Assembly (NCBI GenBank): GCA_027063225.1
Contig: JAMOSG010000024.1
Span: 1-40,977, forward strand
Source of the DNA: Helicobacteraceae bacterium
GTDB taxonomy: Bacteria > Campylobacterota > Campylobacteria > Campylobacterales > Sulfurimonadaceae
Length of the DNA stretch: 40,977 nt
Direction: 5' to 3'
Both the position numbers and the translations under genes were made by a program. Shown in pieces: positions 1 through 40,977 of the stretch (position 1 is its first letter; every line of letters starts with the position of its first letter). Below the pieces are notes generated by a model that worked only from the letters and a program-made list of their open reading frames with translations, was not told the origin of the DNA and made no database searches.

Positions 1-23
1 TTCGAATCCCTTCCTCTCTACCA
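1..23 (+). tRNA. 3' end of a tRNA (truncated by the window edge)
   Basis: The first 23 bases read as a tRNA 3' end: a T-loop TTCGAAT, five bases of the T-stem 3' strand, seven bases of acceptor 3' strand (CCTCTCT), discriminator A and an encoded CCA. The anticodon lies outside the window, so the identity cannot be read. An acceptor 3' strand of this sequence needs AGAGAGG at the 5' end. Confidence 0.8.
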
Positions 24-73
24 TTTTTCTATTTTCTTTTTAACTTTCTTTCATGGTATTAACATTGCTAATC

Positions 74-100
74 TAAAAAAATAATATAATGTGTCGATGT
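74..100 (+). promoter_or_regulatory. sigma-28 (FliA) type promoter of fliD
   Basis: TAAA at 74-77, a 15-nt spacer and GTCGATGT at 93-100 match the epsilonproteobacterial FliA consensus TAAA-N15-GCCGATAA in spacing and core. fliS has the same arrangement at 1521-1547. A perfect sigma-70 -10 box TATAAT (85-90) lies inside the same stretch, so dual use is possible. Confidence 0.7.
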
Positions 101-139
101 GATCTGTGTTGAGAGATCAAAAAGATTAAAGGATCAGAG

Positions 140-1510
140 ATGGGTATTAGTTCGTTAGGAATGGGTTCAGGTGTTTTAACACAAAATGTATTAGATCAGC
201 TACGTCAAGCAGATGAGGCATCACGTGTTACACCAATTGATCGAGATATTTATGATACTAAGAATAAAAAAAATTCCTTAGAAGTTCTTGATGCTAGTAT
301 GACAAATCTTATCGACAGTATAGGTGTTGTGAATTCTAATACTCTTTATTCAGATAGGATAGCTAACGTAGATAGCGAAGCGATATCTATAGAAGTTGAT
401 AACAATACTGATGAGCAAGAATTTACATTAGAAGTAACACAACTCGCAACGAAACAAATAGAAGAATCGGGTTCATTTTCAGCTGCAGATGAATCGATTG
501 CCGATGATGATGGGTCAATTACTCTAAGTATTGATGGTGAAGATTTCGATATTGATTATACAAGTGATACAACCTTGGAAGATATGAAAAAAGCTATTAA
601 TGATGTAGCTGGAGATAAAGTGAGTGCTTCTATTGTAAAACTTGGAGATGATGATTACCGTTTATTTATTACTTCTTTAGGTACAGGTAAAGATCAAGAT
701 ATTTCTATTACGGATAATGATGGAAACTTAAAAGATACAAGTTTAACAGATGATTTGGATGCTGTACAAGAAGCTCAAAATGCTCAATTTAAAATTAATG
801 GTGAAGATGTAGAGCGAGAAACAAACCAAATAGATGATCTCATTACAGGGGTTCATATTACACTCAATGAAGTTGGGACTTCTAATGTAGAGATTGTACA
901 AGATAAAGATAAAATTGTAGATTCAATGAATAAATTCGTTGAAAAATATAATGACACTATGAAAATGCTTAATGATATTACAAAAACAAGTATGAATAAA
1001 GATGAGCGTGGTGTTTTTTCAAATGAAAGTACAATTAAAGGTTTAAAAAGAGATTTGGCTAATATGCTTGATGGTGTTGGTCAAGGTATGGGATCTTTAA
1101 GTGATTATGGATTTGATGTGAATAAAGATGGAATATTGAGTTTTGATTCAACAACTTTTAAAGATAAATTAGAAGAAAATCCATCTAATACAGCAGCTTT
1201 TTTTGCTGGGGGAACGTTTACTGATGCAGATGGTAATGATGTAGAGTTAACTGGTGCATTTAATGAAATAGGAAATAAAGTTGAACAATATACAAAATAT
1301 AATGCAACACTAGATCAATTTAAAAACTCATTAGATACGACACTAACTTCTTTAGAAGATAGAAGAGAAAGTGCAGTAGAAAGATTAGACTCTAAGTATG
1401 AAATTTTACAAAAACAGTTTGCTGCATATGATATTATGATGAGTAAATTAAACTCTGCATCTACTATGTTTACACAGATGATAGCACAACAACAAAATAC
1501 TAAAGATTAG
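140..1510 (+). CDS. fliD: Flagellar hook-associated protein 2 / filament cap FliD
   Basis: FliD caps the growing flagellar filament outside the cell and helps flagellin subunits fold into place. The 456-residue product has the family layout: an N-terminal segment with GMGSGVLTQNVLDQL near residue 7 (the FliD_N type start), a variable acidic centre, and a C-terminal helical part (about 240-456) ending in a Met/Gln-rich coiled coil. The ATG at 140 follows AAAGGATC at a good distance. It is followed by fliS and a fliT-like gene, the usual fliDST order. A sigma-28 type promoter at 74-100 fits a late flagellar gene. It is shorter than the Campylobacter jejuni FliD (about 640 residues), the difference probably lying in the exposed central domains. 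Confidence 0.93.
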   Translation: MGISSLGMGSGVLTQNVLDQLRQADEASRVTPIDRDIYDTKNKKNSLEVLDASMTNLIDSIGVVNSNTLYSDRIANVDSEAISIEVDNNTDEQEFTLEVTQLATKQIEESGSFSAADESIADDDGSITLSIDGEDFDIDYTSDTTLEDMKKAINDVAGDKVSASIVKLGDDDYRLFITSLGTGKDQDISITDNDGNLKDTSLTDDLDAVQEAQNAQFKINGEDVERETNQIDDLITGVHITLNEVGTSNVEIVQDKDKIVDSMNKFVEKYNDTMKMLNDITKTSMNKDERGVFSNESTIKGLKRDLANMLDGVGQGMGSLSDYGFDVNKDGILSFDSTTFKDKLEENPSNTAAFFAGGTFTDADGNDVELTGAFNEIGNKVEQYTKYNATLDQFKNSLDTTLTSLEDRRESAVERLDSKYEILQKQFAAYDIMMSKLNSASTMFTQMIAQQQNTKD

Positions 1511-1520
1511 GGAAATTGAT

Positions 1521-1547
1521 TAAAATATTTTTTTTAATTGTCGATTT
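1521..1547 (+). promoter_or_regulatory. sigma-28 (FliA) type promoter of fliS
   Basis: TAAA at 1521-1524, exactly 15 nt, then GTCGATTT at 1540-1547. This repeats the architecture in front of fliD and suggests that fliS and its downstream gene can be transcribed separately from fliD. The predicted leader is about 35 nt. Confidence 0.7.
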
Positions 1548-1588
1548 AGCTCTTATGAAAGAAAAATAAAAGAGGCAAAGGATTTAAA

Positions 1589-1969
1589 ATGTATGGGCAA
1601 AGTAGTTCAGCACATGATATATATGCACAAAATAATGTTGAGATAGAGTCACCCGCAAAGTTAGTTGCAATGCTTTATGAGGGAGTACTCCGTTTTAATG
1701 CGCAGGCGAAGAAAGCTCTTAGGGATGGCAATATTGAAAAAAGAATTTATTGGACAAATAGATCTATTGCTATTATTACTGAGCTTATAGCTATTTTAAA
1801 TCCAGAAGAGGGTGGTGATGTTGCACGTTACTTAGAAGGGTTGTATAATTATCAAATTCAACTACTTTCTCAGGCAAGTGCTCATTTAGATGAATCAAAA
1901 TATGATGAATGTAGTAATGTTTTTAGAGAGCTTCTTGCTGCTTGGAGAGAAACAACTCATGTGGCTTAA
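1589..1969 (+). CDS. fliS: Flagellin export chaperone FliS
   Basis: FliS binds the C-terminal helix of flagellin in the cytoplasm, keeps it unpolymerised and delivers it to the flagellar export gate. The 126-residue protein is all helical with the family start (YxxN then ESPAKLVAMLYEG at about residues 20-32) and the conserved C-terminal segment FRELLAAWRET. The start ATG at 1589 follows AAAGGA. The last 11 bases overlap the next gene, which suggests coupled translation. It has its own sigma-28 type promoter. Confidence 0.95.
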   Translation: MYGQSSSAHDIYAQNNVEIESPAKLVAMLYEGVLRFNAQAKKALRDGNIEKRIYWTNRSIAIITELIAILNPEEGGDVARYLEGLYNYQIQLLSQASAHLDESKYDECSNVFRELLAAWRETTHVA

Positions 1970-2213
1970 TGATCTTAAAGTAGCTTTGGTTTTGCAAGAT
2001 ATAAAAAAAATGGAACAATTATTAGATAATATACCAACTTTAGAGAACTTAGAAGATATAAAGCAAGCTAAACTACTAATAGATCAGATGCTAGAGGTTG
2101 TAACTCAAAAAAAAGAGCAGACAACCCTTTCGATGAAAAAAATTAGGAAGAATTTAGACTTTTTAAATGCAACTGCCGCACAAAAAAAACATAAATTAGA
2201 TATCTTTTCATAA
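1959..2213 (+). CDS. Small helical protein in the FliT position (probable flagellar chaperone)
   Basis: This 84-residue Lys/Leu/Gln-rich protein is predicted to be helical or coiled coil throughout and has no membrane segment. The reading frame is open from 1890, but the ATG at 1959 is preferred because GGAGAG (1943-1948) stands ten bases before it and it overlaps the fliS stop by only 11 bp. Its place directly after fliS is that of FliT, the chaperone of FliD and regulator of late flagellar genes in enterobacteria. The function is inferred from position and helical make-up, since sequence similarity to FliT is not obvious by eye. Confidence 0.6.
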   Translation: MWLNDLKVALVLQDIKKMEQLLDNIPTLENLEDIKQAKLLIDQMLEVVTQKKEQTTLSMKKIRKNLDFLNATAAQKKHKLDIFS

Positions 2214-2221
2214 CTTAACAA

Positions 2222-2935
2222 TTATTCGCCTCTTTTTTTCTTTCGTATTCCAAACTTTGAACTTCGCAGAGTGTACTCTGTGATGATCACCCCATCTCTT
2301 ACATTTAAAATATGTTCTACTGCATAAGCAATATCTTGTGGTAATAGTTTTTCATCCTCTTTTTGAGTAACATCAAAATTTAAATCTTTAAAAAATGCAC
2401 TTTGTGTCATATCTGGTGCTATTGTTGTTACACCCACATCAAATTTACGTAACTCTTCAAACAAAGCATTCCCAAAAGCTTGTAAACCACTTTTTGTAGC
2501 ACTATATGTTGCTGAGAACTTACTAGAACGAAGTGCTTCTATGGAGCTAATATTTATAATATGCCCACCATTTTTTTTAAGATTACGTAAAACTGCATTG
2601 GTTAAAACCATAGGAGTTGTAAGGTTAAGTGTAGTGAGTTGAAAAATTGTTTTAGAGTTCAACTCTTCATGTGGTGCAAAGACACCAAAACCTGCACAGT
2701 TTATAAGTAAAGATATATCTTTTTCTTTTTTAAGTTTAGCAGAGAGGCTCTCTACCTCTTTTTGGTTTGTTAAATCTGTTTGTAAAGGGGTGAAGTTTTT
2801 GTTCTTGAAATCTTCGTTTGAGATTGTTCTACTTATGCCAATAACTTCATATCCAAGCTCTAACACTTTTTTTGTTATGGCAAAACCAATTCCGCTACTT
2901 GCACCCGTAATTATTGCTACTTTTTTTTGTTTCAT
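2222..2935 (-). CDS. Short-chain dehydrogenase/reductase (SDR family)
   Basis: This is a classical SDR of 237 residues, an NAD(P)-dependent oxidoreductase of unknown substrate. Visible motifs are the cofactor loop TGASSGIG (residues 10-17), NCAG (79-82), the catalytic serine in NISS (127-131) and the YSATK active site with Tyr144 and Lys148. The tail is very basic (KKKRGE). It runs convergent to the fliT-like gene and divergent from kdsB. There is no ribosome binding site before the ATG. A TATTAT box (2942-2947) sits six bases upstream, so the mRNA may be leaderless. Confidence 0.85.
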   Translation of the reverse strand: MKQKKVAIITGASSGIGFAITKKVLELGYEVIGISRTISNEDFKNKNFTPLQTDLTNQKEVESLSAKLKKEKDISLLINCAGFGVFAPHEELNSKTIFQLTTLNLTTPMVLTNAVLRNLKKNGGHIINISSIEALRSSKFSATYSATKSGLQAFGNALFEELRKFDVGVTTIAPDMTQSAFFKDLNFDVTQKEDEKLLPQDIAYAVEHILNVRDGVIITEYTLRSSKFGIRKKKRGE

Positions 2936-2979
2936 TTTTGTATAATACCATTACTATAATTAAAAATAAGGGAACTATT
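2936..2979. promoter_or_regulatory. Divergent promoter region between the SDR gene and kdsB
   Basis: The 44-bp gap holds two forward TATAAT boxes (2941-2946 and 2955-2960) for kdsB and a reverse TATTAT box (2942-2947) for the SDR gene. The boxes overlap, so the two transcripts probably compete for polymerase. Confidence 0.55.
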
Positions 2980-3750
2980 TTGAAAACAGTTGTTATTATC
3001 CCAGCCCGTTTAAACTCTTCACGTTTACCTGGTAAAGTACTTTTAGATATTGCAGGAAAACCTATGGTGCAACATGTCTATGAAGCTGCAAAAAAAGCTT
3101 CAAAAATTGCTGAAGTTTATATTGCAACAGATTCAGATGAGGTGCAAGAGGTTTGTTTAGGGTTTACGCAAAATGTAATTATGACAGATACTTCACATGA
3201 GTCAGGAACAGATAGACTTGCAGAGGCAGTACAGAGTATAGAGTGTGATGGTGTGATTAATGTGCAAGGTGATGAACCCTTAATTGACTCTAATTTAATA
3301 GATGCTCTAGCACAAGAGTTACAAGAGGGGTATACAATGGTGAGTGCAATGCACCGCATAGAAACTACAAAAGAGTTAGCTTCCCCAAATGCTGTAAAAG
3401 TGGTAGTAAATAATAAAAGTGAAGCACTCTATTTTTCACGTTCAATCATTCCTCACCATAGAGATGAGTGGGAGAGTTTAATAAAACATCATAAAACAGT
3501 ACCGCAACTATTAAACTTCTTTAAACATATTGGAATTTATGGTTATACTAAAGAGTTTTTACTTCAGTATGCACAACTTCAACAAACATATTTAGAAAAA
3601 CTTGAAAAATTAGAGCAGTTGCGTGTACTTGAAAATGGTCATACTATTAAAATGATACAAACTTCTTATATTCCAGTTGGTGTTGATGTTCAAGAGGATT
3701 TAGAAGAGGTTAGAAAGATTTTTGGTAACAAAACGGTAGCAAAAATTTAG
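2980..3750 (+). CDS. kdsB: 3-deoxy-manno-octulosonate cytidylyltransferase (CMP-KDO synthetase)
   Basis: KdsB makes CMP-KDO from CTP and KDO in the cytoplasm, the activated sugar that is joined to lipid A. The 256-residue protein shows the nucleotide-binding start IPARLNSSRLPGK (about residues 7-19), NVQGDEP (94-100) and the IPVGVDV...DLEEVR ending typical of the family. The start is taken as TTG at 2980: AAGGGA lies just upstream, and the first residues MKTVVIIPAR match the family N-terminus. An ATG at 2914 in the same frame would add 22 unlike residues and lie inside the divergent SDR gene. It implies an outer membrane with LPS or LOS. Confidence 0.93.
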   Translation: MKTVVIIPARLNSSRLPGKVLLDIAGKPMVQHVYEAAKKASKIAEVYIATDSDEVQEVCLGFTQNVIMTDTSHESGTDRLAEAVQSIECDGVINVQGDEPLIDSNLIDALAQELQEGYTMVSAMHRIETTKELASPNAVKVVVNNKSEALYFSRSIIPHHRDEWESLIKHHKTVPQLLNFFKHIGIYGYTKEFLLQYAQLQQTYLEKLEKLEQLRVLENGHTIKMIQTSYIPVGVDVQEDLEEVRKIFGNKTVAKI

Positions 3751-3756
3751 TATAAT
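3751..3756 (+). promoter_or_regulatory. -10 box of the type II secretion operon
   Basis: TATAAT begins immediately after the kdsB stop codon and lies 29 bp before the gspG start. No convincing -35 box is visible, which is common for Campylobacterota promoters. It is the only clear promoter seen for the twelve-gene operon. Confidence 0.5.
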
Positions 3757-3785
3757 TAAGAAAAAATAAAAAAAAGGTGTTTTTT

Positions 3786-4211
3786 ATGAAAAAAAGAGGT
3801 GCATTTACACTTATTGAGTTGATGATTGTTATTGTAATTTTAGGTCTTTTAGCTGCTATGGTAATGCCAAGCTTAACAGGTAAAGGGGAGGAAGCAAAAC
3901 GTAATCTTGTATGTGTACAGATGAAAACAATCTACAATGGAGCGTTAGATATGTTTAAAATTAACAATGGAATCTATCCTTCAACAGAGGAGGGTTTAGA
4001 AGCACTTGTAAAAAATCCAGATCCAGAGAAGTATCCAAACTATTCACCAAGTGGATATTTCAAAGATGGAAAAATGCCAAAAGATTCTTGGGGAACACCA
4101 TTTATTTATATTAACGATGATGGAAAAATTGAGCTTATTTCACTTGGAGCTGATAGAAAAGAGGGTGGAACAGGTGATAAGGCAGATATTAAAATGAGTG
4201 AGTGTAAATAG
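3786..4211 (+). CDS. gspG: Type II secretion major pseudopilin GspG
   Basis: GspG polymerises into the periplasmic pseudopilus that pushes folded proteins through the secretin. The 141-residue protein has a prepilin leader (MKKRGA), the methylated FTLIE start with Glu at mature position 5, and a hydrophobic helix to about residue 29. The globular part shows the GspG marks: a YPSTEEGLEALV segment near residues 64-75, PKDSWGTPF (98-106) and LGADRKEGG, which lies where the family binds calcium. The start ATG at 3786 follows AAGG at 3774. The residue before the cleavage site is Ala rather than the common Gly, as in the next gene. First gene of the operon. Confidence 0.93.
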   Translation: MKKRGAFTLIELMIVIVILGLLAAMVMPSLTGKGEEAKRNLVCVQMKTIYNGALDMFKINNGIYPSTEEGLEALVKNPDPEKYPNYSPSGYFKDGKMPKDSWGTPFIYINDDGKIELISLGADRKEGGTGDKADIKMSECK

Positions 4212-4214
4212 TCT

Positions 4215-4742
4215 TTGAAAAAAGCATTTACACTTATTGAGCTTTTAATTGTTATTTTGATAATAGGCGTTGTTTATACTTTAGCAATTGGAAATTTTCA
4301 AAAAGTGGCTCAACCACAAACTCGTGTAACCTTAGCAACATTAAAAGAGTATTTAAAAGGGTTTGAGTACCAAAAAAAAGTGCGTTTTTTATGTTTAGAT
4401 GATTGTAGTAGCTGTGATGTTTTTGTAGATGGAAAGAAACAAACAGAACTTGAAGGTGTGTTTGATAATTTTATTGATGATTCTATAAAAACGTACCGTT
4501 ATTCTGTTTTAGATGGTATTGTGAATGTGGAGTATAACCCATTTTTTGATGCAGATGGTATTGAACAAGATGTTTGTTTCTCTTTTAGTGTAGATAAGCA
4601 AGGAGTGAGTGACCAAGTAGTGGTTGAGTTTAACAATAAAGTGTATGACTACACACCATATTTTGAAAAAACAAAAATCTATTATTCAATAGAAGATTTC
4701 ATAGAAGCAAAAGAGAAAATTTATCAAGAAGTGATGCAATGA
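4215..4742 (+). CDS. Type II secretion pseudopilin, probably GspH-like
   Basis: A type IV pilin-like N-terminus (KKA then FTLIELLIVILIIG) marks a prepilin-peptidase substrate with Glu at mature position 5. The globular part has a cysteine cluster at residues 60, 64 and 67 and many acidic residues. The start is TTG at 4215, three bases after the gspG stop. The last four bases overlap gspF. GspH, the minor pseudopilin beside GspG, is the best guess from position and length (175 residues), but the sequence outside the leader is not diagnostic. Confidence 0.7.
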   Translation: MKKAFTLIELLIVILIIGVVYTLAIGNFQKVAQPQTRVTLATLKEYLKGFEYQKKVRFLCLDDCSSCDVFVDGKKQTELEGVFDNFIDDSIKTYRYSVLDGIVNVEYNPFFDADGIEQDVCFSFSVDKQGVSDQVVVEFNNKVYDYTPYFEKTKIYYSIEDFIEAKEKIYQEVMQ

Positions 4743-5953
4743 TTTTTAAGTATAAAGGGATAGATGAGTTTGGCAAAAAAGTAAGTGATAAAATAGAAGC
4801 ACAATCATTAACTGAAGCCAAAGCAAAACTCAAAGCAAAAAAGATAATTTACCAATCATTAGAGGAGAGTAGCTCTTTTTTTGGTGGTTTTAACCTCTCT
4901 TTATTTCAATATAGAATCCCTCCAAAAGAGCTTTCTGCACTTTCACGTGAACTTGCTATGTATATTGCTTCTGGTATTACAATAGTTTCTGCTTTAAAAA
5001 TTGTACAAACGCACTATGAGAAAAATAAAAAGATGAAACTCTTTTTAACAACGGTAAGTACTCATTTAGATGAAGGGAAAGATTTTTTTACGGCACTTGA
5101 TATGCAAAGTGTAGTGATTTTGCCTGAGTTTTATAAGCAATCTATTAAAGTAAGTGAGAGTGGTGGAATTTTAGATGAGGTTCTTTTAGAATTAGCCCGT
5201 TTTTTAAAAGAGCAAGATAGAATTGCAAAAGAGATTAAAGGGGCATTTGCTTATCCTAGTTTTATGATAGTTGTTTCACTTTTAATGATTGCTTTTATGT
5301 TAGCATTTGTAGTGCCTCAAATTACAGGGATTTTTGAGAGTATGGATCAAGAACTTCCCCATGCAACACAGGTTGTTATTGGTATGGGTGATTTTTTTAA
5401 TGAGTATTTTACAACCCTTTTAGGGGGTGCTTCTATAGTGATTGCACTTTTTATGGTGCTTAAAAAACAAAGCTATAAATTTGCTTATGCTATAGATAAA
5501 CTCCTTTTAAAACTCCCTTTGTTTGGTTCTTTAATAGAAAAAAGTGAACTTGCACGTTTTGCATATATTGCATCACTTTTAACAAGAAGTGGTGTAACGT
5601 TTGTGCAAACAATTAATTTAAGTGCAAATATTTTAAACAATAAAGTTATCAAAGAGCTTTTTTTAGATGCATCTAAAAAGGTTGTAGAGGGAAAACACCT
5701 TTCAGCAGCACTCAATAACTCCAAAACAAAAATAGATAATGCTTTTGTACAGTCTATTGCACTTGGGGAGGAAACATCTCAAGTTGAGAGAGTTTTAACA
5801 AATATTTCTGAGCTTTATTTTGAGGAAAATCGTGATAAAATCAGTATGCTTTTAACACTTCTTGAACCTTCACTTATGCTTTTTGTAGGTGGAAGTATAG
5901 GGTTTATTGTAGCAGCAATGCTTTTACCAATTTTTTCTATGAGTATTCAGTAG
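4739..5953 (+). CDS. gspF: Type II secretion inner-membrane platform protein GspF
   Basis: GspF is the polytopic inner-membrane protein around which pseudopilins assemble, driven by GspE. The 404-residue product starts with the small N-terminal domain (FKYKGIDEFGKKV, EAQSLTEAKAKLK). It then has two tandem GspF domains, each containing an LARELA/SELARFAY type segment, and three hydrophobic segments near 170-195, 220-240 and 375-400. The glycine-rich second repeat (SLLTRSGVTFVQ) and the C-terminal LLEPSLMLFVGG are family hallmarks. The start overlaps the previous stop by four bases. Confidence 0.93.
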   Translation: MIFKYKGIDEFGKKVSDKIEAQSLTEAKAKLKAKKIIYQSLEESSSFFGGFNLSLFQYRIPPKELSALSRELAMYIASGITIVSALKIVQTHYEKNKKMKLFLTTVSTHLDEGKDFFTALDMQSVVILPEFYKQSIKVSESGGILDEVLLELARFLKEQDRIAKEIKGAFAYPSFMIVVSLLMIAFMLAFVVPQITGIFESMDQELPHATQVVIGMGDFFNEYFTTLLGGASIVIALFMVLKKQSYKFAYAIDKLLLKLPLFGSLIEKSELARFAYIASLLTRSGVTFVQTINLSANILNNKVIKELFLDASKKVVEGKHLSAALNNSKTKIDNAFVQSIALGEETSQVERVLTNISELYFEENRDKISMLLTLLEPSLMLFVGGSIGFIVAAMLLPIFSMSIQ

Positions 5954-5954
5954 T

Positions 5955-6863
5955 ATGCAAAAAAAGGGGATAGCACTTTTAATAACGTTGTTATTTGTTA
6001 TGCTTATTACTCTTGGTGTTGGTACAGCACTTAAGCAGATAAAAGATACGTCACAGGATGTGCAAAAACAAAATTTTTTATTTCAAACAACAATGATTTT
6101 AAAAGATGTTGAATCGATGTTACAACAAAATAAAGATTTAGAATATATTACAAAAAAGAACTCTGTAAGTGCGTTAAATCTTTTCTTAACAACTGCTTCT
6201 TTTATCCCTTTTGAAGCAGCTGGTATTAAGGTTATAATAGAGTTGAAAAGTGCAAGAGAAAAATTTAACCCTAATGTTTTAAAAGATAACAATGAAACAA
6301 AACAGCAGATAAAGAGTGACCTTTTTCAACGTTTTTTGGATGAAAAAAATGTTCATAGCGAATATGTAACTTTATTATTAGATAATATGAGTAAAATACG
6401 GCAAGATGGAGCTTATAGAAGTGATATTTTTAATCAAAATCCACTTCTATTTCGTGATTATATAGCTTCTTTTGAACATTTAGAGCAGATAAATAATTTT
6501 TATAATAAAAAATATCATGAAGATATTAATAAAAAAGTTGATTTTTCAAAGCTTTTTTATTTTAAAAAGATGCCATATAATTTAGATTTAAACTATATCT
6601 CTTCAGATATTTGGCAAATTATTTTAGGGTGTGATAAACAAAGAGGTGATTTATTAGTGCAAAATAGTGGTGGATATGAAAAGCTTGAAGATTTAGAGTT
6701 AAACGATAATGAAATTTATAATCTAAATTTTTTTCCACATAGCTTTTTTGAGCCAATTTTAGCAGTAAAACTAAAAGTTATAAAAGATAATTTAGAAGCA
6801 AAAATTGAGTTTGAATACGATTTAAAAACAAAAAAAGGTACAAATTTTATCTATGAAATTTAA
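5955..6863 (+). CDS. gspK: Type II secretion minor pseudopilin GspK
   Basis: This 302-residue protein opens with MQKKG and a hydrophobic helix (IALLITLLFVMLITLGVG). It lacks Glu at mature position 5, which is the known exception of GspK among pseudopilins. GspK sits at the tip of the pseudopilus with GspI and GspJ, both encoded further down. The length (about 300) and large periplasmic domain fit the family, although the region after the helix is divergent. It starts one base after the gspF stop and overlaps gspL by 11 bases. Confidence 0.75.
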   Translation: MQKKGIALLITLLFVMLITLGVGTALKQIKDTSQDVQKQNFLFQTTMILKDVESMLQQNKDLEYITKKNSVSALNLFLTTASFIPFEAAGIKVIIELKSAREKFNPNVLKDNNETKQQIKSDLFQRFLDEKNVHSEYVTLLLDNMSKIRQDGAYRSDIFNQNPLLFRDYIASFEHLEQINNFYNKKYHEDINKKVDFSKLFYFKKMPYNLDLNYISSDIWQIILGCDKQRGDLLVQNSGGYEKLEDLELNDNEIYNLNFFPHSFFEPILAVKLKVIKDNLEAKIEFEYDLKTKKGTNFIYEI

Positions 6864-7776
6864 AAAAGAATACCAAACAATATTGTTTGATCCAACAAAG
6901 CGTTATTCCTTTGAAAAAGATGTTAAAGTTAATGTTATTTTGCCTCCATCCTTGTATTGGGTGCAAAAAGTACAGCTTCCTGTAAAGTTTGTTCGTGATG
7001 CTTTAAAATTTTTACCATCACTTTTTGAAGATCAACTTCAAGAGGGGCAAGAGTATAACTATTTTACCTACAAAGATGGGGAAAATTTTATAGCATTTGC
7101 ATATAAACAAGATGAGATTTTAGCTTTACTTGCAAAACAGGGGATTACTAAAGGTAATATTGAAGCACTCTACTTTGCTCAAAGTGAGTTCTCTCATATA
7201 AAAGAGAGTATTATTTTAAATAAAGAGGAAGTTTTAACACTTAAAGATGGGATAGTTATTCTTTTACCTAAAGAGTGGGTATCAAATGTAAAAGCGTTAG
7301 ATACAACAACTTTAAAACTTTCTAAGCATCAAATTGAATTAACACAATTTGGTGATCTTGATAAAAGAAAGTTTTTTACACTCTCTTTTATTTTAGTTCT
7401 TTTTATAGCTCTTTTTGGATTTGAGTATTTTGCAACAACACTAGAGAGTGAAAAATTGGCGCAAAAAAGGGTAGAAGTTTTTGAAAAATACAATTTAAAA
7501 GCAACAACTTTTCAAAATAGGGCATTATTAAAAAAATATGAAAAAATAGAGAAGAAACAAAGAAAAATTAGAAAAGTTGTAGCTCTTATTAGTGGGGTAA
7601 AACTTAAAGAGGGAGATTTTTTAAATTTAATTTTTCTTAAAGAGAGAAAAATTATTGCCTCTTTTAGTGGTAAAACACAACAAAAAGAGTATATTGTAAA
7701 AAAACTGAAGGCAAAAGGGTTGAAATTGCATTCATCTACTAAAAAAGAGCAACTCTTTGTAGAGGTGGCATTATGA
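6853..7776 (+). CDS. Type II secretion platform protein, GspL-like
   Basis: A bitopic protein of 307 residues with a cytoplasmic domain (about 1-170), one transmembrane helix near residues 173-192 (FILVLFIALFGFEYF) and a periplasmic part starting with a Lys-rich coiled coil. This is the GspL layout, where the cytoplasmic domain docks the ATPase GspE and the periplasmic domain pairs with GspM. It lies between gspK and a gspM-like gene, the standard order. The sequence itself is weakly conserved, so the call rests on topology and position. Confidence 0.7.
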   Translation: MKFKKEYQTILFDPTKRYSFEKDVKVNVILPPSLYWVQKVQLPVKFVRDALKFLPSLFEDQLQEGQEYNYFTYKDGENFIAFAYKQDEILALLAKQGITKGNIEALYFAQSEFSHIKESIILNKEEVLTLKDGIVILLPKEWVSNVKALDTTTLKLSKHQIELTQFGDLDKRKFFTLSFILVLFIALFGFEYFATTLESEKLAQKRVEVFEKYNLKATTFQNRALLKKYEKIEKKQRKIRKVVALISGVKLKEGDFLNLIFLKERKIIASFSGKTQQKEYIVKKLKAKGLKLHSSTKKEQLFVEVAL

Positions 7777-8180
7777 ATAAAGTAAATCCTTTCTATATTT
7801 TAGGTTTTTTAGTTGTTATTTTGTTTTTTACAATTTCAAAAGTAAATAGTGCACGTCAAGAGTTTTTAGATGCTCAAAGTAGTTATCTACAAACGCAGAG
7901 ATTAGCTCAAAAAGTGAGTGTATATAAAAAAGCTTATGCAGATAAAACAAAAATTAAAAAAACTTTACAGAAAATTTTAAGAGCTTCTGTTTTAACAAAA
8001 AGTGATTTAAAAGTGGAGTATAAAAAATCTTTTGTGCGTTTAACATCAGATTCTTTAGAGCTTCCTGCTTTGAATTATCTTATGGGACAGGTTTTAAACA
8101 AAACATTGCAGATTAAGAAGTTAAAAATCAAACGTCAAAGTAAAAAAAGAGCAAGTTTAGAGATGGAGATAGCATGGTAA
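7773..8180 (+). CDS. Type II secretion platform protein, GspM-like
   Basis: A 135-residue protein with one N-terminal membrane helix (residues about 7-23), a coiled coil and a small periplasmic domain of alternating basic and hydrophobic residues. These are the features and length of GspM, which pairs with GspL in the inner-membrane platform. It overlaps gspL by four bases and the following gene by seven. No residue-level signature is diagnostic. Confidence 0.65.
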   Translation: MNKVNPFYILGFLVVILFFTISKVNSARQEFLDAQSSYLQTQRLAQKVSVYKKAYADKTKIKKTLQKILRASVLTKSDLKVEYKKSFVRLTSDSLELPALNYLMGQVLNKTLQIKKLKIKRQSKKRASLEMEIAW

Positions 8181-8707
8181 AGAGTATTGGAAAATTTTTC
8201 TTTTTAATTTTTTTGTTTCTAGCTATGTTTCTTTTTTTCCTTCCTAAAGAGAACCTTTACTTTTTTGCAGAAAAAGAGCTTGCAAAAAAAGGTGTTGTTA
8301 TCTCTAAAGAGGAGGTAAAAGATAAAGGCTTTAGATTTGAGATGCACCATGCACATTTAAGTGTATCTTCTATAGAGAGTGCTGTTGTTTCAGATCTTTC
8401 TTTATCTTTATACCTTTTTTACAATAAGTTGCATATAGATTCTATCTATTTGGCATCATCTTTAAAATCTTTTTTACCACTTGCTATAAAAGAGGTGGAT
8501 GTTATTTACTCTGTTTTAAATCCTTTGGCAGTAGAGATTGAAACTAAAGGAGATTTTGGAAAAGCTAAGGGAGATTTTTCTTTAGTAGATAAAAAATTAA
8601 CTATCATTTTACAACCCTCTAAGCTGATGCGTCAAAAGTATAGAGGAACATTAAGAAATTTCAAAAAATTGAAAAATGGGGAGTATAGTTATGTTAAAAG
8701 TTTTTAA
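8174..8707 (+). CDS. Putative type II secretion protein N-like (single-span periplasmic protein)
   Basis: This 177-residue protein has an N-terminal hydrophobic anchor (residues about 7-24, FFFLIFLFLAMFLFFLP) and a periplasmic part with beta-rich, repeated VSDLSLSLYLF-like strands. Its position between GspM-like and GspC genes suggests the accessory component GspN, but it is shorter than the usual GspN (about 250). It overlaps the next gene by 17 bases. Treat the name as positional inference. Confidence 0.5.
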   Translation: MVKSIGKFFFLIFLFLAMFLFFLPKENLYFFAEKELAKKGVVISKEEVKDKGFRFEMHHAHLSVSSIESAVVSDLSLSLYLFYNKLHIDSIYLASSLKSFLPLAIKEVDVIYSVLNPLAVEIETKGDFGKAKGDFSLVDKKLTIILQPSKLMRQKYRGTLRNFKKLKNGEYSYVKSF

Positions 8708-9521
8708 TACCCCTTTTTTAAATTTTATTATTGCTAGTTTAGTTGTTGTATTTGTTGCAAAGCTTTTAAGTTTAGTTGCTTGGTGGTACCTTCCAAAACA
8801 GGGAGTTGAATTACAATCGCAAGAGGGTATTCAACCAAAATATCGCCGCATTGTTTTTAACTCTATGCTTGAGATGCAAAAAGTTAAAAAAGAGGAAAAA
8901 AAGAGGAAAAAAAGTAGTGGTATTAATATTACAAATATGGTATTAAAAGGGCTTTATGGTAACGATAAAAATGGTTTTGCAATTGTTGCATTAAGATCTA
9001 AAATAAAAGAAACTTCCCTTATAGCTGTAGGGGAGAGTTTTTCTGGATATAAGTTAAGTTCTATTAACTTAGATAGTGTGGTTTTTACAAAAAATTCTAA
9101 AGATTATATTTTAGAGTTATTAAAACCAAAGCAACAATTACAAAGTGGTAAAAGAAGAGAACAAAAAGTGAGTTATTCTGAGGCTGTTGCAGCAGAACTT
9201 GCAAAACCTCGTGAAGTAACACGTAATGATATTACCTATTATGCAAAAAATCCACGTCAAATTTGGAAAGATATCTCTATACGTGAAGTGAAGAAAAAAG
9301 GTAAAATTTATGGATTTAAAATTTACAAAATAAATTCACGTTCAAAATTTGCAAAATTAGGTTTACGTAGAGGCGATATTATTATCCGTGCTAATAATGT
9401 TGATTTAACATCATATAAAGCTGCATTTGATTTATATAACCATATAAATGAGATAGATACAATGCAGTTGGTTATTTTAAGAGATAATGAGGAAAAGGAA
9501 TTGGTTTATGAAATTCATTAG
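8691..9521 (+). CDS. gspC: Type II secretion protein GspC with C-terminal PDZ domain
   Basis: GspC links the inner-membrane platform to the secretin and takes part in substrate choice. The 276-residue protein has a membrane helix near residues 10-28, a Lys/Glu-rich linker, a homology-region-like strand domain (LKGLYGNDKNGFAIVAL, about 83-99) and a C-terminal PDZ domain (about 200-276) with the KLGLRRGDIIIRANN loop. The ATG at 8691 is chosen over one 15 bases upstream because GGGGAG (8678-8683) stands seven bases before it and the membrane helix then sits at the normal distance from the N-terminus. The end overlaps gspD by 14 bases. Confidence 0.85.
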   Translation: MLKVFNTPFLNFIIASLVVVFVAKLLSLVAWWYLPKQGVELQSQEGIQPKYRRIVFNSMLEMQKVKKEEKKRKKSSGINITNMVLKGLYGNDKNGFAIVALRSKIKETSLIAVGESFSGYKLSSINLDSVVFTKNSKDYILELLKPKQQLQSGKRREQKVSYSEAVAAELAKPREVTRNDITYYAKNPRQIWKDISIREVKKKGKIYGFKIYKINSRSKFAKLGLRRGDIIIRANNVDLTSYKAAFDLYNHINEIDTMQLVILRDNEEKELVYEIH

Positions 9522-11319
9522 TAGTATATTTTTAGTTTTTGTTTTAACGCTAACATTGAGTGCTAGAGAGAAGGTTAATATAAATTTTTCAGATTTAGAG
9601 ATAAAAGATTTTATTAAACTTATCTCTAAAGTAACACATAAAAATATTTTGTTTAATCATAGAATTACAGGAAGTGTTAATTTTATAAGTTCTACACCTG
9701 TGTATGATGATGAGCTGATGAGTATTTTGATATCTGTTTTAGATTCTAAAGGGTACACACTTGTTGAAAATGGAGCAATTTATGAGATTGTACGTGCAAG
9801 TGAAGCTGCAAAACACAACACTAAAGTTTTAAAAGAAAACCAAAGTTCACATGGTTCTTTAATGGTTACTCAACCCATAAAAGTTGAGGGTGAAAATGTA
9901 GATATTGTAGCTGCAAAAATTCGTTATCTTATCTCTAAAACTGCAAAGCTTATGACACTTAAAGAGTCAAATACAATTCTTGTAACAGATTATCCAAGAA
10001 ATATTCAAACAATTAAAAAAGTGATACAAACAATTACTCAACGTAAAAAAAATATTGTAAAAATTATTGAGGTAAAGTATGCTGATGCAAAGGCTTTACA
10101 AACGCAAATAGGTGATATTGCAAAAAGTATTTTTAATGAAAAAATTTTAGAAAATAAAGTAAAAATTTTACTTGATGCTAGTAAAACAAATCTTATTTTA
10201 ATAGGAAAAGCAAAAAATATTGCTATTTTAGAGAAACTTGTTAAGCAATTTGATAAAGAACGTTCAATAAACAACGGTGTAGAGATTTTTAAACTAAAAA
10301 ATTCAGATGCTAAAAATGTTTTAGCAACACTCAATGCAATTATTGCAAAACAGCAATATAAAGATAAATCTTTAAAACCAAGCCTCTCTATGAGTGAGGG
10401 GATAAATGCAATTATTGCTATTGGTGATCCTTCTGTTATGAGAGGTGTTAAGCTTATTATAGATGAGTTAGACCAAGAGAAATATCAAGTTTATGTTCAA
10501 GCAAAAATTATAGAAATTAGTAAAACAAAACTTCGTGATATTGGTGTAAAATATGGTTTATCAGCAGGAAGTGTAGATTCTTCTGGTCTTTATGCAATGA
10601 GTGCGAATTTTGGTTCTGCAAGTGCAACAAGCAATGCTTTAAGTGCAGTAAGTACTTATTTGGGAAATATTGGAACAAGTAAACAGGCTTTAGCACTTGG
10701 TGCAACATTAAATTTTTTAGAAACAAATGGTGTATCTAAATCTATCTCTAATCCATCTATTTTATGTACTAATAATAAAGAATCTTCTATTTATGTTGGT
10801 AAGACAATTTCTGTTGCATCTGGAACAACAACAGGAACAGCAGGAACAACATCATCTTACAAACGTGAAGATGTAGGTTTAACACTCTCTATTAAACCTC
10901 GTGTCTCTTCGAATGATAAAGTAACACTTGATGTTGAAGCAATTTTAGAAAATGTAACTGATGATGGCTCAAATAATGCAACAGGACAACCAGTAACTTC
11001 AAAACAAAAAGTAAAAACACAAACAATTTTACGTCATGGAGAGCATATTATTATTGGTGGTCTTGTAAGAACTTATGATGATATTAAAAGATCTAAAATA
11101 CCACTTCTTGGTGATATTCCTTGGATTGGAGCATGGTTATTTTCATCTAAAACAAAAAATAAACAACAAGATAATTTAGTTGTTATACTAACACCTTACA
11201 TTATTGGTAAAAGTGAAAATCTTTCAAAACTACAGCATGATTTAGGTATGCTCTCTAGAATTCAAGAAGAGTATAATAAAGAGGTTTTTAAAATTATTAA
11301 AAGAAAAGAGACGGAATAG
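9508..11319 (+). CDS. gspD: Type II secretion outer-membrane secretin GspD
   Basis: GspD forms the outer-membrane channel. The 603-residue protein has a signal peptide (MKFISSIFLVFVLTLTLSA), an N0 domain starting VNINFSDLEIKDFIKLIS, N1-N3 repeats to about residue 325, and the secretin core with VGLTLSIKPRV, a GGL turn and LLGDIPWIGAWLF near the C-terminus. The ATG at 9508 is used rather than one seven codons earlier: AAAAGGA precedes it and it gives a proper signal peptide. No lipoprotein pilotin gene is visible beside it. Its stop codon is immediately followed by the gspE start. Confidence 0.95.
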   Translation: MKFISSIFLVFVLTLTLSAREKVNINFSDLEIKDFIKLISKVTHKNILFNHRITGSVNFISSTPVYDDELMSILISVLDSKGYTLVENGAIYEIVRASEAAKHNTKVLKENQSSHGSLMVTQPIKVEGENVDIVAAKIRYLISKTAKLMTLKESNTILVTDYPRNIQTIKKVIQTITQRKKNIVKIIEVKYADAKALQTQIGDIAKSIFNEKILENKVKILLDASKTNLILIGKAKNIAILEKLVKQFDKERSINNGVEIFKLKNSDAKNVLATLNAIIAKQQYKDKSLKPSLSMSEGINAIIAIGDPSVMRGVKLIIDELDQEKYQVYVQAKIIEISKTKLRDIGVKYGLSAGSVDSSGLYAMSANFGSASATSNALSAVSTYLGNIGTSKQALALGATLNFLETNGVSKSISNPSILCTNNKESSIYVGKTISVASGTTTGTAGTTSSYKREDVGLTLSIKPRVSSNDKVTLDVEAILENVTDDGSNNATGQPVTSKQKVKTQTILRHGEHIIIGGLVRTYDDIKRSKIPLLGDIPWIGAWLFSSKTKNKQQDNLVVILTPYIIGKSENLSKLQHDLGMLSRIQEEYNKEVFKIIKRKETE

Positions 11320-12834
11320 ATGTTAGTTCAAGAACCACTTCATAACTTAGAATTAACCCCTTGTGAGGTTGATGAAATTGATATTGAGTTGAGTGTAAAA
11401 AACTATCTTTTATTTAGTGAGATAGATGGTGTTGTAAGTGGATGTGTTAGTGAAAAGCATCTTGTTGAAGCAACAAACTTTTACACAAAGCTTCCTCAAA
11501 AATATCGATTACAACTCTTAGATGAAGATTCTTACGACAAACTTTACAACAGTTTTTTAGAACTTAGAACTGACAAAACAATGGAGTCTATGCAAGAGGA
11601 GCAAACATCTGAAGATGAAGAGGATATCTCTTTAGCAGATTTTTTACGTACATCTTCAGATATTTTAACAAGTGAAGAATCAGCTCCTATTATTAAATTT
11701 GTAAATGCTTTATTTTATCAAGCTGTGAAAAAAAGAGCTTCCGATATTCACATAGAGGTGCGTGAAAACAGAGGAGAGGTTCGTTTTAGAATTGATGGTA
11801 TGCTTACAAAAAATGCAGAACTCGATAAAAAAGTTGTAAGTTTGATTATTAGCCGTATTAAGGTTATTTCAAATCTTGATATTTCAGAAAAGCGTATCCC
11901 TCAAGATGGACGAACACAAATTAAAATTGCAGGAACTGTTTTAGATATTCGTGTTTCTATTTTACCAACATTTTATGGAGAGAGAGTTGTTATGCGTCTG
12001 TTGATGCAAAGCTCCCAAATTCCAGAAATAACTGAGCTTGGATTTAATGAGAGTTTAATTGGGGATGTTAAAAAACTTCTTCGCCATTCCCATGGAATTA
12101 TTTTAGTAACAGGACCAACAGGAAGTGGTAAAACAACTTCACTTCACTCCTTTTTACGTGAAGTGGAATCTCCAGAGAAAAACCTTATAACAGTTGAAGA
12201 CCCAGTTGAGTATAAATCGGACAATATTGCACAGATTCAGGTAAATGAAAAGGTTGGTCTTACATTTGCCGCAGCGCTTCGCTCAATTTTACGTCAAGAT
12301 CCAGATGTTATTATGATAGGGGAGATTCGTGATGAAGAAACAGCTCATATTGCTGTTCGTGCGGCACTTACAGGGCACTTAGTGTTTTCAACGCTTCACA
12401 CAAATTCTGCAGCTGCAACAATTTCACGTTTAGCAGATATGGGAGTGGAGCCATTTTTAATCTCATCTTCACTTTTAGGAATTTTAGCACAAAGGTTAGT
12501 GCGTACATTATGCCATGAGTGTAAAGTGGAAGATGTTGTAGCAGAAGATTTTGCAAGAGATTATAATTTGCCTCAAGATGCAAAAATTTATAAAGCAAAA
12601 GGGTGTAAAAGTTGTAACTATACAGGATATAGTGGACGTCGCTCTATTGGTGAGCTTTTAGTGATGAATGATACTGTTAAAGAGCTTTTAAAAGAGACAA
12701 CAGATGAACACACCATAAAAGTTGCTCTTGAAAAAGAGGGTTTAAAAACTATTGCAATGCAGCTTAACAAAATGCTTTTAGATGGTGAAACATCACTTGA
12801 TGAAGCACTTCGTATCGGTTTAGGAAATGCGTAG
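11320..12834 (+). CDS. gspE: Type II secretion ATPase GspE
   Basis: GspE is the cytoplasmic hexameric ATPase that drives pseudopilus assembly. The 504-residue protein shows the Walker A motif GPTGSGKT (265-272), the Asp box region (ITVEDPVEY, 290-298), Walker B with IMIGEIRDEE (331-340), the His box TGHLVFSTLHTN (351-362) and the four cysteines of the zinc tetracysteine motif at 398, 401, 429 and 432. The long N-terminal domain (1-115) is the GspL-docking part. It starts directly after the gspD stop and overlaps the next pseudopilin gene by eight bases. Confidence 0.96.
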   Translation: MLVQEPLHNLELTPCEVDEIDIELSVKNYLLFSEIDGVVSGCVSEKHLVEATNFYTKLPQKYRLQLLDEDSYDKLYNSFLELRTDKTMESMQEEQTSEDEEDISLADFLRTSSDILTSEESAPIIKFVNALFYQAVKKRASDIHIEVRENRGEVRFRIDGMLTKNAELDKKVVSLIISRIKVISNLDISEKRIPQDGRTQIKIAGTVLDIRVSILPTFYGERVVMRLLMQSSQIPEITELGFNESLIGDVKKLLRHSHGIILVTGPTGSGKTTSLHSFLREVESPEKNLITVEDPVEYKSDNIAQIQVNEKVGLTFAAALRSILRQDPDVIMIGEIRDEETAHIAVRAALTGHLVFSTLHTNSAAATISRLADMGVEPFLISSSLLGILAQRLVRTLCHECKVEDVVAEDFARDYNLPQDAKIYKAKGCKSCNYTGYSGRRSIGELLVMNDTVKELLKETTDEHTIKVALEKEGLKTIAMQLNKMLLDGETSLDEALRIGLGNA

Positions 12835-13285
12835 AGAGGGTTTTACACTTATTGAGGTGATGGTTGCGGTGATGATTGTAAGTGTTGTTATTGCATCACT
12901 TTTGCAACTCAATGCAAACAATACTAACTTTTTTTCAATGCTAAAGATGCAAAAAGATAATGATCAATACCTTACATTTTTTATAGATAATAAAAAATAT
13001 GGTTTTGAAAATGAGGAGAAAATTCCCCTTTATAGACTTTTAGAAGATTTTGATTTAGATGATGATTTACGCCGTGAGCTTAAAGCAAAAGAGGTTAATA
13101 TTAAGTATCAAGTGGTACAAACTATAGATTTAGCAGAGTTTGACCAAACACAAGAGGATGCTCAAATACAAGAGAACCAAGAACAAAACGCAACAAATAG
13201 CTCTTTAATTTTTGAAGTTGGTAAAACAATAATGCAAACACAAAAAAGTTCTGTAGCACTTTTAAGAGTAAGGCTTTTACAATGA
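12827..13285 (+). CDS. Type II secretion minor pseudopilin, GspI-like
   Basis: A 152-residue pseudopilin with the canonical leader MRREG followed by FTLIEVMVAVMIVSVVIASLL, where Glu5 and the Gly before the cleavage site are both conserved. The FTLIEVMVA start is typical of GspI, which forms the pseudopilus tip with GspJ and GspK. The body is acidic, and residues 100-125 are rich in Gln, Glu and Asn. It overlaps gspE and gspJ-like genes at its two ends, implying coupled translation. Confidence 0.75.
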   Translation: MRREGFTLIEVMVAVMIVSVVIASLLQLNANNTNFFSMLKMQKDNDQYLTFFIDNKKYGFENEEKIPLYRLLEDFDLDDDLRRELKAKEVNIKYQVVQTIDLAEFDQTQEDAQIQENQEQNATNSSLIFEVGKTIMQTQKSSVALLRVRLLQ

Positions 13286-13782
13286 TAAAAAAAGGTTTTA
13301 CCCTTTTAGAGATGATGATAGCAATTAGCATACTCTCTATTATGATGATATTTCTCTATCGTAGCAATGCGGCATTACAATTCTCTAACAAAATATACAA
13401 AAAAGAGGCTCAAAAAATTTTTACTGCAGATAAAATTAAAGAGGTTATCTATTTAGATTTTTTACTGGCAAACTCTGGTGTAAAATTGAAGCATGAAAAA
13501 CATAAAGCAGATACAATTTTTTTACAAACCTCTCACTCTTTACATAGAAGAATTAACCCTTATGTTATTTATTTAGTACAAAATAACAAACTCTTTAGAG
13601 TTGAATCACTAAAGCAAATAACACAACTTCCATTAGCTGCTGAGCAAGATTATAGTGTAGATTTAATAGCAAATGTAGATAGTTTAGATATTTATAAATC
13701 AAAAAAAGATACTCAATTTTTATTCTATATGGTGTTGCAAAATAAAGAAAAAATCGTTATGAAATTGACTCCTCTAAATTAA
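13282..13782 (+). CDS. Type II secretion minor pseudopilin, GspJ-like
   Basis: The 166-residue protein begins MIKKG then FTLLEMMIAISILSIMM, a full class-III signal with Glu5. The FTLLEMMIA start resembles GspJ. It follows the GspI-like gene with a four-base overlap and closes the secretion operon. A dedicated prepilin peptidase (GspO) is not in the window and must be encoded elsewhere. Confidence 0.72.
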   Translation: MIKKGFTLLEMMIAISILSIMMIFLYRSNAALQFSNKIYKKEAQKIFTADKIKEVIYLDFLLANSGVKLKHEKHKADTIFLQTSHSLHRRINPYVIYLVQNNKLFRVESLKQITQLPLAAEQDYSVDLIANVDSLDIYKSKKDTQFLFYMVLQNKEKIVMKLTPLN

Positions 13783-13832
13783 CTTTGGTTTAATTTTCTT
13801 TAGTGTAAACTCAAAAGAAAAAGAGAAAAATT

Positions 13833-15866
13833 ATGAAAAAAAGTTATTTTAGTGTTTTATTGGCTACTTTTTTGCTTCAGGGGTGTTTCCAAACAGAGGA
13901 ACCTTTAGAAGATTTAAGAGATGAGTACCCCTCTTATGGAGTTATTTCTGATCCTTATATTGAAAATGCAGTTGTGTGTGAAGATAAAAACAAAAATTTA
14001 AAGTGTGATGCAACAGAGCAAAATGCAACTGCTTCAAGAAGTGATGGTATGTTTTTCTTCAATGAAGAGTTAACACCTGGTTCATACATTATTTTAGCAA
14101 AGCAAGGGAAGCATAATGCAAAATACTACACACTCAATCTTCAAACAACAGTAGAAGATACAAGAGAGGTTGTTTTAACCCCTATGACACAACTGAAATT
14201 TATGGGTTTAAGTGCAGAACAAATTGCAGATATGCTCCATTTTGCAGGACTTCAACAAATTACACAAGAGGATGTTTTAAAAGATCCTATGGAGGATTTA
14301 AATACTAAAACATCACTTCAAAGTGATGAGGAGCTTGAAAAACTTCAAGCCTCTTTGGCAATTTATGGAATGTTACGTATTTTACAAACAAGTTCAGAGT
14401 TTCAAAAAATGACACCTCAAGAGATTTATGAGAGTGCAACAACACAAGATGAAGTGGTTTCTCTTGTTTTAACAAAGATGGTTGAGCTTATTAAAGAGGG
14501 GCTTAACAAACAAAACTTTGATGCTTATAAACAACAAGTTGATACACTCCGTTCAAAGATGCCTTTTATCCCAAAAGCTACCCTTAAAGAGCTTATTAAA
14601 ACTGCAACAACAATTACAGATCGTATGATAGAGATAGGGTTTGAAGCAGCAAATAGTTACGATGGAACATTGCAACAAAAAGTTCAAAAAGCTTTTGAAG
14701 CACTCGATGCAAACAAAGAGAGTGTTTTTCAACTTAACTCTTCTCTTGCTCTTGGATTTTTAGGTTTAGAAAACAAAGAGGATTTAGAGGGGCATACTAT
14801 TGAAGATGAAAATATTGCACAGGGTGTTTTGTTGGATGATGCAAGTTTTATTGTAGCAAAAGATAATAAAATAGAAACATTAACAAATAAATCTTCTGCT
14901 GTAAGGGTATTTTTAGAAGCAGATTTTAATACAAAACCATACGAAGATCTCAATGCTCATACATGCCAAGAGATGGCTTTATTTGAAGAGAATGTTACAG
15001 ATGGTCCAGGTGTAAAAGATGGTCTTGATTGTAACCATAACTTTGGTGTATCGGCACATGCAACACCACAGGCACTTAAATTTGCTATTAAGTCTATTAG
15101 CATAGAAGATACAAATGGAAATGTTTTTTACCTTTTACAAAAAGAGAAACTTAAAGACTCAGCAGTATTTGATGCGTCTCAAAGATTGGAGTTAGCAACA
15201 CTTGATATTCCAAATGCACACTATACAAAAATAAAAGTTGAGTATTATTACTATTGGTATTCACTAGAGATGTACAAAAAGGGTAATTTTGTCCATTTTA
15301 GAGTTTATATGAGTGATGATGATTTTGAAAATGAAGGGCATAATGATGGTGAGAGACCACACCACCAAGGGGATATTACACTTACAGATAGTACAAATAA
15401 AGAGTTGGGTGTTATCGCACCAGGTGAGTTGTGGGATGCTCAACATATAACAGATATAAGAACAGAACCAACGCCACCAGAAACAAAACTATATGCTTCT
15501 GACCCAGATAAAGAAACAAACCACCAAAGAGGGCCATTTGGTGATACTTTTTATTGGGATCAGCCAAATTTAAATCAGGGTTCAAATCAAGATATTTTAT
15601 TTTATGAAGATGATATAGATTTAGATTTAAATGATGAAGTGAAAAATATTACACTAAAATTTAATGCAAAAGATAGTTGGGCATTTGAAGATTGTGCATT
15701 AAGTGGGGTGTATGATACAAGACCAATTTATGAGATTATAGAAGCTTGTTCTGAGTATGAAGATTTTAAAGATATTAATGTAACGCAAAATGGTATAAAC
15801 TACAACTGCTCTTGTAATGGTGGTTGGTCTCCAGAGCTTAATGCTCCAGAGGTTGTTATTTATTAA
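13833..15866 (+). CDS. Large lipoprotein of unknown function behind the secretion operon
   Basis: This 677-residue protein has a type II signal peptide with lipobox LQGC (lipidated Cys18). Residues about 38-75 carry a Cys-paired, Asp/Asn-rich loop (VCEDKNKNLKCDATE) followed by SDGMFFF, a motif I associate with calcium-binding beta-sandwich surface domains. A helical middle (about 110-290) follows. The C-terminal half is acidic, beta-rich and aromatic, with a YYYYWYSLEMY stretch, His/Gly/Asp-rich segments and a cysteine cluster (CSCNGGW) near the end. I do not recognise the family. It begins 50 bp after the gspJ-like stop with only a weak AAGAGA before the ATG, so it may be the last gene of the operon. 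A T2SS-exported surface lipoprotein is possible, by inference. It overlaps fmdE-like gene tail to tail by 11 bp. Confidence 0.75.
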   Translation: MKKSYFSVLLATFLLQGCFQTEEPLEDLRDEYPSYGVISDPYIENAVVCEDKNKNLKCDATEQNATASRSDGMFFFNEELTPGSYIILAKQGKHNAKYYTLNLQTTVEDTREVVLTPMTQLKFMGLSAEQIADMLHFAGLQQITQEDVLKDPMEDLNTKTSLQSDEELEKLQASLAIYGMLRILQTSSEFQKMTPQEIYESATTQDEVVSLVLTKMVELIKEGLNKQNFDAYKQQVDTLRSKMPFIPKATLKELIKTATTITDRMIEIGFEAANSYDGTLQQKVQKAFEALDANKESVFQLNSSLALGFLGLENKEDLEGHTIEDENIAQGVLLDDASFIVAKDNKIETLTNKSSAVRVFLEADFNTKPYEDLNAHTCQEMALFEENVTDGPGVKDGLDCNHNFGVSAHATPQALKFAIKSISIEDTNGNVFYLLQKEKLKDSAVFDASQRLELATLDIPNAHYTKIKVEYYYYWYSLEMYKKGNFVHFRVYMSDDDFENEGHNDGERPHHQGDITLTDSTNKELGVIAPGELWDAQHITDIRTEPTPPETKLYASDPDKETNHQRGPFGDTFYWDQPNLNQGSNQDILFYEDDIDLDLNDEVKNITLKFNAKDSWAFEDCALSGVYDTRPIYEIIEACSEYEDFKDINVTQNGINYNCSCNGGWSPELNAPEVVIY

Positions 15867-16452
15867 TTGAAATAAGTGATTGAGGGTTTTGAAGTAAAAT
15901 CTTCTTTACTCTCTCTTGCCAAAGTTCTCCAAAGAGTTTTTTCTCCTCTTGCGTGGCTGTACCACTCATCACTTTTTGCATAAGTGGTTGCATTTGTGGG
16001 TTTTGTGCAACACTTGAAGGGTTATAAATTACCTCTACTGTTTTATTTGTATCTACACGTGTAAAAGCGATATTTTGCACTTTTTGCTCAAACTCCATTA
16101 AAGAGTGACGAGCAAACTTCCCATTTAACCCTTTAAAACCACTCTTTTGTGTTGCTCCTGTAATGTGTGTTATAACATTTGCAATAACACCTGTTACTCC
16201 CTCCTCTAAAGGGTTAGCAAAAGCTACTTTTATATCTCCACGTATTGGCATAGCATCTTTGTAAAGCTCTTTAAGAGCATAAAGTGTAACTAAATAAGCT
16301 CCAGCAACAGTTGGGCAACTATGCCCTGAAGCTTTAACAATTTCAAGATAGCTAAACTCTACAATTCCATTTTCAAATGTTCCTAAAACATCTGAAAGGG
16401 GATCTTTAAGTGTAATTTTCTCCACTTCGTCAAAAAATTTTGGATAATTCAT
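15856..16452 (-). CDS. FmdE family protein (formylmethanofuran dehydrogenase subunit E-like)
   Basis: A 198-residue protein with the FmdE hallmark GHSCP at residues 43-47, in which His and Cys probably bind metal, followed by a helix (TVAGAYLVTLYAL). FmdE was named from methanogen operons, but bacterial members occur without formylmethanofuran dehydrogenase and their function is not settled. The gene has its own TATAAT box (16472-16477) and AAAGG before the ATG, and lies downstream of rnhB on the same strand. The C-terminal helix region (about 150-190) resembles no domain I know. Confidence 0.75.
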   Translation of the reverse strand: MNYPKFFDEVEKITLKDPLSDVLGTFENGIVEFSYLEIVKASGHSCPTVAGAYLVTLYALKELYKDAMPIRGDIKVAFANPLEEGVTGVIANVITHITGATQKSGFKGLNGKFARHSLMEFEQKVQNIAFTRVDTNKTVEVIYNPSSVAQNPQMQPLMQKVMSGTATQEEKKLFGELWQERVKKILLQNPQSLISINK

Positions 16453-16471
16453 TTGTAAACCTTTTTTATCT

Positions 16472-16477
16472 ATTATA
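16472..16477 (-). promoter_or_regulatory. -10 box of the FmdE family gene
   Basis: TATAAT on the minus strand ends 19 bp before the ATG at 16452 and is followed by an AAAGG ribosome binding site (16460-16464). It abuts the rnhB stop codon. Confidence 0.45.
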
Positions 16478-16478
16478 A

Positions 16479-17030
16479 CTAAAAGAGTGTTGGTTGTTGG
16501 AGTGATTTTATTTTATAACTTTTTCTATGTATTGGAGTGTAACCATATTGTGCAATCATCTCCACGTGAAATTTTGTACCATACCCTTTATGCTTTTCAA
16601 AACCATATTGTGGATACTGCTTTGCAAACTCTTTCATATCTCTATCACGCGAAACTTTTGCTAAAATAGAAGCAGCACTTACCTCTGGAACTTTCCCATC
16701 TGCTTGTATCATTGTTTTAAGATTTGCTACACCAAACGTTGTATTGCCATCAAAAAGGTACTCATCTGCTTGAAGTGTTTTTAAAATTTCACGCAAACCA
16801 CTACTTAAACAAAAAGCAATCCCTTTTTCATCGATAGTTTGTGCAGAAAATTTTACAATATGGTAGAGTGAATTTTGCACAATTTGCTCAAAAAGCATTT
16901 CACGCTTTTTCTCTGTAAGTTTTTTAGAGTCATTTAAACCTTCTATATTTTTTTGCAAAATACACCCAGCCATTACTAAATCTCCAGCTATTGGCCCACG
17001 TCCCGCTTCATCTATGCCACAAAGTTTCAT
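16479..17030 (-). CDS. rnhB: Ribonuclease HII
   Basis: RNase HII nicks the RNA strand of DNA-RNA hybrids and single ribonucleotides in DNA. The 183-residue protein has GIDEAGRGPIAG with Asp7 and Glu8, DSKKL (34-38), FDGN with Asp94, and Asp111 before the AASILAKVSRDR block, which together give the DEDD active site. The ATG at 17030 is chosen because GGGGGA lies directly before it and it starts at the family N-terminus. A start seven codons earlier would overlap the upstream ATPase gene. The stops and starts of the two genes are two bases apart. Confidence 0.95.
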   Translation of the reverse strand: MKLCGIDEAGRGPIAGDLVMAGCILQKNIEGLNDSKKLTEKKREMLFEQIVQNSLYHIVKFSAQTIDEKGIAFCLSSGLREILKTLQADEYLFDGNTTFGVANLKTMIQADGKVPEVSAASILAKVSRDRDMKEFAKQYPQYGFEKHKGYGTKFHVEMIAQYGYTPIHRKSYKIKSLQQPTLF

Positions 17031-17032
17031 TG

Positions 17033-18100
17033 TTAATCCCCCAATGCCCAAATATCAAATGGTACCATAGTTACCTTTGAAAGTGGGTGAGAGATAGTAG
17101 CTTCTTTACTCATTGTAACAGCTGTTATGGTTGTTATTTGGTAGCTAAAAATAAAAGCTTCAAGTTGTTCGAGCTTTTTAAAAAGGGTTCTCTCATCACT
17201 AAAAGGCATACATAAAACAATACTATTATTGTGAGGAAGGTAAAACTCAACTCCCTCTTCATAAAAAACCTCTACATTAGATTTAAAAAGCTCTAAAAAA
17301 ATCATATTTTCAAAAAGTCTTCCAAAATGTTTATCGATACTAAGTGCATTTTTTAGGGCAATATCACATAAGTAAAGTTTTTTTACCGCTTTTGGATGGT
17401 TAAGTTTACTAAGTTGGTGGATATACCCTTTTGTAAGAAGTCCTTCAAAAGATTTGTAAAGTTTATCTTTTGAGATTTTTTGTACACCTTTTAAACGCTC
17501 ATAGATTGCATAAGCAGAAAGTTTTTGAGCATTCATTTTAGCAACAAGTTCTACAATGGCAAACTCTATAGGAGTGAGTGAGGTTTGTAATATTTTTTGA
17601 ATATAGAGTGCACGAACATCACTGCTTAGTTTATGCATATGTGCAAATCCACCAAGATGGAAAAAGTGTGTTACAGCAGAGGAGTCGTAGCGATGTTCAT
17701 AAGCTAAAAACTCCTCATAGTCAAGGAGGTTAAGTTGAAGGGTTTTAAAGTTTTTAAGTTCAAAAGCAAGTTCAGAACTAAGAATAACTTGCTTAACATT
17801 AGGGATGTTAAACTCTTGTTTGTAGTTATCAAAAGCTACTATCTCAATACTATTTGCAATACAGAACTCCTCTAAAATTTTATTAATCTCTTCACTTTTT
17901 ATGCGTGTGTCGTTACAATCTATAAAAATATAACTACTTTTTTTATGCTCTAAAAGGTAATTTTTTATTAGTTTCGTTTTACCACTTTGTGTAATTCCTA
18001 CAATTTGGTAGTTATATTTATCATCCAAAAAGAGTTTTCTATCATGATATTTATCTATATGTAAATCGAGTTTATAAAGTTCTTCTAGTAAAATTTCCAT
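17033..18100 (-). CDS. AAA-type ATP-binding protein (AAA_14/DUF4143-like)
   Basis: The 355-residue protein has a Walker A motif GITQSGKT (35-42) and a weak Walker B-like strand IEIVAFDNY (85-93). The middle is winged-helix-like (about 170-240: AIVELVAKMNAQKLSAYAIYERL). The C-terminus has the segment LYLCDIALKNAL followed by FENMIFLEL that recalls DUF4143 domains. Such ATPases are of unknown role and often strain-variable. It sits divergent from the S10 operon and upstream of rnhB. There is no ribosome binding site. A TAAAAT box (18107-18112) lies six bases from the ATG. Confidence 0.7.
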   Translation of the reverse strand: MEILLEELYKLDLHIDKYHDRKLFLDDKYNYQIVGITQSGKTKLIKNYLLEHKKSSYIFIDCNDTRIKSEEINKILEEFCIANSIEIVAFDNYKQEFNIPNVKQVILSSELAFELKNFKTLQLNLLDYEEFLAYEHRYDSSAVTHFFHLGGFAHMHKLSSDVRALYIQKILQTSLTPIEFAIVELVAKMNAQKLSAYAIYERLKGVQKISKDKLYKSFEGLLTKGYIHQLSKLNHPKAVKKLYLCDIALKNALSIDKHFGRLFENMIFLELFKSNVEVFYEEGVEFYLPHNNSIVLCMPFSDERTLFKKLEQLEAFIFSYQITTITAVTMSKEATISHPLSKVTMVPFDIWALGD

Positions 18101-18172
18101 GCCATAATTTTACAGTTTCCTTTTTAAAAGGAAATAAAATCTTAAAAAAATCAAAATTTAGTACCTTTTTTC

Positions 18173-18201
18173 TTGAATAAATAAGCGATATTTGTTACAA
18201 T
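18173..18201 (+). promoter_or_regulatory. Promoter of the S10-spc ribosomal protein operon
   Basis: TTGAAT (18173-18178), a 17-nt spacer and TACAAT (18196-18201) form the best sigma-70 promoter of the window. The expected transcript start near 18208 gives a leader of about 50 nt before rpsJ. Confidence 0.7.
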
Positions 18202-18208
18202 TACGCTC

Positions 18209-18252
18209 CCTTAAAAATAGTTAGGCTTGACCTAACGAGTTCTTTAGTAAGG
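18209..18252 (+). promoter_or_regulatory. Structured leader of the S10 operon
   Basis: GTTAGG (18220-18225) and CCTAAC (18231-18236) make a perfect 6-bp hairpin with loop CTTGA. CCTTA (18209-18213) can pair with TAAGG (18248-18252), which is part of the rpsJ ribosome binding site. Such a closing helix would hide the site. L4 regulates this operon in E. coli through a leader of different structure. Confidence 0.45.
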
Positions 18253-18258
18253 AAAATT

Positions 18259-18570
18259 ATGGAAAAAATTCGTTTAAAATTGAAAGCTTACGATCATCGT
18301 GTACTCGATAGATCAGTAGCATCAATCGTAGAGGCTGTAAAGCGTACTGGCGCGGTTATTCGTGGTCCAATCCCTTTACCAACAAAAATTCGTAAATATA
18401 CAGTTTTAAAATCTGTTCACGTTAACAAAAAATCTCGTGAGCAATTTGAGATTCGTATGCACGCAAGAATGATAGACATCGTATCTGCAACTCCAGAAAC
18501 AGTTGATTCATTAATGAAACTAGATTTAGCACCAGAAGTGGACGTAGAAGTTCGCTCTATGGATAAATAG
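18259..18570 (+). CDS. rpsJ: 30S ribosomal protein S10
   Basis: The 103-residue product is S10 in full ([16 protein letters not shown] start, GPIPLPT loop, [17 protein letters not shown]). It is part of the 30S head and, as NusE, of antitermination complexes. The ATG follows TAAGGA. First gene of the operon, which then runs without a break to infA. Confidence 0.98.
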
Positions 18571-18578
18571 GAGTAGTC

Positions 18579-19154
18579 GTGGAATATATTGTTGAAAAAA
18601 TCGGGATGAGCCGTACTATCACAGTTCCATCTAAACCTGTAACTCTTTTAAGAGTTTTAGATGTGAAAGTATGTGAAGTAAATGAAGGTAGCGCAGTTGT
18701 AGCTTACAACAGCGGTAAAAAAATGAATAAAGCAATTGAAGGTCAACAAAAGAAGTACAACCTTCCTGCAGAGTTTAACCGTTTTGCAACTCTTGAAGTA
18801 GCAAACACAGAAGCTGGTGATTTAGATTTATCACCATTAAGTGAAGCAAAAGTATTAAAAACTACTTTTAATACTAAAGGTCGCGGTTTCTCTGGTGGTA
18901 TGAAGCGTTGGAACTTCGGTGGTGGTCCAGCATCTCACGGTCACAGATTTGGTCGTAGAACTGGTTCTATCGGTAATGCTGAGTGGCCAGGTCGTGTTAT
19001 GAAGGGTAAGAAAATGCCTGGACAATATGGTAACACACAAAATAGTGTAAAAAATGAGATCGTTTCATTTGATGCTGAGAACAAAATCATTGCGGTTTTA
19101 GGTTCTGTTAGTGGTTCAAATGGATCTTTAGGTCGTGTAAAGGTAGCTAAATAA
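18579..19154 (+). CDS. rplC: 50S ribosomal protein L3
   Basis: L3 binds 23S rRNA near the peptidyl-transferase centre and starts 50S assembly. The 191-residue protein carries the family segment [23 protein letters not shown] in shortened form (about residues 98-120) and MPGQYGN. The start is GTG at 18579 with AGGAG upstream. Its last base is shared with the rplD start codon. Confidence 0.97.
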
Positions 19155-19768
19155 TGAATGCAATCGTTTTAAATGAAAAAATGGAAAAAGCATCTGAATT
19201 AGCTCTACCAGAGAGTTTTTCAGGAATTAACCCTCATAACCTTTATCTTTATGTAAAAGCTGCTCAAGCTGCAATGCGCGCTAACACAGCAATTGCAAAA
19301 GGTAGAAGTGATGTAAGCGGTGGTGGTAAAAAACCATGGTCTCAAAAAGGTGGAGGTCGTGCTCGTGCGGGTTCTCGTCGTTCTCCAGTATTCGTAGGTG
19401 GGGGTAAAGCTTTTGGTCCTCAAAACAACCGTAACTACGATTTAAAAGTAAATAAAAAGCAAAAGAAATTAGCTTTAAACTTTGCTTTAGCTGAGCACGC
19501 TCAAAACGGTACTCTTTTTGTTGTTGATAGTGTTGAAGTAGCATCTGGTAAAACTAAAGATGCAAACGCAATCTTCAAAGCACTTGGACAAAGAGATACT
19601 TTATTTGTTAAATCTTTATTAGATGAAAAAACAGTTTTAGCATTTGAGAATTTACATCAGACTTATGTTATTGAGCAAAGTGAATTAAATGCATACTTAG
19701 CTGCTAACTATCGTTCAATCGTGGTAGAAAAAGCGGTATGGGAAAATCTGACAAGTGAGGCTAAGTAA
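19154..19768 (+). CDS. rplD: 50S ribosomal protein L4
   Basis: L4 lines the exit tunnel and in E. coli also represses the S10 operon. The 204-residue protein has the extended-loop block [20 protein letters not shown] (about 59-78). The start overlaps the rplC stop by one base, a sign of coupled translation. Confidence 0.97.
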
Positions 19769-20049
19769 TGGCAGATATTACAGATATCAAATCTATTGTA
19801 TATACAGAGAAAACTTTAGGTTTACAGGAAAATGGTGTTATTGTTGTTCAAACATCACCACGTATGACAAAAACTGGTCTTAAAGAGGTGTTTAGAGAAT
19901 ATTTTGGAATCATTCCTAATAAAATCAATTCTCTAAATCAAAGCGGAAAAACAAAACGTTTCCGTGGTGTAGCTGGTAAACAAGCGGACTTTAAAAAGTT
20001 CTATGTTACTTTACCAGAAGGTGCACAAATAGAAAGTTTGGCGGTTTAA
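19768..20049 (+). CDS. rplW: 50S ribosomal protein L23
   Basis: L23 sits at the tunnel exit and docks trigger factor and SRP. The 93-residue product shows the TEKT(L)...F.V...KTGLKEVF...F core and the loop GKTKRFRG. It overlaps the rplD stop by one base. Confidence 0.96.
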
Positions 20050-20050
20050 T

Positions 20051-20896
20051 ATGGCAATAAAAACTTATAGACCGATTACACCATCTCGTCGTTTTTATAC
20101 GAATGTAGATAGTTCAGATATTACAGCAAAAGCTAGTGTTCGTTCTTTATTAGTTAAGTTACCAGCACATGCAGGTCGTAACAACAATGGACGTATTACA
20201 TCACGTCATAAGCAAGCAGGTGCTAAAAAACTTTACCGTATCATTGATTTCAAAAGAAATAAATTCAATGTACCAGGTACAGTAGCTACAATCGAGTATG
20301 ATCCATACCGTAACTGTAGAATTGCACTTGTTAACTATGCTGATGGTGAAAAACGTTACATCATTGTTCCAAAAGGACTTCAAGTTGGTGATAAAGTAGA
20401 AGCTGCAGAAGCTGGTTTAGATGTTAAACCAGGAAATGCAATGAAACTTAAAAATATCCCAGTTGGTACATTAGTTCATAACATTGAGCTTAAAGTTGGA
20501 AAAGGTGGACAAATGGTACGTTCAGCTGGAACATCTGCTCAAATTATGGGTCGTGATGGGAAATATGTTTCACTTCGTATGCCTTCATCTGAGATGCGTT
20601 TAGTTCTTGGTGAGTGTATGGCTACAGTTGGTGTTGTTGGAAATGAAGAGTATTCTAATATTGTATTAGCAAAAGCTGGTCGTACTCGTCACATGGGTAT
20701 TCGTCCACAAACTCGTGGTTCTGCGATGAACCCAATTGATCACCCACACGGTGGTGGTGAAGGTAAAACAAACTCTGGTCGTCATCCAGTTACTCCTTGG
20801 GGTAAACCAACGAAGGGTGCTAAAACTCGTCGTAAAAAAGCAAGTGATAAACTTATTATTACTCGTCGTAAACCAAATGCAAAAAGGGTAGGTTAA
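20051..20896 (+). CDS. rplB: 50S ribosomal protein L2
   Basis: L2 supports the peptidyl-transferase centre and subunit joining. The 281-residue protein has [14 protein letters not shown] at the start, [30 protein letters not shown] and the highly conserved [13 protein letters not shown] loop with the functional His. The C-terminus is Lys/Arg-rich. It is a few residues longer than E. coli L2 (273). Confidence 0.98.
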
Positions 20897-21171
20897 TGGC
20901 TCGTTCAATTAAAAAAGGTCCATTTGTAGATGATCATTTAATGAAAAAAGTTGAGGCTGCTAAAGCAGAAGGCAGTAAAAAACCTATTAAAACTTGGTCA
21001 AGAAGATCTATGGTTCTTCCTGAAATGGTTGGGTTAACTCTAAATGTTCACAACGGACGTCAATTCGTTCCTGTATATGTTACAGAGAATCATATTGGTT
21101 ATAAACTTGGTGAATTTGCACCAACACGTACATTCAAGGGCCACAAAGGCTCTGTTCAGAAGAAAGGATAA
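20896..21171 (+). CDS. rpsS: 30S ribosomal protein S19
   Basis: S19 forms part of the 30S head near S13. The 91-residue product is complete: [13 protein letters not shown] at the start, [14 protein letters not shown], and the C-terminal [14 protein letters not shown]. Its ATG overlaps the rplB stop by one base. Confidence 0.98.
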
Positions 21172-21173
21172 TC

Positions 21174-21491
21174 ATGGCTAGAGCATTATTAAAATTTATC
21201 CGTGTGTCTCCTACTAAAGCTCGTCTGATCGCTAGAGAGGTACAAGGAATGAATGCTGAAGAAGCTATGGCAGCTTTAGAGTTCACTCCAAACAAAGCAG
21301 CAAAAATTATTTCTAAAGTTATTGCTTCTGCAGTAGCTAATAGTGGTAACGAAGCTGAAGATTGTGTTATCACGTCTTGTCGTGTTGATAATGGTCCAGT
21401 ACTTAAACGTTTCCGTCCACGTGCTCGTGGTATGGCTTCAGGTATTAGAAAACCAACAGCACATATCTTAGTAGAAGTAGAGGGTAAATAG
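21174..21491 (+). CDS. rplV: 50S ribosomal protein L22
   Basis: L22 lines the exit tunnel opposite L4. The 105-residue protein has [16 protein letters not shown], a central helix, and the tunnel beta-hairpin [20 protein letters not shown] near the C-terminus. Start ATG two bases after rpsS, with AAAGGA before it. Confidence 0.97.
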
Positions 21492-21492
21492 T

Positions 21493-22200
21493 ATGGGTCA
21501 AAAAGTTAATCCTATTGGTTTACGTCTTGGAATCAACCGTAACTGGGAATCTAGATGGTTTCCTAATTTTAAAACTGCTCCAGCAGCTTTAGGTGAAGAT
21601 CACAAGATTAGAACATTTTTAAAGAAAGAACTTTATTATGCTGGTGTTTCTAACATCATCATTGAAAGAACAGTTAAGAGACTTCGTGTAACTATCGTTG
21701 CAGCACGTCCTGGTATTATTATTGGTAAAAAAGGTGCAGATATTGAAAAATTAAAAGCATCTTTACAAAAACTAATTGGTAAAGCTGTTTCTGTCAACAT
21801 TAAAGAAGAGAAAAAAGCACAAATCTCTGGTCAACTTGTTGCTGAGAACGTTGCTACTCAACTTGAGCGTCGTGTTGCTTTCCGTCGTGCAATGAAAAAA
21901 GTTATTCAATCTGCACAACGTAGTGGTGCAAGAGGTATCAAAATCTCTGTAAGTGGTCGTCTTGGTGGAGCAGAAATGGCTCGTACTGAGTGGTATTTAG
22001 AGGGACGTGTTCCACTTCATACACTTCGTGCTAAAATCGATTATGGTTTTGCTGAAGCTCATACAACATACGGTATTATCGGTGTTAAAGTATGGATCTT
22101 CAAAGGTGAGGTGCTTACTAAAGGTATTCCTGCAGAAGCAAAAGAAGAAAAACAAGAGCGTCGTGGTAAACGTGCTCCAAGAAAAGAAAAGGCTGAATAA
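21493..22200 (+). CDS. rpsC: 30S ribosomal protein S3
   Basis: S3 lies at the mRNA entry of the 30S subunit and helps unwind mRNA. The 235-residue protein begins [14 protein letters not shown], has a KH domain with [16 protein letters not shown] (about 74-89), and the S3 C-terminal block with [13 protein letters not shown] basic extension rich in Lys, Arg and Glu ends the protein. Confidence 0.98.
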
Positions 22201-22202
22201 TC

Positions 22203-22628
22203 ATGTTAATGCCTAAGAGAACAAAATATCGTAAGGTAATGAAAGGTCGTAACCGTGGTTATGCTCGTTCAGGTTATAAATTAGCTTTTGGTGATATTGG
22301 TTTTAAAGCGGTAGAGGCTGGTCGTATTAACTCTCGTCAAATTGAGGCGGCTCGTATTTCTGCAACTCGTAAAATTAAAAGAAATGGTAAAATTTGGATT
22401 CGTGTATTCCCAGATAAACCATTAACTGCTAAGCCTTTAGAAACTCGTATGGGTAAAGGTAAAGGTGGTGTTGATAAATGGGTAATGAACGTTAAACCAG
22501 GTCGTGTTATTTTCGAAATGGCTGGTGTTCCTCATGATTTAGCACGTGAAGCTTTAACACTTGCTATGCATAAACTACCATTTAAAACAAAAATTATTAC
22601 TGCGGAGATGAGCAATGAAATATTCTGA
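22203..22628 (+). CDS. rplP: 50S ribosomal protein L16
   Basis: L16 contacts the A-site tRNA region of the 50S subunit. The 141-residue protein begins [11 protein letters not shown], equal in layout to E. coli MLQPKRT, which supports the ATG at 22203 over the one two codons later. [10 protein letters not shown] and the C-terminal [15 protein letters not shown] are diagnostic. It overlaps rpmC by 14 bp. Confidence 0.97.
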
Positions 22629-22803
22629 TTTAGCAGATAAAAATGCAGCAGAGCTTCAAGCAATGCTTAAAGAGAAAAAGACAGAACTTTTTACTCTTAA
22701 AATTAAACAAAAAATGATGCAATTACAAAATACTAGTGAGCTTCGTGCTACTAAAAAAGATATTGCAAGAATCAATACTGCTTTAACTGCAGTAGCAAAC
22801 TAG
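22615..22803 (+). CDS. rpmC: 50S ribosomal protein L29
   Basis: L29 binds next to L23 at the tunnel exit. The 62-residue two-helix protein has the [14 protein letters not shown] start and [17 protein letters not shown] signature. The ATG lies within the end of rplP, in another frame, preceded by GGAGATGAGC. Confidence 0.96.
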
Positions 22804-22813
22804 GGGACGAGCG

Positions 22814-23059
22814 ATGACACATAAACGTGAAATTCAGGGTAATGTTGTAAAAATTGCTGGTGATAAAACTATTACAGTTTTAGTAGAGCGCCGTGTAATG
22901 CATCCTCGTTACCATAAAGTTGTAAAACGTTTCAAAAAGTACTTAGTACATGATGAGCGTAATGAGTGTAAAGTTGGTGATGAAGTTGTAGCAATTGAAT
23001 GTCGCCCACTATCTAAAAGAAAATCGTTTAGACTTAAGTCAGTCGTAAAAGGAGCGTAG
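22814..23059 (+). CDS. rpsQ: 30S ribosomal protein S17
   Basis: S17 is a primary 16S rRNA binder of the 30S body. The 81-residue OB-fold protein shows [21 protein letters not shown] and [19 protein letters not shown], the family pattern. The ATG follows GGGGACGAGCG. Confidence 0.97.
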
Positions 23060-23061
23060 TA

Positions 23062-23430
23062 ATGATTCAAAGTTTTACTCGTTTAAATGTAGCTGATAAT
23101 ACAGGCGCTAAAGAGATTATGTGTATTAAGGTGCTTGGTGGTTCTAAACGTCGCTATGCTTCAGTAGGTGATGTTATTGTTGCTTCTGTTAAAAAAGCGA
23201 TTCCAACTGCTAAAGTAAAAAAAGGTAAAGTTGTTAAAGCTGTTATCGTTAGAACTCATAAAGAGGTTCAACGTGAAAACGGTTCATTAATCCGTTTTGA
23301 TGATAATGCAGCTGTAATTCTTGATGACAAAAAAGAGCCTATTGGTACACGTATTTTCGGTCCAATCGCTCGTGAAGTACGTTATGCTGGATTTATGAAA
23401 ATCGTATCTCTTGCACCGGAGGTTGTTTAA
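23062..23430 (+). CDS. rplN: 50S ribosomal protein L14
   Basis: L14 forms an intersubunit bridge and is the docking site of the silencing factor RsfS. The 122-residue protein has [27 protein letters not shown]-type [12 protein letters not shown] and FGPIAREVR. It ends with one base shared with rplX. Confidence 0.98.
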
Positions 23431-23660
23431 TGGCAAAGTTAAAGATTAAAAAAGGTGATATGGTAGAAGTTATCGCTGGAGATGACAAAGGTACAAAAGC
23501 AAAAGTACTTCAAGTTTTACCAAAAAAGAACCAAGTAATCGTAGAGGGTTGTAAAGTAGCTAAAAAAGCTATCAAACCAACTGAAGAGAATAAAGAGGGT
23601 GGTCATATCAATAAAGAGATGCCTATCCATATTTCAAATGTACGTAAAGTGGAGGCATAA
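23430..23660 (+). CDS. rplX: 50S ribosomal protein L24
   Basis: L24 is an assembly initiator of the 50S subunit. The 76-residue product has a KOW motif ([23 protein letters not shown]). It is shorter than E. coli L24 (104), lacking the C-terminal part, a short form I expect in this phylum. Confidence 0.95.
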
Positions 23661-23664
23661 TTAG

Positions 23665-24210
23665 ATGGCTCGTTTAAAAGAAAAATATTTAGGTTTAAAA
23701 TCTGAATTACAAAATGAATTAGGGATCAAAAACCCTATGCAAACACCAAAAATTGAGAAGATTATCATCTCAGTTGGTGCTGGTTTTGCAATGAAAGATA
23801 ACAAACTAATGAAAAATATTGAAGAGACAATTACAAAAATTGCTGGTCAAAAAGCAAGTACTGTAATTGCTAAAAAATCAGTTGCAGGTTTTAAAGTTCG
23901 TGAAGGTATGCCAGTTGGTGTACGTGTAACTTTACGTGGTGAAAACATGTATAACTTCTTAGATCGCCTTATCTCTATTGCACTTCCACGTGTGAAAGAT
24001 TTCCGTGGTGTTCCAAGAAATGGTTTTGATGGTCGTGGTAACTATAACTTTGGTTTAAATGAGCAACTCATTTTCCCAGAGGTAAATTACGATTCTATTA
24101 TGCAGATTCATGGTATGAATATTACAGTTGTTACTACTGCAGAAAATGACAAGGCAGGTCTAACTCTTTTAGAGAAAATGGGTATGCCTTTTACTAAAGG
24201 GAGCAACTAA
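23665..24210 (+). CDS. rplE: 50S ribosomal protein L5
   Basis: L5 binds 5S rRNA and contacts P-site tRNA. The 181-residue protein has [13 protein letters not shown], the [13 protein letters not shown] block and the conserved [16 protein letters not shown] loop (about 112-127). It is followed with a one-base overlap by the S14 gene. Confidence 0.98.
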
Positions 24211-24395
24211 TGGCTAAGAAGTCTATGATCGCTAAAGCAAAACGTACTCCAAAATTTAAAGTACGTGGTTATACACGTTGTCAAATTTGTGGTCGTCCAC
24301 ACTCTGTTTTAAGAGATTTTGGAATCTGTCGTGTATGTTTTAGAAAAATGGCAAATGAGGGATTAATCCCAGGCGTTAGAAAGTCAAGCTGGTAG
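24210..24395 (+). CDS. rpsZ: 30S ribosomal protein S14, zinc-binding type Z
   Basis: This 61-residue S14 is the short zinc form, with cysteine pairs at 24/27 and 40/43 (CQIC and CRVC). The C+ form suggests normal zinc supply, since many bacteria keep a C- paralogue for zinc shortage. No paralogue is seen here. The stop codon lies inside the hairpin of the following 49-base gap. Confidence 0.97.
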
Positions 24396-24444
24396 GCATC
24401 TTGCCTCCCTTGATACTGCTAAATGCAAGCAAAGGAAAAAATAA
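24391..24444 (+). promoter_or_regulatory. Hairpin-bearing gap between S14 and S8 genes
   Basis: This is the longest gap inside the ribosomal cluster. AGGCA (24394-24398) pairs with TGCCT (24402-24406) over a TCT loop, with a GG/CC extension across a bulged T. CTTGC (24400-24404) could instead pair with GCAAG (24425-24429). The segment may take part in control of rpsH, but no known motif is certain. Confidence 0.35.
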
Positions 24445-24843
24445 ATGGCAATTAATGATTTAGTATCAGATGCGTTAACTCGTATTCGTAATGCTGGTAT
24501 GAGAAGATTAGCAGCTACTACACTTGTTCACTCAAAAAGTGTTGAAGCAATCGCAAATATCTTAGTGGAAAAAGGTTACATCGAATCTTGCAACGTAGTT
24601 GAAGATGGTGTTAAAAAGACTATTAATGTTGTACTTAAGTATGATGAAAATGGTAAGTCTGTAATCAACGAAATTAAACGTGTTTCTAAACCAGGTCGTC
24701 GTATCTATAAAGGTAGAGATGATATTAAACGTTTCAAAAATGGTTATGGTACTATTATTGTAAGTACTTCACGTGGCGTACTACCAAATGACAAAGCTTA
24801 TGAGCAAGGCATTGGTGGTGAAGTTATGTGTACAGTTTGGTAG
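24445..24843 (+). CDS. rpsH: 30S ribosomal protein S8
   Basis: S8 binds the central domain of 16S rRNA and in E. coli represses the spc operon. The 132-residue protein has [18 protein letters not shown] at the start and the C-terminal [13 protein letters not shown]-like block ([20 protein letters not shown]). The ATG follows AAAGGAAAAAATAA. Confidence 0.98.
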
Positions 24844-24855
24844 AAGGAGAATAGC

Positions 24856-25392
24856 ATGTCAAGAATTGGTAAACAACCTGTTGAATTTGCAAGTGATATC
24901 ACTGTAACTGCAAATGGAAATGTTATTACTTTTACTAAAGGTAAAAAAAGCGTTGATTTAGATACAAAAGGAAATGTAGAGTTTTCAATCGAAGGAAATA
25001 CATTAACTTTCAAAAATCTTTCAGATTCTCGTGAGCATAGAGCTTTTTGGGGAACTTATAGAGCATTATCTGCTAATATTATCACTGGTTTAACTACTGG
25101 TTATACTAAGCAATTAGAGATCAATGGTGTTGGTTATAGAGCTGCTGTTAAAGGTAAAGTTCTTAATCTTCAACTAGGTTTCTCTCATGATATTAACTAT
25201 GAGTTACCAGAAGGTCTTGAAGCATCTGTTGAAAAAAATGTTATCACTTTAAAAAGTCATGACAAACAAATGTTAGGTCAAGTTGCAGCAGAGATTAGAA
25301 GTTTCCGTCCACCAGAGCCTTATAAAGGTAAAGGTGTTAAATATGTTGATGAACACATCGTGCGTAAAGCCGGTAAAACTGCTAAGAAATAA
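24856..25392 (+). CDS. rplF: 50S ribosomal protein L6
   Basis: L6 lies near the factor-binding centre of the 50S subunit. The 178-residue protein has two L6 repeats, the [12 protein letters not shown] start and the C-terminal [16 protein letters not shown] signature. GAAGGAGA precedes the ATG. Confidence 0.98.
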
Positions 25393-25405
25393 GAGAGGTG
25401 TATAG

Positions 25406-25762
25406 ATGAATGCTAAAGTATTAAAAAGCAAATTGGCGAGTCGCTTAAAGCGTAAACGTCGTATTCGTGCAAAAATCAGCGGTAGTGCTACACTTCCTCG
25501 TGTTTCTGTATTTAGATCAAATCGTTATATCAGTGTTCAAGCTATTGATGATACTACAGGTACAACACTTGTAGCTCTTCACTCAAAAGCTATTGACCAA
25601 AAAGCGAATAAAGAGGGTGCTACTGCTCTTGGTGAGGCATTTGCTGCTAAACTAAAAGAAGCTAACATCACTAACATTGTTTTTGATCGTAATGGTTACC
25701 AATACCACGGTGTAGTTGCTGCATTTGGTGACTCACTTCGTGCAAACGAAATTAAGTTCTAG
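25406..25762 (+). CDS. rplR: 50S ribosomal protein L18
   Basis: L18 binds 5S rRNA together with L5. The 118-residue product has the basic N-terminus ([12 protein letters not shown]), [18 protein letters not shown] and the end VVFDR-type segment [21 protein letters not shown] in parts. AGAGAGGTG precedes the ATG. Confidence 0.97.
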
Positions 25763-25770
25763 GGGACAGT

Positions 25771-26211
25771 ATGGAAATCAACAGAGATGATTTTGAAGAA
25801 TCAATTGTAAATATTGGTCGTGTTACTAAAGTTGTTAAGGGTGGTAGACGTTTCCGTTTTACTGCACTTGTAGTTGTTGGTAACAAAAATGGTACTATCG
25901 GTTATGGTGTTGGTAAAGCTAAAGAGGTTCCTGATGCTATTAAAAAAGCAGTAGATAATGCATTTAAAAACTTAACTACTGTAAAAATCAAGGGTTCTAC
26001 TATTGCTCACGATATTGAGCATAAGTATAATGCTAGCCGTGTTTTACTTAAACCAGCATCTGAGGGTACTGGGGTAATCGCTGGTGGAGCTGCTCGTCCA
26101 GTTTTAGAACTTGCGGGAATCCAAGATATCCTTACTAAATCGATCGGTTCTAACAATCCAAATACACTAGTGCGCGCTACTGTTGAAGCACTTGGTAGAT
26201 TAAAAGGATAA
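25771..26211 (+). CDS. rpsE: 30S ribosomal protein S5
   Basis: S5 sits at the mRNA entry and affects decoding accuracy. The 146-residue protein has the double-stranded RNA-binding fold with [18 protein letters not shown] and the C-terminal [20 protein letters not shown]. It is shorter than E. coli S5 (167) at both ends. GGGGAC precedes the ATG. Confidence 0.97.
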
Positions 26212-26215
26212 TATG

Positions 26216-26614
26216 ATGGGTATTGAAAATTTAACACCTGCAGCTGGTTCTACTCACTCAAGAAAAAGAGTAGGACGCGGTCAAGGTAGTGGTATGGGTA
26301 AAACTGCTACTCGTGGTCAAAAAGGTCAAAAATCTCGTACTGGTTACAAAAGAAAGAGAAACTTCGAAGGTGGTCAACAACCACTAGCTCGTCGTTTACC
26401 TAAAATTGGTTTTACATCTAAAGTTGTTAAACCATACGTAATCAACGTAGAGAAAATCAAAGCTGTTGCAGCATTAGATGAGATCACTATGGAAACTATC
26501 CGTAGTGTTCACAAAATTGCTAACAGTGTAACTAAAGTAAAACTAGTAGGTGCCTCTGCAAAAGATTTAGCATCGAAAATTAAAGACGAAAACGTTACTA
26601 CAACAGGTAAATAG
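26216..26614 (+). CDS. rplO: 50S ribosomal protein L15
   Basis: L15 is a late-assembling 50S protein. The product (132 residues from this start) has [22 protein letters not shown] and the Gly/Lys-rich [11 protein letters not shown], typical of L15. Two ATGs are adjacent (26213 and 26216). The second stands seven bases from AAGGA, the first only four, so the second is preferred with modest certainty. Confidence 0.96.
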
Positions 26615-26616
26615 TT

Positions 26617-27879
26617 GTGAACAAAAATCTAGTTAATAAGATACTTATTACTATCGGTTTTTTGTTTATCTATCGCCTACTGGCATACGTGCCAGTTCCA
26701 GGCGTAGATACTGCTGTTATTGCTTCATTTTTTAACTCTCACCAATCAGATGCACTTGGACTATTCAATATGTTTAGTGGAAATGCAGTTGAGCGACTTT
26801 CTATTATTTCTTTAGGTATTATGCCTTACATTACAGCTTCTATTATTATGGAACTTCTTGCTGCTTCATTTACCTCTTTAGGGCAAATGAAAAAAGAGCG
26901 TGATGGAATGGTTAAGTATATGCAAATTATCCGTTATGCGACAATTGCTATTACTATCATTCAAGCTATTGGTGTAAGTGTAGGTCTTCAAAGTCTTACA
27001 GGTCCTAGTGGAAATAGTGCTATCTTAGTAGATCACACAACATTTATTGTACTCTCAGCTGTTTCTATGCTTGCTGGTACAATGCTTTTAATGTGGATTG
27101 GTGAACAAATTACTCAAAGTGGTATTGGAAATGGTATCTCTTTAATTATCTTCGCTGGTATTGTTTCTGCAATTCCAGGTGCAATTGGTCAAACAATTGA
27201 GATGGTAAATACAGGAGCTATGAGTTTCCTTACTGTTTTAGGAATTTTAGCACTTATTTTAGGTACTGTTGCAGTTATTATTTATGTTGAACTTGGTGAG
27301 CGTCGTATTCCAATCACTTATGCGAAGAAAACGATTATGCAAAACCAAAACAAACGTGTAATGAACTACATTCCTATCAAAGTAAACCTTGCTGGTGTTA
27401 TTCCAGTTATCTTTGCAAGTGCTATTTTAATGTTCCCTATGACAGTATTATCAAGCAGTACAAATCCTACTGTTTTAGCTATTGCTGACTTTTTAAATCC
27501 AAATAGTTATTTCTTTAACTTCTTGACATTTGTATTTGTAATTTTCTTTGCATTCTTTTATGCAAGTATTACTTTTAATGCAAAAGATATCTCAGATAAT
27601 CTTAAACGTCAAGGTGGATTTATTCCAGGTATTCGTACTGGTGAGGCTACAAAAGAGTTCTTAAATGAAACGGCAAGCCGTTTAACTTTTACAGGTGCTC
27701 TTTATTTGGGTCTTATTGCAACACTTCCATTTATGATTATTAAGGGGATGGGTGTACCATTCTTCTTTGGAGGAACAGCGGTTTTAATCGTTGTACAAGT
27801 TGCTCTTGACACAATGAGAAAAATTGAAGCTCAAATCTATATGAGCAAATATGAAACGCTTAGTGCGGTTGGTCTATAA
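26617..27879 (+). CDS. secY: Protein translocase channel subunit SecY
   Basis: SecY is the inner-membrane channel of the Sec pathway. The 420-residue protein has ten hydrophobic segments, the plug region after the first helix, VPVPGVD near residue 26, LGIMPYITASIIMELL, YVELGERRIPI and the cytoplasmic loop GFIPGIRTGEATKEFL. The start is a GTG at 26617, two bases after the rplO stop. Its place at the end of the spc operon is standard. Confidence 0.97.
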   Translation: MNKNLVNKILITIGFLFIYRLLAYVPVPGVDTAVIASFFNSHQSDALGLFNMFSGNAVERLSIISLGIMPYITASIIMELLAASFTSLGQMKKERDGMVKYMQIIRYATIAITIIQAIGVSVGLQSLTGPSGNSAILVDHTTFIVLSAVSMLAGTMLLMWIGEQITQSGIGNGISLIIFAGIVSAIPGAIGQTIEMVNTGAMSFLTVLGILALILGTVAVIIYVELGERRIPITYAKKTIMQNQNKRVMNYIPIKVNLAGVIPVIFASAILMFPMTVLSSSTNPTVLAIADFLNPNSYFFNFLTFVFVIFFAFFYASITFNAKDISDNLKRQGGFIPGIRTGEATKEFLNETASRLTFTGALYLGLIATLPFMIIKGMGVPFFFGGTAVLIVVQVALDTMRKIEAQIYMSKYETLSAVGL

Positions 27880-27881
27880 CA

Positions 27882-28640
27882 ATGGCTATCGCCCTTAGAA
27901 AACCGCAAGAGATAGAAAAACTTCGTGCTGCCAACAAAATTGTTGGTGGTACTTTAGAACTGCTTCGTGCAAACACAAAACCGGGAATGAGTTTAAAAGA
28001 GCTTGATGCTATGGCTGAAGATTATATTTTAGCTCAAGGTGCTAAGCCATCTTTTAAAGGGCTTTACGGTTTTCCAAATAGTGTTTGTACCTCTTTAAAT
28101 CAAGTTATTATTCATGGTATTCCAACAGATTATAAACTCCAAGAGGGTGATGTAATTGGTTATGATATTGGAACAGAGCTTGATGGTTGGTTTGGAGATG
28201 CTGCTATTACTGTTGGTGTTGGCCAAATCACAAAAGAGGATGAAGCACTCATAGCATGTTCTAAAGATGCACTTTACTATGCAATAGAGAATATTAAAAC
28301 TGGAATGAGATTTAAAGAGCTCTCTTATCTTATTGAACAGTTTATTTTAGATGCAGGGTTTGTGCCTCTAAGAAATTTCTGTGGACATGGTATTGGGAAA
28401 AAACCTCATGAAGAACCAGAGATTCCAAACTATTTGGAAGGGAAAAATCCTAAGGCTGGTCCTAAAATAAAAGATGGGATGGTTTTTTGTTTAGAACCTA
28501 TGATCTGTCAAAAAGATGCTGAACCTGTTATTTTAGAAAATGGGTGGGATGTTGTTAGTGCCGATAATTTACGCGGTTCACACTATGAGCATACTGTTGC
28601 AATTATCAACGGTAAAGCTGAAATATTATCTCTTGCTTAA
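27882..28640 (+). CDS. map: Methionine aminopeptidase, type I
   Basis: This enzyme removes the initiator methionine from new proteins. The 252-residue protein carries all pita-bread fold ligands: Asp95, Asp106, His169 (in CGHGIGKKPHEEP), Glu205 (FCLEPM) and Glu236 (YEHTVA), plus the substrate His79 (VIIHG). It lacks an N-terminal zinc-finger extension and so belongs to type I. The arrangement secY-map-infA is conserved in many bacteria. Confidence 0.97.
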   Translation: MAIALRKPQEIEKLRAANKIVGGTLELLRANTKPGMSLKELDAMAEDYILAQGAKPSFKGLYGFPNSVCTSLNQVIIHGIPTDYKLQEGDVIGYDIGTELDGWFGDAAITVGVGQITKEDEALIACSKDALYYAIENIKTGMRFKELSYLIEQFILDAGFVPLRNFCGHGIGKKPHEEPEIPNYLEGKNPKAGPKIKDGMVFCLEPMICQKDAEPVILENGWDVVSADNLRGSHYEHTVAIINGKAEILSLA

Positions 28641-28660
28641 GAGTAAAAAAGGACTGAAAT

Positions 28661-28879
28661 ATGGCTAAAGCTGATGTTATTGAAGTTGATGGCAAGATTA
28701 TTGAAGCATTGCCAAATGCAACTTTTCGTGTTGAATTAGATAATGGACATATTATTTTATGTCATATTGCTGGAAAAATGAGAATGCACTACATTAAAAT
28801 TCTTCCAGGTGACCGTGTGAAATTGGAGCTAACTCCATACTCACTTGATAAAGGTCGTATCACTTATCGTTATAAATAG
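28661..28879 (+). CDS. infA: Translation initiation factor IF-1
   Basis: IF-1 occupies the A site of the 30S subunit during initiation. The 72-residue OB-fold protein has [37 protein letters not shown] and the C-terminal [23 protein letters not shown] precedes the ATG. Its stop codon lies within the terminator hairpin that separates it from the minus-strand genes. In many genomes rpmJ follows directly, whereas here it is 3.4 kb away. Confidence 0.98.
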
Positions 28880-28900
28880 AAGAGATTTTCTCTTCTATTT
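28874..28900. terminator. Terminator hairpin between infA and the chorismate mutase gene
   Basis: AAATAGAAGAGA (28874-28885) and TCTCTTCTATTT (28889-28900) form a perfect 12-bp stem with a TTT loop. The infA stop codon is in the left arm. The AT-rich ends and position between convergent genes suggest it can end transcripts from both sides. Confidence 0.7.
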
Positions 28901-28904
28901 ATCT

Positions 28905-29198
28905 CTAAAATTTTCCTGCATTTCTAAATTCTGCAATCTCTGTTTCTACCATCTCATTTATCATAATAGTAAATAACTCTTCCATCATATTTGGATTAAT
29001 GTTTTTTTGAATAGCTAATGTACGAACTCTTTGTTTAATATCATTTAAACGTTCATTTGCTTTAATCTCATCTACACTATTTTTAAAAGAAGCAGCTTGT
29101 GCTACTAAGTGTGCTCTTTGAGAGATAATATTTACAAGTTCTTCATCTAGTTTATCTATCTCTTTTCTAACTTCTTGTAGTGAATTACATTTTTTCAT
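28905..29198 (-). CDS. Chorismate mutase, AroQ type
   Basis: A 97-residue all-helical protein with the AroQ pattern: an N-terminal helix with RKEIDKLDEELVNIISQRAH (residues 11-30), a central Lys (K37), and a C-terminal helix with MMEELFTIMINEMVETE. The stand-alone AroQ fold converts chorismate to prephenate, the first step to Phe and Tyr. PchB-like isochorismate-pyruvate lyase cannot be excluded. It starts three bases after the stop of the upstream cvfB-like gene and probably shares its transcript. Confidence 0.8.
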   Translation of the reverse strand: MKKCNSLQEVRKEIDKLDEELVNIISQRAHLVAQAASFKNSVDEIKANERLNDIKQRVRTLAIQKNINPNMMEELFTIMINEMVETEIAEFRNAGKF

Positions 29199-29201
29199 TT
29201 T

Positions 29202-30041
29202 CTACCCCTTTAGATAAATTCCTGTATCTTTTACCTCTATTGTACCACTATTTTGTAAAGTTGTAAGGGAGCGTTTAAACTCTTTTTTGCTCATATGGAA
29301 AATCTCTTTAATCACTTCGGCATCACTTTTATAGTTATATGGCAAAATACCACCATTTGCTTTAAGCAGTTCCACTACAGTAGCACTTGAACTATTTTTT
29401 GCACCTAGTTTTTTTAGTTGCATATCTAGTTTCCCATCACCTCTAATATTTTTTATGTAGGCTTTAAGTTCATCACCAATGTTAAGAGGTTGAAAAATTT
29501 CATTTTTATATAAAATACCCTCATATTGTCCATCAACTAAAACTTTAAAACCAAGTGGAGTTTTAGCAATAACAACAATTGGAAGTTCTTGATTTTTATG
29601 AAGATGTTTTACTTTTTTACTAAAAGTATCATGAAATTTTTGTGTTGCTACTAGGCGGTGAGTTTTTTCATCGTAAACAACTTTAAGAAAGTATTTCTCA
29701 CCCATTTTTAGTGACTCTTTTTGTAATTTTTTTGGAACAAGTAGATCTTTTGGAAGATTCCAATCCACAAAAACTCCAAATTTCGCAACATCTACAACTT
29801 CAAAAAAAGCAAATTCATCTAATTTTGCTTTTGGTGTGAGTGTAGTAGCAATGAGTCTATCTTCACTATCTGTATATAAAAAAACATCTATAAGCTCTCC
29901 AATTTGCATATCTGGTGTAACGTATGCTTGAGGTAAGAGTACCTCTTTGCCATCTTGGGCACTAAGAAAAAGACCATGAGGAGTCTCTCTTTCAATTTTA
30001 AGTTTGTTGGTAAGTCCGAGTTCTAAAAAAGAGTTTTGCAC
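29202..30041 (-). CDS. S1-domain RNA-binding protein of the CvfB/YitL family
   Basis: The 279-residue protein has S1-like repeats, visible at about 69-110 (FFEVVDVAKFGVFVDWNLPKDL), and ends in a winged helix (about 220-279). This matches CvfB of Staphylococcus and YitL of Bacillus, RNA-binding regulators whose exact role is unclear. The start is GTG at 30041 with AGGA (30049-30052) upstream and a TACAAT box at 30065-30070. It is divergent from the VanY-like gene. Confidence 0.85.
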   Translation of the reverse strand: MQNSFLELGLTNKLKIERETPHGLFLSAQDGKEVLLPQAYVTPDMQIGELIDVFLYTDSEDRLIATTLTPKAKLDEFAFFEVVDVAKFGVFVDWNLPKDLLVPKKLQKESLKMGEKYFLKVVYDEKTHRLVATQKFHDTFSKKVKHLHKNQELPIVVIAKTPLGFKVLVDGQYEGILYKNEIFQPLNIGDELKAYIKNIRGDGKLDMQLKKLGAKNSSSATVVELLKANGGILPYNYKSDAEVIKEIFHMSKKEFKRSLTTLQNSGTIEVKDTGIYLKG

Positions 30042-30064
30042 TAAATTATCCTAATTTTTTTATG

Positions 30065-30070
30065 ATTGTA
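30065..30070 (-). promoter_or_regulatory. -10 box of the cvfB-like gene
   Basis: TACAAT on the minus strand, 23 bp before the GTG start and upstream of the AGGA ribosome binding site. It lies back to back with the -10 box of the VanY-like gene. Confidence 0.4.
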
Positions 30071-30092
30071 CCATTTTTAATGAAACTTTTGT

Positions 30093-30098
30093 TATAAT
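30093..30098 (+). promoter_or_regulatory. -10 box of the VanY-like gene (possibly leaderless mRNA)
   Basis: A perfect TATAAT ends seven bases before the ATG at 30106, with no ribosome binding site between. Transcription would begin at or one base before the start codon. Confidence 0.5.
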
Positions 30099-30105
30099 GG
30101 ACATT

Positions 30106-30846
30106 ATGAAAAGAAGAAATTTTTTAGCATTTTTATCGGTTTCACCTCTTATTACTTCTGAGCTGATGGCAAATAGTGGGGATTTTTATCTCTCTTCTAG
30201 TGAGTATGAGATATTAACTTCTATTAGACATAGGCTTAGACGTGTGCGTCGTCATGTGGGGTATGCAAATTTTAATCTTATCACTTTTAGTGATACTCTT
30301 TATTATGCTAGAAACTATAAATCGATTGGTGCTTTTACAAAGCAAGAGATCGCATTTATTGAAAGACTTTTTTATGAAGATCCTTCAAAGTATGGTTTTT
30401 ATGGAAAACAAACTTGTTTTAATATTGATAATAAAATTAATAAAAAAGAGGTTGTTAAAATTCCACATACGGGGCACTTTTTGTTTCGTGGAAAGCCAGA
30501 ACACGATTACCATAAAATTATTGCAGATGTTGGAACAACACTAAAACTTACATCTGGAATTAGAAATGTTGTAAAGCAATTAGATTTATATGTAAATAAA
30601 ATTTATAATCTTGGTGGGAATATGACTAAAGCAACAATCCAGATTGCTCCACCGTCACGTTCATACCATACAGTAAGTGATTTTGATGTTGGTAGAATCG
30701 ATTGGGGTTATAAAAACTTTACAGCAGAGTTTGCAAAAACAAAAGAGTTCCATGAGATGAGAAAACTTCCATATATTGCTATGCGTTATAAGCATAACAA
30801 TAAAGATGGTGTTCGTTTTGAACCATGGCATGTAGAGGTTATTTAA
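30106..30846 (+). CDS. VanY-like D,D-carboxypeptidase (peptidase M15) with Tat-type signal
   Basis: The 246-residue protein begins MKRRNFLAFL, a twin-arginine motif, followed by a short hydrophobic stretch, so it is probably exported folded by Tat. The C-terminal half has SYHTVSDFDVG (residues 186-196) and EPWHVE (239-244), which correspond to the SxHxxGxAxD and EPWH zinc motifs of M15 peptidases. The spacing from the first His to Asp differs slightly from the consensus. The likely role is trimming of peptidoglycan stem peptides in the periplasm. An ATG three codons upstream exists, but the start at 30106 gives the normal Tat spacing. Confidence 0.8.
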   Translation: MKRRNFLAFLSVSPLITSELMANSGDFYLSSSEYEILTSIRHRLRRVRRHVGYANFNLITFSDTLYYARNYKSIGAFTKQEIAFIERLFYEDPSKYGFYGKQTCFNIDNKINKKEVVKIPHTGHFLFRGKPEHDYHKIIADVGTTLKLTSGIRNVVKQLDLYVNKIYNLGGNMTKATIQIAPPSRSYHTVSDFDVGRIDWGYKNFTAEFAKTKEFHEMRKLPYIAMRYKHNNKDGVRFEPWHVEVI

Positions 30847-30852
30847 CCTCTA
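30833..30852. terminator. Palindromic hairpin across two convergent stop codons
   Basis: TAGAGGTTA (30833-30841) and TAACCTCTA (30844-30852) form a perfect 9-bp inverted repeat spanning the end of the VanY-like gene and the stop of the SPL-like gene. There is no long T run on either side, so termination may be weak or need another factor. Confidence 0.45.
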
Positions 30853-32103
30853 TATCTTATACTCTATACCCACTTTTTTAGCATAGCTACTCAGCATTGC
30901 TCTTTCAAAATCGTTATTTGTAAAATACTCATACCCAAAAGTTTTTTTCCACATTTGATGCTCCTCCATACATAAATAGAAAAATACATTTTTATGCCAA
31001 GGTTTAAAACTCTCATAGGCATGTTTAAACATCTCTACTTTTATACTATCTGGATAAGAAGTTTTTCCACTTGCATCCTCAAGAGGCATTTGTGTAATTT
31101 TACTTTTAAAAGAGCGTTCACGCAGTTGTTTAATAACAGGTTTAATAAAAGTTAATGTTCCAAAACTAACAAGTGCAACTTCATCTGCACTAAACTCTTT
31201 AAGGAGTGTATCGTAAATTTTTTTATAATCCTCCAAATAATTTTCATAATGTACAATTGGGTGAAAGTGAAAACCAACTTTTACACCTTTATCTGCTACA
31301 GCTCTTGCACTTGCTATACGTTTTTCTAAAGAAGCAGTTAAGTGCTCTTCGTTTTCTATAATAATAGGAGTATTAAGCGACCAAGTTGCTAAGATATTTT
31401 TTGGAACATCATTTTCTAAAAGGTAAGCAATATTAGAAGATTTTGTTTTAAATTCTAAAATAACATTTGGATGTTTTTTTGCAAATTCAAATAAAGCATC
31501 TAAAACACCCTCTTTATTACCCCACATTAAAGAATCAGAACTTTGACCTGTTCCAATATGGTATGTTTTATTTGGATCGAGTTGTAAGTTTTTGAGTTTT
31601 GTTGAAAAACCACTGTCAAATGTAATAGTATTTTGATTGTAAAAACTCTGAATTGAACAATAAGAGCAATCAAACCCACAACTTTCAACAGCATCTAGTG
31701 TTAAAAGATTACAACAACGTGTTTTTTCACTTGCTACTGGGCAGAGTCCTAAACCAAATCCCTCTTTCTCTTTTTTGACAAAATTAAACTTTTGCTCCTC
31801 TTTAGGAATAATAGGAGTAAAATTTGTATAGTTATTTGGTTTGTTACGAATTGCATCATATTGCTCTTTGAGTTTTTTCATCACAATTTTTTTATTTGGA
31901 TGATTTTGAAATATACTGCTTATGGGTTGCTCTTGCCACATATCTAAATCGCGTGCAATTTCAAAAATTTGTTTGAGTTCTTGAAAACTAAAACGGTACT
32001 CTTGTGCTTGTTGCGTTAAAAAAATTTGTTCCTCTTGTGGAAGGTTGTAGAAAAATTTGTTTTTTTGTATTGCTTGGTTGAGTTTATCTTCATATCTATT
32101 CAT
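30850..32103 (-). CDS. Radical SAM protein of the spore photoproduct lyase (SPL) family
   Basis: The 417-residue protein has the radical SAM cluster motif CxxxCxxC at Cys142, Cys146 and Cys149 (CGFDCSYC). Further cysteines at 121, 130 and 131 (LCPVASEKTRCC) precede it, as in SPL-like proteins. SplB repairs spore photoproduct thymine dimers in endospore formers. Homologues in non-sporulating bacteria have no settled function, so DNA repair is only a possibility here. The N-terminal 100 residues are helical. The ATG lacks a ribosome binding site and has CATAAT six bases upstream. Confidence 0.8.
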   Translation of the reverse strand: MNRYEDKLNQAIQKNKFFYNLPQEEQIFLTQQAQEYRFSFQELKQIFEIARDLDMWQEQPISSIFQNHPNKKIVMKKLKEQYDAIRNKPNNYTNFTPIIPKEEQKFNFVKKEKEGFGLGLCPVASEKTRCCNLLTLDAVESCGFDCSYCSIQSFYNQNTITFDSGFSTKLKNLQLDPNKTYHIGTGQSSDSLMWGNKEGVLDALFEFAKKHPNVILEFKTKSSNIAYLLENDVPKNILATWSLNTPIIIENEEHLTASLEKRIASARAVADKGVKVGFHFHPIVHYENYLEDYKKIYDTLLKEFSADEVALVSFGTLTFIKPVIKQLRERSFKSKITQMPLEDASGKTSYPDSIKVEMFKHAYESFKPWHKNVFFYLCMEEHQMWKKTFGYEYFTNNDFERAMLSSYAKKVGIEYKI

Positions 32104-32148
32104 AGTAGAATTATGCCATATTTAATAAATTTTTTACATAAAATTTGA

Positions 32149-32154
32149 TATAAT
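32149..32154 (+). promoter_or_regulatory. -10 box of the alpha operon
   Basis: A perfect TATAAT, placing the expected start near 32161 and giving a leader of about 144 nt before rpmJ. No good -35 box is visible at 17 nt. Confidence 0.65.
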
Positions 32155-32163
32155 CCCAACCTG

Positions 32164-32283
32164 CTTTGCTACTCTAACAAAAAACTGTTAGAGTGTTTTT
32201 ACCTTTAGTAGTGATACAAAAGATAAAAACATTGGCAAGCAACAACATTTTTTTAAAAACAAGTTTGCCTAAGAGTAGCAAAG
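32164..32283 (+). promoter_or_regulatory. Structured leader RNA of the alpha operon
   Basis: CTTTGCTACTCT (32164-32175) is perfectly complementary to AGAGTAGCAAAG (32272-32283), which ends ten bases before the rpmJ ribosome binding site. Between the arms lie the terminator-like hairpin at 32171-32200 and a second hairpin GGCAAGC/GTTTGCC (32234-32240 with 32263-32269). ACTCT (32171-32175) can join either the hairpin or the long helix, so the two states compete. A ribosomal protein such as S4 is a plausible ligand, by analogy with E. coli only. Confidence 0.6.
32171..32200 (+). terminator. Intrinsic-terminator-like hairpin (attenuator) in the alpha operon leader
   Basis: ACTCTAACA (32171-32179) and TGTTAGAGT (32186-32194) form a perfect 9-bp stem with loop AAAAAC, followed by G and five T. 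Transcripts from the 32149 promoter could end here as RNAs of about 40 nt. Confidence 0.65.
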
Positions 32284-32304
32284 ATATAACAAGAGGAGCT
32301 TTCT

Positions 32305-32418
32305 ATGAAAGTACGTGCTTCAGTAAAGAAGATGTGTGATGATTGTAAAATTATCAAAAGAAGAGGTATTGTAAGAGTAATCTGCAAGAACCCTAAACAT
32401 AAACAGAGACAAGGATAA
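32305..32418 (+). CDS. rpmJ: 50S ribosomal protein L36
   Basis: A 37-residue protein with the zinc ligands Cys11, Cys14, Cys27 and His32, that is, the C+ form of L36, ending KHKQRQG. The ATG follows GAGGAG (32293-32298). It is the first gene of the alpha operon and lies directly after the structured leader, with rpsM two bases downstream. Confidence 0.97.
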
Positions 32419-32420
32419 CC

Positions 32421-32783
32421 ATGGCTCGTATTTCTGGTGTTGATTTACCTAAGAAAAAACGTATAGAGTATGGTCTAACATACATCTATGGTATTGGTTT
32501 ATACCAATCTCGCAAGATTTTAGATGCGACTGGTATTGATTATAACAAAAGAGTTTATGAACTAAGTGAAGAAGATGTTGCAGCTATTACTAAAGAGATC
32601 CGTGCTAACCATATGGTAGAGGGAGATCTTCGTAAAAAAGTTGCGATGGATATTAAAGCACTTATGGATCTTGGAAGCTATCGTGGACTTCGCCACCGTC
32701 GTGGTCTTCCAGTTCGTGGACAAAAAACTAAGACAAATGCGCGTACTCGTAAGGGTAAACGTAAAACTGTCGGCGCAGCGTAA
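32421..32783 (+). CDS. rpsM: 30S ribosomal protein S13
   Basis: S13 in the 30S head contacts P-site tRNA and bridges to the 50S subunit. The 120-residue protein begins [20 protein letters not shown] and ends with the conserved [20 protein letters not shown]. The ATG follows AAGGATAACC two bases after the rpmJ stop. Confidence 0.98.
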
Positions 32784-32793
32784 GGAATTATAG

Positions 32794-33186
32794 ATGGCAA
32801 AAAGAAAAGCTGTTAGAAAAAAAGTAGTAAAGAAAAATATCGCTCGTGGAATTATCCACATTGCAGCATCATTTAACAATACTCTAGTAACTATTACTGA
32901 TGAAATGGGTAATATGATTGCTTGGAGTTCTGCTGGTAGTCTTGGGTTTAAAGGTTCTAAAAAATCTACTCCATTTGCGGCGCAAGCAGCTGTTGAAGCA
33001 GCAGTAGAAAAAGCAAAAGTACATGGTATTAAAGAACTTGGTATTAAAGTACAAGGTCCAGGATCTGGTCGTGAAACTGCAGTTAAATCTGTTGGTGCGA
33101 TCGAAGGAATTCGTGTTACATTTATGAAAGATGTTACACCATTACCACATAACGGTTGTCGCGCACCTAAGCGTCGTAGAGTGTAA
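32794..33186 (+). CDS. rpsK: 30S ribosomal protein S11
   Basis: S11 lies on the 30S platform near the E-site mRNA. The 130-residue protein shows [19 protein letters not shown], the GSGRETA loop and the C-terminal THNGCRxPKRRRV pattern ([15 protein letters not shown]). GTAAGGAATTATAG precedes the ATG. Confidence 0.98.
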
Positions 33187-33198
33187 GGAGTTTGACTT

Positions 33199-33825
33199 AT
33201 GGCAAGATATAGAGGTCCAGTAGAAAAAATCGAGAGAAGATTTGGGGTAAGCCTTAACCTAAAAGGTGAGCGCCGTTTAGCAGGTAAGTCTGCTTTAGAA
33301 AAGCGTCCATATGGTCCAGGTCAGCATGGTCAACGTCGTAAAAAAGTTTCTGAGTATGGTTTACAACTTAACGAGAAACAAAAAGCAAAATTTATGTATG
33401 GTGTTTCTGAGAAACAATTCCGTGCATTATTTGCTGAAGCAAAACGTCGTGAAGGAAATACAGGTACAAACCTTATCACTCTAATTGAACAAAGATTAGA
33501 CAATGTAGTTTACAGAATGGGATTTGCATCTACTCGTAGATTTGCACGTCAACTTGTAACTCATGGTCATATCCTTGTAGATGGTAAGAAACTTGATATC
33601 CCTTCATACCGTGTAAAACCAGGTCAAAAAATTGAGGTTCGCGAAGCAAGCAAGAACAATGTTCAAATTGCTCGTGCTATTGAGTTAACTAACCAAACTG
33701 GTATCGCTCCATGGGTAGATGTGGACGCTGATAAAGTATTTGGTATCTTTACACGCCTTCCAGAGCGTGAAGAAGTTGTTATTCCTGTAGAAGAGCGTTT
33801 AATCGTTGAGCTTTACTCAAAATAG
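33199..33825 (+). CDS. rpsD: 30S ribosomal protein S4
   Basis: S4 is a primary 16S rRNA binder and, in E. coli, the autogenous repressor of this operon. The 208-residue protein has RRFG near the N-terminus, [21 protein letters not shown], and an S4 domain (about 98-160) with [22 protein letters not shown]. It lacks zinc-binding cysteines (C- form). It is the natural candidate to bind the leader at 32161-32304. Confidence 0.98.
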
Positions 33826-33850
33826 TAATTAATAAAAAAGGCGTTAAAAA

Positions 33851-34840
33851 ATGAAAAAAATTAAAACTACTCCATTAGCTCCACAAGAGTTCGAGGTAGA
33901 ACAAATTAGTGAGAACGAAGCTAATATTATTGCATATCCGTTTGAAACTGGATATGCTATCTCTTTAGCTCATCCACTTCGCCGTTTTTTATTAAGTTCT
34001 TCTGTTGGTTTTGCTCCAATAGCTATTAAAATAGAGGGTGCTAAGCACGAGTTTGACTCTGTGCGTGGTATGCTCGAAGATATCTCAGATTTTATTTTAA
34101 ATCTTAAAGAGATTCGTTTTAAACTCAATAACGATGCAGAGGAAGCAGAGATTAATTACAGCTTTAGTGGTCCATGTACTATTACTGGTGCAGACCTTAG
34201 TAATGATGATGTTGCAATTGTAACTCCTGATGCTCCTCTTGCAACTCTTAATGAAGATACTACACTTAACTTTAGCATTAAAATTGCTAAGGGTATTGGC
34301 TATGTAGCTAGTGAAGATACTTATGAAGAGTTAGAAGATGGATATATTGCACTTGATGCTTTCTTTACACCAGTAAGAAGTGCAACATATAAAATTGAAA
34401 ATGTTTTAGTAGAAGATAACCCTAACTTTGAAAGAGTTGTTCTTAATATTAAAACAGATGGACAAATTACACCAGTTGAAGCGTTTAGAAACTCATTAGA
34501 GGTAATGTACGCACAACTTGCTGTATTTAATTCAGAGATTAGCATTAAAACTTCAGCTACAATTGAGAGAGTTGAAGAGAATCCTGATATTAAAAAACTA
34601 ACAACTCATATTGATAGTTTAGGTTTGAGTGCTCGTAGTTTTAACTGTTTAGATCGCTCAAATATTAAATATATTGGTGAGATTGTTCTTATGAGTCCAA
34701 GTGAACTCAAAGATGTAAAAAATCTTGGTAAAAAATCATATGATGAGATCGTAGAAAAAGTGCAAGAGTTCGGTTTTGCAGTTGGTGCAGATCTTAGCGA
34801 TGATGTTGTTACTGCATTGAAAAAGAAAATAGAAGCTTAG
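33851..34840 (+). CDS. rpoA: RNA polymerase alpha subunit
   Basis: The alpha dimer starts polymerase assembly, and its C-terminal domain contacts DNA and activators. The 329-residue protein has the N-terminal [20 protein letters not shown] (about residues 36-55) and an alphaCTD (about 240-329) with [16 protein letters not shown] and [24 protein letters not shown] precedes the ATG, 25 bp after rpsD. Confidence 0.98.
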
Positions 34841-34859
34841 GCTTAAAAGAGGAATTGAT

Positions 34860-35210
34860 ATGAGACACCGTCATGGATATCGTAAACTAGGTCGTACAAG
34901 TGCACATAGAAAAGCACTTTTAATGAACCTTAGTATTTCGTTAATTGAACATGGTAAAATTGAAACTACTGCAATGAAAGCTAAAGAGTTACGTTCTTTC
35001 ATTGAAAAACTTATCACTACTGCTGGTAAAGGTGATTCTAATGCTCATAGAGCTGTATTTGCAGTACTTCGTAGTAAAGAAGCTACTAAGAAATTAGTAA
35101 ACGAAATTGCGCCAAGATATGTTGAGCGTAATGGTGGTTATACAAGAATCGTTAAAACTCGTATTCGCCGTGGTGATGCTACACCAATGGCATTTATTGA
35201 ATTAGTATAA
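34860..35210 (+). CDS. rplQ: 50S ribosomal protein L17
   Basis: L17 lies at the tunnel exit. The 116-residue protein begins [20 protein letters not shown] and has the [23 protein letters not shown] end in parts. GAGGAATTGAT precedes the ATG. It is the usual last gene of the alpha operon. Confidence 0.98.
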
Positions 35211-35224
35211 TTCTTTAAACCACT

Positions 35225-35245
35225 TTTTTGGGCTTTGCCCAAAAA
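35225..35245. terminator. Hairpin after rplQ (possible terminator)
   Basis: TTTTTGGGC (35225-35233) and GCCCAAAAA (35237-35245) make a 9-bp stem with loop TTT, 14 bp after the rplQ stop. No T tract follows on the plus strand, so it may act as a weak terminator or mRNA end stabiliser. Confidence 0.4.
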
Positions 35246-35293
35246 TCCCCCACTATAACTTCCCAATTCTAAATTACTTTAAGGTTAAAATAG

Positions 35294-36421
35294 ATGAGTA
35301 CTTTCGCATTTGGAAATTATAAAACTTCGTTAGTGAACAACAACCACATATTTGCTATACAAGAAGCACTGCAAAGTGGTATTACTACTTTTTACACAAC
35401 TCCACACAATATGGGATACTTAGCACAAGAGGCTTTAGCTACTGTTTTACAAACAACAGATGAAGAGGTAGAGATTGCTCTTGAACTTGAATTTGATGTT
35501 AAAGAGGATAACCTTGAACAACTTTTTGAGAACTCTTTAGAAAATCTTCAACAAAAGAAGATTACAACACTCTTTTTAAAAAATCCAGAAGCAGAATTTT
35601 GGGGTGATTTAACACAAGAGGATAGAGAAGAGAAGATAGAGGAAGTCTATAAAAAGATTATTGGTGCTTTTTTATTTTTTGAGAAAGAGGTGCAGCAAGG
35701 TAGAATTGCAAAATATGGTATTGCATCTGATTCTTTTGCACATCCTAAAGATTTTTTATTTCATCTTCCATATGAAGATTTAATTACAATGGCAAAAAAT
35801 GCTGCTATTGAGATAGGTAATAAAGAGCATAGTTTGAGTGCTATAAAACTTCCAATCAATATTGTAAACCAAGAGGGATTAGAGTGTGCTGCTTGGGGGA
35901 AAAAGAATAATTTAGAGGTTGTTGTATCTTCACCACTTCAAGCAACGACAAAAGATGGTGTTTTTCGTCTAGCTACATATGATGAACCAAGAGAGTATTA
36001 CTATTATCTCAATGAGCTTTTAGAGATTTGTGAAAATGATACACTTGAGCCTTTGTATAACCTTATAGAAAATCTTGATACGAAAAAACATAAATATAGC
36101 TGGATTGGAGAGTATGAAGTTTTTTTAACTTCAGAAGTTTTACCTTATATTAAACAAAGTATTGAGAAATTAGAGCCAAAGATTCAAGAGGAACTTTTAG
36201 TTTATATTGAGAAGTTTTTACAAGAGTATAAAGCTATGGTAAAATATGAGTGTTCTTTATCTACAAGAAAGAGACTTGCTGAGTATTTTAGTAATTGTAA
36301 CGCAACAATGCAAGAGTGTGCATTTGAGTTTTTACTTGCACAAGAAAATGTAGATACAATTGTAACCTCTATGCATAAACCAAGTTATGTTGCTGAAGCT
36401 GTAGCATTGCTGAATAATTAG
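35294..36421 (+). CDS. Aldo/keto reductase-like protein lacking the catalytic tetrad
   Basis: The 375-residue protein follows the aldo/keto reductase barrel pattern: an N-terminal AIQEALQSGITTFYTTPHNMG (the AKR helix 1/strand 2 region), IAKYGIASD (about 142-150) and a C-terminal CAFEFLLAQENVDTIVTSMHKPSYVAEAVALL. The AKR tetrad Asp-Tyr-Lys-His is not visible: the Asp and Tyr positions read Tyr and Asn or Met, and the strand-4 His reads Lys. An acidic insert of about 100 residues (240-340) separates the C-terminal part. It may be a non-catalytic binding protein. It precedes nfu-like and murE genes. AAGG lies ten bases before the ATG. Confidence 0.65.
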   Translation: MSTFAFGNYKTSLVNNNHIFAIQEALQSGITTFYTTPHNMGYLAQEALATVLQTTDEEVEIALELEFDVKEDNLEQLFENSLENLQQKKITTLFLKNPEAEFWGDLTQEDREEKIEEVYKKIIGAFLFFEKEVQQGRIAKYGIASDSFAHPKDFLFHLPYEDLITMAKNAAIEIGNKEHSLSAIKLPINIVNQEGLECAAWGKKNNLEVVVSSPLQATTKDGVFRLATYDEPREYYYYLNELLEICENDTLEPLYNLIENLDTKKHKYSWIGEYEVFLTSEVLPYIKQSIEKLEPKIQEELLVYIEKFLQEYKAMVKYECSLSTRKRLAEYFSNCNATMQECAFEFLLAQENVDTIVTSMHKPSYVAEAVALLNN

Positions 36422-36452
36422 CTTGTAGCTTTTATGGGTTATTAAGCGATAT

Positions 36453-36482
36453 TTTCATATTTTATGAAACAAAAATTATAAT
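36453..36482 (+). promoter_or_regulatory. Promoter with inverted repeat upstream of the Nfu gene
   Basis: TTCATA (36454-36459), a 17-nt spacer and TATAAT (36477-36482) form a good sigma-70 promoter. TTTCAT (36453-36458) and ATGAAA (36464-36469) are a perfect 6-bp inverted repeat over the -35 box, which could be an operator. Confidence 0.5.
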
Positions 36483-36500
36483 TAATATAAGGAAATAAAA

Positions 36501-36776
36501 ATGATCCCATTTACTGATGAAGAGTTGATGCAACCTGTAAAGAATGTAATAGATAAAATTCGTCCATCACTTGCACTTGATGGTGGAGATATAGATTTTA
36601 TTACAGTAAAAAACTCAAAAGTATATGTACAACTAAAAGGTGCATGTGTTGGTTGTGCAAGTAGTGGTAATACTCTAAAATATGGGGTTGAACGTCAGCT
36701 TAGAATGGATATTCACCCAGAATTGGTTGTTGTTAATGTTCCTTTTGGTATGGAAAACGATATAGAGAATCTATAA
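36501..36776 (+). CDS. NifU-like C-terminal domain protein (Nfu iron-sulfur carrier)
   Basis: The 91-residue protein is a free-standing Nfu domain with the cluster-binding CxxC at Cys49 and Cys52 (KGACVGCASSGNTLK) and RPSLALDGGDIDFI upstream. Such proteins hold and pass on 4Fe-4S clusters to apo-enzymes in the cytoplasm. AAGGAAATAAAA precedes the ATG. The TPR gene follows after 15 bp, so both, with murE, may form one transcript. Confidence 0.93.
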   Translation: MIPFTDEELMQPVKNVIDKIRPSLALDGGDIDFITVKNSKVYVQLKGACVGCASSGNTLKYGVERQLRMDIHPELVVVNVPFGMENDIENL

Positions 36777-36791
36777 TTAAAAGAGAGAAAA

Positions 36792-37382
36792 ATGGGTAAG
36801 TATAAGACTTTACAAAAAGCAAAAGATAGTTTTTTACAAGCGCAGTATAAAGAGGCGATGGACCTTTTTGCACAAGTGTTACAAGACTATCCAAACTCTC
36901 AAGAGGCTTATAATGGTGTTATACTTTCTGAAATGGCTTTAAGTGGAGATGCAAGTGCTGAAGCTTTATTTGACTATTATGAGATTTTAAAAGAGGAAGA
37001 TCAAGAGAGTGCAGATGCAATTATTGGTGAACTTTTAGAGAGTATGGATAACTCTTTAGAGCAACTAAGTGAGATTTTTACAAAGCCAATTATTGAGCGT
37101 CTTGAGTATGAAGATGGTATTTTATATGAAGATTTTAAAAAGCTTGTAAAACAAGAGGATGATAACTTTAAAGAGATTTTTGAAAATATTATGTTTTCAA
37201 CGAAAGTTATTATCACTAAAAAAGAGGATTTTTTAGACTTTTTAGACCAACTTGTCGAACACGATTTTACAGATATGGCATTTTCATATATAGAGAGTGC
37301 TATTAAAGCATATCCAAACGATAATGTTTTACAAGATTTACTTGAAAAAATTGCAACAAAAGGTGAAGTAGTTGAAAATTGA
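36792..37382 (+). CDS. Tetratricopeptide-repeat protein
   Basis: The 196-residue acidic protein starts with a TPR pair (AKDSFLQAQYKEAMDLFAQVLQ... and YPNSQEAYNGVILSEMAL; residues about 9-45) and ends with another TPR-like helix (AFSYIESAIKAYPNDNVLQDLLEKI). It has no signal peptide or membrane helix, so it is likely a cytoplasmic adaptor. The function is unknown. It overlaps the murE start by 11 bases, which implies translational coupling. Confidence 0.75.
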   Translation: MGKYKTLQKAKDSFLQAQYKEAMDLFAQVLQDYPNSQEAYNGVILSEMALSGDASAEALFDYYEILKEEDQESADAIIGELLESMDNSLEQLSEIFTKPIIERLEYEDGILYEDFKKLVKQEDDNFKEIFENIMFSTKVIITKKEDFLDFLDQLVEHDFTDMAFSYIESAIKAYPNDNVLQDLLEKIATKGEVVEN

Positions 37383-38664
37383 ATTACCAGATCAACCCTA
37401 CAAATATGTAACACAAAACTCACAAGAGTGTGATGAACAAACTGCATTTGTTCTTACTACACAAAATAAAAATTATCTTGATGATGCAAAAGCACACAAT
37501 GCACACTCTATTATTGATGTTAAAAAGATAGCTCCACTCTTTGGGGTAGATAAAATAAAAATTATAGGTATTACAGGGACAAATGGTAAAACAACAACTG
37601 CTAGTGCTATTTACTCTTTTTTACTTGATTTAGGATACAAAGCTGCTATGCAAGGAACGCGTGGTTTTTTTATGAATGATGAAGTGGTTGAGGGAAAATC
37701 TTTAACAACTCCATCTGTACTTGATACTTACAGACATATCTACCAAGCTGTAATGGCTGGATGTGAATATTTTGTAATGGAGGTAAGCTCTCATGCAATT
37801 GTGCAAAAGCGTATAGAGGGATTACCTTTTGAGTTAAAGATTCTTACAAATATTACACAAGACCATTTAGATTACCACAAAACACTTGATGAGTATGTTC
37901 ATGTAAAAAATAGCTTTTTTAGTGATGGTGGAAAAAAACTTATCAACCGTGATGAACCAAAAGCAAAATTTAATTTCTCAAAAGCATATACTTATGGGAT
38001 AGAATCTATTGCAACATACAAACTTATGGCATATTCACTCAATGATGGCTCAAGTGGGATTATTCAAAACTTCCAGCAAGTGGTTCCTTTTACTGCATCG
38101 CTTCATGGTTTTTTTAACCTCTATAACCTTTTAGCTGCAATTGCTGCTGTGCATTTAGTGACAGATAAATCACTTGAAGAGATAGCAGAAGTTGTAGATA
38201 ATTTTGCAGGTGTAAGTGGAAGAATGGAGCAAGTAAGCAAACTTCCAAATGTTATAGTAGATTTTGCTCATACTCCAGATGGGATGCAACAAGTGCTTAA
38301 TGCTCTCAAAGAAAAAGAGCTTTTAGTAGTATTTGGAGCAGGGGGCGATAGAGATAAAATAAAACGTCCACTTATGGGAAAAGTTGCTGCTATGCTTGCT
38401 AAAAAAGTGTATATTACAAGTGATAACCCACGTAATGAAGACCCAGAAGCTATCGCACAAGATATTTTAGATGGGATTGAAGATAGAAGTAATGTTGTTA
38501 TAGAGCTTAACCGTAAAAAAGCAATCCAGATGGCTCTTGATGACCAAGAGGAGAACGAGGTTGTGGTTATTTTAGGTAAGGGTGATGAAGCTTACCAAAT
38601 AATTTACGATAAAAAACTTCCTTTTGATGATAGAGAAGTGGTAAGAGAGCTTTTAGGTTTATAG
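37372..38664 (+). CDS. murE: UDP-N-acetylmuramoyl-tripeptide synthetase MurE
   Basis: MurE adds the third amino acid to the peptidoglycan stem peptide in the cytoplasm. The 430-residue protein has the Mur ligase ATP loop GITGTNGKTTT (66-76), the VSSHAI block, the ITQDHLDYH motif, and DNPRNEDP in the C-terminal domain. DNPR is the signature of meso-diaminopimelate enzymes. The start is TTG at 37372, preceded by AAAGGTGA seven bases upstream. The N-terminal domain is short compared with the E. coli MurE (495). Confidence 0.94.
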   Translation: MKIELPDQPYKYVTQNSQECDEQTAFVLTTQNKNYLDDAKAHNAHSIIDVKKIAPLFGVDKIKIIGITGTNGKTTTASAIYSFLLDLGYKAAMQGTRGFFMNDEVVEGKSLTTPSVLDTYRHIYQAVMAGCEYFVMEVSSHAIVQKRIEGLPFELKILTNITQDHLDYHKTLDEYVHVKNSFFSDGGKKLINRDEPKAKFNFSKAYTYGIESIATYKLMAYSLNDGSSGIIQNFQQVVPFTASLHGFFNLYNLLAAIAAVHLVTDKSLEEIAEVVDNFAGVSGRMEQVSKLPNVIVDFAHTPDGMQQVLNALKEKELLVVFGAGGDRDKIKRPLMGKVAAMLAKKVYITSDNPRNEDPEAIAQDILDGIEDRSNVVIELNRKKAIQMALDDQEENEVVVILGKGDEAYQIIYDKKLPFDDREVVRELLGL

Positions 38665-38677
38665 AACCACTTTTTTT

Positions 38678-39412
38678 ATGCAACAAGTTAAACAAACCTT
38701 CATTATTGGAGATGTGCATGCAGAGTACAAAACACTCTTAGCACTCCTTCAAAAACTTCCAAAAAATGCAAATATTATTTTTGTTGGTGATCTTATAGAT
38801 AGAGGTGCAAACTCTGCAGAGGTTATAGCACTTGTAAGAGAAAAGGGTTATGATGTTGTTTTAGGTAACCATGAAGATATGATGATTCACTATGGCAAGA
38901 GTTTTTTGAAAGGCTATCCAAATACAACAAACCCTAGCTTTTTACACACTTGGTATAACAATGGTGGAGATGCAACACTTTTTTCATATAATCTTTTAAA
39001 GTATGATAAAAAAGAGGGGTTAGTGTGTGTTGAAAATAAAGAGAGATTATTGAGATTTCAAGATGATATTGCATGGCTTGAATCTTTACCACTTTATAAA
39101 AAACTCCCTTATAAAATCAATAACAAACAAGTAGTTATCTCTCACGCATCATGTGCAGATGTATGGCACCATCATAATAATTCAAAGGGTTTTGAAACTT
39201 TTAGAGAGTATGCTCTTTGGAATAGAAAAGACCCAAGCCCTCAAAGTGAGATTTATAATATCTTTGGGCACTCTCCTGTTGAATTTGGTGTAGAAATTCA
39301 AGAACATTTTGCAAATGTAGATATGGGGTGTTACTTAAAAAGATATGGTTACAACCAACTTAGTGCTTTTTGTGTAGAAACACAAGAGGTTGTAAGTGTT
39401 AGTAGGGTATAA
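38678..39412 (+). CDS. Metallophosphatase, serine/threonine protein phosphatase type
   Basis: The 244-residue protein has the calcineurin-like motifs GDVHAE (11-16), GDLIDRG (37-43), GNHED (63-67), plus ISHASC and GHSP further on, which bind the two metal ions. This is the PrpA/PrpB-like bacterial PPP family, dephosphorylating proteins or diadenosine tetraphosphate. No ribosome binding site is visible before the ATG, which lies 13 bp after murE, so translation may depend on upstream ribosomes. Convergent with the thioredoxin gene, seven bases apart. Confidence 0.87.
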   Translation: MQQVKQTFIIGDVHAEYKTLLALLQKLPKNANIIFVGDLIDRGANSAEVIALVREKGYDVVLGNHEDMMIHYGKSFLKGYPNTTNPSFLHTWYNNGGDATLFSYNLLKYDKKEGLVCVENKERLLRFQDDIAWLESLPLYKKLPYKINNKQVVISHASCADVWHHHNNSKGFETFREYALWNRKDPSPQSEIYNIFGHSPVEFGVEIQEHFANVDMGCYLKRYGYNQLSAFCVETQEVVSVSRV

Positions 39413-39419
39413 AGTAAGG

Positions 39420-39740
39420 TTACGACATCATAATAGAGTAAGGTCTCTCAATTTCACGTATCACTTCATCTATACTCATATGGCGAGATTTTCTTAAAAA
39501 CTCCCTTCCATCTAAGAAAATTAAAACAGTTGGAATTGCAAAAACACTATAGTGTGCTGCTATATCTTGTTCTATTGAAGTATCGATACTTACAATTTCA
39601 AATTTATCAAAATTAGATTCTATCGCTTCTAAAAGTTTTGGTTTGAGTGCTTTACATACATTACAAGTTGGTGCTGAAAAGTAAAGCATAACAGCCATAT
39701 TTTCATCAATAATCTTTTGAACATCTGCTAAAGTTTGCAT
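39420..39740 (-). CDS. Thioredoxin-family protein
   Basis: The 106-residue protein has a thioredoxin fold with the active-site CNVC (Cys26, Cys29) in the context FSAPTCNVCK, and the cis-Pro loop FAIPTVLIF. CNVC replaces the usual CGPC, so its redox potential and partners may differ from thioredoxin 1. There is no signal peptide, so it acts in the cytoplasm. AAAGGA (39749-39754) precedes the ATG, with TATAAT boxes at 39763-39773. Confidence 0.88.
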   Translation of the reverse strand: MQTLADVQKIIDENMAVMLYFSAPTCNVCKALKPKLLEAIESNFDKFEIVSIDTSIEQDIAAHYSVFAIPTVLIFLDGREFLRKSRHMSIDEVIREIERPYSIMMS

Positions 39741-39762
39741 AAAGTAAATCCTTTTTTGTGCA

Positions 39763-39775
39763 ATTATATTATAAT
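39763..39775. promoter_or_regulatory. Overlapping divergent -10 boxes of the thioredoxin and AEC transporter genes
   Basis: Minus-strand TATAAT boxes at 39763-39768 and 39768-39773 serve the thioredoxin gene. A plus-strand TATAAT at 39770-39775 serves the transporter. The two cannot be opened independently. Confidence 0.45.
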
Positions 39776-39782
39776 GCCACTT

Positions 39783-40691
39783 ATGAATGCAATAATCTTT
39801 TCAATCCTTAGTGTTTATATTTTTATCGTTATGGGCTATGTTGCCAAAATGAGCTTTAAAGAGCAAATAGATGACAAAACCATAACCCTTTTAAATGTCT
39901 ATTTTTTACAAGTTTTTTTAACATTTTGGGGGCTTTTAGTAAGGCCTGTTGATATCACTTTGCTTTATGCTCCCTCTATCTATTTAGCTATAGTTGCTGT
40001 TACACTGGTTGTTTCACTCTTTTTTGCAAAGGCTTTATTTGAGTCTAAAAAGGAGTACTCTATTGCTACGGTTTCAGCTATTATTGGAAATACTGGAAAT
40101 TTAGGTATCCCCATAAATATAGCTATTTTTGGGGAGGAGTCTATCCCTTACACTACTATTATAAACCTTGTAAATGTATTTGTTGTTTATACAGTTGGTG
40201 TCTTTTTTTATTCACGTGGAAGTTTTTCTACAAAAGAATCTCTTTTAAATATTGTAAAACTTCCAATTTTGTGGGCTGCTATTGTAGCACTTATTTTAAG
40301 TGGATATGGCTATAGACCTTCAGGTGCAGTATTGAACTCTTTAATGATGGGAGCATACGCTTCTATGACAATGCAGCTTTTTTTATTTGGAATATACCTT
40401 TATGGTACAAAAATAAAAGAGCTTAGTAAAAAGTTAGTGAGTTGGGTGTTATTTTTTAAATTTATTGTATTACCTTTACTTACACTCTTTGTGCTTTCTT
40501 TTATAGAGTTAGATGCAATGGTAAAAGGGGTGATTTTTATAGAGCTTATTATGCCACTTGCTGTTGCAAATGTTAATTTAGCATCGCTTTATGATTGTAA
40601 ACCAAAGGTGGTGACTGCACTTGTTTTTTTGAGTTCTTTTCTTTTTTTAGGGATTATTTTTGTAGCGGTGAGGGTTTTAGAGGTGTTGTAA
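39783..40691 (+). CDS. AEC (auxin efflux carrier) family transporter
   Basis: The 302-residue inner-membrane protein has about ten hydrophobic segments in two halves, with the family's IGNTGNLGIPI motif (AIIGNTGNLGIPINIAIFG) near residue 100 and an unwound LIMPLAVANVNLAS segment in the second half. AEC proteins export or take up small organic acids and similar anions. The substrate here is unknown. The ATG at 39783 is chosen because TATAAT ends seven bases before it. ATGs at 39735 and 39774 are in frame, but the first lies inside the thioredoxin gene. Confidence 0.82.
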   Translation: MNAIIFSILSVYIFIVMGYVAKMSFKEQIDDKTITLLNVYFLQVFLTFWGLLVRPVDITLLYAPSIYLAIVAVTLVVSLFFAKALFESKKEYSIATVSAIIGNTGNLGIPINIAIFGEESIPYTTIINLVNVFVVYTVGVFFYSRGSFSTKESLLNIVKLPILWAAIVALILSGYGYRPSGAVLNSLMMGAYASMTMQLFLFGIYLYGTKIKELSKKLVSWVLFFKFIVLPLLTLFVLSFIELDAMVKGVIFIELIMPLAVANVNLASLYDCKPKVVTALVFLSSFLFLGIIFVAVRVLEVL

Positions 40692-40706
40692 AACCTCTAA
40701 AATTTT
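40675..40706 (+). terminator. Intrinsic terminator of the AEC transporter gene
   Basis: TTTTAGAGGT (40675-40684) and ACCTCTAAAA (40693-40702) pair over 10 bp with an 8-nt loop, followed by TTTT. The hairpin contains the transporter stop codon. It faces the end of rny on the other strand. Confidence 0.75.
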
Positions 40707-40977
40707 ATTTCGCAAACTCAATCGTTCGGCTCTCACGAATAACATTTACTTTTATTTCACCTGGATATTGCACACTCTCTTCTATCTCTTGTGCTATCTC
40801 TTTTGCAAGAAGTGCTGCTTCATCATCACTGATGAGTTCTGCATTGACCAGTACTCTTACTTCACGTCCAGCATTAATTGCATAGGCTTGTTTTACACTA
40901 TTGTGTTTAGAGGCAATCTCCTCTATTTGCGTTACACGTTTTAAGAAGCTCTCAAGCACTTCACGTCTAGCACCAGG
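40705..40977 (-). CDS. rny: Ribonuclease Y, C-terminal end (cut by the window edge)
   Basis: RNase Y is a membrane-anchored endoribonuclease that starts mRNA decay. Only the last 90 residues are in the window. The frame is open to the edge (PGARREVLESFLKRV at the start). The end shows the family's C-terminal domain: AYAINAGREVRVLV, EEIQYPG-like EESVQYPGEIKVNVIRESR and EFAK. The HD domain and N-terminal helix lie beyond position 40977. Confidence 0.92.
   Translation of the reverse strand, partial: PGARREVLESFLKRVTQIEEIASKHNSVKQAYAINAGREVRVLVNAELISDDEAALLAKEIAQEIEESVQYPGEIKVNVIRESRTIEFAK

Follow-up and report, generated by a model that had tools for sequence, protein, structure and literature searches.

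A candidate ribosomal-protein leader RNA family before the alpha operon in most of Campylobacterota

Ribosomal-protein leader RNAs show how cells balance their ribosomal proteins against rRNA, and how a single protein comes to be bound by RNAs that are unrelated to each other. In Escherichia coli, the alpha operon is repressed by S4 through an mRNA pseudoknot, and in Bacillus subtilis S4 represses rpsD by means of another leader (PMC7247131, PMC10931766). For the alpha-operon leaders of several phyla outside Campylobacterota, S4 has been either established or predicted as the ligand, and the S4 leaders listed are those of Gammaproteobacteria, Firmicutes, Bacteroidia, Clostridia, Flavobacteria and Fusobacteriales (PMC7247131). 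Campylobacterota include Campylobacter and Helicobacter; the main text of that paper mentions neither these genera nor Epsilonproteobacteria, and we found no earlier description of a Campylobacterota alpha-operon leader in the open-access literature searched.

Here, we analyse an RNA that precedes rpmJ at 32160-32289 of a 40,977-nucleotide stretch of DNA (the window, that is, the whole stretch analysed). Comparison with its relatives suggests that it represents a new leader family, present in most of Campylobacterota, that probably binds S4 and serves autoregulation by acting on translation; judged by these data, the family is new while its kind, the ribosomal-protein leader RNA, is known. As it can be traced through most of the phylum, its core conserved, its pseudoknot present or absent and the whole apparently lost in Helicobacteraceae, the evolution of autogenous control becomes directly testable.

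The E. coli S4 leader (RF00140, Gammaproteobacteria) resembles the RNA described here in preceding the same operon, rpsD included, and in having a pseudoknot near the ribosome-binding site, as most of the families here appear to do by covariation. It differs in that our leader lies before rpmJ and not rpsM, is built around a P1/P2/P3 junction, has no pseudoknot in the window's family and is unrelated in sequence. The Rfam models, RF00140 (Alpha_RBS) among them, gave no match in the window, whether at gathering score or with E values of up to 10, and none in 12 relatives with E values of up to 0.5. The original prediction of a fold different from that of E. coli thus stands as regards Rfam and sequence, whereas the pseudoknot of most families brings the two closer in kind. 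The leaders of Clostridia and Fusobacteriales (Eckert and Weinberg 2020, PMC7247131) likewise belong to rpsM-rpsK-rpsD-rpoA-rplQ operons and were predicted from covariation, but come from other phyla (the Clostridia motif was compared by its text description only), and the Fusobacteriales motif carries a GUAA that mimics 16S rRNA. The B. subtilis rpsD leader (Firmicutes S4) belongs to the S4 leaders as well and lacks a pseudoknot of the E. coli type; it controls rpsD alone and again has a GUAA rRNA mimic. No such GUAA is conserved here: it is not among the invariant or near-invariant columns of the two alignments described below (A1 and A2).

Fold of the leader in the window

The features discussed are as follows (window coordinates, strand, description and basis).

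32122..32129, + strand: TTAATAAA box, promoter element (-38 to -31 from the leader's first base; near-invariant in 93 distinct relatives)
32146..32154, + strand: extended -10 element TGA-TATAAT (sequence; spacing conserved in relatives)
32160..32289, + strand: leader RNA, whole (match to covariance model R1, E 1.6e-14; sole strong match in the genome)
32164..32175, + strand: P1 5' strand (fold; a helix of 12 bp in the window and of about 8 bp in the family, where 4 of 8 pairs show compensatory changes)
32176..32189, + strand: Pa, short junction hairpin AACA/TGTT (fold)
32192..32233, + strand: P2 hairpin (fold; conserved and covarying; with the T tract 32196-32200 in its 5' strand)
32234..32269, + strand: P3 hairpin (fold; TA directly after it, as in most of the family; pair 86:125 covaries)
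32272..32283, + strand: P1 3' strand (sequence, fold and covariation)
32291..32298, + strand: Shine-Dalgarno site AAGAGGAG of rpmJ (sequence)
32299..32311, + strand: possible start-codon hairpin CTTTC-TAT-GAAAG around the rpmJ ATG (pairing test between genomes)
32305..32418, + strand: rpmJ (ribosomal protein L36), first gene 3' of the leader
32421..32783, + strand: rpsM (S13)
32794..33186, + strand: rpsK (S11)
33199..33825, + strand: rpsD (S4), presumed ligand
33851..34840, + strand: rpoA
34860..35210, + strand: rplQ (L17)

The operon thus has the order rpmJ-rpsM-rpsK-rpsD-rpoA-rplQ, and the leader lies between rpmJ and a divergent gene (30850-32103, minus strand). Three elements that had been predicted can be read directly in the sequence. 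CTTTGCTACTCT (32164-32175) and AGAGTAGCAAAG (32272-32283) are exact reverse complements and give a perfect 12-bp helix (P1) whose 3' strand ends 7 nt 5' of the rpmJ Shine-Dalgarno site; ACTCTAACA and TGTTAGAGT (32171-32179 and 32186-32194) form a 9-bp stem with a 6-nt loop and GTTTTTA directly 3' of it; and the second hairpin, P3, has the arms GGCAAGC and GTTTGCC (32234-32240 and 32263-32269). The segment 32160-32286 (127 nt) folds with -39.0 kcal/mol compared to -20.4 ± 3.4 in dinucleotide shuffles (z -5.5), none of 200 being equally good, a stability beyond chance.

The minimum-energy fold of this segment is a four-way junction of P1, Pa, P2 and P3, where P2 (32192-32233) is an additional hairpin absent from the original prediction and the T tract serves as its 5' strand. 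AGAGT is present both at 32190 and at 32272, and Pa can extend by ACTCT/AGAGT pairing into the 9-bp terminator-like hairpin (32171-32194), a form found in the window only. When the full 9-bp hairpin is forced, the lower 7 bp of P1 are still paired (-35.5 compared to -39.0 kcal/mol), so the contested bases are only the five of ACTCT; in this folding model, the two states of the window leader are a migration of five base pairs, not exclusive folds.

Conservation and distribution of the leader

The named members of the window genome's genus are Sulfurimonas. An alignment of 46 leaders (A1) gave the covariance model R1, which has a single strong match in the genome of the window (E 1.1e-13; next best 0.6) and gives, when run on the window, the E of 1.6e-14 listed above. 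R1 matches all other tested Sulfurimonadaceae loci except L198, down to an E of about 3e-4; some of these loci are inside A1, and so match by construction, and most are outside it. At the level of the genus, 36 of 41 genomes have a match, one copy each, and wherever the contig carries rpsM the match precedes rpmJ on the same strand; no rpsM was found in the five genomes without a match either.

Compensatory changes are seen in P1, P2 and P3. P1 columns 9:137 of A1 are G-C in 27 sequences and A-U in 14, columns 10:136 are C-G in 36 and G-C in 5, and P3 columns 86:125 are C-G in 33 and U-A in 9. Taking the Sulfurimonadaceae structure as a whole, both sides are changed in 14 pairs, compared to 7.6 in shuffles, and the covariation score is 0.270, compared to 0.169 (none of 500 shuffles as high).

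About one-third of Sulfurimonas genomes have an insert of some 70-115 nt, either within P3 or downstream of the leader, ahead of the Shine-Dalgarno site. In many Sulfurimonas leaders an inserted palindromic element, TTCTCACC..GGTGTAGCTTTAGTGACT..TGAGAA, is found at these two places (L007, L011, L014, L026, L029, L030, L042 and L048, upstream of rpmJ; also L263, L264, L267 and L268), and loose pattern searches give further copies elsewhere, clearest in genomes G032 and G055; the element looks like a low-copy dispersed repeat. Similar inserts occur in other families. One locus, L006 (genome G004, contig C29), has a tandem double leader around an N, which is probably an assembly artefact.

Related leaders also lie 5' of rpmJ in Campylobacter, Sulfurovum-like, Sulfurospirillum and other genomes, where the order of elements outside Sulfurimonadaceae is CUGNGUGAAGAA - P2 - UUGG - P3 - CC - P1 3' strand. 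In an alignment of 28 leaders from families other than Sulfurimonadaceae (A2), an unbiased ranking of covariation places P2 pairs on top, 29:142 fifth and 35:138 in the top twenty. These families have a pseudoknot in which the P2 loop (GCACC, CCACU, UCACU and others) pairs with GGUGC, AGUGG, AGUGA and others, the 3' partner sitting some 10-15 nt 5' of the Shine-Dalgarno site; the pseudoknot pair 29:142 is C-G in 12 sequences, G-C in 11, A-U in 2 and U-A in 1. The A2 structure has 23 pairs changed on both sides compared to 15.2 in shuffles, and its covariation score is 0.507 compared to 0.186 (0 of 500 shuffles as high; versions slid along the alignment reach at most 0.121), controls that remove relatedness only partly. 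No pseudoknot is seen in the window or in Sulfurimonadaceae, whose junction carries the short hairpin Pa in addition to P2 and P3. In Arcobacter-like genomes (f7), three of six sequences show a pseudoknot clearly (UUUGUG/CACAAA and similar) and the other three do not.

A second model, R2, which includes neither the pseudoknot nor any Sulfurimonadaceae sequence, was run on a sample of 61 genomes. It recovers leaders in all 16 genomes of the Campylobacter family (f3, assigned by a shared contig) and in genomes of f4, f8, f9 and f10, and f5 and f7 have recognisable, divergent versions. By R2, no leader is found in any of the 19 genomes of f2, presumed to be Helicobacteraceae, although their alpha operon is kept, and the named loci of H. 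muridarum and H. trogontum have no R2 match at the leader's place. Three f2 loci without the leader (L230, L231 and L232) share another conserved stretch 5' of rpmJ around TAGTCGTTTAGGTGATTTGGATAGCCTTTGGAGGACTATAAACTCAATG, possibly a different leader. All strong R1 and R2 matches lie 5' of rpmJ-rpsM on the same strand, the exception being one weak match (E 0.07). The search of rpmJ upstream regions that the original prediction had proposed as its check thus found compensatory changes in the helices and conservation in related genera, and bears out an alpha-operon leader that is conserved and covaries in Campylobacterota.

On Sulfurimonadaceae, R2 gives matches at the homologous position with E from 0.00036 to 0.5, the window's being weak (32185-32307, E 0.22). 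P2 has a similar base in all families compared, and the conserved junction bases are GAAGA before P2, UUGG and CCUA. Taking position, order of elements, shared core and weak E-values together, we read the Sulfurimonadaceae form and the pseudoknot form as one homologous RNA. More tentatively, and as a serious possibility rather than a favoured account, one ancestral S4-sensing leader may have served the whole phylum: Sulfurimonadaceae would have lost the pseudoknot, gained a hairpin and kept the P1/P2/P3 core, so that the same protein would read two architectures, and Helicobacteraceae would have dropped this control.

Candidate ligand and mode of action

S4 is the first candidate ligand because rpsD is present in the alpha operon at all 62 of 62 loci and because of the 'prior ligand' rule of four published S4 leaders; going by operon content and precedent, it is the most likely one. 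S4 in excess over 16S rRNA would bind the mRNA of its own operon at the P1/P2/P3 junction and, once bound, would stabilise the leader fold beside the rpmJ ribosome-binding site. Translation of rpmJ would fall as a result and with it, by coupling, that of rpsM-rpsK-rpsD-rpoA-rplQ, in parallel to the action of S4 on the unrelated E. coli pseudoknot. In the window, P1 would occupy the place beside the ribosome-binding site that is held elsewhere by the pseudoknot. The inserts in about one-third of Sulfurimonas argue against plain ribosome blocking, and for entrapment, mRNA decay or distance effects.

We found no convincing 16S mimicry in the leader, which counts against the S4 reading, as does the retention of the operon without the leader in the presumed Helicobacteraceae. 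The words TGAAGAA and GCACC/GGTGC resemble parts of the E. coli 16S S4 site; neither is taken as a mimic, since the 16S of these bacteria lacks the first in the region concerned and the second varies across the phylum, for instance to CCACU/AGUGG. The idea that the invariant UCC at the 5' end of the leader pairs with the GGA of the Shine-Dalgarno site was also rejected, as it has 3 bp only and is not found as such in the window.

The same RNA could instead respond to L36, S13, S11, L17 or a complex, which we regard as unlikely. For such a ligand speak the position of rpmJ, which encodes L36 and lies directly 3' of the leader in every case, and an operon content that singles out no one protein. 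Against it, L36 is not known as the ligand of any leader. S4 is the ligand in all established alpha-operon and rpsD leaders (PMC7247131).

It is quite unlikely that the leader has no ribosomal-protein ligand and stabilises the 5' end of the mRNA, or acts as an antitermination or pausing signal to RNA polymerase. The 5' end adjoins P1, the distance from leader to Shine-Dalgarno site varies in Sulfurimonas, and E. coli S4 has a NusA-like antitermination role (PMC10931766), all of which such functions would accommodate; but the conserved junction bases (GAAGA, UUGG and CCUA) and the conserved pseudoknot exceed the needs of stability.

The S4 reading also has to be set against early termination at the 9-bp hairpin and T tract, with the long helix competing, as the original prediction had it. 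A mechanical terminator scan recovers this site (1 found compared to 0.3 expected), and in the growing transcript the hairpin with its T run forms first (-11.7 kcal/mol at 32200). Across the family, native 5' segments fold at -4.91 kcal/mol compared to -4.43 ± 0.15 in chimeras (0 of 200 as low), an effect mostly due to genera other than Sulfurimonas, and a local fold of the 5' arm, weak and transient, may be general. Such an attenuator is nevertheless very improbable, as the window is alone among some 70 distinct family sequences (5' segments) in having the 9-bp stem, the stem has 3 G-C pairs and its run is five U after a G, this run is one strand of the conserved P2, the conserved 7 bp of P1 coexist with the hairpin and the distal arm is transcribed later than the run. 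We therefore reject a conserved terminator switch; strand exchange between competing folds is not upheld as a mechanism of the family, and the hairpin that resembles a terminator is best explained as incidental and local to the window genome.

Promoter and start region of rpmJ

In many other families, infA lies directly 5' of the leader and rpmJ. In the window (28661-32305), infA is split from the alpha operon by a block of other genes (28905-32103), and with these genes in between the alpha operon needs a promoter of its own. The window shares with 88 of 93 distinct relatives a -10 box, TATAAT, that ends 5 nt 5' of the leader's first base, and this sequence context places the transcription start very probably at about 32160-32162, that is, at the 5' end of the leader. 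The promoter, TTAATAAA-N2-TTTTACATT..TATAAT-N5-TCC (window 32122-32160 and 93 relatives), is nearly as conserved as the RNA, and the TCC at the presumed start is invariant across the window and the 93 relatives. The main texts of published C. jejuni start-site studies do not mention rpmJ.

Around the rpmJ start codon, we scored the flanking segment against its own partner and against partners swapped between genomes; its own partner pairs better (9.70 compared to 9.11 ± 0.11), with a statistic that ignores relatedness. The start codon is flanked by complementarity that is specific to each family (CTTTC/GAAAG, CTTAC/GTAAG and TAACC/GGTTA), which perhaps forms a start-codon hairpin.
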